Of a stretch of 64,000 nucleotides of DNA, positions 1 through 64,000 are shown piece after piece. Numbering within the stretch: position 1 is the stretch's first letter; each line of letters starts with the position of its first letter. Origin of the DNA: Methylocystis sp. L43. Its GTDB lineage: Bacteria; Pseudomonadota; Alphaproteobacteria; Rhizobiales; Beijerinckiaceae. The position numbers and the translations under genes were made by a program. The notes below the pieces were generated by a model that was not told the origin of the DNA, did not search any database, and saw nothing but the letters and a program-made list of their open reading frames with translations. The stretch covers positions 124,001 to 188,000 of the forward strand of contig NZ_JADNRA010000032.1 of the NCBI RefSeq assembly GCF_015709525.1, written 5' to 3'.

Positions 1-567
1 TCCATCAGGGATCATGTGAATCAGCTCGACGCCGAGCTGCAACGCGTCAGGACGGAGCTGCAGCGCGTCAATTCGCTGCATGAGGGCGCCGTCAACCAGC
101 TCAGGCAGCAGGAGTTTACGATCCTGCGGCTCGAAGGAGAGCTGCGCAAGCTGAACGCGAGGCTCTACGCCCTGCTGAAGGCCAATGTTCTGACGGAGGC
201 CGCCCTGCGCGAAACGAAGCGCGGCGCCGCGAAATTCGTCGAACTTCTCCCCGTCGCGCGCAAGCATGCCGAGGAAGGGTCGAAGGCGGCGCTGGCCTAT
301 CTCTCGACGATTGATCTTCAGGCCAAAGTCGAGGCGGTGAAGACGCATCCGCTGACGGAGAAGACGCTCGCCTGGCTGGCGAATCTCGATCTGCGCGCCG
401 AGTGGACGAAGCTGAAGACGCATCCACTGACGACAAAGGCCGTCAGCGAGCTGCAGTCGGCCCTTCTCAAGGCGAAGGAGAATCTGCCGGTCGTGCAGAA
501 GCGGATCGCCGCGCTCGTTGAAAAGGCGTCGGCTTATATTGCCGAGCTGCAAAAGAAGGCTGCGTAA
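1..567 (+). CDS. Coiled-coil protein, 5' end outside window
   Basis: The frame is open from the first base, so this is the C-terminal 188 residues of a longer gene; a GTG at 16 is in frame but nothing favours it as the start. The first 60 or so residues show strong heptad periodicity (repeated ELQRV-type turns), typical of a coiled coil. A second half carries a repeated module around KTHPLT, seen twice about 30 residues apart, each followed by Leu/Lys-rich helix. No catalytic motif or membrane segment is visible. I do not recognise the family; a structural or scaffolding role is only a guess. Confidence 0.7.
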   Translation, partial: SIRDHVNQLDAELQRVRTELQRVNSLHEGAVNQLRQQEFTILRLEGELRKLNARLYALLKANVLTEAALRETKRGAAKFVELLPVARKHAEEGSKAALAYLSTIDLQAKVEAVKTHPLTEKTLAWLANLDLRAEWTKLKTHPLTTKAVSELQSALLKAKENLPVVQKRIAALVEKASAYIAELQKKAA

Positions 568-582
568 ACCCGACGCGGGGCA

Positions 583-600
583 GGGCGCAAAGCTGCGCCC
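583..600 (+). terminator. Hairpin after the coiled-coil gene
   Basis: A perfect 7-bp stem (GGGCGCA / TGCGCCC) with a four-base loop starts 16 bases after the stop codon. It has no T-run, so it may only protect the 3' end or work together with Rho. Confidence 0.3.
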
Positions 601-697
601 GTCCTCTGCGCATACCGTCCCTGCGCGACCGGACGGGCGCGGGACTTCCGTTGCGTCTACCTGAGCGCAAGTCTGTGCGTGCGACGGGAGTTCGCAA

Positions 698-1042
698 TCA
701 CGCCGGCGCCGATGTGCGCGCCGGCTTGACCGGTCCGACATCGACCTGAATCTCATCGCCCTCGACGCGAAGCGCATAGGGGTGGAGCGTATTGCGGACG
801 AGATGCGTCACGCATTTGCCGCTTGTGCTGTCGAACCCCCATTGGTGGTGCGGACAGGTGACGGTCTGGCCGTTAAAGGTCGCTTCGCTCAACGGCATGT
901 CCGCATGCGGACAGCGCCCGCGATAGGCCTTGAGTTCGCCGCCGGTCGGCCAGACCAGAAGCACGCTCTTTTTGCCGGCGTGAAAGAGGCCCATGCCGCC
1001 TTCGCCCACGGCGCTGGTGTTACAGATCGCGGTGAACGCCAT
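698..1042 (-). CDS. Rieske [2Fe-2S] ferredoxin
   Basis: A 114-residue single-domain Rieske protein. The cluster ligands are plain: CPH at residues 44-46 and CPHH at 63-66, giving Cys44, His46, Cys63 and His66 in the C-x-H-(x)16-C-x2-H pattern. The WGFD after the second ligand pair is typical of soluble ferredoxins of the TmoC/NirD-like class, which pass electrons to oxygenases or reductases. There is no membrane anchor. No oxygenase or reductase partner lies nearby; the gene stands alone between the coiled-coil gene and tRNA-Leu. The partner is unknown. Confidence 0.85.
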   Translation of the reverse strand: MAFTAICNTSAVGEGGMGLFHAGKKSVLLVWPTGGELKAYRGRCPHADMPLSEATFNGQTVTCPHHQWGFDSTSGKCVTHLVRNTLHPYALRVEGDEIQVDVGPVKPARTSAPA

Positions 1043-1156
1043 CGGGATCGCCTTTAAGATTCAACATTGACAGGCGATAGCAAGTTACGGACCAGCGACG
1101 GCCTTGCACTGCGGCGACGCGCGAGGCGAAAAGACGAGGGTCTCATACGCATTTTG

Positions 1157-1245
1157 TGGTGCGGGCGGCCGGAATCGAACCGGCACAGGCCTTGCGGCCC
1201 TACGGATTTTAAGTCCGTTGCGTCTACCAGTTTCGCCACGCCCGC
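1157..1245 (-). tRNA. tRNA-Leu (anticodon TAA)
   Basis: On the minus strand the seven-base acceptor stem GCGGGCG pairs with its 3' partner. The anticodon loop reads CTTAAAA, giving anticodon TAA. There is a long variable arm as expected for a class II tRNA, a GGTTCGATTCC T-arm, and an encoded 3' CCA (1157-1159). The gene lies alone between the Rieske ferredoxin and gpt. Confidence 0.95.
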
Positions 1246-1290
1246 GGAGCGCTCGTTTATAGGGGCGCGGACCCGACGCCGCCAAGCGGA

Positions 1291-1821
1291 TTATATGCGC
1301 CGTCTTCGCTGGCCCTCAGGCTTGGCGTCGGGCGTGCCGATCGGCGCCTGAAACGACAGTCCCGTGTCCCAGGGAAAGAAGATCCAGGTGTCCTGCGAGA
1401 CCTCGGTGACGAAGGTGTCGACCATCGGCAGGCCCTGCGGCTTGGCGTAGACGGTGGCGAAATGCGCGTTCGCCAGCATGTCGCGCACCGCCTTCGCCGT
1501 CGCGCCGGTGTCGACGAGATCGTCGATGATGAGCACTTCGGAGCTTGGCCGCCCGAGAATGGTATCGGTCAGAGGCTTGAGCACCTGGATCTCGCCCCGC
1601 TCCGTTTCCTCGTGATAGCTCGCGACGCAGACCGTTTCGATGACTCTTATGCCGAGTTCGCGCGCGACGATCGCCGCGGGCACCAGACCGCCGCGCGTCA
1701 CCGCCACAATCGCCGAGAATCCGCCGATGGCGGCGAGACGCCAGGCGAGCGCGCGCGCGTCGCGGTGAAAAATGTCCCAGGAGACCGGAAAGATCTTGTC
1801 GGACCCGTACATCAGCTTCAA
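1291..1821 (-). CDS. gpt: Xanthine(-guanine) phosphoribosyltransferase
   Basis: A type I phosphoribosyltransferase of 176 residues, the usual length for Gpt. The PRPP-binding motif [16 protein letters not shown] lies near residues 96-111 and the early PPi loop is [11 protein letters not shown] near 39-49. It converts xanthine or guanine plus PRPP to the nucleotide (purine salvage). It lies 17 bases downstream of the MoaB/CinA-type gene on the same strand and is probably co-transcribed. A start two codons later (MYGSDK) is possible. The Arg-rich tail is unusual but short. Confidence 0.88.
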
Positions 1822-1838
1822 GCCTCCCGATCACGCCG

Positions 1839-2600
1839 TCAGCGCGCCTTTTCCGTCGATAGCGACGCAATCATCTCGCGCGCCGCCGCCGTCGCGCGCG
1901 CCAAGAGCGCCGCGTCGCGACTGCGCAGCACAATCTGATTCCTGAATCCGGCGCTCGTAAAGGACGGATAGGAGCCGACGCTCACGCCATCATGGCCGCG
2001 CGCGATCGCTTCCAATCCCGCGGCGTAGGCGCCTTCCGGAACGCCGTACGCTTCGACCGTCTCGACGAGCACCGGCGGTCCGGCCGCGAGCCGCGGCCCG
2101 ACCACGTCCATCATATTCTGCATGATCATCGGCACGCCGGCCATAACGATGACATTGCCGATCCAGAATCCCGGCGCCTTGGAAATGGCGTTGAAAATCA
2201 GCTCCGCGCCTTTTGGAATGCGCGCCATTCGCCGGCGCGCCGAATTCAGCTCGGCTTCTGAAAAGCGCTCGCTGAGCAGCGCAATCGCGCGCGGATCCTC
2301 GCCGATCTCCACATCGAAGGCGCGGGCGACCGCATCGGCGGTGATGTCGTCATGGGTCGGCCCGATGCCGCCGGTCGTGAAGACATAGGTGTAGCGGGCG
2401 CGCAGCGCATTCAGCGCCTCGATGATCGCCTCCGTCACGTCGGGCACGATTCGCGCCTCGCGAAGATCGACGCCGATCTGCGCCAGATAATTCGCGATAT
2501 AACGGGTATTCACGTCCTGCGTGCGGCCGGACAATATTTCATCGCCGATCACGAGAACCGCCGCGCTCGCCGGCCTGTCTCCCGCCGTTTTTTGCGCCAT
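1839..2600 (-). CDS. Molybdopterin-binding (MoaB/CinA N-terminal type) protein
   Basis: At 253 residues this holds only the MoCF-binding domain: an early GDEILSG motif and TTGGIGPTHDD around residues 95-105 are the signature of the MoaB/MogA/CinA fold. The C-terminal nicotinamide-nucleotide amidase domain of full CinA is absent. Such stand-alone proteins are annotated as competence/damage-inducible protein A homologues; reported CinA activities include ADP-ribose pyrophosphatase. No molybdenum cofactor genes are near. It precedes gpt on the minus strand. The exact substrate cannot be told from sequence. Confidence 0.8.
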   Translation of the reverse strand: MAQKTAGDRPASAAVLVIGDEILSGRTQDVNTRYIANYLAQIGVDLREARIVPDVTEAIIEALNALRARYTYVFTTGGIGPTHDDITADAVARAFDVEIGEDPRAIALLSERFSEAELNSARRRMARIPKGAELIFNAISKAPGFWIGNVIVMAGVPMIMQNMMDVVGPRLAAGPPVLVETVEAYGVPEGAYAAGLEAIARGHDGVSVGSYPSFTSAGFRNQIVLRSRDAALLARATAAAREMIASLSTEKAR

Positions 2601-2658
2601 TACCGGCCTCCCTGTCGCCGATTATGACCATGGCGGCCGTGAACGCCAGTCCTGGCGC

Positions 2659-3819
2659 TCATTCCGCAGCGGCGGGCGCGACCAGGGTAAATTGCTCGAC
2701 GGCGGCGGCGAAGCGGTGCAGCAGACCCAGGCAGGCCGCAACGAAGACGATGTCGAGGGCCGGCGAAGCGAGGCTTGCCTCCTGCAAAATCTGCCCGAGC
2801 GCGCTCAGCAGGCTGACGCATGAATAGGTCGAGAGGCCATTGCGACCCAGCAGCGTGAAGAATGGAAAAAGCCGCGTTTGGCTCAGCAATGCGGTGATCT
2901 TCGAGAAATGAAGCACATAAGCGAGGGCGACGAAATCGACGATTCGGACGACGCCAAGATCCGTCTTGTCCCAGTCGAGATAACGTCCTGCGGCGTCGAC
3001 AAGCCCGGGCGCCAAGCCAAACGCGTTGGAGACGATGAGCGACGAAAGGATGGTGAAGGCGAGCGCGAATTGATAGGCGACGGCGTGATAAGGCACCCCG
3101 TGGGTTTTGAGCGCGCCGCCGCAGTAGATTCCCAGGGCGAACATGAATTGCCAAGCGAAGGGGTTGAAATACCAGTAGCCGGGCTCCGGCCAGGTGGGAA
3201 CGTTAAATCCCAGCAGGCGCGCGGCCGCGTAAAGCAAAGCCGAGGCGGCAAGCATGCGCAACCTGCCGCGCAAAGCGAAGGCCAGGAACGCCGGCGCAAG
3301 CGCAACCAGGACGATATAGAGCGGCAATATGTTGAAATAGGCGACCTGGTGACTGAGCGCGAGAATGCCGGCGACGCCCCGCGCCGGATCGGCGAAGGGC
3401 GCGGCGCGGCTGTTGTCGGAGACCAGAAAATCCCAGGGCGTGAAATAGGTTGCGACGCCATAGAGCGCCAAGGCCGTCGCGGTCAGAGCGAGGTGGGCGC
3501 CATAAAGGCGCAAAGCGCGGGCGCTGAGCGAAGCCGCCGCGTCGATGATATTGCGCCTGAATTTCTCGCCATAGGCCAGGGCGATCGACACGCCCGAAAG
3601 AAAGACAAATCCTTCCGCGGCGTCAGAGAAGCCGAAATTGCGCGGCGTGACTGCGCCAAGCACGTTGCCCGGAATGTGATTCACCAGAATGATCGCGAGG
3701 GCCGCGCCACGCCAGAAGTCTATTCCCTCGACTCGCTTTCCCTGCACGCGCTTTTCACGCCCCTTTGTCCCTGCGCCGCGCCACAGCAGCCGCGCCACGG
3801 TGGCAAGCCGCAGTAGCAA
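2659..3819 (-). CDS. OpgC-family membrane protein
   Basis: A 386-residue integral membrane protein with about ten hydrophobic segments. The motif EGIDFWRGAALAIILVNHI near residues 32-50 and GFVFLSGVSIALAYG soon after are characteristic of the OpgC branch of the acyltransferase-3 superfamily, whose founding member succinylates periplasmic glucans. No glucan synthase (opgGH or ndvB) is visible nearby, so the acceptor is unknown. A start nearer EGIDFWRG would fit the family better than the annotated one. Divergent from map. Confidence 0.78.
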   Translation of the reverse strand: MLLRLATVARLLWRGAGTKGREKRVQGKRVEGIDFWRGAALAIILVNHIPGNVLGAVTPRNFGFSDAAEGFVFLSGVSIALAYGEKFRRNIIDAAASLSARALRLYGAHLALTATALALYGVATYFTPWDFLVSDNSRAAPFADPARGVAGILALSHQVAYFNILPLYIVLVALAPAFLAFALRGRLRMLAASALLYAAARLLGFNVPTWPEPGYWYFNPFAWQFMFALGIYCGGALKTHGVPYHAVAYQFALAFTILSSLIVSNAFGLAPGLVDAAGRYLDWDKTDLGVVRIVDFVALAYVLHFSKITALLSQTRLFPFFTLLGRNGLSTYSCVSLLSALGQILQEASLASPALDIVFVAACLGLLHRFAAAVEQFTLVAPAAAE

Positions 3820-3986
3820 GCCGCATGCCTCTTCTGATACGGAATCTCGGCCGCGCCGCCAAGACCGCGCTCCGCGCTTTTCAGGGGAATCGCCGGCGAC
3901 GCGCCGCCGCAGCCTTGCGTTGCCGCCTCAAACCATTACCTTGTCCAGCACATCCTTCGCCTAAGTCAGCCGAGCCGCCGCGTTAC

Positions 3987-4823
3987 ATGACCTTTATCGA
4001 ATCTCATCTCGCGCCCGCCGCGCGCAAAAGCGGACAGATCAAGCTGCACGGTCCCGAAGATTTCGAGGGCATGCGCGCCGCGGGCAAGTTGACGGCGGAG
4101 GCGCTCGACATGTTGGTCGCGCATGTCCAGCCGGGCGTGACGACGCAGGCGCTTGACGATCTGGTTTTCGACTTCGCGATGGCGCATGACGCCTATCCCG
4201 CGCCGCTCGACTATCGCGGCTACCGCAAATCGATCTGCACCTCGATCAACCATGTCGTCTGCCATGGCGTGCCGGACAACAAGCCGCTGCGAGAAGGCGA
4301 CATCGTCAATATCGACGTGACGCTTATCGTCAACGGCTGGCACGGCGACGCCAGCCGCATGTTCGCCGTCGGCGAAATTCCACGGCGGGCGCAACGACTG
4401 ATCGACGTGACCTATGAGGCGCTTGAGCGGGGCGTCGCCGCCGTCAGGCCTGGCGCGACGACCGGCGACATCGGCGCGGCGATTCAGCACTATGCGGAAA
4501 GCGAGCGCTGTTCGGTGGTGCGCGATTTTTGCGGCCACGGGCTCGGGCGCGTATTCCACGATGAGCCCAATATTCTGCATTACGGCGCGAAGGGCGAGGG
4601 CGTCGAGTTGCGGCCGGGCATGTTCTTCACCATTGAGCCGATGATCAATCTCGGCCGTTCGCAGGTGAAAATATTGTCGGACGGCTGGACGGCCGTCACC
4701 CGCGACCGCTCGCTTTCCGCGCAATTTGAACATTCCATCGGCGTCACCGAGACGGGCGCGGAAGTCTTCACCAAATCGCCGGCGGGGCTCGACAATCCCT
4801 CTGCCGCGCGCGCCGACGCATGA
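3987..4823 (+). CDS. map: Methionine aminopeptidase, type I
   Basis: It removes the initiator Met from nascent proteins. All five metal ligands are present: Asp110, Asp121, His184, Glu217 and Glu248, in the contexts NIDVT, HGDAS, GHGLG, TIEPM and FEHSI. I chose ATG 3987 (278 residues) because it matches the usual length; the frame stays open upstream to 3765, and the extra 74 residues look like Arg-rich noncoding translation. The stop overlaps the radC start by four bases, implying translational coupling. Confidence 0.95.
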
Positions 4824-5545
4824 AGAAGGCGGCTGACGCCGCATCCAGCGACGGCCCAGGCCTGCGCGATTCTGCGCCCCACTATCATGGTCACCGGCAG
4901 CGTCTGCGCGATCGCTTCATGGATGCAGGCGAAGCGGCGCTTGCCGATTACGAAATGCTGGAGCTGCTGCTGTTTCGCGCCATCGCGCGGCGTGACGTGA
5001 AGCCGCTGGCCAAGGCCTTGATCGCCCGCTTTGGCTCCTTCGCCGAAACCGTCGCGGCGCGGCCGGAGAGGCTTCGCGAAATCGACGGTCTCAGCGAGGC
5101 GGCGATCGTCGAAATCAAGCTCGTCGAGGCTGCGGCGAAACGTCTTGCGCGCGGCGCCTTGCAACGGCGTCCCGTGCTCTCTTCATTCATGGAGGTGCTC
5201 GACTATTGCCGAACGGCGATGGCCTTCGCCGAACGGGAGGAGTTCCGCATCCTGTTCCTCGATAAGCGCAACGCGCTGATCGCCGACGAAGTCCAAGGCG
5301 TCGGCACCATCGACCATACGCCGGTCTATCCGCGCGAGATCGTCAGACGCGCGCTGGAACTCGGCGCGAGCGCGCTCATTCTGGCGCACAATCACCCTTC
5401 CGGAGATCCGACGCCGTCGGCCGCGGACATCCGCATGACCAAGGACATCGCCGCGATCGCACAGCCGTTCGGCATTACGGTCCACGACCACCTCATCGTC
5501 GGCCGTCATGGCCATGCCAGCTTCCGAGGGCTGAAGCTCATTTGA
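4820..5545 (+). CDS. radC: RadC family JAB-domain protein
   Basis: 241 residues. An N-terminal helix-hairpin-helix-like region ([12 protein letters not shown] near residues 86-97) is followed by the MPN/JAB domain carrying the zinc motif [14 protein letters not shown]. The family is named for DNA repair, but the role in E. coli is disputed and the activity is not proven. It overlaps map by four bases (ATGA), an arrangement common in Rhizobiales. Confidence 0.92.
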
Positions 5546-5606
5546 CGCGAAGTCCGTCAACAGGCGTCAGGATTGACGTGACACCTTCACAAACGGGCTG
5601 AGCCTA

Positions 5607-6995
5607 TTGTCCTACTTCGTCACGCCGCTGATTATCGCCACTGCGCTCTTCATGGAGCAACTCGACGGCACCGTGCTCGCGACCGCGCTGCCGGCGATGG
5701 CGGCGGATCTTCACGAAGATCCCGTGGCATTGAAACTCGCTTTGACGTCCTATCTTCTGTCGCTTGCCGTCTTTATTCCGCTTTCGGGCTGGGCGGCGGA
5801 TCGCTTTGGCGCCCGGCGCGTCTTTCGCGCCGCGATCATCGTCTTCACCTTCGGCTCCATTCTCTGCGGTCTGTCCAATTCGCTTGGCGCGATCGTGGCG
5901 TTTCGGATCGTGCAAGGCCTCGGCGGCGCAATGATGACGCCGGTCGGACGCCTCGTGTTGCTGCGCACCGCGCCGCGCCACGAACTTGTGCGCGCCATGG
6001 CCTATCTCACCATCCCGGCGCTCATGGGCCCGATGATCGGCCCGCCGATCGGCGGCTTCATCGCGACCTATTTTCACTGGCGCTACATCTTCTGGGTCAA
6101 TGTGCCGATCGGCGCGCTCGGCGTCATGCTCGTCACGCGCTTTATTCCAGACATGCGCGAGGAATGGACGCCGCCGCTCGACATCGCCGGCGCGATCCTT
6201 TCAGGCGTCGGCCTCTCTTGCCTCGTCTTTGGCTTTACCATCGCGGGGCGCGGCTTCGCGCCGGCGCCCGTCGTAGTTTTGATCGTCGCGCTCGGTGCAG
6301 GGGCGCTCTTCGCTTATACGCGCCACGCCAAACGCACGCCCTATCCGATCGTCGACCTCGATCTCTTGAAGATCCCGACGTTCCGCGCGGCGGTCTTCGG
6401 CGGCTTTCTGTTTCGCATCGGACTCGGCGCCACGCCTTTCCTGCTGCCGCTGTTGCTGCAAGCCGGCTTCGGGCTCTCGGCCTATGAAGCGGGACTTCTG
6501 ACCTTCGTTTCGGCGGCAGGCGCGATGGCGATGAAAACGACGGCGCAGCCGATCCTGCGGATTTTCAGCTTTCGGCGGGTGCTGATCGTCAATGCGCTCA
6601 TCTCCGCCGGCTTTCTCGCCTTCAACGCCAGTTTCTCGGCGGCCACGCCGCATTTGGTCATCATGGGCGCGCTGCTCGTCGGCGGCTTCTTTCGCTCGCT
6701 GGAGTTTACGGCGCTCAACGCGATCGCCTACGCCGACGTCGATCAGGACGCGATGAGCCGCGCCACGAGCTTCGCCTCCGTCGCGCAGCAATTGTCGCTG
6801 TCGACAGGCGTCGCCATTGGCGCGGCGGCGCTGGAGGCGACGCGCGCGCTGCGCGGCGGCGGCGCGCTGCAGGCGGCGGATTTCGCCCCGGCCTTCATTG
6901 TCGTGGCGTTGATCTCGATGCTTTCGGTGATGAGCTTCCTGCCGCTCGCGCCCAATGCGGGCGACGATCTGACCGGCCGCCGAAAACGCGTGTAA
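5607..6995 (+). CDS. MFS drug transporter (DHA2, 14-TM type)
   Basis: 462 residues. The N-terminus has the DHA2 hallmark (LDGTVLATALPAMAADL) and the loop 2-3 motif GWAADRFGARRVF. A motif-C-like segment GPMIGPPIGG near residues 135-145 marks an antiporter-type exporter. Many Gly/Ala-rich hydrophobic segments fit a 12-14 helix protein. The start is a TTG with only a weak upstream ribosome site, so the true start could differ. Closest in character to MdtD-like exporters; the substrate is unknown. Confidence 0.85.
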   Translation: MSYFVTPLIIATALFMEQLDGTVLATALPAMAADLHEDPVALKLALTSYLLSLAVFIPLSGWAADRFGARRVFRAAIIVFTFGSILCGLSNSLGAIVAFRIVQGLGGAMMTPVGRLVLLRTAPRHELVRAMAYLTIPALMGPMIGPPIGGFIATYFHWRYIFWVNVPIGALGVMLVTRFIPDMREEWTPPLDIAGAILSGVGLSCLVFGFTIAGRGFAPAPVVVLIVALGAGALFAYTRHAKRTPYPIVDLDLLKIPTFRAAVFGGFLFRIGLGATPFLLPLLLQAGFGLSAYEAGLLTFVSAAGAMAMKTTAQPILRIFSFRRVLIVNALISAGFLAFNASFSAATPHLVIMGALLVGGFFRSLEFTALNAIAYADVDQDAMSRATSFASVAQQLSLSTGVAIGAAALEATRALRGGGALQAADFAPAFIVVALISMLSVMSFLPLAPNAGDDLTGRRKRV

Positions 6996-7071
6996 TCTCG
7001 CGGGCGATCACGGGCGGAGAACTCTTGTCGATGAGGATCGCGCGCGCCAGATCGACTGAAACGAGGACGTT

Positions 7072-8094
7072 ATGTCGAACGCAGCCCAAGACTTCATCGC
7101 CGGGCTCCCGAAGGCGGAGCTTCACCTTCATATCGAGGGAACGCTGGAACCCGAGATGGCCTTCGCGCTCGCCGAGCGCAACGGCGTCAAGCTCCCGTAC
7201 GCCTCCGTCGAAGCGATGCGAAAGTCTTACGATTTCCAAAACCTCGCGGACTTTCTCGATCTTTATTATCAGGCGACGCAGGCGCTGTTGATCGAGCGAG
7301 ACTTCTACGATCTCTCTCGCGCCTATCTCGATCGCGCCCGCGAGGAGAACGTCCGCCACGTCGAGATCTTTTTTGATCCGCAGGCGCATATGCGCCGGGG
7401 CGTTTCCTTCGGCGCAGTCGTGGAGGGATTGAGCGCTGCTCTGAACGACGTCGCGCGCGAGGGCGGGCCGACGTCGCGGCTCATCATGTGCTTTCTGCGC
7501 GATCTTGACGAGTCTGACGCTTTGGCCACGCTCGAAGCGGCGCGCCCTTGGCTCGATCGCATCACGGGAGTCGGGCTGGATTCCGCAGAAGCCGGAAATC
7601 CGCCGGGCAAGTTCACTGAGCTTTATGAGCGCGCCCGTTCGCTCGGTCTGCGCGCCGTGGCGCATGCGGGGGAAGAGGGACCCGCCGCCTATGTCGCCGA
7701 AGCTCTGGACCGCTTGAAGGTCGAGCGCATCGATCACGGCGTTCACGCGATCGACGACGCGGCCCTGGTTCAGCGGCTCGCGCGGGAACGAGTTCCGCTG
7801 ACCGTCTGCCCGCTGTCGAATATACGCCTCTGCGTCTACCCCGATATGCGCGCGCATCCGATTCGGCGGCTCTTCGAGGCGGGCGTCGTCGTGACCGTCA
7901 ATTCCGACGATCCGGCCTATTTCGGCGGCTATGTGAACGAGAACTACCGCGCGATTCAGCGCGCGTTCGAACTCGGTGCCGCCGAATTGACCCAGCTCGC
8001 GAAAAACAGTTTCAGCGCCTCCTTTCTTTCTGACGATGAAAAGAAAGAGAGGATCGCCGCGGTCGACGCCTATGCGCAAGCGCAGGGCGCGTAG
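7072..8094 (+). CDS. Adenine deaminase (adenosine deaminase superfamily)
   Basis: A 340-residue metal-dependent deaminase. The zinc motif HLH lies at residues 18-20, with AHAGEEG near 200 and the Asp pair SDDPAYFG near 280. The signature GLDSAEAGNPP, rather than the GxDLAGDE of adenosine deaminases, together with ERIDHGV, points to the adenine deaminase branch (Aah1-like): adenine to hypoxanthine plus ammonia. With gpt 5 kb away this fits purine salvage. It converges on rlmE with eight bases between. Confidence 0.85.
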   Translation: MSNAAQDFIAGLPKAELHLHIEGTLEPEMAFALAERNGVKLPYASVEAMRKSYDFQNLADFLDLYYQATQALLIERDFYDLSRAYLDRAREENVRHVEIFFDPQAHMRRGVSFGAVVEGLSAALNDVAREGGPTSRLIMCFLRDLDESDALATLEAARPWLDRITGVGLDSAEAGNPPGKFTELYERARSLGLRAVAHAGEEGPAAYVAEALDRLKVERIDHGVHAIDDAALVQRLARERVPLTVCPLSNIRLCVYPDMRAHPIRRLFEAGVVVTVNSDDPAYFGGYVNENYRAIQRAFELGAAELTQLAKNSFSASFLSDDEKKERIAAVDAYAQAQGA

Positions 8095-8102
8095 CGCATC
8101 GC

Positions 8103-8801
8103 CTAGTCGTCGCGGCGCCCGCGAAACCCTGTCGCCAAGACATAGAGCTCTGCCGAACCCGCGCGGCTCGCCTCCGGCTTGACGTGCCGCACCGTCGCGA
8201 AATCGCGCTTGAGCCGCGTGAGCAGCTGGCCTTCGGTTCCGCCCTGCAGCACCTTGGCGATGAAGAAGCCGCCCTTCGCCAACACGTCGCACGCGAAATC
8301 AGCGGCAAGCTCGGCGAGCGCGACGATGCGCAGATGATCGGTCGCCCGATGGCCGGTGGCGTTCGCGGCCATGTCCGACATCACGCCGTCGGCCTCGCCA
8401 CCGAGCATGTTCTTGATGAATTCCGGCGCGTCGGGATCGTTGAAATCCTTCACCGCGAATTCGACGCCGTCGACCGCCTCCATGTCGAGAAGATCGACCG
8501 CGACGACTTTGCCCTTGCCCTCTTTCGCCTTCACATGCGCGGCGGCGACCTGTGACCAGCCGCCAGGCGCGGCGCCAAGATCGACGATGCGGTCGCCCGG
8601 CTTAAAGAGGTGATAGCGATCATCCATCTCGATGAGCTTATAGGCGGCGCGCGAGCGGTAGCCCTCGCGCTTGGCGCGCGCGACATAAGGATCATTGAGC
8701 TGGCGCTCCAACCATAGCGTCGAGGAGAGCGACCGCTTGCGCGCGGTCTTGACCCGCGTCTTGAGGGATCGTCCGCCTTCGCGCCCGGACTCTTTCGTCA
8801 C
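8103..8801 (-). CDS. rlmE: 23S rRNA (uridine-2552-2'-O)-methyltransferase
   Basis: 232 residues. The SAM-binding motif [15 protein letters not shown] near residues 68-82 and the following Asp motifs ([18 protein letters not shown]) are typical of RrmJ/FtsJ; catalytic Lys candidates are in the YKLIEMDD and FIAKVLQG stretches. The N-terminus is Arg/Lys-rich, as is common in alphaproteobacteria. Its start overlaps the stop of the upstream ABC transporter gene by four bases, so the two are translationally coupled. Confidence 0.93.
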
Positions 8802-10897
8802 GCGTGCACCTTGTCGCGCGGGCTGAAGACGCCGCCGGGCGCCGGCTCCATGACGATGTCTCGATCGTGGAAGGCGTGCAGCGTCGACCGATGGCCGATC
8901 GAGACGATCGTCGTGCCGGGCAGCCGCTCGCGCAGCATGGCGTAGATCTCTTCTTCGAGCTGCTCGTCGAGCGCCGACGTCGCTTCGTCAAGGAAAAGCC
9001 AATCCGGCTTGGCGAGAAGCGCGCGGGCGATCGCGACGCGCTGCTGTTCGCCGCCTGAAAGCCGCTGACCCCAGTTGTTTTCCTCGTCGAGTCGCTCCAG
9101 GAATGGCGCAAGCCGCGCTGCGCGCAGCGCTTCCTGCACTTCAGCGCGCGAGTAGTCGTCGACGTGGCCTGGATAGACGATCGCTTCGGCCAGCGCGCCC
9201 ATGGGGATGTACGGCCGCTGCGGCGCGAGCATGACCTTCGCGCCGCGCGGAGTCAGCACCTCGCCCGAAGCGTAAGGCCAGATGCCGGCGATGGCGCGAA
9301 ACAGCGTCGACTTGCCGGAACCCGACGGGCCGGTGAGCAGCGCCGGCTGGCCGGCGGCGAGCGTCAGATCGTCGACCGTTACAATTTGGCGTCCGTCGGG
9401 CAAAGCAAGCGTCAGCCCGCGCAGGCGAATGTCAGCGCCGTCAGTCGGAGAGATAATTTGCGTCGCGGACGTCTGCTGGCGAGCCGTATCGATCGCGTGG
9501 TCAAAGGACGTCAAGCGGTCGAGCACGGACTTAAAATTGGCGAGAGAGGTGTAATAGTTGATGAAGAAGGTCAGCGCGCTCTCCACCCGCCCGAAGGCGC
9601 TCGCCGTCTGCGTCATGACGCCGAGCGTAATGCGCCCGGCGAAATAGAATGGCGCCGTGATCACGTAAGGAATGATCGGCGACAACTGTCCGTAGGTGGA
9701 GGTGAACGCCATCAGCTGCTTGCGCTTCTGCACGATCGCCAGATAGTTGACGATAATGCCGGCGAACCGCCGCAGCAGCGAACCGCGCTCGGCGGGCTCG
9801 CCGCCAAGCAGGGCGATCTGCTCGCTGTATTCGCGCATACGCGCCAGGGAAAAGCGGAAATCCGCCTCGCGTCTCTGCCGATCGAAGTAGAGCCCGGTAA
9901 GAGAGCGGCCGATAAGATGCGTCACCAGCGTTCCCACCAACGCATAGAGCAGGACAACCCAGAACAGGAAACCGGGAATATAAATGTCAGTTCCGGGCAG
10001 CGGATAATTGCCCGACAAATCCCACAGCACATAGGCGAAGGAGACAAGCGAACTCAAGGTGGCGATCAGCAGAATTGAATAGGAGTAGACGCCATAGCCT
10101 TCCTCCCCGCCGCTGATGAAGCGATTGACGTCCTCGGCGATGCGCTGGTCCGGATTGTCAGCGCCGCTCCCGGCGAGCGCCATGCCGTAATGCGTGTGCG
10201 CGCCGAGCCAGCGCTCGATGTAATGCCCCGTCAGCCAACGGCGCCAGCGGATGATCAGCATCGACTGCAGAACGAATTCTATGATCACGGAGGCGACGTA
10301 AACGAACGCCCATGGCGTGAACACATAGAGGAGCTGTCGCCAGAACTCCCCGGCGTTCTTCTCCTGAATAGCGTTGAACCAATCGCGATTGAAGAAGGAC
10401 AGGCGCACGGTGATGCCGACCTGTCCTTGGTTGAGGAGCACCAGCACCACCACCATCGCGATGGCGATGGCGCTCTCTCTCGCCGCAAAGGGCTGAAACG
10501 GCCAGACGCGCCCCTCGCCACGATCGCGCGAACTGAAATAAAGATCGGAGATACGCGTCATCTCCTGGACGACGGGAATATGCGAGATCGCGTAAACGAT
10601 GATCGAGAACACCGCCACGGTGAGCGGCATGGTTTCGGGCGGCGCATAGTCTTTCAGCGACTCTGGCCACAAGCCTTCCGCCTGGGCGAGGCCGATGACT
10701 CCGAAGACGATCGTCTCCGTTGAAAAAATGAAGGCGAAGATTTTCAGGAAGCTCGACATGTCGGCCGCGCGCCATGTCGTATAGGCGCAGAGCGCCGTCG
10801 CGGCGACGAGGACGAATAGGCTGGAGTCGCCTTTATGGGCGCCGACCAGCGCGGTCAGCGCCGCGAAGACCGCGACCGCCACGCTCAATTTCTGCAT
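8798..10897 (-). CDS. SbmA/BacA-like ABC exporter with fused ATPase (YddA type)
   Basis: 699 residues in one chain: N-terminal hydrophobic segments, an SbmA/BacA-type membrane domain (to about residue 470) with the motif [11 protein letters not shown], then an ATPase domain with Walker [10 protein letters not shown], signature LSGGEQQR and Walker [13 protein letters not shown]. Related proteins import or export peptides, antibiotics or corrinoids; in rhizobia BacA-type proteins affect peptide resistance and very-long-chain fatty acids of lipid A. Two extra N-terminal segments exceed the core family length. Substrate unknown. Confidence 0.85.
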
Positions 10898-10979
10898 CGT
10901 TCACCTTGGATCTGAGAAGCCGCTCGGCTCGCCGCGACCGCATCGCCGGCGACTACCGTCTATCCCCATCATAGAGGAG

Positions 10980-11312
10980 TCAGTCCTCTTCAGGAATGAC
11001 CGCGTCGCCATTGACATGCGCAACGAGCACGGGCGAGGCCTTAAAGGTCAGCACACGGCGCGATGTTATCGTGGCCTCGACGCCAGTTTTGGGATTGCGG
11101 CCGATGCGCTCACGCTTGGCGCGCACGTTGAAGGTCCCGAAAGAACGCAGTTTTACGGATTCGCCGCGCAGCAAAGCTTCGCTGATCTCGTCAAAAGTCG
11201 CGTCCAGGATTTTGCGCGCTTCGGCGCGGGACAGCGTTGGGCAGCAGCCATAGACGGCCTCTCGCAGCGCCGCCCGCGTCAAGGTGCTGCCCGGAGCGGT
11301 TCTCCTTACCAT
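10980..11312 (-). CDS. IHF-alpha/HU-like DNA-binding protein
   Basis: 110 residues. The family signature SFGTFNVRAKRERIGRNPKTG is intact apart from small changes, with the Pro that intercalates into DNA, and the N-terminal helices are preceded by TLTRAALREAVY as in IhfA. I chose ATG 11312 because it lines up with IhfA; an open frame runs further upstream without support. The helical half (CCPTLSRAEARKIL) is more divergent than typical rhizobial IhfA, so this may be a paralogue rather than the main IHF alpha subunit. Confidence 0.75.
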   Translation of the reverse strand: MVRRTAPGSTLTRAALREAVYGCCPTLSRAEARKILDATFDEISEALLRGESVKLRSFGTFNVRAKRERIGRNPKTGVEATITSRRVLTFKASPVLVAHVNGDAVIPEED

Positions 11313-11524
11313 GCGAAAAGAGCGCCCAATGATTGTTCTGTTGGGACTGGGCTGAACACAACTCCCCCTCGAAGCTTCTGGCAATCGCAACATGGCAATA
11401 AATGGGCGCGGCGCCCGTGGCGGCATAGTACGCATAAACAACCGATTTGCAAGGGCGATCACGTGTTCTACGCCCCGACGAAACGGCGGGACGCTGACCT
11501 GCGGGCAGGCGATGGCGGAACCCC

Positions 11525-12349
11525 TCAAACCGCCAGTTTCACCTTGTGTTGCGCCACCGGGATCATGGCGCGAATTTTACGAATGCGGTCGACGTCCACA
11601 TAGGACGATACGAGCCCCGGCCCTTCGGAAGCCTTCGCGACGACTTGGCCCCAGGGATCGGCGATCAGAGAATTGCCGTAGGTGAAGCGCGTCTCATGCC
11701 CGGCCTTATGCGCGCCCGTCTGCGCCGGCGCGCAGAGATAGGCCTGCATCTCGATCGCGCGCGCGCGGCACAGCACTTCCCAATGGTCCTTGCCGGTCAC
11801 CAGCGTGAACGCCGCCGGCAGCGCGACGATATCCGCGCCCTGATCCGCGAGCGCCTGGAAGAGATATGAAAATCGAAGGTCGTAGCAGATCGCGCAGCCG
11901 ACGGTGACGCCCTCGCAATCATAGGTGACGACGGCGTCGCCGGGCTTGAACGCGGCGCTCTCGTGATATTTCGCCCCGTCCGGCGCCGTGATGTCGAACA
12001 TGTGGATCTTGCGGTAGCGCGCCACCTCCTCGCCCTTGCGATTGAAGGCGACGCTGGTGTTGTGCAACCGCTCCTCGCCAGGCGCTTTTTCAAGAATGGA
12101 CCCGGCGTGTATGAAGACCTTGTGCTCTCGCGCGAGCGCCTGGCACATTTCATAAGCGGGGCCGCCCGGAAGCTCCTCGGCGGCCGCCATCTTCTCGGCG
12201 CGCGAGCCGCCGATGAAATCGAAGACCTCAGGCAGACAAATCCAGTCGGGACGCTCCTGAACCACGGCGCGCTCGATCAAAGCGCGGGCGTTGGCGAGGT
12301 TCAAGGCCTTATCGCCAACGGAATTCATCTGAACCAGAGTAACCTTCAT
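11525..12349 (-). CDS. Nitrilase-family carbon-nitrogen hydrolase (Nit-type amidase)
   Basis: 274 residues. The Glu-Lys-Cys triad is visible in CLPEVFDFIG, YRKIHMFDI and VGCAICYDLRF (Cys about residue 148). The KIHMFDI context and overall length match the Nit1/Nit2 branch, whose members hydrolyse deaminated glutathione or alpha-keto acid amides (metabolite repair). It is a single gene on the minus strand, downstream of the RND operon's TetR gene but separated from it by 111 bases. Confidence 0.85.
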   Translation of the reverse strand: MKVTLVQMNSVGDKALNLANARALIERAVVQERPDWICLPEVFDFIGGSRAEKMAAAEELPGGPAYEMCQALAREHKVFIHAGSILEKAPGEERLHNTSVAFNRKGEEVARYRKIHMFDITAPDGAKYHESAAFKPGDAVVTYDCEGVTVGCAICYDLRFSYLFQALADQGADIVALPAAFTLVTGKDHWEVLCRARAIEMQAYLCAPAQTGAHKAGHETRFTYGNSLIADPWGQVVAKASEGPGLVSSYVDVDRIRKIRAMIPVAQHKVKLAV

Positions 12350-12460
12350 CGACCGCCCGATTGTTCGCCGTTGCTCGCGCGACCCTCAGTCGCATCCTAA
12401 CGAATAGCGCCGCTCGCTCATTATACGTCGCTGGCGCCGAAGGTATAGGTCGAATCGCGC

Positions 12461-13105
12461 TTAACGCGACAACGTCGCCGATCGGTTGAGATCGCGAAAG
12501 CCGGCGCGCAACGCTGCAATGCAAAATTCCACCATTTGCGCGCTCGTCGGCGTCGGGCGATCGGCGCATTCCACCATCAGCCGCGGGTGGCAATAGCGAA
12601 TACAGGCGGCGTGCACCAGCCGCGCCGCGAGCTGCGCATCGCCCTCAGCAAATTCGCCGCTCTCCATGCCAGAGCGAATGACGTCCTCGAGCGCAGCGTC
12701 GATTCGGTCGATGTGATCCGAGATGATCGGCCAATTCTCGTCGAGCGCCGCTTCCACCATGTCGTGCAGCTTGCGGTCGGCGACGTAGCGCTCGGCGTTC
12801 ATCGCCTCATTGGACAGGATGAGCGTGCGCAGCCGCTGCTCCGCCGAACCAGGCCCATGCGCGATGCCCTGCGCCGATTGTTCGACTTCGTTCATCAGAT
12901 GGCGGGCGACGGCGGCGTTGATTTCCGATTTGGCGCCAAAGAAGCGATAGACGTTGGCCGGCGACATCCGCAATTCGCGGGCGATATCCGCGACCGTGGT
13001 CTTTTGGAAGCCGATCTCGCGAAAGAGCCGCTCTGCGGTCGCGATGATTCTCGCGCGCTGCTCGGTCTCGCGCGCGTTCTGCGCGCTTGCTCCCATCACG
13101 CTCAT
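12461..13105 (-). CDS. TetR-family regulator of the adjacent RND pump
   Basis: 214 residues. The N-terminal helix-turn-helix TTVADIARELRMSPANVYRFFGAK lies near residues 35-58; the rest is the helical ligand-binding domain, with a conserved-looking RYCHPRLM stretch. I chose ATG 13105 because it overlaps the end of the pump gene by four bases and has GGGAGCGG upstream; a second ATG three codons later is possible. As last gene of the adaptor-pump-TetR operon it is likely to autoregulate the operon, probably through the dyad at 17380-17410. Confidence 0.85.
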   Translation of the reverse strand: MSVMGASAQNARETEQRARIIATAERLFREIGFQKTTVADIARELRMSPANVYRFFGAKSEINAAVARHLMNEVEQSAQGIAHGPGSAEQRLRTLILSNEAMNAERYVADRKLHDMVEAALDENWPIISDHIDRIDAALEDVIRSGMESGEFAEGDAQLAARLVHAACIRYCHPRLMVECADRPTPTSAQMVEFCIAALRAGFRDLNRSATLSR

Positions 13106-16100
13106 TCGGCCGCTCCCCTCGCCAGCGCGTCGGCCAGAGTCTGGACTCGCGCGCCTTTGGCTTCGGCCAATCCCTCGCCAAGATGACGGCGGAACCATGT
13201 CGCGTAAAGCGCCGGCAGGAACAGAACGGTGAGGAACGTCGCGACAAAAAGCCCGCCCATGATGGTCAGCGCCATCGGCCCCCAGAAGGCGGAGCCCGAT
13301 AGCGGAATCATGGCGAGAATCGCCGCGAGCGCCGTCAGCGCGACGGGACGCACGCGCCGAATTGTCGCGCCGATGATCGCCTCACGATATTTCTCGCCGC
13401 GCTCGAGATCTTGTCGCACCTGATCGACGAGAATGATCGAATTGCGCATGTCCATGCCCGAGAGCGCGATGAGGCCAAGCAGCGCGACGAAGCCGAACGG
13501 CGCGTGAGCGACATTGAGCGCGAGCGAGGCGCCGATGACGCCGAGCGGCGCGCTCACCATCACGAGCGCGACGCGCGTGAAGTTCTGCAGCTGGAACATG
13601 ACGATCGTCAGCATGACGAGGCCGACGAGCGGAAAAACCGCAAAGATCGACGCGTTGCCCTTCTTCGATTCCTCGATCGCGCCGCCAATCTCGATGCGAT
13701 AGCCCGGGGGAAGATGCTCGCGAATCTGCGCAAGCTGCGGCCAGATGCGCGTCGTCGCGTCCGGCGCCTGCACGCCGTCCTTGACGCCCGAGCGCACCGT
13801 GATGCTCATGTCGCGATTGCGCCGCCAAAATATCGGCTCTTCGTGGTCGTAGACGATCTTCGCGACCTGCGAGACCGTCACCGCTTTGCCGTCGCGCGCA
13901 TAAATCACCATGTCGCCGATCCTCGAGAGATCGCCGCGCTCCTGAGGAATGGCGCGCGCGACCACTTCGACCTGATCGATCCCGTCGCGCAATGTGGTGA
14001 TCGTCACGCCGGAAATCGCCAGACGCAGCCTGTTCGATACATCCTGCGGCGTCAGCCCGAGGAGCCGCGCGCGATCCTGATCGATGACCAGTCGCACGCG
14101 CGGCGTCTGCTCGTTCCAGTTGAGATGCGGATCGTCGACGCCCGCGTCGCCGCGCATCACGTCGCGCACCTGATAGGCGATGGCGCGGACGGTCGCGGGA
14201 TCGGCGCCGACCACGCGAAACTGCACGGGAAATCCTACCGGCGGCCCGTAATAGAAGCGATCGACGCGCGCGCGCGCCTGCGGCAGAGCGCCGTTGGCGA
14301 TGGCGGTCTCCAGCTTCTTCTTCAAGCGCTCGCGCGCCGGGATGTCCTTGGCGACGATGACGATCTCGGAATAGGCTTCGTTCGGGAGCTGCGGATTGAG
14401 GCCGAGCCAGAACCGCGGCGGCCCCTGTCCGACATAGCTCGTGTAAAGGGCCGCGTCGGGGTCGTCCTTGAGGAGCGCCTCGGCCTGTTTCGCGGCCTCG
14501 AGCGAAGCGCCGATCGACGAACCTTCGGGAAGGCGCAACTGGAGGAAGAGCTCCAGGCGCTCTGCATAGGGGAAGAACTGCTTCGGCACGACGAAGAAGC
14601 CGAAGACAGCGAGCGCGAAAACGCCGATCACGCCGGCGATCACAACGCCGCGATAGTCGACCGCCCAGGTGACGACGGCGCGGAGCCAGCGATAAAAGGG
14701 CGTCCGATAGATCTCCTCCGGATCGCGATGCGGATGCAGCTTGGCGAAATCGGGAAGAAGCTTCACGCCGAGATAGGGCGTGAACATCACCGCGACGAAC
14801 CATGAGGCGATCAGCGCGACGAGCAATACCCAGAACATCGAACCTGTATATTCGCCGACTCCGGAATTGGCGAAGCCGACGGGCAGAAATCCCGCGGCGG
14901 TCACGAGCGTGCCGGTCAGCATCGGAAAGGCCGTCGAGTCCCAGGCGAAGGTCGCAGCTTTGATCCGATTGAAGCCCTGCTCCATCTTCACCATCATCAT
15001 CTCGACGGCGATGATCGCGTCATCGACAAGAAGGCCGAGCGCAATGATCAGCGCGCCGAGCGAGATGCGCTGGAGATCGATGCCGAGCGGCCCCATGAAG
15101 ATGAAAACGATGGCGAGCACCAAAGGCACGGAGAGCGCGACGACGATGCCGGTCCGAAAGCCGAGCGAGAGAAAGCTTACGCCGAGCACGATCACCAGCG
15201 CCTCCAGGAAGGAGCGGGTGAATTCGCCGATCGCCTCTTCGACGACCTTCGGCTGATCGGCGATCTGGTCGATGTCAATGCCGACCGGCGTCTTGCCGCG
15301 TATCTCCTGGACCGCTGCGCCGACGTTCTCGCCGAATTTGAGGACATTGGCGCCCTTTCCCATAACGACGCCGACGACGATCGCCGGCTGGCCCTTGAAG
15401 CGCGCGAGAAAACTCGGCGGGTCTTCGAAGCCGGCGTAGACATTGGCGATGTCGCCGAGGCGGATCACCTTGCCGTTCGCTTCGATGGGAATCGCGGCGA
15501 TGGCGTCGGCGCCTTTAAGATCGCTCGTCACCTGAACCCGCACGCGGTTCGACGAGGTCTCGAACACGCCGGCGTCATTGATGGCGTTCTGCTTGGAGAG
15601 CGAATCGAAGACGGCCTGAGGCTGGATCGCCAGGCTCGCGAGCTTCGCCTCGCTGAATTCGACAAAGATGCGGCGTCCCTGATCGCCATAGACGTCGACT
15701 TTGATCACGTCCTGGACGGCGAGCAGCCGTTGGCGCAGCGTCTGGACCACCTTGTCGAGGACATGATAGTCGGCGCCGTCGCCAGTCACCGCATACATCA
15801 CCGTGTCGACGTCGCCATATTCGTCGTTCACTTGCGGGCCGCGCACGCCGGCGGGCAGCGTCGGCGCGATGTCGTCGAGCTTCTTGCGCAACTGATAGAA
15901 GAGCTGCGGCACGTCCTTTGGCGGCGTCGTGTCCTTGAAGGTCACCTGCATCGCCAGAAAGCCGGGCTTGGTGTAGCTCTCGATCTTGTCGAGGAAGGGC
16001 AGCTCCTGAAGCTTCTTCTCCATCAGATCCGCGACCTGATCGCGTATCTCGGTGGCTGTCGCGCCTGGCCATGAGGCCGTCACGACGGCGACCTTGATGG

Positions 16101-16230
16101 TGAATGACGGATCCTCGGCGCGTCCCAGCCGCATGTAGGAATAGACGCCCGTCAGACTGATCGCGATCATCAGAAACAGCATCAGCGTCGGCCGTTGAAC
16201 GGCCCAGCGCGAAAGGTTTACGCCAGCCAT
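13102..16230 (-). CDS. RND efflux pump, inner-membrane subunit (HAE1/AcrB family)
   Basis: 1042 residues, the normal AcrB length. Twelve membrane helices in two halves are evident, each followed by a large periplasmic domain. The proton-relay Asp pair is present in GLLVDDAIIAVEMM near residues 405-418. The N-terminal LGRAEDPSFTIK resembles TriC/VmeB-like pumps more than AcrB itself. It forms a tripartite exporter with the adaptor encoded just upstream; no outer-membrane TolC-like gene is in the operon, so a shared channel is presumably used. Confidence 0.93.
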   Translation of the reverse strand: MAGVNLSRWAVQRPTLMLFLMIAISLTGVYSYMRLGRAEDPSFTIKVAVVTASWPGATATEIRDQVADLMEKKLQELPFLDKIESYTKPGFLAMQVTFKDTTPPKDVPQLFYQLRKKLDDIAPTLPAGVRGPQVNDEYGDVDTVMYAVTGDGADYHVLDKVVQTLRQRLLAVQDVIKVDVYGDQGRRIFVEFSEAKLASLAIQPQAVFDSLSKQNAINDAGVFETSSNRVRVQVTSDLKGADAIAAIPIEANGKVIRLGDIANVYAGFEDPPSFLARFKGQPAIVVGVVMGKGANVLKFGENVGAAVQEIRGKTPVGIDIDQIADQPKVVEEAIGEFTRSFLEALVIVLGVSFLSLGFRTGIVVALSVPLVLAIVFIFMGPLGIDLQRISLGALIIALGLLVDDAIIAVEMMMVKMEQGFNRIKAATFAWDSTAFPMLTGTLVTAAGFLPVGFANSGVGEYTGSMFWVLLVALIASWFVAVMFTPYLGVKLLPDFAKLHPHRDPEEIYRTPFYRWLRAVVTWAVDYRGVVIAGVIGVFALAVFGFFVVPKQFFPYAERLELFLQLRLPEGSSIGASLEAAKQAEALLKDDPDAALYTSYVGQGPPRFWLGLNPQLPNEAYSEIVIVAKDIPARERLKKKLETAIANGALPQARARVDRFYYGPPVGFPVQFRVVGADPATVRAIAYQVRDVMRGDAGVDDPHLNWNEQTPRVRLVIDQDRARLLGLTPQDVSNRLRLAISGVTITTLRDGIDQVEVVARAIPQERGDLSRIGDMVIYARDGKAVTVSQVAKIVYDHEEPIFWRRNRDMSITVRSGVKDGVQAPDATTRIWPQLAQIREHLPPGYRIEIGGAIEESKKGNASIFAVFPLVGLVMLTIVMFQLQNFTRVALVMVSAPLGVIGASLALNVAHAPFGFVALLGLIALSGMDMRNSIILVDQVRQDLERGEKYREAIIGATIRRVRPVALTALAAILAMIPLSGSAFWGPMALTIMGGLFVATFLTVLFLPALYATWFRRHLGEGLAEAKGARVQTLADALARGAAE

Positions 16231-16240
16231 GGCCGGACCC

Positions 16241-17338
16241 TCAAAGCGATTGCCGCGAGATCACGCGGACTTTTGTGTTGGGATCGAGCTTGTGGACGCC
16301 GAGGACGACGATGTTGTCGCCATCCTTGACGCCGCCGGCGACGAGCGCGACGTCGGCTTCGAGGCGCACCAATGTCACCGGAACGAGCTGCAAGTTCCCC
16401 TCGCCGTCCACTTTCCAGAGCGAGGGTCCGGAGCCCTGATTGTAAATCGCCGAGAGCGGCACGCTGACGACGGGCTGCGCATCCGAAGCGGTAATGTGCA
16501 GCGTGGCGCTCATGCCGAGCGCGACGGCGGCATCCGGATTGAGGATGGAGAAGCGCGCCGCGAAGGTGCGCGTGACCGGATCGGCGGCGGGACTGAGTTC
16601 GCGCAGCTTGGCGCGATAGACCGCGCCGGGCTTCGACCAGAGCGTCAAGGTCGCCACGCCCTTTCCGGCCGCCGCGGCGAACGCCTCCGGCAAGGCGACG
16701 GCGGCTTCCAATTCGCCGGCATGGGCAATGCGCACCGCAGGCTGCCCCGCCGCGACCACTTGCCCGGGATCGACGAGCGTTTGCGTGACGACGCCGTCCG
16801 CCCCGGCGCGCAGCGTGGCGTAGTCCAGCGCGTTGCGGGAGAGTTCGACCGCGCGTTCGGCCCGTCGGAACCGCCCGCGCGCTTCCTCGCCGCCGGCGCG
16901 CGCGCGATCGAGCGCCGCCTGGGCGGTCCATCCCTTGGCGCGCAGTTCGGCGGCGCGCCTTTCATCGGCGACGGCCTGAGTTTGCGCCACCCGCGCCGCG
17001 GCGAATTCGGCGTCGGACTGCTCCTTCTGCAGCCGCAGATCCTGCTCGTCGAGCGCCGCGATCGGGTCGCCAGCCTTCACCCGCTGACCAACTTCGACAA
17101 AGCGTTTGACCACCTTCCCGGCGACGCGAAAACCTTGATCGGACTCCACCCGGGGACGAATGGTGGCGACAAATTCGCGCGCTTGCGACTGCGCGGCGTA
17201 GCGCGCCGGCGCGACGAGCACCGGCCGCTCGGAGCGCTCGCTCTCTTCGGCGGACCGCTCGGCCTTGCCGTCACAGCCGGCGAGCGCCACTGTCAGAACT
17301 GCAGCGAGCGCATAAAGACCCAAGCGATAGCTGAGCAT
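16241..17338 (-). CDS. RND efflux adaptor (membrane fusion) lipoprotein
   Basis: 365 residues. A signal peptide ends in the lipobox LAGC with Cys22 as the likely lipidated residue. The lipoyl-like half-motif (GFRVAGKVVKRFVEVGQRVKAGDPIAALDEQDL) is followed by a helical hairpin rich in Ala, Glu and Arg, the second half-motif and beta-barrel domains, as in AcrA-type adaptors. It is the first gene of the operon, 10 bases before the pump gene. Confidence 0.92.
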   Translation of the reverse strand: MLSYRLGLYALAAVLTVALAGCDGKAERSAEESERSERPVLVAPARYAAQSQAREFVATIRPRVESDQGFRVAGKVVKRFVEVGQRVKAGDPIAALDEQDLRLQKEQSDAEFAAARVAQTQAVADERRAAELRAKGWTAQAALDRARAGGEEARGRFRRAERAVELSRNALDYATLRAGADGVVTQTLVDPGQVVAAGQPAVRIAHAGELEAAVALPEAFAAAAGKGVATLTLWSKPGAVYRAKLRELSPAADPVTRTFAARFSILNPDAAVALGMSATLHITASDAQPVVSVPLSAIYNQGSGPSLWKVDGEGNLQLVPVTLVRLEADVALVAGGVKDGDNIVVLGVHKLDPNTKVRVISRQSL

Positions 17339-17379
17339 TGAACCCCGTCCATTGACGCCAGAGCCGCGTTTAGTTCCTT

Positions 17380-17410
17380 CTGACGATTTTCAATAATCGT
17401 CAGTCGTCAG
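17380..17410 (-). promoter_or_regulatory. Candidate TetR operator in the efflux promoter
   Basis: A perfect 8-bp inverted repeat CTGACGAT (17380-17387) and ATCGTCAG (17396-17403) with an 8-base spacer, immediately followed by a further TCGTCAG copy (17404-17410). It lies about 42 bases upstream of the adaptor start codon. Dyad size and place fit a TetR dimer site controlling the adaptor-pump-TetR operon; binding itself is inferred. Confidence 0.5.
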
Positions 17411-17516
17411 CAATTGGTCAACAGGAAAGACAAATTTGTTGAAGCGACACCGTGCTCGAAGCGCTGGCTAAACCGGCCCGGTCCGCGACGGAGCGCGCCC
17501 GGCGCAGCCCGGACGC

Positions 17517-17545
17517 CTTGTCGCACGGAAATGATTCTTCTATAT
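17517..17545 (+). promoter_or_regulatory. Sigma-32 (RpoH)-like promoter of dnaK
   Basis: A CTTG -35 core at 17517-17520 and TCTATAT at 17539-17545, 18 bases apart, match the alphaproteobacterial heat-shock pattern CTTG-N17/18-CYTATNT with one mismatch. It lies 152 bases before the dnaK start, leaving a long leader that contains a hairpin. Confidence 0.5.
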
Positions 17546-17651
17546 GCGGCCTGCTCTTGCGGCCGGGTGAGCGCAACACAATCTTGGGAGAGCTAAGCGT
17601 GGAGGATCGCGCGGCGGGCTCATGGCGAGCCGCCGTCCTTCGCCTTTTGAA

Positions 17652-17672
17652 CCGGACCGCTTCGGGGTCCGG
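17652..17672 (+). promoter_or_regulatory. Hairpin in the dnaK leader
   Basis: A perfect 7-bp stem CCGGACC / GGTCCGG with a seven-base loop, ending 12 bases before the GAAAGGA ribosome site of dnaK. It could affect mRNA stability or temperature-dependent translation; it is not a recognisable ROSE element. Confidence 0.35.
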
Positions 17673-17696
17673 CGTTCACCAGCGAAAGGAAACGAT

Positions 17697-19595
<1,899 letters not shown>

Positions 19596-19635
19596 GCCGG
19601 GACTGGCCATAGCCGCTTCGATGCGGTAGCGAAAC

Positions 19636-19665
19636 GGGAACCCGGCGCGAATACGCCGGGTTCCC
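19636..19665 (+). terminator. Strong hairpin between dnaK and dnaJ
   Basis: A perfect 12-bp stem, GGGAACCCGGCG pairing with CGCCGGGTTCCC around a six-base loop, then TTGCGTT. The weak T-tract suggests an attenuator or mRNA-processing site that lowers dnaJ relative to dnaK rather than a full terminator. Confidence 0.6.
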
Positions 19666-19717
19666 TTGCGTTCATGTGATCGCGGCCAGGGCCGCCGCGC
19701 ACCATCAGAAATCAAGC

Positions 19718-20830
19718 ATGTCCAAACGCGACTATTACGAAGTTCTGGGCGTAAGCCGCACAGTAACGGAAGTCGAATTGAAGATCGCCTTCCGTAAGGC
19801 GGCGATGCAGTGCCATCCTGATCGGCACCCGGGCGACAAGCAGGCGGAAGCGCGTTTCAAGGAATTGAACGAAGCCTATCAGTGCCTGTGCGACCAGCAG
19901 AAGCGCGCGGCCTATGACCGTTTCGGCCATGCCGCCTTCGATCAGGGCGGCGGCTTCGGCGCCGGCGAGGGCTTCGGCTCCTCCATGGCCGACATTTTCG
20001 AGGATCTGTTCGGCGACGTCATGGGGCGACGCAGTCGCTCGGGCGGCCGCGAGCGGGGCTCGGATCTGCGCTACAACATGGAGATCACCCTCGACGAGGC
20101 CTATCACGGCAAGGCCGCTTCGCTGAAAATCCCCACCTCGGCGACCTGCGAGCCCTGCGCGGGAACGGGCGCCAAAAAAGGCTCCAAACCGAAGACCTGC
20201 GCGACCTGCGGCGGCATGGGACGCGTGCGCGCCCAGCAGGGTTTTTTCGCGATCGAGCGCACCTGTCCGACCTGCCAGGGGCGCGGCGAGACGATTGAGA
20301 ATCCCTGCCCCGCTTGCGCCGGCGCCGGGCGCAAGACGATCGAACGCTCGCTGTCCGTCAATGTGCCGCCGGGCGTCGAGGACGGCACGCGCATCAGGCT
20401 CGCCGGCGAAGGCGAGGCGGGGCTTCGGGGCGGTCCGTCCGGCGACCTCTACATTTTCCTCTCGGTGAAGCCGCATCCGTTTTTCCAGCGCGATGGGGCG
20501 GATCTCTATTGCCGCGTGCCGATCTCGATGGTGCGTGCGGCGCTCGGCGGCGAGATCACGGTGCATGCGCTCGACGGCTCCGAGGTGACGCTCAAAATTC
20601 CCGAGGGCGCGCAGTCCGGACGCCAGCTCAAGGCCAAGGGCAAGGGCATGCCGGTGCTGCGCGGGCGCGACCAAGGCGACCTGCATGTGCAGATCAGCGT
20701 CGAGACGCCGCAAAAGCTCACCAAGCGCCAGAAGGAGCTCCTCGCCGAATTCGAGGAGGAGTCCTCGCATGACACGCATCCCGAGGAGACTGGCTTTTTC
20801 GCGCGGATGAAGGATCTGTTCGGCGGTTAG
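19718..20830 (+). CDS. dnaJ: Co-chaperone DnaJ (Hsp40)
   Basis: 370 residues. The J-domain has the HPD motif (CHPDRHPGD), followed by a short Gly/Phe-rich stretch. Four zinc-centre repeats are present ([32 protein letters not shown]), then the C-terminal substrate-binding domains. The start at ATG 19718 is fixed by the [14 protein letters not shown]-terminus; the ribosome site is poor, which with the hairpin upstream suggests lower expression than dnaK. It stimulates the DnaK ATPase. Confidence 0.97.
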
Positions 20831-20889
20831 GCGGCGGAGTTCTGTGACGCCACGTTGTTTTTGACGCGCGGCTCTCCTATCATCCGCCC

Positions 20890-20916
20890 AACGGCCCTCC
20901 GATCGCGGGGGCCGTT
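20890..20916 (+). terminator. Terminator of dnaJ
   Basis: An 8-bp stem AACGGCCC / GGGCCGTT with a loop of 11 bases, followed by a T-containing tail (TGCGCGTTTT). It lies 60 bases after the dnaJ stop and before pmtA. Confidence 0.6.
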
Positions 20917-20951
20917 TGCGCGTTTTATCGCGCCGGTCGGGAGGGGCGTCG

Positions 20952-21596
20952 TTGCCGCACAGAACGCAGAAAGCCAATGGGCGCGCGAGGCTCGTGGATA
21001 ACGCGCGCTTCATCCGTCAATGGATTGAAAATCCGCGCCTCATCGGCGCCGTTTCGCCGTCCGGACGGGCGCTGGCCAAGACAATGGCCGGCTTCGTCGA
21101 ACTGGATCGAGAGGGCCATATCGTCGAACTCGGTCCCGGCACCGGGCCGGTGACTCAGGCGCTGCTCGCCCGCGGAATCGCGCCCGAGCGCCTCGTCCTC
21201 GTCGAATATGAGAGCCGCTTCTGCCATCTGCTCTCCGAACGCTTCCCTGGCGTCAACATCGTGCAGGGTGACGCCTATGGCCTCAAGGCGACTCTCGACG
21301 GCAAGGTTCCGGGGAAAATCGCCACCGTCGTCTCCAGCCTGCCGCTCCTGGTGCGGCCGGAGCGCGATCGGGTCGAGCTGTTGAATCAGGCCTTCGAACT
21401 GATGGGCGACGAGGGGCTCTTCATCCAATTCACTTACGGCCTGACCAAATCGCCGATGCCCATGCACGCCAATGGCGTCAATGGCGCCTATGTCGGCAAG
21501 GGATCGCCGCCGGTCGTGCTCAACATTCCGCCCGCGCGCGTCTGGCGCTATCGCAAGGCGGGTTACGCCGGCTTCGCCGGAAAGCGTAAGGCGTGA
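20952..21596 (+). CDS. pmtA: Phospholipid N-methyltransferase, Sinorhizobium PmtA type
   Basis: 214 residues. The SAM motif is [16 protein letters not shown] near residues 45-60, followed by [14 protein letters not shown] and VSSLPLLV, as in the rRNA-dimethylase-like PmtA proteins of rhizobia that methylate phosphatidylethanolamine towards phosphatidylcholine. I prefer the TTG at 20952 because GGGAGGGG sits seven bases upstream; an in-frame TTG at 20916 lies inside the terminator. Its stop overlaps pyrF by four bases. A different lipid or rRNA substrate cannot be excluded. Confidence 0.75.
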
Positions 21597-22285
21597 AGCC
21601 GCAGGACCGGCTGATCGTCGCGCTGGACGTCGAAAGCGTCGAAGAGGCGCGGGCGATGGTCGCGGCGCTGGGCGAGACGGTCTCCTTCTTCAAGGTCGGC
21701 ATGGAGCTCGCCTACGGGCCGGGCGGCTTCGACTTCGCGCGCGAATTGAAGGCGGCGGGGAAGCGGGTATTTCTCGATCTGAAGCTTCATGACATCGGCG
21801 TCACCGTGGAGCGCGCGACGCGGCAGATCGCCCGGCTCGGCGTCGACTTTCTCACGGTCCACGCCTTTCCTCAGACGATGGCGGCGGCCCGCGAGGGCGC
21901 GTCCGACGGCGCTCTCAAACTCCTCGCCGTGACGGTCATGACCTCCTATGACGACGCTGATCTGAACGAAGCGGGCTACGCCTGCGGCGTCGCCGAACTC
22001 GTCGCGCGCCGCGCCAGACAAGCCAGGGAGAAGGGCGTCGACGGCCTCATCCTGTCGCCGATGGAGCTTGGCGCCATAAGGCCGCTTGTTGGCCCAAGCA
22101 TGCTGCTGGTGACGCCGGGAGTGCGGCCGGCGGGCGCAGATGCCGGCGATCAGAAGCGAGTCATGACGCCGCGGCAGGCGGTCGCAGCCTCCGCCGACTA
22201 TATCGTCGTCGGCCGGCCGATCACGCGGGCGACAGATTCGGCGGCGGCCGCCGAGGCCATCGTCAGCGAGATGACCCTGGCCTGA
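21593..22285 (+). CDS. pyrF: Orotidine 5'-phosphate decarboxylase
   Basis: 230 residues, the usual length of the short bacterial enzyme. The active-site motif [13 protein letters not shown] near residues 60-72 carries the Asp-Lys-Asp network; the phosphate-binding end is YIVVGRPIT. It makes UMP from OMP, the last step of pyrimidine synthesis. The GTG start overlaps the pmtA stop (GTGA). Confidence 0.95.
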
Positions 22286-22299
22286 TCGAGGTCCGTCGC

Positions 22300-22505
22300 A
22301 TGCCCTAGAGAGCAACGTCGACCTGCCCGAAAATCTCCAGCACATCCTTCCGGAGCACGCGCAGGACATCTATCACGAAGCCTTCAACCACGCCTTCGAC
22401 GCCCATCGCGGCGAGCCGCGGCAGGAGGAGGCGGCGCACCGCATCGCCTGGGCCGCGGTCAAGCGATCTTACGTCAAGACCGAGGCGGGCTGGGCAAGGC
22501 GATAG
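22300..22505 (+). pseudogene. chaB-like gene with a one-base frameshift at codon 3
   Basis: The frame ending at TAG 22503-22505 encodes a ChaB-like protein: LPENLQHILPEHAQDIYHEA, then a conserved-looking AHRIAWAAVKRSY near the end. That frame has no start codon. The only good start, ATG 22300 with GAGGT eight bases upstream, reads Met-Pro-stop. Adding one base after CCCTA would give Met-Pro-Tyr-Glu-Ser and join the frame exactly, so a single-base deletion seems to have broken the gene. ChaB is a small protein named for cation-transport regulation, of uncertain function. A sequencing error would look the same. Confidence 0.7.
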
Positions 22506-22586
22506 GATAGGGGGAAGCGCGCTGGCCTGCCTTGAGCGTGAGTGATAAAAAGCGGGTCTTCGTCGAATCCTTACCCCGATTCGCCC

Positions 22587-23804
22587 ATGCTCGCGCTTGT
22601 CATCTCCGCCCTCGGGCTGTTCGTTTGGCTCTATCTGATCGCGCTTCGCGGCGGGTTCTGGCGGCTGACCGAACATGACCGGAACCTGAGCGGTCACGCC
22701 GCGGTTCCGGCGACCCATGTCGTGGCGATCGTTCCGGCTCGAAACGAAGCCGACGTCATCGAAAAAAGCCTGGCGTCGCTGTTCGCGCAACAGTTCCATG
22801 GCCGTTTCGAGGTCATTCTGGTTGATGACGAGAGCGACGACGGCACCGCCGAGGCGGCGCGCCGCTGCGCGGCCGCCAATGGGGCTTCGAGCCGCCTGAC
22901 GGTTCTCTCCTCGCGCGGACCAGATGCGGGCTGGACGGGAAAGTTGGCCGCGATGCAGCGCGGGTTCGATCACGTGCGGAGCTTGCCGATCGACCCAGAC
23001 TTCGTGCTGTTTTGCGACGCGGACATCGAATTTGCGTCGCATGTGCTCGCCCGCCTCGCTGCGGGCGCGACGGCGCGCGGCGCGGTTCTGACCTCGCTCA
23101 TGGTCAAGCTTCGTTGCGAAAGCCTCGCGGAGCGCTGGTTCGTCCCCGCCTTTATTTTCTATTTCCAGAAGCTTTACCCGTTCCGCCATATCAATGATCC
23201 GGATCACCCCGCGGCAGGCGCCGCGGGAGGGGTTATGCTGGTTCGTCCGGAGGCGCTTGCGACCGCAGGCGGCCTGCGGGCCATTCGCGGCGCGCTGATC
23301 GACGATTGCGCGCTCGGCGCGCTGATGAAGGCGCAAGGTCCGATCTGGCTGGGTCTGACCGAAGACGTCCACAGCCTGCGCGCCTATCCGCGCCTTGCCG
23401 ATATCTCCCGAATGGTCGTGCGCTCCGCCTACGCGCAGCTCAGCTATTCCCCCTGGCGCCTCGCGGGCGCGCTCATCGGCATGGCGGCCGCCTACCTAGC
23501 GCCGCCCTATCTGGCGCTGTTCGGCGAATCGCCGGCGCGTGAGACGGCGCTTGTCTCATGGCTCCTGATGGCGCAGGCCTATATGCCGACGCTGCGCTTT
23601 TACGGCCTGTCGCGGTGGCGCGCCTTTGCTTTGCCAGGCGTCGCGGCATGCTATACGTGGTTTACGGTTGAATCGGCTTGGCGGCACCTAAGCGGCCGCG
23701 GCGGCGAATGGAAAGGCCGCTATCAGGCGCAGCGCGCGCAAAAGTCGGCGCAGCGCTTCGAAACGCCCGGCGAGATCGAGGCGAACCGCCAAATCGAGGT
23801 ATAG
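22587..23804 (+). CDS. hpnB: Hopanoid-associated glycosyltransferase HpnB
   Basis: 405 residues. A family 2 glycosyltransferase: PARNEADVIEKSLASLF, then DDESDDGTAEAA and the DXD-like DADIEFA. Hydrophobic helices flank the catalytic domain at both ends. It heads the hpnBCDE block, which marks it as the hopanoid-cluster glycosyltransferase; its exact acceptor is not established. ATG 22587 is chosen because it begins the first membrane helix. Confidence 0.85.
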   Translation: MLALVISALGLFVWLYLIALRGGFWRLTEHDRNLSGHAAVPATHVVAIVPARNEADVIEKSLASLFAQQFHGRFEVILVDDESDDGTAEAARRCAAANGASSRLTVLSSRGPDAGWTGKLAAMQRGFDHVRSLPIDPDFVLFCDADIEFASHVLARLAAGATARGAVLTSLMVKLRCESLAERWFVPAFIFYFQKLYPFRHINDPDHPAAGAAGGVMLVRPEALATAGGLRAIRGALIDDCALGALMKAQGPIWLGLTEDVHSLRAYPRLADISRMVVRSAYAQLSYSPWRLAGALIGMAAAYLAPPYLALFGESPARETALVSWLLMAQAYMPTLRFYGLSRWRAFALPGVAACYTWFTVESAWRHLSGRGGEWKGRYQAQRAQKSAQRFETPGEIEANRQIEV

Positions 23805-23841
23805 GGCGCGCCAGCGCCGTGGAGCGGCAAGACGGCGTCAT

Positions 23842-24744
23842 ATGGATATTGCGCAGACGAGTTCGGGAAAGACCCATCGCGACGAGAATTTCCCTGTCGC
23901 TTCCTTTCTGATTGCGCCGCGGCATCGCGCGCCGATCCTCGCCTTCTATGACTTCGTTCGCGCCGCCGACGACATCGCCGACCACCCGACGCTTTCCGCG
24001 CAAGAGAAGCTGGATCTGCTGGACGCGCTTGACGCCGCCCTGATCGGAGAGGCGGAAGAGGATGCGCCAGTGGCGCGCCGCCTGCGCGAGACCTGCCGCG
24101 AGCGGCGTCTCGACTTGCAGCATGCGCGCGATCTGATCCTCGCCTTCAAGCGCGACGTGACGCAATCGCGTTATCGCGACTGGGACGATCTCATCGATTA
24201 CTGCCGTTATTCCGCCATGCCGGTCGGACGCTTCGTCTGCGATCTCCATGGCGAGAATCCCGGCCGGGTCTGGCCGGCCAATGACGCGCTGTGCGCGGCG
24301 CTGCAGATCATCAATCATCTGCAGGATTGCGGCAAGGATTACCGCAACCTCGACCGGGTCTATCTGCCGCAGGATGCGCTCGCGGCGCATGGCGCGTCTG
24401 TCGAGATGCTCGTGCAGGAAAGCGCGCCGCCGCCGCTCCTGGCGACGATCCGCGACCTCAACGAGAAAACCGGGCGTCTGCTCGCGCAGTCGCGTCCCTT
24501 CGCCGATCTGATCGACGATACGCGCCTCGCCATGGAGATCGGCGCCATCCAGACATTGGCCGAACAGCTCGTTGCGCGCCTTGCGGTCGCCGACCCGCTT
24601 CGCGACAAGGTTCACGACGGCAAGTTCAGCTTTGCGCTGAAGGGGGCGGCGGGCGCGCTGGGCGCGCTTCTTCGCCGCGTTTCGCGTCCGCGTCGCGCAG
24701 AGTCCGCGGCCGTCCCGAGCACGCGCCCAGGGGCGCGCCAATGA
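23842..24744 (+). CDS. hpnC: Hydroxysqualene synthase HpnC
   Basis: 300 residues of the squalene/phytoene synthase fold. The first Asp motif is FVRAADDIADHP and the second lies in INHLQDCGKDYRNLDRVYLP. In the HpnCDE route, HpnD makes presqualene diphosphate, HpnC converts it to hydroxysqualene and HpnE reduces that to squalene. The order hpnC-hpnD-hpnE with four-base overlaps supports the assignment over phytoene synthase. The C-terminus is Arg/Pro-rich. Confidence 0.9.
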   Translation: MDIAQTSSGKTHRDENFPVASFLIAPRHRAPILAFYDFVRAADDIADHPTLSAQEKLDLLDALDAALIGEAEEDAPVARRLRETCRERRLDLQHARDLILAFKRDVTQSRYRDWDDLIDYCRYSAMPVGRFVCDLHGENPGRVWPANDALCAALQIINHLQDCGKDYRNLDRVYLPQDALAAHGASVEMLVQESAPPPLLATIRDLNEKTGRLLAQSRPFADLIDDTRLAMEIGAIQTLAEQLVARLAVADPLRDKVHDGKFSFALKGAAGALGALLRRVSRPRRAESAAVPSTRPGARQ

Positions 24745-25616
24745 CCATGGACACGCTTGCCGATTCCACGACGCTGCGTACGCGCGCCATCGCGACCAGA
24801 AGCTCCTTCTATCTCGCGATGCGCATCCTCGAGCCGCCGCGCCGCGATGCGATGTTCGCCATTTACGCCTTCTGTCGCGCCGTTGACGACATCGCCGACG
24901 ACGAGGGCGACCGCGCCGTGCGCCGCGCCGCGCTCGACCAGTGGCGCGCCGACCTCGATGAGCTTTACGCCGGCCGCATCCGCGCGCGCGTCAGCTTTCT
25001 CTCCGAATCCGTCCGCCGTTTCCGACTCGAGCGCGCCGATTTCGAGTCGGTGATCGAGGGCATGGCCATGGACGTTGAGGAGGATATTTGCGCGCCCGAC
25101 TGGGAAAAGCTTGAGCTCTACTGCGACCGCGTCGCGAGCGCCGTGGGACGGCTGTCCGTGCGCGCTTTCGGTCTCGCGGAGGAGGAGCCGGGCGCCGAAT
25201 GCGATTTGCCGACGGGGCCGAAACTGCTCGCCTACCACCTCGGGCGCGCGTTGCAGCTCACCAACATCTTGCGCGATCTCGACGAGGACGCCGCGCGGGG
25301 ACGGCTCTATTTGCCCCGTCAGGCGCTTGAAGCCGCGGGGGTCATGAGCTTCGCGCCGCACGCCGTGCTGTCGCATCCTTCGCTCGAAGAGGTGTGCGTC
25401 CCGGTCCTCAACCGCGCCCGCGAACATTATGACCAGGCGGATCTGGTGATGGCGGGCTTGCCGAAGCGCGCGGTGAAAGCGCCCTATCTCATGGCCGCCG
25501 GCTATCGTTCGATTCTCGACAGTCTCGCCGCTCGCGGCTTTTCGGCGCCGCGCGCGCCGGTGCGGGCGTCGCGTCTCAAGCTCGTCAGCGCCTTCCTGCG
25601 ACACGCCTTCACGTGA
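24741..25616 (+). CDS. hpnD: Presqualene diphosphate synthase HpnD
   Basis: 291 residues, homologous to HpnC and phytoene synthase. The two Asp-rich motifs are FCRAVDDIADDEG and LTNILRDLDEDAARGRLYLP. It condenses two farnesyl diphosphates to presqualene diphosphate. ATG 24741 overlaps the hpnC stop (ATGA), which decides the start although the frame is open far upstream. Farnesyl diphosphate may be supplied by the IspA-type enzyme encoded at 51 kb. Confidence 0.92.
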   Translation: MTMDTLADSTTLRTRAIATRSSFYLAMRILEPPRRDAMFAIYAFCRAVDDIADDEGDRAVRRAALDQWRADLDELYAGRIRARVSFLSESVRRFRLERADFESVIEGMAMDVEEDICAPDWEKLELYCDRVASAVGRLSVRAFGLAEEEPGAECDLPTGPKLLAYHLGRALQLTNILRDLDEDAARGRLYLPRQALEAAGVMSFAPHAVLSHPSLEEVCVPVLNRAREHYDQADLVMAGLPKRAVKAPYLMAAGYRSILDSLAARGFSAPRAPVRASRLKLVSAFLRHAFT

Positions 25617-26860
25617 GCGAAACGGTTCACGTCGTCGGCGCGGGCCTCGCGGGGCTCGCCTGCGCGCTGCGTCTTGCCGACGCCGGACGTCGCGTCGCGC
25701 TTTACGAAGCCGCGCGCATGGCGGGCGGACGCTGCCGCTCCTATTTCGACGCGTCGCTTGGCCTGACGATCGACAACGGCAATCATCTGCTGCTCTCCGG
25801 CAACACGGCGGCGCGGGATTACGCCAAACGCATCGGTGCGAGCGACGCGCTCGTTGGTCCCAGCGAATGCGCCTTCGATTTTCTCGACGCGCGCACGGCT
25901 GAGCGCTGGACGCTGCGCCCGAACGCCTCGCGCATTCCCTGGTGGGTGTTTGTCGCCGACCGCCGCGTTCCCGGCACGGGGCCGCTCGACTATCTTGGCG
26001 CCGGAAAGCTTCTCTTCGCGAAGGATGGCGCGACCATCGGCGAAACCATGCGCTGCCACGGCCCGCTGTGGGAGAAGCTTTGGCGCCCGGTTCTGCTTTC
26101 CGCTTTGAACACCGAGCCTGAAGAGGCGTCCGCCACGCTCGCGGGCGCCGTGCTGCGCGAGACGCTCGCGGCGGGCGGCGACGCCTGCCGACCGATGGTC
26201 GCCAAAGGCGGCCTCGGCGACGCCTTCATCGAGCCGGCGCTGCGCACGCTTCGCGCCAAAGGCGTCGAGCCCCGTTTTGGGGCGCGCCTGCGCGACATCG
26301 CTTTCGAGGAGTCTCGCGTCGCTGCGATGCGCTTTGGCGACGCGGAAGTGACGCTGGAAAAAGGCGACGTGGTGGTCCTCGCGACGCCGCCGTGGATTGC
26401 GCAGGAGCTTCTCCCCGGTCTCGTCGCGCCCGATGATTTTCGCGCGATCCTGAATGCGCATTTCAAGATCGCGCCGCCGCCGGGCCAGCCGCTGCTTCTT
26501 GGCATGATCGGCACGCTCACCGAATGGCTCTTCGCCTTCGACGATCGCCTCTCGGTGACGATCAGTGGCGCCGATCGCCTGATCGACGATTCGCGCGACG
26601 CGCTGGCGGAAAAAATCTGGGCGGAGGTCTCCGCCGCGACGGGCCTGCCGGCGGCGCCGCCGCCCTGGCAGATCGTGAAGGAGAAGCGCGCCACCTTCGC
26701 CGCGACGCCGGCGCAGGAGAAGCGACGGCCCGATGCGAAGACGCGCTGGGACAATCTGTGGCTTGCCGGCGACTGGACGAATACGGGCCTGCCGGCGACG
26801 ATCGAGGGCTCGATACGATCAGGGGATAGAGCGGCGGAACTGGCGACGACGGCCAGTTGA
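25613..26860 (+). CDS. hpnE: Squalene-forming FAD oxidoreductase HpnE
   Basis: 415 residues of the amine oxidase/phytoene desaturase superfamily. The N-terminal dinucleotide fold VVGAGLAGLACALRLADAG is followed by the second Gly motif MAGGRCRS; the C-terminal FAD motif is LWLAGDWTNTGLPATIEG. It reduces hydroxysqualene to squalene. It starts at a GTG overlapping hpnD by four bases. The cyclase gene (shc/hpnF) that normally follows in many genomes is not present here. Confidence 0.9.
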   Translation: MSETVHVVGAGLAGLACALRLADAGRRVALYEAARMAGGRCRSYFDASLGLTIDNGNHLLLSGNTAARDYAKRIGASDALVGPSECAFDFLDARTAERWTLRPNASRIPWWVFVADRRVPGTGPLDYLGAGKLLFAKDGATIGETMRCHGPLWEKLWRPVLLSALNTEPEEASATLAGAVLRETLAAGGDACRPMVAKGGLGDAFIEPALRTLRAKGVEPRFGARLRDIAFEESRVAAMRFGDAEVTLEKGDVVVLATPPWIAQELLPGLVAPDDFRAILNAHFKIAPPPGQPLLLGMIGTLTEWLFAFDDRLSVTISGADRLIDDSRDALAEKIWAEVSAATGLPAAPPPWQIVKEKRATFAATPAQEKRRPDAKTRWDNLWLAGDWTNTGLPATIEGSIRSGDRAAELATTAS

Positions 26861-27008
26861 ACGTGAACCTTCGTGCATGGTGAGCAAGCGCGCTTGCGCC
26901 ACCTCTCCTATTTCGTTCCGGCAGCTTCTAGCTTTGTTTCTTTGGCGATCTATCTGGCGCGTTGGCGCGCGCGTCTGCTCGTGCGCAGATCGTGGACCGG
27001 AGAGTCGT

Positions 27009-27314
27009 ATGTCCAAGGCCAAGACCGAGAACAAATCCAAGGGCGTCGTCATTTGTGCGATCGTCGCCGCCACTTGCGGGCTCGCCAGTATGATGGCGCC
27101 GTCGCCAGCCGTGGCGCGGCAGGTCGCGCTGATGCATGAAGCTGGTTGGCACGGCGCGGCTCCGGGGCATCACCGCGGCGGATGCTTTGTAACCACCACG
27201 CCCACGCACCACACGCGCGGCATCCGACATTGGCGCTACCCTTGCCCGTACTACCACCGCAGGCATCTCAATCCATATCATCCACCGCATCATCGGCTCT
27301 ATCCGCACCATTGA
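27009..27314 (+). CDS. Small secreted His-rich protein
   Basis: 101 residues, start ATG 27009 with GGAGAG upstream. The N-terminus is a signal peptide (basic start, hydrophobic VVICAIVAATCGLASMM, then AVARQ). The mature part has many His, Pro and Tyr residues (HHRG, THHTRG, YYHRRH, YHPPHHRLYPHH) and two Cys. I do not recognise the family. His density suggests metal binding in the periplasm, which is only an inference. It follows hpnE by 148 bases and may have its own promoter. Confidence 0.6.
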   Translation: MSKAKTENKSKGVVICAIVAATCGLASMMAPSPAVARQVALMHEAGWHGAAPGHHRGGCFVTTTPTHHTRGIRHWRYPCPYYHRRHLNPYHPPHHRLYPHH

Positions 27315-27368
27315 TGGCCCCATGCGCGAAAACAAAGAGTCCGCTAAACGGGACCGCTGGCGCCGTCA

Positions 27369-28778
27369 TCATTCAGCGTTCCCCGCCAGTCGGCTGCGAC
27401 GGCGGCTGTAGAGAAAATAAATCGCGAGGCCGATCGCCATCCAGATCGCGAAGCGCTCCCAGGCGACTTTCGGCAGGCGCGACAACAGCCACAGCGAGAA
27501 GCCGATGCCGACGAGTGGCGTGAAGGGGACGAAAGGCGCGCGAAAGCTACGCTTCAAATCGGGCCGCGTGCGGCGCAACACGATGATCGCCGAACAGATG
27601 ACGACGAAGGCGGAGAGCGTGCCGATGTTCACCAGCTCCGCCACTTCCTTGATCGGATAGAGCGCGGCGACGAGCGCGGTCAGAGCGCCGGCGATCAGCG
27701 TCGGCCGATAGGGCGTAGAAAAGCGCGGATGCAGCTTCGCGAACCAGGCGGGAAGCAGTCCGTCGCGGCTCATGGCGAACCAGATGCGGGCGCAGGCGAG
27801 CAGAAAAGCCAGCATGACGCTGGCGATTCCCGCCACCGCCGCGAGCGAGACGACGAAAGCGACCCAGGGCAGGCCGAGCGACGTGAAAGCGGTCGCGACC
27901 GGCGCCGGATTGTCGAGCGTGTCGTAGCGCACGACGCCGGTGAGCACGAGCGACATGGCGATATAGAGCGTCAGCGCCACGACGAGCGACAGAAGAACGG
28001 CGCGTGGCACGTCGCGCTGCGGCGCGCGGGCTTCTTCGGCGGCGGTCGTCAACGTGTCGTAGCCGAACACGGCGAAGAACACGACCGCGGCGCCCTGCGC
28101 CACGCCGGAAAAGCCGAAAGGCATGAAGGGCGTCCAGTTCTCGACGCGCACATAGGGAAGGCCGGCGACGATCACCAAGAGCGCCGCCGCGATTTTGACG
28201 ACCACCATTGCGGTGTTGAAGCGTGCGCCGAGCTCCACGCGCAGCGTCAACAAGCCGGCGACGCCAAGCGCGCCGAGCGCGGCGAAGAGATCGATGACGC
28301 GGCCGGGGCCGGTTCCCGGCGCGCCGCTCGCCCATTCGGGAAGCGCGAGCCCGAATTGCGCGAGCAGCGCCTGCAAATAGGCCGACCAGCCGATCGCCAC
28401 CACGGCGACGACCAGCGCATATTCTAGCAGAAGGTCCCAGCCAATGATCCAGGCGGCGAGTTCGCCCAGCACCGCATAGGCATATGTGTAGGCGCTGCCG
28501 GCGACGGGAATCATGCCGGCGAATTCGGCGTAGGACAGCGCCGCCGCGGCGCTCGCGACGCCGGCGATCAGGAAGGAGAGGGCGACGCCAGGTCCCGCCT
28601 GAGTCGCCGCCACGACGCCGGTCAGCACGAAAATGCCGACGCCAATGAGCCCGCCAAGGCCGATGCCGGTGAGTTGCCAGACCCCCAGCACGCGACGGAA
28701 TCCGCCCGGTCGGTCGGCTTCGGCTTGCAGCGAATCGATGGATTTGGCGCGCAGCAGCGAGGAGGAAAGCTTCATCAA
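27369..28778 (-). CDS. APC-family amino-acid permease
   Basis: 469 residues with 12-13 hydrophobic segments. The family signature GLGGLIGVGIFVLTGVVAA near residues 40-58 and the Glu/Pro motif FFAVFGYDTLTTAAEEARAPQRDVPRA fit the cationic amino-acid transporter (CAT/YfnA) branch. A start one codon later is equally likely. Substrate not predictable. It converges on the His-rich gene. Confidence 0.85.
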   Translation of the reverse strand: MMKLSSSLLRAKSIDSLQAEADRPGGFRRVLGVWQLTGIGLGGLIGVGIFVLTGVVAATQAGPGVALSFLIAGVASAAAALSYAEFAGMIPVAGSAYTYAYAVLGELAAWIIGWDLLLEYALVVAVVAIGWSAYLQALLAQFGLALPEWASGAPGTGPGRVIDLFAALGALGVAGLLTLRVELGARFNTAMVVVKIAAALLVIVAGLPYVRVENWTPFMPFGFSGVAQGAAVVFFAVFGYDTLTTAAEEARAPQRDVPRAVLLSLVVALTLYIAMSLVLTGVVRYDTLDNPAPVATAFTSLGLPWVAFVVSLAAVAGIASVMLAFLLACARIWFAMSRDGLLPAWFAKLHPRFSTPYRPTLIAGALTALVAALYPIKEVAELVNIGTLSAFVVICSAIIVLRRTRPDLKRSFRAPFVPFTPLVGIGFSLWLLSRLPKVAWERFAIWMAIGLAIYFLYSRRRSRLAGNAE

Positions 28779-28863
28779 AAAGGCCCGTCAGCGGGCGTGT
28801 CCGCCATGACGTCCATAGGCGATCCCGGCGTCGCTGTCATGGCCGCCGGGTCGTCATGCAGAC

Positions 28864-28893
28864 GCAAAAAAGAGCGGCCAGTGGCCGCTCTTT
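28864..28893 (-). terminator. Rho-independent terminator of the SmbP-like gene
   Basis: On the minus strand an 11-bp perfect stem AAAGAGCGGCC / GGCCGCTCTTT with a three-base loop is followed by a run of T (TTTTTTGCG). It lies 30-59 bases after the stop of the SmbP-like gene. Confidence 0.8.
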
Positions 28894-28922
28894 CGTTGTC
28901 AGGCGGCCTATTTATTGGCGGC

Positions 28923-29261
28923 CTATTTCTTGGCGGCCTCGAGATGCGTCAGCGCCTCTTCGGCGTGTTTCGTCGCGACGTCGGCATGCTTCTGCTTGCC
29001 GTGGTCGATGGCCATTTCAAGATGCGAAACGCCCTGTTTGGTATGCTCGTTCGGCTTCTTGGCCTCGGACGCCTTGGCGTGCTTCAAGCCTTCTTCCGCA
29101 TGCATCGTCAGCGCCTCGGCCTTTCCCTGCTTGCCTTCGCTGATCGCCTGTTTGGTGTGGGTGATGGCTTCACCCAGATGATCTTCCGCATAGGCCAACC
29201 GAGGGGCGAAAAAGGCCGCGAGGGATAGAGCCAAAGCGGTTGCAAAAATTCTGCGATTCAT
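28923..29261 (-). CDS. SmbP-like small metal-binding protein
   Basis: 112 residues. After a signal peptide (cleavage near AYAED) the mature protein is almost all helix built of imperfect repeats with evenly spaced His: EAITHTKQA, LTMHAEEGLKHAKAS, SHLEMAIDHGKQKHADVATKHAEEALTHLE. This pattern matches SmbP of Nitrosomonas europaea, a periplasmic protein that binds copper and other divalent metals. I chose ATG 29261 with AGGAGA upstream rather than five codons earlier. It is monocistronic with its own terminator. Confidence 0.8.
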   Translation of the reverse strand: MNRRIFATALALSLAAFFAPRLAYAEDHLGEAITHTKQAISEGKQGKAEALTMHAEEGLKHAKASEAKKPNEHTKQGVSHLEMAIDHGKQKHADVATKHAEEALTHLEAAKK

Positions 29262-29356
29262 GGGGGATCTCCTCAATGCTTCGCCGCATGACGTAATATG
29301 GTCTCTTTCGCTCTAGGATCGAGGTCTTGCAGGCGTCCTAGATGTCGCGGCAGTGA

Positions 29357-29758
29357 TCACTGCCGGTCGGCGGCAAAAAGCTCGCAACTCTCGCCGAATT
29401 CCGCCAGGCCGCCCTCAAGAAACGAGGCGAGCAGCGGAACGCCGAGCAGATAGGCCGATGTCGCGCCTTCGTGCCGGGCTCGCGCTTGCGCGACAGCCTC
29501 GTTCCATTCGCTCGCGGCGAAATCGCCGCGCCCCACCCACATCAGCGCGACGAGCTCGATCTGCTCGTCGATGTCCATGGCCTCGATAAAGGAGGCCACC
29601 TCATCGCGCGTGGTGGAGAACGCGTCCTCCGTCAACACGCTGACGAAACCGTCGTCCGTGGCGTTTGAGGCGTCCGCCTCGACGCCTTCATCTTCGCTTT
29701 CAAGCTCGCGCGCCTTGACGACGACGAAACAGACTTTGTCCGTATTGATGGTCGGCAT
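29357..29758 (-). CDS. DUF3775 family protein
   Basis: 133 residues, acidic and cytoplasmic. The conserved pattern DEQIELVALMWVGRGDF near the middle, followed by AYLLGVPLLASFLEGGLAEFG, matches the DUF3775 family of alphaproteobacteria. No catalytic residues can be named and the function is unknown. It is divergent from ald with about 125 bases between. Confidence 0.75.
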   Translation of the reverse strand: MPTINTDKVCFVVVKARELESEDEGVEADASNATDDGFVSVLTEDAFSTTRDEVASFIEAMDIDEQIELVALMWVGRGDFAASEWNEAVAQARARHEGATSAYLLGVPLLASFLEGGLAEFGESCELFAADRQ

Positions 29759-29884
29759 TTCTTCATCTCCGCCGTTTTAGAAAACGCGCTTGACCTTCGC
29801 CCTTGTTTTGAAAGGTCGCCCTTTGCATATATTCCCCACAGGCGAGATGTTTACCCGAGTCGACGCCGTATTTTGGAGCCGGAA

Positions 29885-31015
29885 ATGCGTGTCGGCGCGC
29901 CGAAAGAAACCAAGGACAATGAATATCGCGTCGGCCTGACGCCGTCTTCGGTCGCCGAGCTTGCCCATGCGGGACATGAAGTCTTCATCGAGCGCGGGGC
30001 AGGCGAGGGCGCGGATCTATCGGACGCAGATTACGCCGCCGCGGGCGCGAAGCTCGTCGATGGTCCTGAAGCGCTCTTCGCCGCAGCGCAATTGATCGTA
30101 AAGGTGAAGGAGCCGCAGCGGCGCGAGATTGCTTACTTGCGGCCGGACCATGTGCTCTTCACCTATTTCCATCTCGCCGCGGACGCTGAACTCACGCGCG
30201 AACTCATGGCGAGCGGCGCCCATTGCATCGCCTATGAGACGGTCACGGCGCCCGGCGGCGGATTGCCGCTGCTCGCGCCGATGTCGGAAATCGCCGGCCG
30301 GCTCGCCCCCCAAATCGGGGCGCATTTTCTGGAAAAGCAGGCGGGCGGCCGCGGCGTTCTGCTCGCGGGCGCGCCCGGCGTGCCGCCAGCTGACGTTCTC
30401 GTTCTCGGCGCCGGCAGCGTCGGCGCGCAGGCGACGGCGATTGCGCTCGGCATGGGCGCGAGCGTGCTTGTCGCCGACCGCAACCCCGACGCGCTGCGGC
30501 GTCTCGAAACGCGTTTCGGTTTCGCGGCGCGCACCATTTATTCGACCCGCGCCGCCATCGCCGAATCGGTGAAGCGCGCCGATCTCGTCATCTGCGCGGC
30601 GCTCGCGCCAGGCGCCAAGGCGCCGATCCTGATCACGCGGGACATGCTGTCGACGATGAAGCGCGGCGCCGTGATCGTCGATGTCGCGATCGATCAGGGC
30701 GGCAGCTGCGAGACGTCACGGCCGACGAGCCATTCTGACCCGACCTATGTCGTTGACGGGGTCGTGCATTATTGCGTCACCAACATGCCCGGAGTCACGC
30801 CGCGCACGGCGACGTTCGCGCTCAACAACGCCACATTGCCCTTCGTGCTGGCGCTCGCCAACAAGGGCTGGCGTCGCGCCATCGAGGACGACCCGCATCT
30901 TCGCGCGGGGCTGGAAATTTCCGCCGGGCGCATCCTTTCGCCGCCGGTGGCCGCCGCGCATGGTCTGCCGCTCTCGCCGCAGCTCGTGGCGCTGGACAGC
31001 GCCGGCGCCGCATAG
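29885..31015 (+). CDS. ald: Alanine dehydrogenase
   Basis: 376 residues. The N-terminus MRVGAPKETKDNEYRVGLTP is diagnostic of the family. The substrate Lys is in LIVKVKEP and the catalytic His in FTYFHLAAD. The NAD-binding fold is VLGAGSVGAQATAIALGMGA. It interconverts L-alanine and pyruvate plus ammonia. I chose ATG 29885, with GGAGCCGGAA upstream, over the TTG four codons earlier. Confidence 0.94.
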   Translation: MRVGAPKETKDNEYRVGLTPSSVAELAHAGHEVFIERGAGEGADLSDADYAAAGAKLVDGPEALFAAAQLIVKVKEPQRREIAYLRPDHVLFTYFHLAADAELTRELMASGAHCIAYETVTAPGGGLPLLAPMSEIAGRLAPQIGAHFLEKQAGGRGVLLAGAPGVPPADVLVLGAGSVGAQATAIALGMGASVLVADRNPDALRRLETRFGFAARTIYSTRAAIAESVKRADLVICAALAPGAKAPILITRDMLSTMKRGAVIVDVAIDQGGSCETSRPTSHSDPTYVVDGVVHYCVTNMPGVTPRTATFALNNATLPFVLALANKGWRRAIEDDPHLRAGLEISAGRILSPPVAAAHGLPLSPQLVALDSAGAA

Positions 31016-31262
31016 CATCCTGCTGAATGATGTGAGCCATTCCGGTCCGTGCGACCTTTTCGCACAATCGACCCTGGAGAGCGCTCGCTCAGGGGGGCAA
31101 TTCGGCATTGCTTTGTAATAATTGGAGCTTATGTCGCCGGGCGCGTCGTCTCGCGCCAGGGCGGCAGAGCTTTTCTCATCAGCCCGCAATTGTTAGACCA
31201 GAGCGACGCGGCGGTTGCGGCGCGGCGCCCCGCATCATTCGAAAAACAGACAGGTTTAGGGC

Positions 31263-33305
31263 ATGAGCGCGAACCAGGACCAGGATCCCGCCGCCGACCG
31301 GAAGCCAGGGGCCACGGCGAAAAAGGTCTCCGCGCTCGGTAAGTCCGAACCGCCGGTGAAGCCGCCCCGCGAGGCCGAGAAAAAGGCGGATAAGAAGGCC
31401 AAGAAAAAGGCCGAGAAAAAGACCTCGGCGAAAAAGCCTTCCGCGTCCAGCGCTTCGAGGCGAAAGGCCGCGCCCGCGGCGCGTAACGGCGCAGAGGCGC
31501 CCGCGCCGCGGCCCAATCCCAATATCGAGAAATTCGTCCAGCTCGACATCGAAGCGATCGCCGACAATATGGCGCAGCTCGTGGACCAGGGCCGTAAGGC
31601 GTTGGCAGCGGCGATTGGCGGCGTCAATCCCGATGAGGCGCGCAGCGAACTCGCCGCCAACGTCGCCGACGCCACCAAGACTCTCGGCGCCGTCGCCGAA
31701 TATTGGCTGTCGAAGCCAGATCGCGCCGCCGTCGCCCAGGCCGATCTTTACAAGGGGTTGAGCGAAATCTGGCGGCAGACGCTTCGCCGTTATGGCGGGG
31801 AGGATGTGGCCCCGATCGTTCCCTCCGACCGCTCCGATAAGCGCTTCTCCGGGCCCGAATGGAACGAGAACCCCTTCTTCGACTGGCTGCGGCAATCCTA
31901 TCTGCTCGCGTCGCGCTGGGCAGGCGACATGGTCGAGAGCGCCGAGGGTCTCGACCCGCAGACAAAGGCCAGGGCGGTCTTTTATACGCGGCTGATCTCC
32001 AGCGCGATCTCGCCATCCAATTTCGTGCCGACCAATCCCGAGCTGTTGCGCGCCACGATGGACGCCAAGGGCGAGAATCTGGTCCGCGGCTTGAAGATGC
32101 TCGCGGAAGACATTTCCGCGGGCGGCGGCGTGTTGAAGATCCGCCAGAGCGCGGACCAGAAATTCGAACTGGGCGTCGATATGGCGAATACGCCCGGCAA
32201 GGTGATCTGGCGCAATGACGTGATGGAGCTCATTCAATATGAGCCCGCGACGGCGGAGGTCTATGCGCGGCCGCTGCTCATTACGCCGCCCTGGATCAAC
32301 AAATTCTATGTGCTCGATCTCAACCCCGAGAAAAGTTTCGTGCGCTGGGCCGTTGAGCAGGGCTTCACGGTCTTCATCATCTCCTGGGTCAATCCCGACG
32401 AGACCAAGGCCACGAAGGGCTTCGAGGCCTATATGCACGAGGGCGTGCTGACCGCGCTCGACGTGATCGAGAAGGCGACGGGCGAACGCAAGGTCACGGC
32501 GGCGGGCTATTGCGTTGGCGGCACGCTGCTCGCGCTGACGCTCGCCTATATGGCGGCGACCGGCGATGATCGCATCGACAGCGTCACCCTGTTTGCGACG
32601 CAGGTCGATTTTTCGGATGCTGGCGATCTACAGATCTTCGTCGACGAGGCGCGGCTCGCGGCGCTCGACGAAAGCATGGCGCGCACCGGCTATCTCGAAG
32701 GCTACAAGATGGCTAACGCCTTCAATATGCTGCGGCCGAACGAACTCATCTGGAATTATGTCGTCAACAATTACATGAAGGGGGTCGAGCCCGCCGCTTT
32801 CGATCTCTTGTATTGGAATTCCGATTCGACGCGCATTCCGCGGGCCAATCACTCCTTCTACCTGCGCAGCTGCTATCTCGAAAATCGTCTCGCCCGCGGC
32901 GAGATGGTTATCGATGACGTTCGGCTCAATCTGCGTCAGGTGAAGGCGCCGGTCTTTGAGATTGCGACCAAGGAGGATCATATCGCGCCGGCGCAATCCG
33001 TGTTTCGCGGCGCGAGGTTTTTCGGCGGCGACGTGACCTTCGTGCTCGGCGGATCCGGCCATATCGCGGGGATCATCAACCCGCCCTCCAAAGACAAATA
33101 TCAATATTGGACCGGCGGCCCGCCGAAGGGCGTTTTCGAGGATTGGATCAAGAACGCGAAGGAAACGAAGGGCTCCTGGTGGCCGCACTGGCTGGCCTGG
33201 GTGACGGCGCAGGCGCCCAAAAAAGTCCCCGCGCGCCAGCCTGGCGGCGGCAAGCTCAAGATCATCTGCGACGCGCCTGGCGAATATGTGCGGGTGAGGG
33301 GATAG
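31263..33305 (+). CDS. phaC: Class I poly(3-hydroxyalkanoate) synthase
   Basis: 680 residues. It polymerises 3-hydroxyacyl-CoA, mainly hydroxybutyryl-CoA, at the granule surface. The lipase-like box GYCVGG holds the nucleophile Cys417; Asp572 (KEDHIAP) and His600 (GGSGHIAG) complete the triad. The N-terminal 80 residues are an extra Lys/Ala-rich tail beyond the usual length of about 590-600. The start ATG 31263 follows a weak ribosome site. No phaAB or phasin gene is adjacent. Confidence 0.95.
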   Translation: MSANQDQDPAADRKPGATAKKVSALGKSEPPVKPPREAEKKADKKAKKKAEKKTSAKKPSASSASRRKAAPAARNGAEAPAPRPNPNIEKFVQLDIEAIADNMAQLVDQGRKALAAAIGGVNPDEARSELAANVADATKTLGAVAEYWLSKPDRAAVAQADLYKGLSEIWRQTLRRYGGEDVAPIVPSDRSDKRFSGPEWNENPFFDWLRQSYLLASRWAGDMVESAEGLDPQTKARAVFYTRLISSAISPSNFVPTNPELLRATMDAKGENLVRGLKMLAEDISAGGGVLKIRQSADQKFELGVDMANTPGKVIWRNDVMELIQYEPATAEVYARPLLITPPWINKFYVLDLNPEKSFVRWAVEQGFTVFIISWVNPDETKATKGFEAYMHEGVLTALDVIEKATGERKVTAAGYCVGGTLLALTLAYMAATGDDRIDSVTLFATQVDFSDAGDLQIFVDEARLAALDESMARTGYLEGYKMANAFNMLRPNELIWNYVVNNYMKGVEPAAFDLLYWNSDSTRIPRANHSFYLRSCYLENRLARGEMVIDDVRLNLRQVKAPVFEIATKEDHIAPAQSVFRGARFFGGDVTFVLGGSGHIAGIINPPSKDKYQYWTGGPPKGVFEDWIKNAKETKGSWWPHWLAWVTAQAPKKVPARQPGGGKLKIICDAPGEYVRVRG

Positions 33306-33402
33306 GCAGGCTGAATTCGGCTGGGTCGCGGCGCGAGACGTGGCGCCGCGGCTCAGATCTTTAGCGCGCGAAGCCGCGGACAACCCGATCCGGGCTTGGG
33401 CC

Positions 33403-34497
33403 TTATCCGGGAAGAACCCCGATTCGCTCCAAGAACCAGTAGACGCCCGCAATCGCAATCAGCGCCGAGGCCACGTAGACGAGCTTTTCGCTGCGCTTGC
33501 CGCCTGTCTGCTTGTCGATCAGGAACAGGATCGGCATCACCGCGAAAACAATGGCGATCTGGCCGAGTTCGACGCCGATGTTGAAAGCGGCGAGCGCGGG
33601 CACGACCCCGCCTTGCGGCACGCCCATCTCGGTCAGCGCCGAGGCGAAGCCGAAGCCATGGATGAAGCCGAAGAGGAAGGTGTTGCGCCAACGGTTGTCG
33701 ACGTCGCGCGAGAAATAATTCTCCACCGCGACGAAAACGATCGAGGCGGCGATCAGCGCTTCGACCAATGTCGAGGGAAGCGTGAAGATATTGAGCGCCG
33801 CGAGCGACAGCGTGATCGAGTGCGAAATGGTGAAGGCGGTGACGATCTTCACGACCGGCCAGATGCGGGTCGCCCACAGAATGAGGGCGAAGAGGAAGCA
33901 CAGATGATCGTAGCCGGTGACGATGTGTTCGACGCCGGCTTTGAGAAACTTCCACATCAGCTGTGCGGTGGTCTCCATCGGCTTTGACAGATCGAGCGGC
34001 GGATCGTCGGGGTAGAGCATGGTCTGGCCGGCGTTTTCGCTTCCCTCGAGCGTGACGAGATGCTTCCCCTTTGCGCCTTGCGCGGCGAGGAGCTTGGTCG
34101 CGTCATAGAAGAGCGTTCCGGTCGTTCCGCCGCAGTCGAAGCGCACGACGATCAGCGCGCTGTCCTGGTTGGTGGGGTCTTCGCCGGATTTTTCGACATT
34201 GGCGATGCAGGCGCGGCCTGTCGCATCGCGCATCGCGACGCGTTTTTGGACAAATTTGCCGATTTCCGCTTCGAGCGCGCCGGGGGCCGAGAGGTCGACG
34301 CTGGCGCGTTCGCTCATCGAGTCCTGAAACATGCGCTCAAGATCGGTGGCGAGAAAGCCGACCTCGACGGCATAGGTTCGATTGTCCTTGGGAAGGATTT
34401 TGCCTGTCGAAATATCGGGCGTATGCGCCATGGCCGGAGCCGCGAGACCGACGCAAAACAAGATTACGGCGGCGACTATCTTGAAAACCCCGGTCAT
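33403..34497 (-). CDS. HupE/UreJ-family membrane protein
   Basis: 364 residues. A signal peptide (AAVILFCVGLAAPAMAH) leads into a periplasmic domain of about 170 residues, then six or so membrane helices with the HupE/UreJ-type motifs GYDHLCFLFALILW, TISHSITLS and FGFIHGFGFASALTEMG. Short HupE/UreJ proteins are linked to nickel transport for hydrogenase or urease; this longer form is of uncertain function. No hydrogenase or urease genes are in the window. ATG 34497 is chosen for its GGGGGAG site. Confidence 0.78.
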   Translation of the reverse strand: MTGVFKIVAAVILFCVGLAAPAMAHTPDISTGKILPKDNRTYAVEVGFLATDLERMFQDSMSERASVDLSAPGALEAEIGKFVQKRVAMRDATGRACIANVEKSGEDPTNQDSALIVVRFDCGGTTGTLFYDATKLLAAQGAKGKHLVTLEGSENAGQTMLYPDDPPLDLSKPMETTAQLMWKFLKAGVEHIVTGYDHLCFLFALILWATRIWPVVKIVTAFTISHSITLSLAALNIFTLPSTLVEALIAASIVFVAVENYFSRDVDNRWRNTFLFGFIHGFGFASALTEMGVPQGGVVPALAAFNIGVELGQIAIVFAVMPILFLIDKQTGGKRSEKLVYVASALIAIAGVYWFLERIGVLPG

Positions 34498-34754
34498 ACG
34501 CGCTCCCCCTGTCGTGGCCGCGCAACATGCCAAACGCGGCTGCGGCCGACAAGACAGCTGAAGCGGGAGCTTTTGATCGGCGCCGCCTTTCAAAATCAGG
34601 GAGGCTGCGACGTCTCCGAGAACTGCCAGCCGGACGCCGCACGGGTCCAAGTCGGCGGCCCAAGCGCGGGCGCCGGGCCGGGTCACTGTCGGCCTCACTC
34701 TTGGCGAATTACGCCCCGGTTGTCAGCGGGGGCGCCCGGCGCACGCCGGACGCT

Positions 34755-35408
34755 TCACATGACGCCGCCATTTCCCGCGGGCGTCGTATCGAAGGGCTTT
34801 CTTTCAGCTTGTTTCATGACGGATGCGGCGCGCGGCGTCGCCAAAGCGGTTTCGGTCTGGAGCGGGTTTTCACGCTTGGCGCCGGCCATGCCTTCCGGAC
34901 GCTGCGCCGAATCGTCTGTGGGCTTGTCGGTCGACCATTCTTCACCAGCGGGCAGCAGCGCCGCGAACGCCGCGCTCGCGCCCACGCCAAGAATCGCCGT
35001 CAGGAAAGGCTTCTCTCGAACGAATGAGAGAACGCCTCCGCTCTCCGCAGCGCGGCGATCGCTCGCCCAGTTTGGGCGTGAGCTTCGCCGCCATCGGGCT
35101 CTTTCCCAGGCGACGGGCCGACGCCGGCTGCTCAAGGCGCGTCCGGCCTCGCGTTCGGAACGGAAAAACATGCTTTTGACCAAAAGTCCCGCCGCCGCAA
35201 GGGCCCCCAACGCAACCGGCGCCGGATGTTCGCGCAGAGTTTGCCCGGCGCCTCGCGCAAAGCCGACGATCGACGCCTGTCCCCGCTCTTTCAGCCTATG
35301 CAAAATATTGGAAGGAGACACGCTGCTGCGAAGCTCCTCAATCGATTCCGCAAGCTGCGCGCGGATCACATCCGCTTCAGTCTCAAGCTGCTCGGCGCGT
35401 TGCGTCAT
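34755..35408 (-). CDS. DUF3618-domain membrane-associated protein
   Basis: 217 residues. The N-terminal 50 residues (LETEADVIRAQLAESIEELRSSVSP) match DUF3618, a helical segment often found next to DUF1469 holin-like proteins. Two short hydrophobic stretches follow (APVALGALAAAGLLV and AILGVGASAAFAALLPAG), with an Arg-rich linker between. The start overlaps the end of the DUF1469 gene by 26 bases. Such gene pairs are thought to act at the cell envelope, but the role is unproven. Confidence 0.7.
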   Translation of the reverse strand: MTQRAEQLETEADVIRAQLAESIEELRSSVSPSNILHRLKERGQASIVGFARGAGQTLREHPAPVALGALAAAGLLVKSMFFRSEREAGRALSSRRRPVAWERARWRRSSRPNWASDRRAAESGGVLSFVREKPFLTAILGVGASAAFAALLPAGEEWSTDKPTDDSAQRPEGMAGAKRENPLQTETALATPRAASVMKQAERKPFDTTPAGNGGVM

Positions 35409-35799
35409 TGTTCATCCCCATCTGTTCTCTCGCCATGGCCACGTCGCGAGAGATCTCATCGAGAGTTTTCCGCGGCTTCAACTGGGACAGTTTCATGCGT
35501 CGGCGACCGATGACGGTCAGAACGATTCCGATGATGAGGGCGCCGCCGCCGACGAGGGCGAGCGCCCAATAGGTCCGTAGACCCGCGGCCATCAAAGCGT
35601 CGGCTCCCGCCTCAAGCAGCAGCACGAGCCCCGGAATAAGCAGCGCGGCGCCCGCGATAAGCATTTTGACGCCGCCGGAGAGGGCGTCGAGATTCTCGCT
35701 CATTTCGACGCGAGCGAGCTCCGCTTCCTTGCGCAACAGCGTCGAAGCTTGGCGCACAACGTCGGCGGCGGCCTCGGTGATCGTGCGAGAGTTTTGCAT
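35383..35799 (-). CDS. Phage-holin-like DUF1469 (YqjE) membrane protein
   Basis: 138 residues. A helical N-terminus (ADVVRQASTLLRKEAELARVEMSENL) is followed by two hydrophobic helices (GGVKMLIAGAALLIPGLVLLLEAGADAL and TYWALALVGGGALIIGIVLTVIG), the standard YqjE layout. Despite the family name there is no phage context. I chose ATG 35799, because the upstream extension is Arg/Trp-rich and unlike the family. It overlaps the DUF3618 gene and is likely in an operon with it. Confidence 0.78.
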   Translation of the reverse strand: MQNSRTITEAAADVVRQASTLLRKEAELARVEMSENLDALSGGVKMLIAGAALLIPGLVLLLEAGADALMAAGLRTYWALALVGGGALIIGIVLTVIGRRRMKLSQLKPRKTLDEISRDVAMAREQMGMNNDATRRAA

Positions 35800-36028
35800 T
35801 TTCCGGTTCTCCCACCGAGCGATTTGGCGACGAAGCGCCAGGAAGTCGGCGTCACGGCCGCCATGGCGCACCCCTTCCCATTTTCTCCTCGGTCGAACCT
35901 CCCAATCCAAGGGTTGTTCCAACCCGACTCGTCATCATTCGGCCCTTGGAACGGATTGCGGTCGAACGTCGCCGAGCTTGTGCGCGCCGACTCTGCGGCG
36001 CGCATGACGATTTCTGAGCCTGTAGGAT

Positions 36029-36113
36029 TGGTGGGGGAAGTAGGACTCGAACCTACGAAGGCTTAGCCAGCGGATTTACAGTCCGCCCCCTTTGCCGCTC
36101 GGGACATTCCCCC
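36029..36113 (-). tRNA. tRNA-Tyr (anticodon GTA)
   Basis: Acceptor stem GGGGGAA pairs with TTCCCCC; the anticodon loop CTGTAAA gives anticodon GTA. A long variable arm is present as in bacterial tRNA-Tyr, the T-arm reads GGTTCGAGTCC, and CCA is encoded (36029-36031). Confidence 0.95.
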
Positions 36114-36304
36114 ATCGTCTCGCAAAGAGACGGCGGCCGCGTTGAGCGCGGCCGATGCAGCGGCATATGCGGCCCTTGCCGCTCGGTGTCAACCTTTAAA
36201 CTCCCCGGCAGCCCCGGGTGACGCTGCGCCCGCTGAGCGCCGAGATCGTGCCGCTACTGGGACGCAAGAACTCGAGCAGAGGCATTCCGCCGCGGGCGCA
36301 GCGC

Positions 36305-36703
36305 TCAAGCTGGCGAATCGGCGGCCGCCGCGCCGGCGGCCAGATGGGCCAGTTCGACGTCGGAGAAAAGCCGCGAACGCGTCAGGAATCGCAGCCCCGT
36401 GCCATTGTCGAGCGAGAACATGCCGCCTTGGCCCGGCACCACGTCGATGACGAGCTGCGTGTGTTTCCAATAATCGAATTGCGCCGCGCCGATGTAGAAC
36501 GGCGCGCCGCCGATCTCGCCGAGCAGAATGTCGCCGTCGCCGACGAGAAATTCCCCTTGCGGATAGCACATCGGCGCCGAGCCGTCGCAGCAGCCGCCCG
36601 ACTGGTGGAAGAGGACCGGGCCATGTTCACCGCGCAGCCGCGCGATGAGATCCAGCGCCGCCTGCGTGGCGATGACTCTTGCCGGTTTGACTGTCGTCGC
36701 CAT
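36305..36703 (-). CDS. DUF779 family protein
   Basis: 132 residues. The conserved Cys-rich motif FHQSGGCCDGSAPMCYPQGEF near residues 32-52 defines DUF779; a later DVVPGQGGMFSLDNGTGLRFLTRSR is also typical. The Cys cluster suggests metal or redox chemistry. It lies 56 bases downstream of an aldehyde dehydrogenase gene, the usual neighbour of this family, so a role with that enzyme is likely but unknown in detail. Confidence 0.8.
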   Translation of the reverse strand: MATTVKPARVIATQAALDLIARLRGEHGPVLFHQSGGCCDGSAPMCYPQGEFLVGDGDILLGEIGGAPFYIGAAQFDYWKHTQLVIDVVPGQGGMFSLDNGTGLRFLTRSRLFSDVELAHLAAGAAAADSPA

Positions 36704-36759
36704 CGTCCCCTCTCTATCCTCCCCCACTCCTCTTCCGCGAAGCGGGGAGAGCTGGGCGG

Positions 36760-38277
<1,518 letters not shown>

Positions 38278-38387
38278 GGGGCGTTCCTCGCGTTGCCGCA
38301 GCGGCGGCTTTTTCTTTGAGAAGGTAGTTGGAGCGCGGCGTTACGCCAAGTGCCCAGCGCCCTGCGCCACGCCCGAGCCGGGTTGTC

Positions 38388-39017
38388 TCACTCGAGACAC
38401 GCCTTCGCCAGCGCCTGGAACGCGCGGGCGCGGTGCGACAGCGCCTGTGAGCCGTCGCCGGGCAGGGCATGTTTTTCCGCCGACATCATCTCGCCGAAGG
38501 TCTTGTCGAGCCCGTCGGGCCGAAAGATCGGATCATAGCCGAAGCCCTTCTCGCCCTTGGGCGGAAAGACCAGAACGCCGTCGACGCGGCCCTCGAACTG
38601 CTCGATATGCCCGTCGGGCCAGACGACGGCGAGCGCGCAGGTGAAATGCGCGCGATGGGGCGGCTTGGCGCCGCGCGCCTCGAGTTCGCGTTCGACGCGG
38701 GCGCAGGCGGCCTTGAAGTCGCGGTCCTCCCCCGCCCAGCGCGCCGAATAGACGCCGGGGGCGCCGTCAAGCGCGTCGACGCAAAGACCGGAGTCGTCGG
38801 CAAAAGCGGGCAGGCCTGAGGCCATCGCGGCGGCGCGCGCCTTTAGCAGCGCATTGCCGACGAAGGTCTGTTCGGTCTCCTCAGGCTCTTCGAGGCCGAG
38901 TTCTCCCGCGGAAACCGCCTCGACGCCATGCGGCTCGAGCAATTGCCTGAGTTCCCAAAGTTTCCCGGGATTATGCGTGGCGATGACGAGCTTGCCGGCG
39001 ATTTTGCGCGGATCCAT
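38388..39017 (-). CDS. rdgB: XTP/dITP pyrophosphatase (RdgB/HAM1)
   Basis: 209 residues. The nucleotide motif [14 protein letters not shown] is at the N-terminus, [12 protein letters not shown] in the middle, and [18 protein letters not shown] near residue 150. It removes non-canonical purine triphosphates from the pool. ATG 39017 has GGGAGA upstream and gives the family length; the longer frame adds only an Arg-rich stretch. In many alphaproteobacteria it follows rph, which is not seen here. Confidence 0.94.
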
Positions 39018-39297
39018 CAGATTTTCTCCCGCCGCGCGGCTCCCGGTGCGCCGGCGGGGCGTCGCCATGGCGCTGACATCTCGATAACTTGCAGCGATTC
39101 GCCGTCAAATCGCCAGGATCGCCCTCAGGGGGTCTTGGTCGAAGGGTCGGAAGGCGCTACAAAGTTACATCCTGGCGCGGTTAACCCCGCCTTTACTATG
39201 CTTGGCAACGATTGAGGAGCCGCCGAGACGGTTCCGGACGCGCCAAGCCTGACGCGGCGACTTCGCCGCTCGATTATCCCGGAATGCAAGGGACGAA

Positions 39298-40800
39298 ATG
39301 ACCTCGACCATTCTCATTGCCGACGACGATCCCGTTCAGCGTCGTCTGCTGGAAGCTATGACGCGGCGATTTGGTTACGAGACCGAGACCGTTGAAAGCG
39401 GCGAACAGGCGATTGCGCGGCTGACGCAGCCTGGCGCCAAGGCCATAGCGCTGCTCATTCTGGACCTCGTCATGCCTGACCTCGACGGCATGGGCGTGCT
39501 CACCCGGATGCGCGACATGAAACTCGCGACGCCGGTGATCGTGCAGACGGCGCATGGGTCGATCGAGGCGGTCATCTCCGCGATGCGCGCCGGCGCCCAT
39601 GACTTTGTGGTCAAGCCTGTCGGCGCCGAACGCCTGCAAATTTCCATCAAGAACGCGCTCTCCGCCGATGCGCTCGCCGACGAAGTGCGCCGCATCAGCC
39701 GCCGGGCGCAGGGCGCGCTGACCTTCAAGGACCTCGTCTCGCGCAGCGACGACATGGAGCGTGTGATCCGGCTCGGCCAGCGGGCGGCGCATTCCTCCAT
39801 TCCGGTGCTTCTCGAAGGCGAGTCGGGCGTCGGCAAGGAGATCGTGGCGCGCGCCATCCAGGGCGCGTCGGATCGCAAGGGCAAGCCCTTCGTCACCGTC
39901 AACTGCGGCGCGTTGCCGGCCAATCTCGTCGAATCGATTCTCTTTGGCCATGAGAAGGGCGCCTTCACCGGCGCCACCGAGAAGCACAGCGGCAAATTCG
40001 TTGAGGCGAACGGCGGGACGCTGTTTCTCGACGAGATCGGCGAGCTGCCGCTCGACATTCAGGTGAAGTTGCTGCGCGCGCTGCAGGAAGGCGAAATCGA
40101 TCCCGTCGGCGCCAAGCGCGCGATCCGAGTCGATATTCGACTGATCTCGGCGACCAATCAAAATCTCATCGATCTCGTCAAACGCGGGCTGTTTCGCGAG
40201 GACCTTTTCTATCGGCTCAACGTCTTCCCGATCAACATTCCGCCGCTGCGCGGTCGCCGCGAGGACGTCGCCGATCTCGCCAAGCGCTTTGCGGCGCGCT
40301 TCGCCGCCGAGGAAGGCCGCAATATCCGCCGCGTGACGCCGGAAGCGCTGTCGCTGCTGACGAGCTACGACTGGCCGGGCAACGTCCGCCAATTGGAGAA
40401 CGCCGTCTTTCGCGCCGTCGTGCTCGCCGACGGCGACGAGCTGACGGTCGCCGAATTTCCGCAGATCGCCGCCCATGTCCAAGGCTATGAAGTGCGCGTG
40501 CCGCCCGCGCCCGCGCCGGGCGCGCCGGGGATCGCGCCGCGCGAACGCGAGATCGTCCGCGTCGAAATTCGCGACCCGAATGCGATGTCGCTGCTTGGAT
40601 CGAACGGCGAAATGCGCACGCTCGAGGACATCGAGACCGCGACGATCCGCTTCGCCTTGACGCATTACCGCGGCCAGATGTCGGAAATTGCGCGACGACT
40701 TGGAATTGGCCGCTCGACGCTCTATCGGAAGATGAAGGAATACGGACTCGAGGAAGCATCAGAAAGCGAACCCGAGCCATCGGGAACGCTCGTCGCCTAG
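39298..40800 (+). CDS. Sigma-54-dependent response regulator (NtrC family)
   Basis: 500 residues with all three modules: a receiver domain with phospho-acceptor Asp56, an AAA+ domain with Walker A GESGVGKE (about 174-181) and the sigma-54 contact loop GAFTGA (221-226), and a C-terminal Fis-type helix-turn-helix (MSEIARRLGIGRSTLYRKMKEYG). A Pro/Ala-rich linker of about 40 residues precedes the last part. No histidine kinase is adjacent, so it is an orphan; the targets are unknown. Confidence 0.93.
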   Translation: MTSTILIADDDPVQRRLLEAMTRRFGYETETVESGEQAIARLTQPGAKAIALLILDLVMPDLDGMGVLTRMRDMKLATPVIVQTAHGSIEAVISAMRAGAHDFVVKPVGAERLQISIKNALSADALADEVRRISRRAQGALTFKDLVSRSDDMERVIRLGQRAAHSSIPVLLEGESGVGKEIVARAIQGASDRKGKPFVTVNCGALPANLVESILFGHEKGAFTGATEKHSGKFVEANGGTLFLDEIGELPLDIQVKLLRALQEGEIDPVGAKRAIRVDIRLISATNQNLIDLVKRGLFREDLFYRLNVFPINIPPLRGRREDVADLAKRFAARFAAEEGRNIRRVTPEALSLLTSYDWPGNVRQLENAVFRAVVLADGDELTVAEFPQIAAHVQGYEVRVPPAPAPGAPGIAPREREIVRVEIRDPNAMSLLGSNGEMRTLEDIETATIRFALTHYRGQMSEIARRLGIGRSTLYRKMKEYGLEEASESEPEPSGTLVA

Positions 40801-40836
40801 CCGGAGGCGCACGCTTACTTTCAGTGCGAGGGTTTC

Positions 40837-41313
40837 ATGACGCTGTTCGACATCGAAGCGACGACGATCGAGGGCCAGCCGAAGAAGCTTGCCGATTACG
40901 CCGGCAAGGTCATGCTGGTCGTCAATGTCGCGAGCCGGTGCGGCTTCACGCCGCAATACGCCGGGCTCGAAGCGCTTTACCGCAAATTCGCAGATCGGGG
41001 ATTTGTCGTCTTGGGCTTTCCCTGCAATCAGTTTGGCGCGCAGGAGCCGGGCTCCGACAAGGACATCGCGTCCTTCTGTTCGGCGAATTACGACGTCACC
41101 TTTCCACTGTTCGGCAAGATTGACGTCAATGGCGAGAACGCGCATCCGCTCTATCGCCTGCTCAAGCGCGAGGCGCCGGGAATTCTGGGTTCCGAAGCGA
41201 TCAAATGGAACTTCACGAAATTTCTTCTCGACCGCGAGGGGCATGTCGTGAAGCGTTACGCGCCGACCGACACGCCCGAGCAGATCGCGAAGGACGTCGA
41301 GGCGCTGCTGTGA
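40837..41313 (+). CDS. Glutathione peroxidase family protein
   Basis: 158 residues. The peroxidatic Cys35 is in NVASRCGFTPQYAGLE; the partner Gln and Trp are in GFPCNQFGAQEPG and IKWNFTKFLLD. It is the Cys form, not a selenoprotein. It reduces hydroperoxides, probably through thioredoxin rather than glutathione as in most bacterial members. The stop overlaps the next gene by four bases. Confidence 0.93.
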   Translation: MTLFDIEATTIEGQPKKLADYAGKVMLVVNVASRCGFTPQYAGLEALYRKFADRGFVVLGFPCNQFGAQEPGSDKDIASFCSANYDVTFPLFGKIDVNGENAHPLYRLLKREAPGILGSEAIKWNFTKFLLDREGHVVKRYAPTDTPEQIAKDVEALL

Positions 41314-41615
41314 CCGCCATCGACGCGCGCATGATTGAAGACGGCGATCCGCTTGTCTTCGACGTGACGGTGCGCGATCAGGGAAGCGAAACGCAGCATC
41401 GCGTCACGCTCTCGCGAAAAGATCTGCTGCGGCTCGGCGGCGGCGCCGATGCGCAAAGATTTATAGGCGCCGTCTTTCGCTTTCTGCTCGACCGCGAAGC
41501 AAAGGAGAGCATTCTCGCGCGCTTCGACATGAGCGTCGTCGCTGGCTATTTCCCGGAGTTCGAGCAAAAGCTGCCTCACTATCTCGCCCTGAAGCGTCAT
41601 TGCGACCGCGAGTGA
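41310..41615 (+). CDS. Hypothetical protein coupled to the peroxidase gene
   Basis: 101 residues beginning at a GTG that overlaps the peroxidase stop (GTGA). The sequence is soluble and mixed alpha/beta (FDVTVRDQGSETQHRVTLSRKDLLRL, then FRFLLDREAKESILARFDMSVVAGYFPEFEQKLPHYL). I do not recognise the family. The tight overlap makes it a real gene and suggests a role linked to the peroxidase. Confidence 0.65.
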   Translation: MTAIDARMIEDGDPLVFDVTVRDQGSETQHRVTLSRKDLLRLGGGADAQRFIGAVFRFLLDREAKESILARFDMSVVAGYFPEFEQKLPHYLALKRHCDRE

Positions 41616-41623
41616 AGCGTCTG

Positions 41624-41655
41624 ACGCTCCTCGCAAGGACGTCGAGCGTTTTTTT
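41624..41655 (+). terminator. Terminator of the peroxidase operon
   Basis: A 6-bp stem ACGCTC / GAGCGT with a 14-base loop that can fold further, ending in a run of seven T. It starts nine bases after the upstream stop and reaches the stop codon of the convergent porin gene. Confidence 0.55.
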
Positions 41656-43852
41656 AAAACGCCGCGCGCAAGCGCAGCCCAAAGACATTGACCGGACCGC
41701 GCGCGCTGTTATGCGCGGGATTGACCAGCAGCTGATAATCGAAGGTCGCATCGATATTCTTGCCGAAGCCGATCTTGTAATAGGCCTCCATGTTCTTCTC
41801 GCCGGCGTAGGAGAGCGCGCCGTCGCCGATATAGACGCTGGTTCCGCCAAGTTCGAAGTAGCGCACGCGCGAACCGTGTAGTCCGCTGAAGGCGCCGGCG
41901 AGGCCGATCTCGTCGTCGTCGCATCCCCAAAGCGCACCGCCGGCGACGAAGCCGAATGCGACGGAGCGGTCGATATCCGTGTAATCGACCGTCTCATAGC
42001 GCCCGTCGGCCATGCTGGCGCGCAGGAAAAACCCAAGATGCGGCGCGATCTGCTGCTTGATGTTTATCCCGCCGCCGGTTTTCACGGCGCGCCCTCGCGC
42101 GGTGTCGACTCGCGGCGGGAAATCGCCGGCGAGATAGGCGTAACGGATGACGTTATCGATTTTGCTCAGATAGCCGTTGTCGCCATAGACGAGAAATTTG
42201 ATCGCGCCGGGCTGATCGAAAAGATCATATCGCGCCTCGAATTCCGCGACGCCCATGAACTGGCGGAACAGTTGCGGCTCGATGTCGAAACTGTTTGGCG
42301 TTGTCGAGAGCTGAAACACGCCGCCGCGCGCCGTCCACCAGTCCTGCTTCCACTCTGCCGCGAGGCCATAGGTGTAACCCCAGGCGTCGGCCGCGTAGTC
42401 GAAGGCGCCCATCGTGTTGAACGCGAAGTTGAGAAAGCCGGTCGTGGGATCATGCGCGTAGACGTTGTCGTCGAAAACGTCGCCGACGGCGAATTTTCCC
42501 AGCGTGATGACGATGCGATTCTTGTCGACCTTGCCCGAGATCTGGTTTTGCGTCGATTCCAGCACTTCGCTCCGGGCGCCGATATCTGGGTCTCTCTGCC
42601 GCTCGCCGCCATTCAATCCGATGATCTGGCGCAGGAAGTAACGCTGGAAGCGCATATAGGGGGCCGCGCGGCCGACCTTTGCGACCGCGGCGTTGACGTA
42701 AGACGCCGCGCCGACCGAATTGGCGAGCCCATAGCCGGCGTCAATCTCGGGGTTGAGGTAGACGGCGCCGCCGTCCCACAGGCGCAGGCCAAGGAAAAGA
42801 TTGGTGGTCGAGCCGACATGGGCCTTGCCGCCGGAAGGAAAGCTGTTGGGTCCGTCATAGAGCGCGCGAAACCGCGGATAGGCCTGGACGACATTCGTCG
42901 TCTGCGCATGCACGCTGTAGCGTTCAGGGGCGTCCGGATCGCCGGCGTTCCCGCCATTGCCCGAATTCGGGCCGTCATGCGCGTGCTGGCCGTAGTGCAA
43001 CTCGCCAGAAATCTCACTCTTCGCGCCGAAATGATAGTTCAGACCGAATCGCAGCAGATGGTTCTCATTGCGCATGCGCGACGCATAGGCATAGCCGGCG
43101 CCATTGTCGAAGACCTGTGTGTTCAGCGACTGATTGAGGAAGAGATATTCGGCGCGCGCCGACCAATTGTCGGCGAAGGCGTATTCGAAGCCGGCGCCGA
43201 TCGCATATTTCATCCGAGAGGATTGCGACCATGGCGCAGAGAAAATGGCGTCGGGACCACCGGGGCCGAGCGTCAGCGTCGCTGGGCCGCGCGCCCCGCC
43301 CGCCGCGACGCCGCCCGTCAGATAGAAGAGCGAGCGGTCCCATGCGTAGCCGACGCGCCCGCGAATGCTCGCGAAGAAATTCGCGCTCGAATTGGCGGAG
43401 AGCGCGTACGCCGGAAGGCCGGGAACATAGGTCGGCGAGGCGGGGAAAAGCCCATGCGGGCCGCGCCTGCCGTCAAGAAGGCTGAGATCGGTTTCGAAAC
43501 CCCAGACGAAGGGGCCACGCTGCCAATTATATCCGACCTGCACGCCGACGGTGACGCCTGGGCGCGTCACGCCACTCGGATAAAGATCGAAGACGGGCGC
43601 GCCGAAGCCGCTCGTCGCCTGCAGCCGCTCGCCTGCGTGCAGAGGAACGGCGCCGCCGAGGCTCGCGCCCATATACATGCCGACCCAGCTGAAGACCGGC
43701 GGCCGGTCTTCGCAGCGCGCCGCGTTCCCATTCAACGCGCAAAATGCAAAACTAAGAGCGACGACAAAAGACGGGCGCGCGGCGGCGCTCGTCGGCGCTC
43801 CATGTCGAGGAACGGCGACGCTCGATTTCGGGCTGGATCGAGGCCTGCGCAT
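41654..43852 (-). CDS. Outer-membrane protein: Omp25-like barrel fused to an OprB-type porin
   Basis: 732 residues, about twice the length of either part alone. After a signal peptide (SFVVALSFAFCALNGNAARCED), residues about 55-280 resemble the Omp25/RopB small beta-barrel of rhizobia: WVGMYMGASLGG, GGQ-like strands, FFASIRGRVGYAWDRSLFYLTGG, WSARAEYLFLN and the terminal LLRFGLNYHFG. A His/Gly linker follows, then an OprB-type carbohydrate porin, ending in the barrel-assembly signal with a C-terminal Phe (FGLRLRAAF). The single frame is uninterrupted. The transported sugar, if any, is unknown. Confidence 0.8.
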   Translation of the reverse strand: MRRPRSSPKSSVAVPRHGAPTSAAARPSFVVALSFAFCALNGNAARCEDRPPVFSWVGMYMGASLGGAVPLHAGERLQATSGFGAPVFDLYPSGVTRPGVTVGVQVGYNWQRGPFVWGFETDLSLLDGRRGPHGLFPASPTYVPGLPAYALSANSSANFFASIRGRVGYAWDRSLFYLTGGVAAGGARGPATLTLGPGGPDAIFSAPWSQSSRMKYAIGAGFEYAFADNWSARAEYLFLNQSLNTQVFDNGAGYAYASRMRNENHLLRFGLNYHFGAKSEISGELHYGQHAHDGPNSGNGGNAGDPDAPERYSVHAQTTNVVQAYPRFRALYDGPNSFPSGGKAHVGSTTNLFLGLRLWDGGAVYLNPEIDAGYGLANSVGAASYVNAAVAKVGRAAPYMRFQRYFLRQIIGLNGGERQRDPDIGARSEVLESTQNQISGKVDKNRIVITLGKFAVGDVFDDNVYAHDPTTGFLNFAFNTMGAFDYAADAWGYTYGLAAEWKQDWWTARGGVFQLSTTPNSFDIEPQLFRQFMGVAEFEARYDLFDQPGAIKFLVYGDNGYLSKIDNVIRYAYLAGDFPPRVDTARGRAVKTGGGINIKQQIAPHLGFFLRASMADGRYETVDYTDIDRSVAFGFVAGGALWGCDDDEIGLAGAFSGLHGSRVRYFELGGTSVYIGDGALSYAGEKNMEAYYKIGFGKNIDATFDYQLLVNPAHNSARGPVNVFGLRLRAAF

Positions 43853-44062
43853 GCGCTGTTAAGAACCTTGCCGGCGACGTCTCCGTTGGATAGCGATAAG
43901 GCTGCGCCAGAACCAAGCGCCGCGCGAATCATCCTTTGGCCAAATAGTAAAACTCTGTGACAGATTTTCGCGGCGACTATTGGCGCAGTCCTTGCTTTGA
44001 ACTGTAAAAAACGGCTGCCAGCCGCGCAAAACAAAGCGGGCCGCCAAGAGGGAGTTCTTGCA

Positions 44063-45523
44063 ATGGACTCACGCATAACGCAGTTCGATGAACTGGCTGG
44101 AGCGGACGGCCGCACCCGCGCCCCTTATCGCAAGCTTTCGCAATGGCTCGCGGAAACCCCGCCCGAACTCCTGGCCTCGCGACGCGAGCAGGCGGAGCTG
44201 CTTTTTCGTCGCATCGGCATCACCTTCGCGGTCTATGGCGCCCAGGAGGCGACCGAGCGCCTCATTCCCTTCGATATTCTGCCGCGCATACTCGCCCGCA
44301 GCGAATGGGCGACCCTCGAAAAAGGTCTGATCCAGCGCGTCACCGCGCTCAACGCGTTTCTTGCCGACATCTACGGCGCCGGCGAGATCTTGAGGGCTGG
44401 AATCGTTCCCGCCGATCTTGTCTATCGCAACCCGGCCTATTGCCCCGATATGGCGGGCCGCCGCGTGCCCTTCGATATTTACGTGCATATCGCTGGCGTC
44501 GACATCGTGCGCACCGACGATCAGGGCTTCTTCGTTCTCGAGGACAATGCTCGGACGCCGTCTGGGGTCTCCTATATGCTCGAGAACCGCGAAGTGATGA
44601 TGCGGCTTTTTCCGGAGCTCTTCGCGCTGCATCGCGTCGCGCCGATCGAAAACTATCCCGACGAACTGCTCGGGACTTTGCGCTCGGTCGCCCCGCCGCG
44701 CGCCAACGGCGATCCGACGGTCGTCCTGATGACGCCCGGCCAGTACAATTCAGCCTTCTACGAACACTCGTTTCTCGCCGACAAGCTCGGCGTCGAGCTT
44801 GTCGAGGGCCGCGATCTCTTCGTTCGCGACGACGTCGTCTATATGCGCACGACCGAGGGCCCGCGCCGCGTCGACGTTATTTATCGGCGCATCGACGACG
44901 ACTTCCTCGACCCGCTGTGCTTCCGGCCGGATTCGGCGCTCGGCGTCGCCGGGCTGATGGGCGCCTATCAAGCAGGCAATGTGACGCTGGCGAATGCAGT
45001 CGGCGCCGGCGCCGCCGACGACAAGGCGATGTACACCTACATGCCTGACATTATTAAGTTTTATCTAGGCGAGGCGCCGCTCTTGCAGAATGTTCCGACC
45101 TTCCGCTGCCGTGAACAGGAGGCGCTCGCTTACGTGCTCGACCATCTCGATGAACTCGTCGTCAAGGAAGTGAACGGCTCCGGCGGCTACGGCATGCTCG
45201 TGGGACCGCATGCGACGAGGGCGCAGATCGAGGAGTTTCGCGCAAAGCTTAAGGCGCATCCGCAGAATTTCATTGCTCAGCCGACGCTGGCGCTCTCGAC
45301 ATGCCCCATCGCCATGGCCTCGGGCGTCGCGCCGCGCCACGTCGATCTGCGGCCCTTCGTGCTGCAGGGCGCCAATGGCGCCCGCGTCGTCCCGGGCGGT
45401 TTGACCCGGGTCGCGATGACGGAGAAATCGCTCGTTGTGAATTCAAGCCAGGGCGGCGGCACCAAGGACACCTGGGTGATCGACGACGCGTGGAGCGCCG
45501 AAGAGGCGATGGGGCAAGCGTGA
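44063..45523 (+). CDS. Circularly permuted ATP-grasp protein
   Basis: 486 residues. The family (DUF404/DUF407 type) is recognised by FDIYVHIAGVDIVRTDDQGFFVLEDNARTPSGVSYMLENR and VVKEVNGSGGYGMLVGP, with the ATP-grasp order circularly permuted. ATG 44063 has GAGGGAG upstream. These proteins are predicted amide or peptide ligases; no product is known. It leads a tight three-gene block with an alpha-E protein and a transglutaminase, a pairing widely conserved in proteobacteria and actinobacteria. Confidence 0.9.
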   Translation: MDSRITQFDELAGADGRTRAPYRKLSQWLAETPPELLASRREQAELLFRRIGITFAVYGAQEATERLIPFDILPRILARSEWATLEKGLIQRVTALNAFLADIYGAGEILRAGIVPADLVYRNPAYCPDMAGRRVPFDIYVHIAGVDIVRTDDQGFFVLEDNARTPSGVSYMLENREVMMRLFPELFALHRVAPIENYPDELLGTLRSVAPPRANGDPTVVLMTPGQYNSAFYEHSFLADKLGVELVEGRDLFVRDDVVYMRTTEGPRRVDVIYRRIDDDFLDPLCFRPDSALGVAGLMGAYQAGNVTLANAVGAGAADDKAMYTYMPDIIKFYLGEAPLLQNVPTFRCREQEALAYVLDHLDELVVKEVNGSGGYGMLVGPHATRAQIEEFRAKLKAHPQNFIAQPTLALSTCPIAMASGVAPRHVDLRPFVLQGANGARVVPGGLTRVAMTEKSLVVNSSQGGGTKDTWVIDDAWSAEEAMGQA

Positions 45524-45590
45524 GAAGACGCTCGCAAACGCCGCGATGAACATCGATGATCTCCAAAGCGACTCATAAACGGACGTGCTG

Positions 45591-46538
45591 ATGCTTTCCC
45601 GCACCGCCGACAATCTGTACTGGCTCGCCCGCTACATGGAGCGCGCCGACTTCCTGGCGCGCGCCATCCAGGCGTCGCGGCGCCTCGCCGCGCTGCCCAA
45701 GGCCTATGGCGGCGACGAAACCGAGTGGGAAAGCGTGCTGCTGTCGTCGGGCGCGGCGCTATCGTTCGATGCCTCCGGACGCCCCGTCGATGAAGCCAAC
45801 GTCATCGAGTTTCTCACCTTCGCGCCGGAGAATCCGGGATCGATCCGCAATTGCCTGGAGCAGGCGCGCGCCAACGCCCGCGCCGTGCGCACGGCGTTGA
45901 CCATCGAAATGTGGGAGTCGATCAACGACGCCTATCTGGAAATGCGCGCGCTGGAGTCGCGCGGCGTCGTCCCTTGCGCGCAGGAACTGGCGCGCTTTCT
46001 TGAGGTCATCAAGCAGACGTCGCTGACCTATGACGGCGGCGCCTATCGCACCATGCTGCGCAACGACGCCTATTGGTTCTCGCGCGTCGGGCTTTTCATC
46101 GAGCGCGCCGACAACACGGCGCGTCTGCTCGACGTCAAATATCATGTGCTGTTGCCCGAGAAGGAGATCGTCGGCGGTTCGCTCGACTATTTCCAATGGT
46201 CGGCCATTCTGCGCGCCGTGTCGGCGCATACCGCCTATCATTGGGTCTATCGCACGAGCATGAAGCCTTGGCTTGTCGCCGATCTGTTGATCCTGCGACC
46301 GGAGATGCCGCGTTCGCTGATTTCCTGCTATGAGTCGATCGTGCGCAATCTCGACAATCTTGCCCGCGCCCACGGGCGCCAGGGCTCATCGCAGCGTCAC
46401 GCCCGCGGCGTCTACGGCAAGCTCGAAAAACTGAATATGGAGAGCGTCTTTCAGGGCGGGCTGCATGAATTCGTGCAGTCCTTCATCTCGGAAAACAACC
46501 GACTGGCCGCGCTCATCTCCGAGCAATATCTCTTCTGA
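45591..46538 (+). CDS. Alpha-E domain protein
   Basis: 315 residues, nearly all helix. The start MLSRTADNLYWLARYMERADFLAR is diagnostic; SRVGLFIERADNTARLLDVKYHVLLP and the end SFISENNRLAALISEQYLF are also typical. No enzyme motif is known; it is always found beside circularly permuted ATP-grasp proteins and is thought to assist them. ATG 45591 is preferred over the GTG two codons earlier. 67 bases separate it from the ATP-grasp gene. Confidence 0.9.
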   Translation: MLSRTADNLYWLARYMERADFLARAIQASRRLAALPKAYGGDETEWESVLLSSGAALSFDASGRPVDEANVIEFLTFAPENPGSIRNCLEQARANARAVRTALTIEMWESINDAYLEMRALESRGVVPCAQELARFLEVIKQTSLTYDGGAYRTMLRNDAYWFSRVGLFIERADNTARLLDVKYHVLLPEKEIVGGSLDYFQWSAILRAVSAHTAYHWVYRTSMKPWLVADLLILRPEMPRSLISCYESIVRNLDNLARAHGRQGSSQRHARGVYGKLEKLNMESVFQGGLHEFVQSFISENNRLAALISEQYLF

Positions 46539-46548
46539 GCGAAATCAG

Positions 46549-47385
46549 ATGCGCATCCGCATAAGGCATGAAACGACCTATCGCTATGCCGAGCCGCCGC
46601 GAACGGCGGTGCAGCATCTTCGCCTGACGCCGCGCAATCACGATGGGCAGCATGTCGTCGACTGGCGCATCGATGTCGATCGCGATTGCCGACTGGTGCA
46701 GTCGGAAGACGCCTTCGGCAATACGCTCCACCGCTTCTCCGTGGACGGGCCGCTTGAGTCGATTTCCACCGTGGTGGAAGGGGAAGTGACGACCTTCGAC
46801 ATGGCCGGAGTCGTATCGGGCGCGGTCGAGCGCTTTCCGCCGGTCCTGTTCATGCGCGACACGCCGCTGACGACGCCGAGCGCAGCGATCTGCGATTTCG
46901 CGCGCGAAACGACGTCAAAGGAAAGCGGAACGCTCTCGAAGCTCCATGCGCTGCTTGGCGCGATTCACGAATCACTCACATTCGACGCCGCCGCCACGCA
47001 TTCGGCGACGACAGCGGCGGAATGTTTCGAGCATCGCAAGGGCGTCTGTCAGGATTTTTCGCATCTCTTCATCGCCTGCGCGCGCGGGATCGGCGCGCCG
47101 GCGCGCTATGTGAGCGGCTATTTCCTCGGCAGCGATGACGAGGATCAGGTCGCCGGCCACGCATGGGCCGAGGCCTATGTCGAGGATCTCGGTTGGGTGG
47201 CCTTCGATCCCACGCATGGCGTCGCGCCGCAGGAAAATCATGTGCGCGTCGCCGTAGCGCTCGACTATCTGGGCGCGGCCCCGATTCGCGGCGCGCACTC
47301 CGGCGGCGGCGGCGAAACGCTGGACGTCAAAGTGCGCGTCGCGCGCGCGGCGGCCTTCAGCCAGTCGCAATCACAATCGCAGTAG
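46549..47385 (+). CDS. Transglutaminase-like Cys protease/ligase
   Basis: 278 residues. The N-terminal beta domain (IRHETTYRYAEPPRTAVQHLRLTPR) precedes the transglutaminase core with Cys167 (GVCQDFSHLFI), His204 (AGHAWAEAY) and Asp220 (FDPTHG). The protein ends in an odd Ser-Gln repeat (SQSQSQSQ). It starts 10 bases after the alpha-E gene, so all three are one operon. It may cut or cross-link the peptide product of the ATP-grasp enzyme; that is inference. Confidence 0.9.
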   Translation: MRIRIRHETTYRYAEPPRTAVQHLRLTPRNHDGQHVVDWRIDVDRDCRLVQSEDAFGNTLHRFSVDGPLESISTVVEGEVTTFDMAGVVSGAVERFPPVLFMRDTPLTTPSAAICDFARETTSKESGTLSKLHALLGAIHESLTFDAAATHSATTAAECFEHRKGVCQDFSHLFIACARGIGAPARYVSGYFLGSDDEDQVAGHAWAEAYVEDLGWVAFDPTHGVAPQENHVRVAVALDYLGAAPIRGAHSGGGGETLDVKVRVARAAAFSQSQSQSQ

Positions 47386-47391
47386 CTCGTC

Positions 47392-47886
47392 TCAGACTCC
47401 GACCAATTGATCGACCGCCGCGCTCTGGCGCGCGTCGGCGTCGCTTCGCCCGCGCTCGGGCAAGCCAATTTCTTCGCACGGCGCGAAGCGCAGCCCGTCT
47501 TCGTCATATTGAAAATCGCATGCGTTGAGCGCGGCCACGACGCGCGGCCAGACGCCCTTCCTGTCCCAGCGATGGTAGCGCGTATAGGCCGTGTACCATT
47601 TGCCGAACCGCGGCGGCAGGCTGCGCCAGGGCGCGCCGGTGCGAACGATCCAGAACACCGCTTCGAGAAAAAGCCGATTGTCGCGGGCTCGACAGCCTGG
47701 GTCGCCCTGTTTTCCGGGAAGGACGGGCGCGACGGCCTGCCAATGTTCGTCAGAAAGATAATTCTCAATCAATTGATCCTCCGTCGCGGCGCATTGCGAC
47801 GTCGACCCGCCGGACCGTCTTCGATGTGAAGGGCCGACATGATCGATCGATATTTCTATCCTAGGTTGTAATTTTAAACAGCACAA
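47392..47886 (-). pseudogene. IS5-family transposase, N-terminal fragment
   Basis: Residues about 42-110 match the N-terminal domain of IS5-type transposases: LSDEHWQAVAPVLPGKQGDPG, NRLFLEAVFWIVRTGAPWRSLPPRFGKW and a following WDRKGVW. After that the frame becomes unrelated (ALNACDFQYDEDGLRF) and stops next to the transglutaminase gene, so the DDE catalytic core is missing. No terminal inverted repeats are visible. The true N-terminus is uncertain. It is a dead remnant or a captured N-terminal domain. Confidence 0.75.
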
Positions 47887-47987
47887 CCTGTTTTGGCGGG
47901 GTCGTCCGGCGAAGATTTGCGTTCAGCCGCCGCATGAGACGGGACGCCAGAGCTCCGAATCCAGGTTTCGAGGGGGTCATCTCACCG

Positions 47988-48125
47988 CGTCATGGCCGCG
48001 CTTGTCGCGGCCATCCACGCGACGACACGAGGCAAATGTGAGGATATGAGCCGAAATTACCGTCTCCGCGCGATGCGTTTCGCGGTTGACCGGCGTGGAT
48101 GCCCGGCACAAGGCCGGGCATGACG
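47988..48125. repeat. Inverted pair of REP-like palindromic elements
   Basis: Two 33-base elements, 47988-48020 and 48093-48125, lie in opposite orientation 72 bases apart. Both share the flanks CGTCATG and CATCCACGC and the loop CTTGT, but the 6-bp stems differ (GCCGCG/CGCGGC in one, CCCGGC/GCCGGG in the other) so that pairing is kept. They fill most of the 374-base gap between the transposase fragment and tRNA-Thr; nothing else is seen in that gap. Confidence 0.75.
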
Positions 48126-48260
48126 GCTGAGAGTGAGCTGAAATCCACTCGAGCTCGAAGCCCTGGGCTGGACGCGCGCGCGCTTGCGACTTGCGCCTCC
48201 CTGTGGCACACAGGCGCCGAACGCGTCGGACGCGATTTCAGTCGTTTCGGGCGATCAAGC

Positions 48261-48335
<75 letters not shown>

Positions 48336-48338
48336 GCT

Positions 48339-48998
48339 TTCCCTAAGGAAATCCAACACTTTGCGAAAGACACGCTCGCGGCGTTTCAGAACGTCCGAGA
48401 CGGAACGGAACGCGAAAACCCGCGCAAGTTGGGTGAAAACTGGGTAGCGCGTCTACTTCGCCAGGCGCAGTTCGCCACCTCGCGCGGCGAAGAGCAGGAC
48501 CGCCTCTCACGTGGCATCTATATCACCGCCGTCGCTGCGCGCGAGGAAATGGCGAGAATTCCCCGCCGCATCGTGGACGCCTTTGATGGCGCGATTCCCG
48601 AGTTCGCCGCCGCGCTCGCCGCGAAGTGGCAGATCCCTGCGCGAGACGCGACGCATCTGCTGCGCGCAGAGTTTCGGCGGACGCGAACTCGGATGGCGCA
48701 GGAATTCGCCGCGCTCGCGGCTGAAGGGCCGGAATTTATCGAACACGACCTGGACGACGACAGACTGACGACGATCTCGGAAGGAAAATTTGAGCGGAAT
48801 GACAACAACCAAAGGCCACAGCGCCGTTCGGGCAATGAAAAAGCCGACCAAGCTCTCGGAAGGCACGGTCTGGGAGAACTTGGAACTGTTTCCGACGCCG
48901 CCATGGGCGACGCGGGAGCATGGCGGCAAGGCGGGGAGAGGAAGAGCCAGTTGGAACTTTGTGCCGCCGTTATGGTTGTGCGTGATCACCAACCATGA
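48339..48998 (+). CDS. Hypothetical ORF next to tRNA-Thr (start uncertain)
   Basis: The frame is open from inside tRNA-Thr to 48998. The central part (about 48430-48790) looks like protein: ENWVARLLRQAQFATSRGEEQ, REEMARIPRRIVDAFDGAIPEFAAALAAKW, FRRTRTRMAQEFAALAAEGPEFIEHDLDDD. The last 60 or so residues overlap another reading frame that looks more genuine. There is no clear start codon with a ribosome site. I do not recognise the family. Position and condition suggest cargo of a decayed integrated element. Confidence 0.35.
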   Translation, partial: FPKEIQHFAKDTLAAFQNVRDGTERENPRKLGENWVARLLRQAQFATSRGEEQDRLSRGIYITAVAAREEMARIPRRIVDAFDGAIPEFAAALAAKWQIPARDATHLLRAEFRRTRTRMAQEFAALAAEGPEFIEHDLDDDRLTTISEGKFERNDNNQRPQRRSGNEKADQALGRHGLGELGTVSDAAMGDAGAWRQGGERKSQLELCAAVMVVRDHQP

Positions 48999-49005
48999 GG
49001 GCTAA
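48799..49005 (+). pseudogene. Possible phage DNA methyltransferase N-terminal remnant
   Basis: The frame from ATG 48799 contains GTVWENLELFPTPPWATR. The piece FPTPPWATR is the usual N-terminus of phage-borne adenine DNA methyltransferases. After it the sequence turns into Gly/Arg-rich and unrelated residues and stops at 49005, so the catalytic domain is missing. It overlaps the preceding ORF in another frame. Evidence is one short motif only. Confidence 0.35.
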
Positions 49006-49009
49006 AGCC

Positions 49010-49399
49010 ATGATTGAGAACATCGACATGGATGCACGTAAACGAGCTGCCGTAGGTGTTGCGGCGCTAGTTGGGGTTCTCGTTGGACTTTCCATCCTCA
49101 CGTCGGAGTTCGGCCGCAGATCGACCGCGCAATTGGGTACAAATTACTCGGATGGCGCCTTAAACGCTGAAGGGATGTTGGCCGAAGTCCGGAACATGCC
49201 GCAGAACATTTATGGGTATGCCGGCGGCATGGCGAGAAATGTCGCAGCAGCTGCGAAGTGGTCGGAGGAGGAGTGGACCGTCGCCATTAACGCTGTCAGC
49301 GAGCTTCGGCAGAAAAATGAAAAAAATAACGTGGCTCGCCAAGATGACTCCAACGGGGCTTGGCAGCCGCCCGAGGAGATTCGAGGCAACCCCAACTAA
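49010..49399 (+). CDS. Hypothetical single-pass membrane protein
   Basis: 129 residues from ATG 49010, with AGGG eight bases upstream. Residues about 10-30 (AAVGVAALVGVLVGLSIL) form one membrane helix; the rest is polar, with SEEEWTVAINAVSELRQKNEKNN near the end. No family recognised. Base composition is slightly lower in GC than neighbours. It belongs to the accessory stretch after tRNA-Thr. Confidence 0.5.
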   Translation: MIENIDMDARKRAAVGVAALVGVLVGLSILTSEFGRRSTAQLGTNYSDGALNAEGMLAEVRNMPQNIYGYAGGMARNVAAAAKWSEEEWTVAINAVSELRQKNEKNNVARQDDSNGAWQPPEEIRGNPN

Positions 49400-49701
49400 T
49401 TCGCAAAGCGGTCAAGATCAACATTTCATCCAAACGAGCCTCCGCTTCGCGCAACGCGGCCTTAGCTTCCGCGTTGCGTCGATCCCTAGCGAGCACGACT
49501 TTAACAGCGCGGGTCCATCGGGTGGGTGGAACTGGATCTTCCGGAGGAACGGCGCTCACTCCGCAGTCGCAGCACGATAACAAGGAGCGATCGCGCCGGC
49601 GTCGGCAGGGGCGAGGCGATGCGTGACCGTAAAGGCATGTTAACCATCGGGAAGAAGCTGTGCGCGGGCGCACTGTTCATTTCCATGAGACGCGCGATGA
49701 T
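49400..49701. other. Gene-poor stretch
   Basis: No convincing gene here. An antisense frame covers 49296-49673 but has only a short helix-like piece (AEAKAALREAEARLDEML) and overlaps the membrane-protein gene, so I do not call it. Confidence 0.4.
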
Positions 49702-49780
49702 CTGATCGTTGCGAAAACGTTCTGCGTTTCGGAGCGATCAGGGGCCGGGCTGTGAAGGCGCGCCGGCCCCTTTTGCGGGC
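49702..49780 (+). ncRNA. Two consecutive hairpins: terminator and possible small RNA end
   Basis: An imperfect long hairpin (49702-49740; arms begin CTGATCG and end CGATCAG) is followed directly by a G+C-rich stem GGGGCCGG (49741-49748) / CCGGCCCC (49763-49770) and TTTT. The second is a good Rho-independent terminator. Together they resemble the 3' half of a small RNA, but no promoter is evident, so it may only end the upstream membrane-protein transcript. Confidence 0.4.
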
Positions 49781-49830
49781 TTTTTCGATGTCGTCGAGGG
49801 GGACGGCGACGCGAGGCGCGCCGGGAGATC

Positions 49831-50049
49831 TTACGAGAGGATCGAGTTCAAGCGGGAGAAGGCTTTTGAGCTGTAGTCTCTAAAGGGAAGGCTTTCGAAA
49901 AAGTCCTCAACGGCTTTGGGGTTCTGGCCCCAGGCGATCAGGAAGCCCGCCACCGCCAATAGCAGCAGGGACAGCAACCCCGACGAGAGGCCGGCGAGAA
50001 CCCCAACCGCCAGAACGACACCAATCTTGGTCCTGTTGCTCATCGCCAT
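49831..50049 (-). CDS. Small two-helix membrane protein
   Basis: 72 residues from ATG 50049, eight bases after AGGAG. One long or two close hydrophobic helices (IGVVLAVGVLAGLSSGLLSLLLLAVAGFLIAWG) precede a polar tail (FFESLPFRDYSSKAFSRLNSIL). No family recognised. Confidence 0.5.
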   Translation of the reverse strand: MAMSNRTKIGVVLAVGVLAGLSSGLLSLLLLAVAGFLIAWGQNPKAVEDFFESLPFRDYSSKAFSRLNSILS

Positions 50050-50304
50050 CGCTACGTCTCCTGATTGCGCCTCATCCGCACGCATCACTTAGATCAACAT
50101 GGTTAATGAACAATGAGCGCGCAAGCTCGCCTGCGCGGCTTAGGCATGGGACAAGCACGGCGCTCCGACGCACGCCAGACTGCTCGGGCGAGCGGGCCCG
50201 TTGAGCTTGGAGCGACTTCGAGACAGGCCAGAGTCGATTCAGCAAGCGCGTCGCCGGGGCGACAAACCGGCCCTGAACTCGCGACTTGCGGCGACCGAAC
50301 GTCT

Positions 50305-50391
50305 TCAGCCGGAGTAATAGCTGACGATCGCAGCGCCGAGAAAGAAACCGATCGCCCCTAGAATCATCAGTCTCGTTAAACCTTCCGGCAT
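50305..50391 (-). CDS. 28-residue single-helix membrane peptide
   Basis: ATG 50391 has GGAGAGAG four bases upstream and opens a 28-codon frame ending at TGA 50305. The product is a short basic start (MPEGLTRL) and one hydrophobic helix (MILGAIGFFLGAAIVSYY), then Ser-Gly. It is too short to be found by length filters. Function unknown; it may belong to the class of small membrane proteins that modulate larger partners. Confidence 0.4.
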   Translation of the reverse strand: MPEGLTRLMILGAIGFFLGAAIVSYYSG

Positions 50392-50497
50392 GAACTCTCT
50401 CCAGGCAGCGCCGCTCGCCTCAAATTAGCGGTCTCAAGTCCAAGATCAAGAAGCGCTGCGCCCAGAGCGTCGCGATCGCGTGGGCGGAAAAGAAAAG

Positions 50498-50527
50498 AAA
50501 AACCGCAGGCGACGCGGCCTGCGGTTT
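50498..50527 (-). terminator. Rho-independent terminator of the glycine-zipper gene
   Basis: On the minus strand an 11-bp perfect stem AAACCGCAGGC / GCCTGCGGTTT with a six-base loop is followed by a T-rich tract (TTTCTTTTCTTTTCC). It lies 19 bases after the stop of the upstream gene. Confidence 0.8.
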
Positions 50528-50545
50528 AAAAAATTTAGCACGCCT

Positions 50546-50836
50546 TTAGTAGTTATAGAAAGCGACGCAGACGCGGTTGCCGTAATAGTCCCAGCCCCAG
50601 CGCGCACAGCGTGGCGGCGGAGCGGTCGCCGCGCCGACGACGGCGCCGCTGGCCGCGCCGATCGCCGCGCCGGCAAGCGTGCCGCCCGCGCGTCCGCCGG
50701 ACGCCAGCGCGCCAATGCCCGCGCCGCCTAGGCCGCCGATCACGGCGCCGCCTGCTGCGCGTTCACCGGGAGTGTTGCACGCCGCAAGCGGCGCGGCCGC
50801 CGCCAGGGCGGTCGTCAGCAGCAGAACTTTCTTCAT
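50546..50836 (-). CDS. Glycine-zipper lipoprotein
   Basis: 96 residues. A signal peptide with lipobox LAAC puts the lipidated Cys at residue 20. Residues about 30-72 are a glycine zipper (GGAVIGGLGGAGIGAL, then AGAAIGAASGAVVGAA), as in SlyB/17-kDa surface antigen-like proteins. The end (CARWGWDYYGNRVCVAFYNY) is aromatic with two Cys. It sits in the envelope, probably outer membrane; function unknown. Own terminator. Confidence 0.8.
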   Translation of the reverse strand: MKKVLLLTTALAAAAPLAACNTPGERAAGGAVIGGLGGAGIGALASGGRAGGTLAGAAIGAASGAVVGAATAPPPRCARWGWDYYGNRVCVAFYNY

Positions 50837-51171
50837 GCGTTTCTCCTAGGGTGAGGCTGGATCGTCCGCATCCAGGCGAAGCGGCGCCGGACCAGTCCGT
50901 TCAATGCGCGCCGCGCGAGTCTTTAACGACGCCGCGGCCGGCGACCGCTTGGGTATGCCGCAAGCCGCATTGGCGTCGCGTGGAGTTTAATAAAAGCGGT
51001 CTGCGATGACTGTCGCAAAAATACAACATCGTGCGAGTTTCAGGCGTTCGCCGCTTAGGAAAAGCCCGAAACGCGACGCGTTTTCGCCATAAAGGGACGC
51101 GCGCGGCGCTTGGGGCGGGGCCGTAAATTTGCTAGCAGCCACTGTCATTTGCTTTGAAGGACATCGCTCTC
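50837..51171. other. Intergenic region between divergent genes
   Basis: 335 bases without a gene. It must hold the promoters of the glycine-zipper gene (left) and ispA (right). I see no convincing -35/-10 pair or dyad. Confidence 0.4.
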
Positions 51172-52104
51172 ATGGATGCAGCCGCATGCGCGGAGGAATT
51201 TCGCCGCCGTCTCGACGCCGCCGCCGACGCCACCGAATCCGCGCTCGACGCGCTGCTCGCGCCTGCGCCGCTTCCCGGCGAGATCGCCCGTCCCCCGCGC
51301 CTTCTCGAAGCGATGCGTTATTCCTCGCTTGGCGGCGGCAAGCGGCTGCGGCCGTTTCTCGTCATCGAATCCGCGCGACTCTTTGGCGTCGTCGGCGAAT
51401 CGGCGCTGCGCACCGCCTGCGCGCTTGAAATGATTCATTGCTATTCGCTCGTCCATGACGACTTGCCGGCGATGGACGATGACGATCTGCGCCGCGGCCG
51501 GCCGACGACTCATAAGGCCTTCGACGAGGCGACGGCGATCCTGGCGGGCGACGGGCTGTTGACCTACGCGTTCGACGTCGTCGCCGATCCGAAGACGCAT
51601 CAAGACGCTGGCGTGCGCGCGGCGCTGGTGCTCGCCTTGGCCCGCGCGGCGGGGCTTGGCGGCATGGTCGGCGGACAGGCGCTCGACCTTGCCGCTGAAA
51701 CCGCGGCGACGCCGCTCACGCTCGAAGAAACCTTGCAGATGCAGGCGATGAAGACGGGCGCTCTGTTACGCTTCGCCGTCGACGCCGGAGGCATCCTCGG
51801 CGGCGCGTCTGTGTCGCAGGCGCGTGCGCTGACGCGCTATGGCGAAGCGCTGGGCGCGGCTTTTCAGATCGCCGACGACATTCTCGACGCAGAGGGCGAC
51901 AGCGCCGCGCTCGGCAAGCGCGCCGGCAAAGACGCCGAACGCGGCAAGGCGACTCTCGTCGGTCTTCTCGGTCTCGACGCCGCGCGCGCGAGACGGGACG
52001 CGCTGGTCGCGGAAGCGACGGCGGCGCTGCGCGAGACAGGACTGGGGGAGGGAACCGACATTCTGGCGGAGGCCGCCCGTTTCGTCGCCGCGCGGCGCAA
52101 CTGA
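51172..52104 (+). CDS. ispA: Polyprenyl synthetase, farnesyl diphosphate synthase type
   Basis: 310 residues from ATG 51172, with AAGGA ten bases upstream (a TTG six codons earlier overlaps this site and is rejected). The first Asp motif is LVHDDLPAMDDDDLRRGRPTTHK and the second FQIADDILDAEGD. Features before the first motif fit FPP synthase rather than a long-chain enzyme, although geranylgeranyl formation cannot be excluded. FPP made here would feed HpnCDE and quinone synthesis. Confidence 0.9.
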   Translation: MDAAACAEEFRRRLDAAADATESALDALLAPAPLPGEIARPPRLLEAMRYSSLGGGKRLRPFLVIESARLFGVVGESALRTACALEMIHCYSLVHDDLPAMDDDDLRRGRPTTHKAFDEATAILAGDGLLTYAFDVVADPKTHQDAGVRAALVLALARAAGLGGMVGGQALDLAAETAATPLTLEETLQMQAMKTGALLRFAVDAGGILGGASVSQARALTRYGEALGAAFQIADDILDAEGDSAALGKRAGKDAERGKATLVGLLGLDAARARRDALVAEATAALRETGLGEGTDILAEAARFVAARRN

Positions 52105-52116
52105 GGAATCGCGCCG

Positions 52117-52833
52117 ATGCCCCGACTAGGACTGTCCACGACCCGTCGGCGCGCCTCGGCGATCCTGGCGCCATTTCGTATTGTTCGCGCGCGCCCGCAG
52201 CTCTTTCTCAGTCTCGCGCTCGGCGTCATTGTCGGATTGCTTCTGCCGCAGGCGATGCAGCCGGTCGCCCGCGCGCTCGTCGCATGGAACGCCGTCGCGC
52301 TGTGCTATTTCGCTCTCGTCTACATGCTCATCGCGGGCGCCACGCACGACACCATTCGCGAGCGCGCCCAGATTCTCGACGAGGGCCGCTTCGTCATGCT
52401 GTTGCTCACGACGGCGATCGCCACCGCCTCTTTCGGAGCCGTCGTCGTCGAGCTTGGTTCGGTGAAGTCAATGGAAGGCTGGGAGAAGGGCGCAGCCATC
52501 GCGCTCACCATCATCACGGTGCTCAATTCCTGGCTGTTCCTGCACCTGACCTTCGCCTTTCACTATGCGCATGAATTCTACTTCGAGGAAGAGCATGATC
52601 CGGACGAGCCGCCGACGGCGCGCGGCGGACTGCATTTTCCTAACACCCGGATGCCGCAATACATCGACTTCCTGTATTTTTCCTACGTCATCGGCGTCGC
52701 CTTTCAGACGGCCGACATAGAAACCTGCTCGTCGCCGATGAGACTGCTGGTGGCGACGCATGGCATCGTCGCGTTTTTTTACAACACCACCATCCTCGCG
52801 CTCATGGTGAACGTCGCCAGCCAGCTGGTCTGA
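52117..52833 (+). CDS. DUF1345 membrane protein
   Basis: 238 residues. Five or so hydrophobic helices, with the family pattern WNAVALCYFALVYMLIA, HLTFAFHYAHEFY and the region after FPNTRMPQYIDFLYFSYVIGVAFQTADIE. The last piece resembles a small ion-channel-like segment, but function is unknown. It starts 12 bases after ispA and ends seven bases before the MFS gene, so the three are probably co-transcribed. Confidence 0.85.
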   Translation: MPRLGLSTTRRRASAILAPFRIVRARPQLFLSLALGVIVGLLLPQAMQPVARALVAWNAVALCYFALVYMLIAGATHDTIRERAQILDEGRFVMLLLTTAIATASFGAVVVELGSVKSMEGWEKGAAIALTIITVLNSWLFLHLTFAFHYAHEFYFEEEHDPDEPPTARGGLHFPNTRMPQYIDFLYFSYVIGVAFQTADIETCSSPMRLLVATHGIVAFFYNTTILALMVNVASQLV

Positions 52834-52840
52834 AGGACAT

Positions 52841-54148
52841 ATGAAGGAAGACGCGGCGGCGATCGACATCAAGACCGAAGCCGCGCGACTGCGCGCGATT
52901 TTGATCGGCTCGGTCGGCAATCTCGTCGAATGGTACGACTTTTACGTCTATTCGGCCTTTTCGCTTTACTTCGTCGACTCGTTCTTTCCTGGCGAAGACC
53001 CCCTCGCGCAGATGATGTCGGCCTCCGGCGTCTTTGCGCTTGGTTTCTTGATGCGGCCGATCGGCGCCTATGTCTTCGGACGGATCGGGGACGGGCGCGG
53101 CCGGCGCGCCGCGCTGATGCTCTCGGTGCTGCTGATGTGTCTGGGTTCGCTCCTCATCGCGCTCGCGCCGACCTATGCGACGATCGGCGTCGGCGCGCCG
53201 GCGACGCTGCTCTTCGCGCGCCTCGTTCAGGGCGTCAGTCTTGGCGGCGAATATGGGTCGAGCGCGACCTATCTTGCCGAGATGGCGCATCCCGAGCGCC
53301 GCGGTTTCTATTCGAGCTTTCAATATGTGACGATGATCGCCGGCCAATTGCTGGCGCTTTGCGTGCTGCTCATCTTGCAGAATGTTGCGCTCGACGCTCA
53401 GGCGCTGCGCGACTGGGGTTGGCGCATCCCCTTCGCCTTCGGCGCGCTGCTCGCCATCGTGGCGCTCTATATGCGCCGCGACCTTGCCGAGACGCCCGCC
53501 TTCAAGGCGTCGCGCGCCGAGCGGCGGCGCGGATCGCTCAGCGCGCTGCTCGCGCATAAGCGGGAGACGGCGACAGTCGTTGGACTGACGCTCGGCGGCA
53601 CCATCGCCTTCTATGTCTACACGACCTACATGCAGAAATTTTTGAAGCTCTCCGCCGGATTGAGCGATGCGGAGACGACGTGGATTGCGGCCGGCTCGCT
53701 TCTCTTCGCGCTATGCCTGCAACCGATCTACGGCGCCTTGTCGGATCGCGTCGGCCGCCGGCCGATGCTCATCGCCTTCGGCGTGCTGGGAACGATCTTC
53801 ACGGTTCCGCTGCTGACTGCGATTCAGAATGCGCGAGACGCATGGATCGCCTTTGCGCTCATCTGCTGCGCCTGGCTGATCGTCGCGCTCTATACGTCCA
53901 TCAACGCCGTCGTGAAGGCCGAACTCTTTCCAGCGGCGATCCGCGTCACCGGCGTCGCGCTGCCGTATGCGGCGACGGTGTCGCTCTTTGGCGGTTCGGC
54001 GGAATATGTGGCGCTCTGGTTCAAGGCGCAGGGGCATGAGAGCTGGTTCTTCTACTATGCGAGCGCCGCAATCTTCATTTCGCTCATCGTCTACGCGACG
54101 ATGCCGGATACGAAGAGGAATTCTCGGATTGAGCAGGAAGAAAGTTAG
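52841..54148 (+). CDS. MFS transporter, metabolite:H+ symporter family (KgtP/ProP-like)
   Basis: 435 residues with 12 membrane helices. The family N-terminus GSVGNLVEWYDFYVYSAFSLYF, the loop motif GRIGDGRGRRAAL and RLVQGVSLGGEYGSSATYLAEMA place it in the MHS group that imports alpha-ketoglutarate, citrate, proline or similar solutes. The exact solute is open. Its stop overlaps the end of the convergent Uma2-type gene by four bases. Confidence 0.88.
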   Translation: MKEDAAAIDIKTEAARLRAILIGSVGNLVEWYDFYVYSAFSLYFVDSFFPGEDPLAQMMSASGVFALGFLMRPIGAYVFGRIGDGRGRRAALMLSVLLMCLGSLLIALAPTYATIGVGAPATLLFARLVQGVSLGGEYGSSATYLAEMAHPERRGFYSSFQYVTMIAGQLLALCVLLILQNVALDAQALRDWGWRIPFAFGALLAIVALYMRRDLAETPAFKASRAERRRGSLSALLAHKRETATVVGLTLGGTIAFYVYTTYMQKFLKLSAGLSDAETTWIAAGSLLFALCLQPIYGALSDRVGRRPMLIAFGVLGTIFTVPLLTAIQNARDAWIAFALICCAWLIVALYTSINAVVKAELFPAAIRVTGVALPYAATVSLFGGSAEYVALWFKAQGHESWFFYYASAAIFISLIVYATMPDTKRNSRIEQEES

Positions 54149-54762
54149 GCCTGCTCCGCAGCCGGCCCTATGCCGAGGTCCGACAGGCGCACAGCAAGTT
54201 CGGGCGCAAGCATCGGCGTCGCAAGCTCGCTTGACGGAAGCTCCGCGATCTCCGCGTAGCCGCTGGCGCCCAACCGGCGATGAATCCAGATTGTCGCGCG
54301 AATGGCGTCGACGACCCACACCTCGCGAACGCCATGAGCCGCATAAATGCCGATCTTACGGCCCTTGTCGTAATTGAGGCTCGAATCCGCGACTTCGATC
54401 GCCAGCAGCACAGAAGATCCGTCGAGCGCCTGAAGATCGAGATCGCGACGAAAGACACAGAAATCTGGCTCGACAAACGTGCGTGCGTCGAGCCGAAGCG
54501 TGGTTTCCGGCGCGATGGTCAGATGGGCTGGCGCAACACGTTGCAAGAATCGATTCAGCTCAATCTTAATCCACTCATGCCGAGCCCCCTTGGGCGACAT
54601 GGGCACGACCTCCCCGCCGATGAGTTCGAACCGTTCGTCTTCGTCGATGATGCCGACGCGGACCATCTCCTCGACCTCGGCGACCGTCCAGCAGCGCCGA
54701 GGCATGCCCTCGGCGGCCTGGGTCGAGAGTGGGAGTGACGCGGGTCGCAGATGCGGGTTCAT
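54145..54762 (-). CDS. Uma2-family (DUF820) putative endonuclease
   Basis: 205 residues. The PD-(D/E)XK-like core of Uma2 is visible: FELIGGEVVPMSP, then RTFVEPDFCVFRRD and VLLAIEVADSSLNYDKGRKIGIYAAHGVREVWVVD. This family is abundant in cyanobacteria and some alphaproteobacteria. Nuclease activity is a prediction from fold; biological role unknown. It lies 34 bases upstream of the rpoD stop side, same strand as rpoD. Confidence 0.88.
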   Translation of the reverse strand: MNPHLRPASLPLSTQAAEGMPRRCWTVAEVEEMVRVGIIDEDERFELIGGEVVPMSPKGARHEWIKIELNRFLQRVAPAHLTIAPETTLRLDARTFVEPDFCVFRRDLDLQALDGSSVLLAIEVADSSLNYDKGRKIGIYAAHGVREVWVVDAIRATIWIHRRLGASGYAEIAELPSSELATPMLAPELAVRLSDLGIGPAAEQA

Positions 54763-54796
54763 ATGGGCGCCATAGCACGTCCAGCGCTGGGGGACG

Positions 54797-56815
54797 TCAG
54801 TTATCCAAAAAGCTTCGGAGCTTCCGGCTCCTTGACGGATGCTTCAGCTTCCGCAGCGCCTTTGCCTCGATCTGACGGATGCGCTCGCGCGTCACCGAGA
54901 ACTGCTGGCCGACTTCTTCGAGCGTGTGGTCGGTGTTCATGCCGATGCCAAAGCGCATGCGCAGCACGCGTTCCTCGCGCGGCGTCAGCGAGGAGAGAAC
55001 GCGCGTCGTCGTCTCGCGCAGATTCGACTGGATCGCCGCCTCGATCGGCAGCACGGCGTTCTTGTCCTCGATGAAATCCCCAAGATGCGAATCCTCCTCG
55101 TCGCCGATCGGCGTTTCGAGCGAGATCGGCTCCTTGGCGATTTTCAAAACCTTGCGCACTTTCTCGAGCGGCATGGCGAGCTTCTCGGAAAGCTCTTCGG
55201 GAGTCGGCTCGCGTCCGATCTCATGCAGCATCTGGCGCGAGGTGCGCACGATCTTGTTGATCGTCTCGATCATATGCACGGGAATGCGGATCGTGCGCGC
55301 CTGGTCGGCGATCGAGCGGGTGATCGCCTGACGAATCCACCATGTCGCATAGGTCGAGAATTTATAGCCGCGGCGATATTCGAATTTGTCGACGGCCTTC
55401 ATCAGACCGATGTTGCCTTCCTGGATGAGGTCGAGGAATTGCAGGCCGCGATTGGTGTATTTCTTGGCGATCGAGATGACGAGACGCAGATTCGCCTCGA
55501 CCATTTCCTTTTTCGCCTGCCGGGCTTCGCGCTCGCCCTTCTGCACCATATGCACGATCTTGCGGAACTCGGAGATCTCGAGTCCCGTCTCGGTCGCAAG
55601 CGCATGAATGTCGCCGCGCAGATCCTTGATGCGATCCTTGTCCGCGGCGACGAACTCCCTCCAGCCCTTGGAGCCGAGCTTGGCGACGCGCATGACCCAC
55701 TTCGGGTCGAGCTCCGAGCCGTGGAACTTGTCAATGAAGTCTTCGCGCATCACGCCGTGGCTGTCGGCGAGCCGCAGGAGCTTCGTCTCATAGCCGATGA
55801 GTCGCTTGTTGATGTCGTAGAGCTGCTCGACCAGCGCTTCGATGCGGTTCTGGTTCAGCGACAGCGATTTGACGTCGGCGACGACTTCCTTCTTGAGCGT
55901 CTTATATTTGCGTTCCTGCGCGGGCGTCAGGGTCTCGTTCTTGAGCTTGTTCTCGACGTTCTGGTCCTGGAGCCGGCGCAGCTTCTTATACGCGTCGGCG
56001 ATGCGCGCGAAGGTTTCGAGGACCTTCGGCTTCAGTTCCAATTCCATCGCCGAGAGCGACACGGAGTTTTCCATGTCGTCTTCTTCCTCGAAAGATTCTT
56101 CGGCGGGCGGGACGTCCTCCTGCAGCCCGGCGGGCGGGGTCCGCGGCGCGGTCGCCGGCGCCACCAGGTCGGCGGCGGGCGCCGGCTCAGCGGTTTTCGT
56201 CGCCTTGCCCTCGGGCCCGGCGTAGGTCGCCTCAAGATCGATGATGTCGCGCAGCAGGACCTTGCCGGCTTCCAATTCCTCGCGCCAGATGATGATCGCC
56301 TGAAAGGTCAGCGGGCTCTCGCAGAGCCCGGCGATCATCGCCTCGCGTCCGGCCTCGATGCGCTTGGCGATCGCGATTTCGCCTTCTCGCGACAGAAGTT
56401 CGACCGAGCCCATCTCGCGCAGATACATGCGCACGGGGTCGTCGGTGCGATCGGCGGGCTCCGACGTGCGCGTCGCCACCGCGGTCGCACGCGGGGTCTC
56501 GACGAGTTCCCCGCCTTCCGGTTCTTCTTCCTCGGGGCTTTGTTCTTCGGCCTCGACGTCGTCCGGATCGTCGCCTTCAGAGACAGTGATGCCCATCTCT
56601 GAGAGCATCGCGTAGACGTCCTCGATCTGATCCGACGACACTTCCTCGGACGGCAGCACCGCGTTCAGCTCGGCATAGGTGACAAAGCCGCGTTTTTTCG
56701 CGAGCTTGATCATCCGCTTGACGGCGGCGTCGTTGAGATCGAGAAGCGGTCCGTCGGAAGCCTCCGTCGCCGCTACGGTTTCGTTCTCGACCTTATTTTC
56801 GTCTTTCTTCGCCAT
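54797..56815 (-). CDS. rpoD: RNA polymerase primary sigma factor (sigma-70)
   Basis: 672 residues. Region 1.1 and an acidic insert ([15 protein letters not shown]) lead to region 1.2 ([12 protein letters not shown]), a long non-conserved region, region 2 ([46 protein letters not shown]), region 3 and region 4.2 ([27 protein letters not shown]). All are intact. ATG 56815 begins MAKKDENK; a codon pair upstream is also in frame. Downstream of dnaG, the usual dnaG-rpoD order. Confidence 0.97.
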
Positions 56816-57025
56816 CCACAAGCTCCAAACGCCTCGCCCCGGATCGGCTCCCCGAACCAGGCAAGGCGCAAGTTTTCCAAAAATAGCCAGAGAGGCCGGC
56901 CCTCTCTACGCCAAAGCGCGGCAAGCGGACGAAAAAAGCCCTGCCGACCGCGAAAATACCTTCGCACCGCCCCCTAGCGGCGCGTCTTCCATCCCCTCTT
57001 CGCCACGGCGCCAACCCATGCGAAT

Positions 57026-58930
57026 TCACAAATTGCGCGATGGCCGGCCGGAAAGCGACCCATACCCTTCCACCGCTGCTTCTGCGCCCTCGAGCGCCGA
57101 CAACTGGGTCTGAATATCCTTCAGCCGCGCATGATCCCGCTCGCTGGGGTTGTCGGCGAGCAGCGCTTGCACCGCGCGCAACTCTCTATTTAACGCCAAT
57201 GATCTGCGATGCAAGGCGAAAGCCTGTCGCAGGCTCTCGCCGGCGTCCGCCGCCGCAGCCTCGGGGCGCACGCTCCAGAGCGTCGAATGGGCGGCCATCG
57301 CCTCCAGCCGGGCGACCGTCCGCGCGAGTCCAAGCGACGCTAAGAACGGGTGAAGCTCAAGTTTATCGCCCGCGCTGCTCTCCGCAAATCGCAGGAGCGC
57401 GTCGCGCAAGTCGCGCGCGTCGGCGGACTCAAGATCAAGCGTGGCCAGATCCTCCGCACGGGAGTCGATCAGATCCGGATGGTTGATCAGGATCAACAGG
57501 ATAAGCGCCTCACGCGGCGCAATCGCCGACTTGACGCCGCGAAACAGCGGCGAATTCGCCAAGCCTGGACCAATGGTCAAAGGGCCCTCGTCGGAAGCGC
57601 GCCGGCGACCGCTCGCGCCACGCCGCGCGACGTCTGGTCGTCGAAACTGGGCGCGCCGGTCGCGACTAAAGAGGCGATCCAGCCGCTGCGCCAGCTCCTG
57701 GAGGTAATGACGTCGCAGGTCGTCATCGCCGATCTGACCGACAATCTCGCGCAGCCGCCGCTCGAGGGCGGCGCGGCGCTCGGGCGTGTCGAGCGTCGTC
57801 GCGTCGGTCTCGCGCATCCACAGGAGATCGACGAGCGGCAGCGGGTGGTTCAAAGCTTCCGCAAGCGCCTCGGCCCCGCTTGAGCGCAGCAGTTCGTCAG
57901 GGTCCTGGCCGTCCGGCAGAAGGACGAATCGCAGCGAGCGCCCGGGGCCAATCAGCGGCAGCGCCGTATCCACGGCCCGAAAGGCCGCTTTCAATCCCGC
58001 CTTGTCGCCGTCGAAGCAGAGGATCGGCTCCTCGGCCAGGCGCCAGAGCAGGGCGCATTGTTCGGGAGTCAACGCCGTGCCGAGCGGGGCGACGGCGTTG
58101 GGGAAGCCCGCAGCGGCCAGCGCGATGACGTCGACATAGCCCTCGACGGCGATCACCGCGCCGGTTTCATGCGCCGTCTTGCGGGCGTTGTGCAGATTGT
58201 AAAGCGTCGCGCCCTTGTGAAAGAGCGGCGTCTCGGGGGAGTTGAGATATTTGGCCTGAGCCTCCGCCTCCAGCGCGCGGCCGCCAAAGGCGATGACCCG
58301 TCCGGCGCGGTCGCAGATCGGAAACATCACCCGATTGCGGAACCGATCGTAAGGAACGGCGATCTCCTCGCCGTGGACGAGCAGGCCCGCTTCGATCATG
58401 GTTTCGACGCTTGCGCCCTTGGCGGCGAGGTGATCGCGCAGCGCATGGCGCTCGGGCGGCGCAAAACCCAGACGGAATTTTTCGCGCGCGGCCAAGGAAA
58501 TCTGCCTGCGGTCGAGATAGGCGCGCGCTTCGCGACCCGCGGCGCCGGCGAGCTGCTTTTCGAAAAAGACCGCCGCCGCCTCCAGCGCCTCGCCCAGCGT
58601 CGCGCGCCGTCGATCCTGTTCCTGCTGCTCTTTGGTCTCGACGGGCAGGGGCAGGCCGGCGAGGGCCGCCAGCCTCTCCACCGCCTCGGGGAAGGAGAGC
58701 CCCTCCGTCTCCATGAGAAAATCGAAGATGTTGCCGTTCTTCCCGGCGGAGAAGTCGAACCAGCGCATCTTCTGGTCGTTGACGTAAAAGGAGGGAGTCT
58801 TTTCGGCGTTGAAGGGCGACAAGCCCCGCCACTCCCTGCCTTCCTTCCGAAGCTTCACCTTCTGGCGCACGACCTCGGAGACGGGCAGGCGCGCCCGTAT
58901 CTCATCGAGGAAGGAAGGGGAAAAGCGCAT
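57026..58930 (-). CDS. dnaG: DNA primase
   Basis: 634 residues. The TOPRIM domain is clear (VIAVEGYVDVIAL, ILCFDGDKAGLKAA), as are the N-terminal RNA-polymerase-like domain and a variable C-terminal helicase-binding domain. The N-terminal zinc-ribbon fold is there (LSPFNAEKTPSFYVND, RWFDFSAGKNGNIFDF), but the four zinc ligands of the E. coli type are replaced: by alignment they correspond to Ser38, Asn41, Asp59 and Ala62. It makes primers at the replication fork. rpoD follows 210 bases downstream. Confidence 0.95.
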   Translation of the reverse strand: MRFSPSFLDEIRARLPVSEVVRQKVKLRKEGREWRGLSPFNAEKTPSFYVNDQKMRWFDFSAGKNGNIFDFLMETEGLSFPEAVERLAALAGLPLPVETKEQQEQDRRRATLGEALEAAAVFFEKQLAGAAGREARAYLDRRQISLAAREKFRLGFAPPERHALRDHLAAKGASVETMIEAGLLVHGEEIAVPYDRFRNRVMFPICDRAGRVIAFGGRALEAEAQAKYLNSPETPLFHKGATLYNLHNARKTAHETGAVIAVEGYVDVIALAAAGFPNAVAPLGTALTPEQCALLWRLAEEPILCFDGDKAGLKAAFRAVDTALPLIGPGRSLRFVLLPDGQDPDELLRSSGAEALAEALNHPLPLVDLLWMRETDATTLDTPERRAALERRLREIVGQIGDDDLRRHYLQELAQRLDRLFSRDRRAQFRRPDVARRGASGRRRASDEGPLTIGPGLANSPLFRGVKSAIAPREALILLILINHPDLIDSRAEDLATLDLESADARDLRDALLRFAESSAGDKLELHPFLASLGLARTVARLEAMAAHSTLWSVRPEAAAADAGESLRQAFALHRRSLALNRELRAVQALLADNPSERDHARLKDIQTQLSALEGAEAAVEGYGSLSGRPSRNL

Positions 58931-59022
58931 CGGCTCTCCCTAGCACTCCTTTGCGGCAGGGCGCGAATTCACCAGGATCGTTTGGTCGCCCGCCCGACTC
59001 ACGGCAAATAGGGAGCATAACG

Positions 59023-59262
59023 TTGAGACAGAAAATGACTGAAGCGGAAATTGACGCCGCCGTCGCAGCCGATCCCGATTGGGCGGAGTTCGAGACCGTC
59101 GACTGGAGCAAGGCGGAGATCGTCACGCCACCGAGAAAGCAAGCGATTTCGATCCGCCTTGATCAGGACCTGATCGATTATTTCAAGTCGCAAGGCCCGG
59201 GCTATCAGCGGCGCATCAACGCCGTCCTGCGCAGCTATGTGAAGCAGCGCAAGGCGGGTTGA
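59023..59262 (+). CDS. Orphan BrnA-like antitoxin
   Basis: 79 residues. The DNA-binding ribbon-helix-helix part KQAISIRLDQDLIDYFKSQGPGYQRRINAVLRSYV near residues 35-70 matches the BrnA antitoxin family. I prefer the TTG at 59023 because GGGAG lies seven bases upstream; ATG 59035 is the alternative. A BrnT toxin should lie just upstream on the same strand, but that space is the dnaG promoter region, so the toxin is missing. Confidence 0.75.
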   Translation: MRQKMTEAEIDAAVAADPDWAEFETVDWSKAEIVTPPRKQAISIRLDQDLIDYFKSQGPGYQRRINAVLRSYVKQRKAG

Positions 59263-59268
59263 GCGCGG

Positions 59269-61692
59269 CTATTCCGACACGACCCGCAGCGGCGCTGTGA
59301 AGTCTGGCAGCGAGTCAAAACTGATCGGACCGCCGAACGTCAGGCGCACCGCCGGCGGCTCGACCGGCTTGAAGTGGCGGTCCATGACGCCGACGCCGCA
59401 AACCGCGCCGGGAGCGAGGCCGTTGACGCACTGCTGGTAGAGAGGATCGCTCGGCAGCAGCGACCCATAGCCGTAAGTGATCTGGTCGGAGCGCGAATTG
59501 AAAATGTTAAAGGCGTCGAACTGGATGCGCCAGCCGTCCGCCCAGCGATAGCCGAGCCGCGCGTTGAGGGTGCCAGTGGCGGGCGAGGTGAAATAGCCAT
59601 CCGGCGTTAGCGGGCGCGCGCCGAAATAACGATATTTCATGCCGGCGAACCAGCCGGTGGCCTCGCCGATTTCAAGCCCGCCCATTGCGACGATCGCGGG
59701 GGCGTTGAAGAGATAGTTGCCGGGGGCGTTGCCAAGGAAGGTTCCGTAAGGCAGCGTCTCCGCCGTCGTCAGTTCGGCATAGCTGAGCCACGCATTCTGA
59801 TCGACGCCGCGGAAGCGCGTATTCACAATGGCCACATTGCCGTCGAAGCTGATCCAGGACACCGGATGATAGTGATTGGCGATTTCGATGCCGTAGCGGC
59901 GACTCGGGCGGCCAAATTCCGTCGTGCCGGCGTCGCCGACATATTGGTTTTCGGAGTCGAGATTGAGCCAGAACAGGCTCACGCTTGAGTCGAGTCCCTC
60001 GATGAATTTGGTGCGCCAGCCGATTTCCGCGCCGCGCGACTTCACGAGCAGCGGAATGCGCCCGACGACGGAGAAGCTATCGAGGTCGAGCCCCTCGATG
60101 CCGCCAATTTCCGCGCTCGCGAAGCTCTGCACCGTGCCGCGTGCGTCGGTGGAATGGAACCCTTCGCCGAAATTCAGGAACATCTCGGTCGCATACCAGG
60201 GACCGAGAATGATCGAGGCCTTAGGACTGAAGATAGACGCGTCCTTCTGGCCATTGTTGAAGGGACCGGTCCACAGAAAGACCGGCAGCCCGGCGCTATT
60301 GAAGACTTTCGGGGCGTCCGCCAGGGTCTGAATCGAGTTGGTGGCGGCTGAATAAAGGTCGACGCGCGCGCCCGCCACCGTTCGCAGCCACGGCGTCCAA
60401 CTCACCGTCGTATCGGTCCAGATGCCGATGCTGCCTTCTCCGACATAATCGTTTCGGATCGAATCGTAGATGTTGCGGCGGAAGCTTTCCTGCAGGCCCA
60501 GACGAATGTCGTCATAGCGACCCTGAAGCCCGAAGCGGGTCTGGACGGGAAGACCGAAAGAGTTCCAGGCGATCCCATGCTGAGCGTTGACGCCGACGAT
60601 CGTGCGGCGGTCGAACTGGCGGAACTGATCTCCGACGTCAGGATGCGCGAGGTAGTACGTGAAGTTGTTGTAGAGCTCCAAAGTCGAGCGGATCGCGTAG
60701 GCTTCGACGCGCGAATAGTGATTGCCTTCTGTCTGGCTCCATCGTCCAGAGAGCGAAAAACGAGTCGTGTTGCCGCCATCGGTCGGGTCGAGCGTGCCCC
60801 ATAGCGACAGCAGGCCGGAGTTGACGGCGCGCATGGGAATCTGATCGGTTGAATACCAGCGGTTGGCGTAGGCCATCGCGGTCAACGACATGCCGTCGCT
60901 CTGCGTGCCGCGCGTCCAGCGCAAGACGCCGTTGATCTTCTTTACTTCGTCGCCGCGCTCCCAGGGACCGTTGTAGACATTCATTTCAACGGCGCCATAA
61001 GCGTCGCCGCCATAGATGTCCTTGTAAGGCTGGATGGCGAATCCGCGGCCATAGCCGAAGCTGCCGCCTGTTCCGGAGAAATAGCCTTTGTCGATTTTAT
61101 CGATGTATTGGATGTAGATCGAGCCGGCCGAAGAGAAGTCTCCGTCTTCTGCCGCGTAGGGCCCCTTGTGCACCAGAATCGACGATAACAGCTCGGGCAT
61201 GAGAAAATTCGTGTCGGCGTAGCCCTGCCCGTGGCCGTGCGTGCGCATGTTCAGCGGCATGCCGTCGAGATAGAGCGCAAGATCGGTTCCGTGATCGAGG
61301 TTGAAGCCGCGCAGGAAATATTGGTTGGCTTTGCCCTCGCCTGAGTGCTGCGAGACGATCAAGCCTGGCACGATTTCAAGCGACTCGCTGGGACGCGAAT
61401 AGGGATAGGCCGTCACTTCCTCGCCGGTGTAGAACTTGTCGCTGGACGACGTGAGCGGCGGCGGCTCTTGCCCGACCGACACCGTGGGATCCTGAATGGC
61501 TGGCGTGGGACGAACTGGGCCGCGGCTCGCCTGCCCACTTGGTCGCGATGGCCTCGCAGCGGTGCTGGCCGCCGGGCGATGACCGCCGACATTGATCGTT
61601 GGCAGCGCGGTGAACTGCGCCTGCGCCTCCGCGCCCAGGAGCGATATCGCGACGGCGACGGCGGATACGGAAGCGGCGTTTCTGCGGTTCAT
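59269..61692 (-). CDS. TonB-dependent outer-membrane receptor, putative nickel/metal uptake
   Basis: 807 residues. A signal peptide (SAVAVAISLLGAEAQA) is followed by a Pro-rich spacer, the plug domain (SLEIVPGLIVSQHSGEGKANQYFLRGFNLDHGTDLALYLDGMP, typical TonB receptor plug) and a long beta-barrel. The barrel contains HGHGQGYADTNF near the plug, a His-rich loop. The terminal strand is not Phe-ended in the classic way (LRVVSE), as some receptors. NikR is encoded upstream on the same strand, so import of nickel or a metal chelate is likely but unproven. Confidence 0.85.
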   Translation of the reverse strand: MNRRNAASVSAVAVAISLLGAEAQAQFTALPTINVGGHRPAASTAARPSRPSGQASRGPVRPTPAIQDPTVSVGQEPPPLTSSSDKFYTGEEVTAYPYSRPSESLEIVPGLIVSQHSGEGKANQYFLRGFNLDHGTDLALYLDGMPLNMRTHGHGQGYADTNFLMPELLSSILVHKGPYAAEDGDFSSAGSIYIQYIDKIDKGYFSGTGGSFGYGRGFAIQPYKDIYGGDAYGAVEMNVYNGPWERGDEVKKINGVLRWTRGTQSDGMSLTAMAYANRWYSTDQIPMRAVNSGLLSLWGTLDPTDGGNTTRFSLSGRWSQTEGNHYSRVEAYAIRSTLELYNNFTYYLAHPDVGDQFRQFDRRTIVGVNAQHGIAWNSFGLPVQTRFGLQGRYDDIRLGLQESFRRNIYDSIRNDYVGEGSIGIWTDTTVSWTPWLRTVAGARVDLYSAATNSIQTLADAPKVFNSAGLPVFLWTGPFNNGQKDASIFSPKASIILGPWYATEMFLNFGEGFHSTDARGTVQSFASAEIGGIEGLDLDSFSVVGRIPLLVKSRGAEIGWRTKFIEGLDSSVSLFWLNLDSENQYVGDAGTTEFGRPSRRYGIEIANHYHPVSWISFDGNVAIVNTRFRGVDQNAWLSYAELTTAETLPYGTFLGNAPGNYLFNAPAIVAMGGLEIGEATGWFAGMKYRYFGARPLTPDGYFTSPATGTLNARLGYRWADGWRIQFDAFNIFNSRSDQITYGYGSLLPSDPLYQQCVNGLAPGAVCGVGVMDRHFKPVEPPAVRLTFGGPISFDSLPDFTAPLRVVSE

Positions 61693-61732
61693 TCGACGTC
61701 ACCAACATGCGCGTTATTGTGATTTTTTTTGA

Positions 61733-61774
61733 AAATTGTCTTACGCGATGCGTTGGGTCAATTGGCTCAATGCA
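61733..61774 (-). promoter_or_regulatory. Promoter and overlapping palindrome of the TonB receptor gene
   Basis: On the minus strand TTGACC (61756-61761) and CAATTT (61733-61738) are 17 bases apart. A 26-base imperfect palindrome (61749-61774, centred on CAATTG, 20 of 26 positions symmetric) covers the -35 box. That is where a repressor would act, and NikR is the obvious candidate, but the site does not look like the E. coli NikR consensus. Confidence 0.45.
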
Positions 61775-61815
61775 ATTTGCCGAAAGCGTTGCCGATTTGC
61801 CACAGACGACGCGCT

Positions 61816-62283
61816 CTAGCTGGAATGGTGCGGGTGGCGGCCGGTCGTGTGACGATCGACGTGGGGCGTTTCGCCCTGCTCGAGATCCGCCGGCAAGACG
61901 ACGAGCTGCCCGTATCGAACGCCGCGCTCGCCTATCACATGGCCGGCGAAGTGCTCGACATCGGACTTCTGGCCCTTGAGCAGCGACACTTCGAGACAGG
62001 TCGCTTCATCGATGTGCACGTGCAGCGTCGCGATCGACATGTCGGCATGAGAGTGATGGTCATGCATCAGTTTTTTCGACAGCTGTCGCGTCTCGTGATC
62101 ATAGACGTAAACGAGCGCGGCCATGCAGGGGCGGGCGCTGTCATCGGCTTCGGGCGTTTTCAGCAGCCCTGCGCGGACGAGATCGCGAACGGCCTCGGAG
62201 CGATTTCGATGACCGCCTGCCTCCATATACTGATCGAGCGCGCTCATCAGCTCTTCGTCGATCGTTATCGTTACGCGTTGCAT
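61816..62283 (-). CDS. nikR: NikR-type nickel-responsive regulator
   Basis: 155 residues. The N-terminal ribbon-helix-helix domain (MQRVTITIDEELMSALDQYM, RNRSEAVRDLVRAGL) is joined to the C-terminal ACT-like metal domain with the His-rich site motif YDHETRQLSKKLMHDHHSHADMSIATLHVHIDEATCLEV; the last Cys and the His residues match the known nickel ligands of NikR. Start is ATG 62283 with GGAG upstream. The C-terminus ends in an extra His stretch (HVDRHTTGRHPHHSS). It is placed directly upstream of the TonB receptor. Confidence 0.92.
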   Translation of the reverse strand: MQRVTITIDEELMSALDQYMEAGGHRNRSEAVRDLVRAGLLKTPEADDSARPCMAALVYVYDHETRQLSKKLMHDHHSHADMSIATLHVHIDEATCLEVSLLKGQKSDVEHFAGHVIGERGVRYGQLVVLPADLEQGETPHVDRHTTGRHPHHSS

Positions 62284-62449
62284 ATGACGGCTCCGGCTGT
62301 TCGCGCCTCGCCAAGCGTTCAACCCAGCAAACGTCGGGCAAGCGCGACCACTAGTTCATTACGCCAAGGCGCATAGGCCGCCAATAGCGTCGCGGTTTAT
62401 CCCATCGGTGATCATCAAGACATTCGACTCGCCTTTTATCGGATGAGTA

Positions 62450-62477
62450 TTGACCAGCGCGCGATGGGCGCTATTGT
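62450..62477 (+). promoter_or_regulatory. Sigma-70-like promoter of the Cys-rich precursor gene
   Basis: TTGACC (62450-62455) and TATTGT (62472-62477) are 16 bases apart. The start of transcription would be near 62484, giving a leader of about 34 bases that contains the strong ribosome site GGGAGGAG (62507-62514). Confidence 0.5.
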
Positions 62478-62517
62478 CTGCATCCGTGCGGTTTTTGAGA
62501 TTTTTTGGGAGGAGTCT

Positions 62518-62868
62518 ATGGCGCGCTCATCGGACAATCCACAGAACAAACGTCGAGGCAAGAAAGCCCTCGGGGTGATGGGTGTATCTTTGTCGCTTGC
62601 GGGCGCCGCCTGCGTCGACAGTTCTCCTGCTGATGCTTCGACGGCTCCCACGACCAGCCGGACGCGCACGATCGACCTCCGCGAACAGGAAGTGTTCGAC
62701 GTGGGGCTGAATTCGTTCCGCCTGTTCGATCGCGAAGAAGTCCCGGCTGTCAAGACCGAGCAGGTCGCGTGGTGGGTCGGATGCCGCGGCTGCGGCTGCA
62801 GGGGCTGTGGCTGCCGCGGATGTCGGGGCTGTGGCTGTCGCGGCTGCGGCTGCCGTGGTTGCGGGTGA
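62518..62868 (+). CDS. Cys/Arg/Gly-repeat RiPP precursor peptide (TOMM type)
   Basis: 116 residues from ATG 62518 with the near-perfect ribosome site GGGAGGAG; an open frame upstream is not used. Residues 1-88 form a leader: a basic start, a hydrophobic stretch (KKALGVMGVSLSLAGAAC, residues 15-32), a Ser/Thr/Ala-rich part and an acidic segment (IDLREQEVFDVGLNSFRLFD), ending VAWWVG. Residues 89-116 are only Cys, Arg and Gly: five CRGCG units with one extra CRG, 11 Cys in 28 residues. The next gene resembles a cyclodehydratase partner, so the Cys may be turned into thiazol(in)es. Metallothionein or an exported Cys-rich protein is the alternative. Confidence 0.8.
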   Translation: MARSSDNPQNKRRGKKALGVMGVSLSLAGAACVDSSPADASTAPTTSRTRTIDLREQEVFDVGLNSFRLFDREEVPAVKTEQVAWWVGCRGCGCRGCGCRGCRGCGCRGCGCRGCG

Positions 62869-62920
62869 CGCACTACTGCACATTTGACGGCTGAGTCGGT
62901 TCCGATAGGCCATCGGCGCT

Positions 62921-63063
62921 TCGGCCCGAGGACGTGGGCCGAGGCGAGGCGTGCAGTCAGGTCGTGCGGAACATTTACATAGTGTTCCGCGCAGGTCTGT
63001 GGGTCTACGTCGTCTCTCGGATTCCTGAATCGAACAAATCTCGTCGCTCCTGGGCGCGACGAG
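62921..63063 (+). promoter_or_regulatory. Three hairpins between the precursor and its modification gene
   Basis: TCGGCCC / GGGCCGA (62921-62942), GCGGAACA / TGTTCCGC (62966-62990, 9-base spacer) and CTCGTCGC / GCGACGAG (63040-63063). All are perfect 7-8 bp stems. None has a T-run, so they look like attenuators, processing sites or an operator that set a high precursor-to-enzyme ratio. Confidence 0.4.
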
Positions 63064-63084
63064 ACGGGGGCGCGCGACAGCCAA

Positions 63085-64000
63085 ATGACAATTGACGTAT
63101 CTAAACCGCTTGCGCCGAAGCCGGTTTCACAAGAGCGGTTAGGCGACGCCCTTCGATTTGCGCCAAATTTTTCTGTCTATGTCCTGCCGCCTGACGCTGT
63201 CTGCCTTTATTCGGAGGACAGAAAGTTTTTCCTTCGAGGCGCGCTTTATTGCGCGCTGGCGGAGCGGATCGGCGCGGGAGAGGACTCCGACGCCATACGC
63301 CGGGCGCTCTCCGCAGAGTTTCCCCTCGACTCAATAGACGAGGCGTTCAAGCGACTGCTTGATCGCCGATTCGTCGTCCCGGCGGGCGCATCCGATGACG
63401 TTGCGGCGGCCTACTGGGCGAGTCTCGGCCTGCAGCCCGAGGTCGCCGCCAAAAATCTGCAGAAGGTCTCCGTTCAGATCGAAGCCATCGGGATCGGCGG
63501 CGCGCGGGAGCTGGAGAAGGCGCTGGACGTTTTCGGCGTCAAGGTCGTGAAGCGCGGAGGCGATCTGACCATCGCCTTGGTCGGCGATTATCTTGAAGGT
63601 CAACTCGCGGAGTTCAACCGCCGGCGGCTCGAAGCGAAGCAGGATTGGCTGTTGGTGCAGCCTTCCGGCGTTTTCCCGCTGGTCGGCCCGATCTTCAGCC
63701 CGGGCAAGAGCGCCTGCTGGAGATGCCTCGCCGATCGCATGAACTGGAATCGACAGGTCAAGGCTTTCCTCGGCCGCAAGGAGGCGCGCTGCGTCGCTGT
63801 CTCGCCGCTTGGCGCCAATCCGCTCGGCCTGAGCGGCGCCGGCATCGCCGCCGCAGAGATCGCCAAGGCGATCGCCAGCGGCTTCCGCACCGATCTGCAC
63901 GAGCACATCGTGAGCCTGGACCTGATGGGCTCGACGGTGGCCCGTCATTATGTGCCGGCTCGGCCGCAATGCCCAAGCTGCGGCGAGCCCGAGCTGCGCG
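63085..64000 (+). CDS. TOMM leader-peptide-binding / cyclodehydratase partner protein (3' end outside window)
   Basis: ATG 63085 opens a frame with no stop up to the edge, 305 codons. The first 100 residues fit a leader-binding domain (FSVYVLPPDAVCLYSEDRKF, LDSIDEAFKRLLDRRFV). The rest resembles the E1/ThiF-like partner of YcaO proteins, with the first zinc pair of that family in GKSACWRCLADRMNWNRQ and the second (CPSC) at the edge. Family knowledge: it presents the precursor to YcaO, which forms azolines; many members are fused to YcaO. It follows the Cys-rich precursor by 216 bases on the same strand. Confidence 0.82.
   Translation, partial: MTIDVSKPLAPKPVSQERLGDALRFAPNFSVYVLPPDAVCLYSEDRKFFLRGALYCALAERIGAGEDSDAIRRALSAEFPLDSIDEAFKRLLDRRFVVPAGASDDVAAAYWASLGLQPEVAAKNLQKVSVQIEAIGIGGARELEKALDVFGVKVVKRGGDLTIALVGDYLEGQLAEFNRRRLEAKQDWLLVQPSGVFPLVGPIFSPGKSACWRCLADRMNWNRQVKAFLGRKEARCVAVSPLGANPLGLSGAGIAAAEIAKAIASGFRTDLHEHIVSLDLMGSTVARHYVPARPQCPSCGEPELR

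Follow-up and report, generated by a model that had tools for sequence, protein, structure and literature searches.

The window analysed here is a 64-kb stretch of DNA (bases 124001-188000 of contig 31) from a 4.06-Mb Methylocystis genome. At its right edge begins an operon whose genes encode, in this order, a precursor peptide, a fused cyclodehydratase (755 aa), a SagB-type dehydrogenase (490 aa) and an amidase (525 aa). The features are listed below, in window numbering unless a contig is named.

62450-62477, plus strand: promoter-like site TTGACC-16-TATTGT of the precursor gene (pattern search with TTGAC-15-GCTAnnnT)
62507-62514, plus strand: ribosome site GGGAGGAG, read from the sequence
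62518-62868, plus strand: precursor peptide gene, 116 aa (open reading frame, with homologues in relatives)
62518-62637, plus strand: N-terminal part of the leader, basic, hydrophobic, then AxA, putatively secretion-signal-like by ad hoc criteria
62677-62718, plus strand: conserved leader motif LREQEVFDVGLNSF, residues 54-67, with [LI](X)4[LIVM] (31/31 aligned precursors)
62782-62865, plus strand: core CRG-CG-CRG-CG-CRG-CRG-CG-CRG-CG-CRG-CG, 28 aa with 11 Cys (translation)
62869-63084, plus strand: gap of 216 bases between precursor and cyclodehydratase, with strong RNA folding by computation
63085-64000, on to 65352 in window numbering (G000:C31:187085-189352), plus strand: fused cyclodehydratase gene, the first 305 of its 755 codons inside the window
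63160-63366, plus strand: putative N-terminal winged-helix leader-recognition region of the cyclodehydratase, residues 26-94 (PF21084 below cut-off; LynD alignment)
63715-63981, plus strand: cysteine pairs C211-C214 and C296-C299 of the cyclodehydratase (invariant in 36/36), a putative zinc site
C31:189324-190796, beyond the window: SagB dehydrogenase (TIGR03605)
C31:190845-192422, beyond the window: amidase (PF01425)

An earlier reading made from the letters of the window (hereafter the sequence-only reading) had described a 116-residue precursor with its own promoter and ribosome site, ending in 28 residues of Cys, Arg and Gly. This description held: the open reading frame stands, and the promoter pattern together with a GGAG/GAGG ribosome site (within 20 bases of the ATG) is present at 22/22 Methylocystis precursors tested; two more are known, L077, which escaped the start pattern, and the divergent L076, which was not included. 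The promoter pattern has a single match in the window, with 0.03 expected by chance and one match in each of 3/100 shuffles; because it was written from the window site itself and its relatives, the conservation in the 22 precursors is the stronger point. An alternative in-frame start lies upstream at 62443 (141 aa), and the ribosome site belongs to the 116-aa start. The RNA of the gap that follows the gene is calculated to fold at -99.2 kcal/mol (z -3.1), and gaps of ~159-225 bases separate precursor and enzyme in 22 loci, lengths that are slightly overstated where the enzyme match begins past the first residue. The folded gap may allow the precursor to be produced in excess over the enzymes.

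The core comprises 11 Cys, 6 Arg and 11 Gly, and no other residue type. In 22 such cores we counted 139 CRG, 55 CG, 19 CGG, 5 CW, 3 CGA, 2 CWG and 2 CAG units, with the 139 CRG units spelled by 29 different DNA 9-mers. The +1 frame of the core DNA is likewise open and equally low in complexity (entropy 1.58 vs 1.68 for the peptide frame), so low complexity alone fails to single out the frame. The case for selection on the peptide lies instead in the codon-position pattern, with invariant second and variable third positions in the core, and in the conserved leader, for which dN/dS is 0.10-0.23 in 7 pairs (dS exceeds 1, and is thus near saturation, in four of them). We conclude that the core is maintained as a protein sequence.

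The uncut cyclodehydratase gene carries its YcaO domain past the window edge (PF02624, E 5.6e-92 to 4.7e-91) and matches TIGR03604 and TIGR03882 above cut-off. In the PDB, its profile matches LynD (6.6e-182) and TruD (2.3e-177) almost from end to end, and MusD in two separate segments. The sequence-only reading had proposed that a TOMM-type cluster starts at the right edge, and had named the lack of a YcaO domain in or after the truncated gene as the finding that would speak against it; the domain lies in that very gene and a SagB gene follows. The CWRC...CPSC pattern that it had pointed out proved to be two cysteine pairs that are invariant in 36/36 aligned relatives and align with CWDC/CPTC of LynD, and they probably form a structural zinc site. 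Its proposal of a leader-binding-like N-terminus fared less evenly, being backed by the alignment of the family profile with LynD from residue 6 while PF21084 stays below cut-off (E 0.0015). The same reading had taken this gene for a partner that hands the precursor to a YcaO enzyme; such an enzyme is present, but the gene itself is the fused enzyme and therefore not a separate delivering partner.

The SagB dehydrogenase scores above cut-off for TIGR03605 and for the cyanobactin oxidase domain PF22767, and its nearest PDB relatives are 8pz5 and CyaGox (about 1e-50, residues 111-480). The amidase matches PF01425 above cut-off, with ClbL as its nearest full-length PDB relative (2.1e-82). The signatures GGSSGG and DxGGSxRxP, which we take to be amidase active-site marks, occur in 19/19 orthologues, and a twin-arginine start, presumably a Tat signal, in 18/19 (for example ARRDVLIGAG and TRRAFLMGAG; the start of L056 is unclear). 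The YcaO and SagB genes had been expected past base 64000, as had an exporter and a protease, whereas the amidase was unforeseen. From ~5.5 kb upstream to 10 kb downstream, a stretch in which one neighbour is without a family match, none of the genes was recognisable as an exporter, protease or immunity gene. The locus holds three features of TOMM/LAP clusters, namely a YcaO cyclodehydratase with a leader-binding part, an adjoining precursor with a leader and a Cys-rich core, and a SagB FMN dehydrogenase.

The leader of the window precursor carries the motif [LI](X)4[LIVM]xD[VI]xLxxF of the Bradyrhizobium-type CRG precursor group (31/31). The part [LI](X)4[LIVM] is found in all 31 aligned leaders, from several genera, and E58, D61, L64 and F67 are invariant; this invariance is partly built in, because most non-Methylocystis leaders were gathered by a pattern that contains part of the motif. 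The motif is missing from no locus with enough upstream DNA, and it is also present in L094, which the pattern had overlooked. An L(X)4L rule has been described for LynD and MprC; through this motif the recognition domain of LynD gains a strand from the PatE leader (PMC12455567). The leader motif fits this rule of LynD-type recognition, a point that we count as new here, and we infer that the motif (LREQEV..) would dock in a LynD-like manner on the winged-helix N-terminus of the cyclodehydratase.

The sequence-only reading had recommended a search of RiPP families, which succeeded for the cyclodehydratase (TIGR03604/TIGR03882) and gave no model for the precursor: the window precursor has no NCBIfam or Pfam match at E<=1, nitrile-hydratase-like (NHLP) and Nif11 leaders included, and none of six precursors scanned reached an NCBIfam or Pfam model at cut-off. 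A profile of 31 precursors yielded weak, chance-looking matches in the PDB (best E 0.039), and a Bradyrhizobium leader stretch matched a designed helical protein as its sole PDB hit. The AlphaFold model of the precursor is structureless and of low confidence (mean pLDDT 51). The first 40 residues are signal-like in 28/31 leaders, compared with 481/6200 shuffled leaders, by ad hoc criteria of our own.

We then consider how far precursor and enzymes occur together. The YcaO gene is present in 25/39 Methylocystis genomes, and 6 of the 14 genomes without it are <90% complete. A precursor was found for 24 of the 25 positive genomes, including G028, in which a different contig holds the precursor and the first part of the enzyme gene; in the 25th, G034, the contig stops 248 bases ahead of the enzyme match. 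No precursor was found at E<1e-5 in the 13 YcaO-negative Methylocystis genomes searched (one match reached 0.009). Among the best 80 of 127 related loci (15 of which are apparently Methylocystis genomes already counted), a precursor adjoins the enzyme in 74, 73 of them found by pattern and L094 by BLAST, and the remaining six have <=497 bases upstream of the enzyme; SagB stands beside the cyclodehydratase in 80/80, a few being cut by contig ends. In Bradyrhizobium, Methylobacterium, Methylocapsa and Methylosinus, too, precursors related to this one lie beside the same enzymes. The named contigs that match best by cyclodehydratase in this set (best 80 of 127) are a Methylocystis MAG (99% identity) and M. 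rosea SV97 (98%).

At E<1e-150 the enzyme is found in 36/397 genomes of the family, 11 of them outside Methylocystis, and 10 of these 11 loci have a precursor, L197 having just 364 bases upstream. In 199 sampled genomes of the order, with up to 21 candidates scored per listed genome, we found at least four precursors in 3 genomes; three of these precursors adjoin YcaO and one is an orphan. This orphan (genome G209, L160:7325-7867, plus strand) has a CRGCAARG-type core, and the 16-kb stretch read at this site holds none of the cluster enzymes; the cluster lies on another contig of the same genome. Homologues lying away from any modification enzyme had been named in advance as evidence against a TOMM cluster, and this single orphan stands against adjacency in 74 of the 80 loci. 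YcaO occurs in 52 genomes of the order sample, so most YcaO genes of the order are not seen with this precursor. The cluster is also carried by plasmid pHY1 of Methylovirgula sp. HY1 (L162), near cbb3 oxidase genes, where the precursor ORF is readable and unannotated in an incomplete gene table.

Precursor, LynD/TruD-type fused cyclodehydratase and thiazoline oxidase thus adjoin each other and are conserved together. It could be argued that the cysteines stay free or disulfide-bonded in a metallothionein-like protein with the YcaO cluster as a chance neighbour; the adjacency conserved over genera, the common leader motif and the co-occurrence of YcaO and precursor make this explanation very improbable. 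We instead read the locus, from its sequence, as an operon for the biosynthesis of a linear azole peptide of the TOMM/LAP kind, with a predicted polythiazole product, at a probability of roughly 0.88. Very probably, then, a Cys/Arg/Gly peptide of a methane-eating bacterium is converted into a thiazole chain by a compact gene set. Once the leader motif has docked on the winged-helix N-terminus of the cyclodehydratase, this enzyme would cyclise as many as 11 cysteines, each with the carbonyl of the Gly before it, and SagB would oxidise the resulting thiazolines to thiazoles. The result would be a cationic chain of single thiazoles with Gly or Arg-Gly as spacers. Two further steps are less supported, namely export by the general secretion machinery, which the signal-like start of the leader may direct, and work of the amidase, with its Tat-type start, on the core C-terminus outside the inner membrane.

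Precursors of this kind have been noticed before. Lee et al. in 2008 reportedly put forward a Bradyrhizobium japonicum precursor with a Cys-Arg-Gly repeat. Such a precursor of this species is mentioned in Haft 2009 (PMC2674419). The Bradyrhizobium loci compared here have the same leader motif, enzymes and gene order, and the 2008 gene may belong among them. They differ in that their cores mostly end in CCxSWGxCRxC and contain other residues, whereas the Methylocystis core consists of CRG/CG(G) units, and in that the amidase is a feature of the Methylocystis cluster. In the main text of Cox et al. 2015 (PMC4603692), words starting with Bradyrhizobium, Methylo, rhizobi or amidase do not occur, and no description of the Methylocystis cluster was found in the largely open-access literature searched. 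The sequence-only reading knew of no characterised product with such a core; the kind is indeed uncharacterised but had already been mentioned in print (PMC2674419). As far as these sources go, the kind is known, and the Methylocystis cluster differs from it by its core units and its amidase.

Other known systems resemble the cluster in part. Heterocycloanthracin/sonorensin precursors (TIGR03601) have a low-complexity Cys-Xaa-Xaa core that varies by whole units (PMC2674419), and a low-complexity Cys-repeat core varying by whole units is common to both. The window precursor has no TIGR03601 match at E<=1, and two of five relatives match weakly, below cut-off, and we rejected this assignment. 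In heterocycloanthracin systems the enzyme has no N-terminal recognition part and depends on a separate F protein (PMC4603692), whereas the window cyclodehydratase keeps this part, as aligned with LynD, and none of the four operon genes is a second leader-binding gene. The closest solved enzymes are those of cyanobactins (LynD/TruD and ThcOx-type oxidases), and the leader motif is L(X)4L-like as well; the window host, however, is not cyanobacterial, and no PatA/PatG-type protease domain was found in the operon genes or the scanned neighbours. The amidase is closest to ClbL of colibactin, which belongs to another pathway.

In a tree of 36 cyclodehydratases, the Methylocystis sequences with CRG/CG cores and Methylosinus form one well-supported group of ten rows. 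Among the other 26 rows, 22 have a CCxSWGxCRxC-like tail on the core, L104 has a variant tail, L100 and L102 are tail-less and L064 is without a precursor; the clusters of Methylocystis G007 and G034 fall here. Neither the window core nor any precursor found within its ten-row group has this tail. The Methylosinus cores of L094 and L193 contain CCRG repeats, in which neighbouring cysteines could give paired thiazoles.

The amidase follows a narrower distribution. An orthologue (E<1e-200) is present in 18/39 Methylocystis genomes, every one at the cluster, which amounts to 18/25 YcaO-positive vs 0/14 YcaO-negative genomes (Fisher p 7.9e-6, ignoring kinship); three further matches of ~46% identity are paralogues elsewhere in the genomes. 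Amidase-positive species include M. silviterrae and M. suflitae, and M. rosea SV97 is without the enzyme. Among the best 80 of 127 loci, 10 have the complete gene and 1 has a remnant, all of the Methylocystis/Methylosinus group, although some of the remaining 69 are too short to show it, and among the 11 family loci outside Methylocystis it occurs solely in G397, apparently a Methylosinus. The amidase is lineage-specific and tied to the cluster, which we count as new here.

Within the tail-less group, presence of the amidase goes along with the end of the core. The last residue is Gly or Ala in 19/19 clusters with the amidase, 18 from Methylocystis and one from Methylosinus, with the ends G (9), GG (4), GA (3) and AG (3); two of them, L072 and L073, are nearly identical, and the G028 precursor was taken from its other contig. 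All 5/5 clusters without the amidase (L060, L062, L065, L067 and L068) end in Cys-Trp (Fisher p 2.4e-5, ignoring kinship). In L065 a piece of the amidase survives (residues 18-71, E 4e-17), whereas L068 shows no more than a seven-residue trace where the gene normally starts (E 1.6, not significant by itself), and no convincing trace was found in L060, L062 or L067. The gene was presumably lost. The five clusters sit in three places on the cyclodehydratase tree. For L060, precursor and gap are closest to those of L062/L067 while the cyclodehydratase is closest to that of the window, so we counted at least two, not three, independent joint changes. As we read the sequences, amidase loss and the CW end would thus have arisen by at least two independent joint changes, also counted as new here. 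Two coinciding changes on 43 branches have a probability of ~0.001 by chance, branch lengths ignored, and the p values of this association are weakened because the pattern was noticed after looking.

The simplest meaning of this association is that the amidase acts on the core C-terminus. It is possible, although we consider it doubtful, that the tie is a by-product of shared descent and operon recombination with no functional link: the mixed kinship of L060 means that the five cases may stem from two events, and the pattern was spotted after the fact. Against this, the tie is seen in two lineages that differ in core pattern and stop codon, and the unweighted chance given above is low. An unlikely explanation is that the amidase protects its owner by breaking the toxin, the Trp-ended peptides being targets that need no breaking or cannot be broken. 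It would account for the change of core end in 5/5 cases of amidase loss and for the lack of any other recognised immunity gene among the scanned neighbours; yet the confinement of the enzyme to Methylocystis/Methylosinus loci suggests that most of the family manages without it, and ClbL is called a bond-forming enzyme (PMC10478638). We tentatively favour action on the C-terminus, and speculate that the amidase was taken into the pathway to modify the C-terminus of the exported polythiazole (by trimming, amide exchange or coupling) outside the inner membrane, so that the enzyme and the end of the peptide would evolve together. We consider this proposal less likely than not. To our knowledge, no such amidase tailoring step is known for azole peptides.

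By analogy with known azole peptides, the product would probably act against competing bacteria. A metal-binding compound (metallophore or metal store) in place of an antibiotic seems improbable to us. In its favour, methanotrophs depend on copper and nickel, polythiazoles are able to bind metals, and the gene of a NikR nickel regulator (61816-62322, minus strand) is divergent from the precursor gene, with a TonB-dependent receptor (59269-61692, minus strand) next after it. NikR, however, stands beside the cluster in 10/27 stretches (window included, some of them short), all from close relatives, and in 0/66 of loci L094-L159, and no uptake gene was seen travelling with the cluster. Since the neighbourhood is found just in close relatives, we treat it as shared synteny and set the nickel link aside.

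The system is small and testable: a precursor whose core is built from two repeating units, and three enzymes, namely a cyclodehydratase, an oxidase and an amidase. Work on it would reveal the number of rings that a single leader-bound enzyme can install along a regular template, and the role of the amidase can be tested directly because strains that have this enzyme and strains that lack it both occur in nature. More broadly, it points to a little-explored peptide family of methane oxidisers and root-nodule bacteria.

Two further genes near the operon were recorded. A BrnA-type antitoxin gene (PF14384) lies at 58951-59262 on the plus strand of the window. Past the window, a hybrid histidine kinase (L002:8607-10495, minus strand) is split into two frames and is continuous in the four relatives read.
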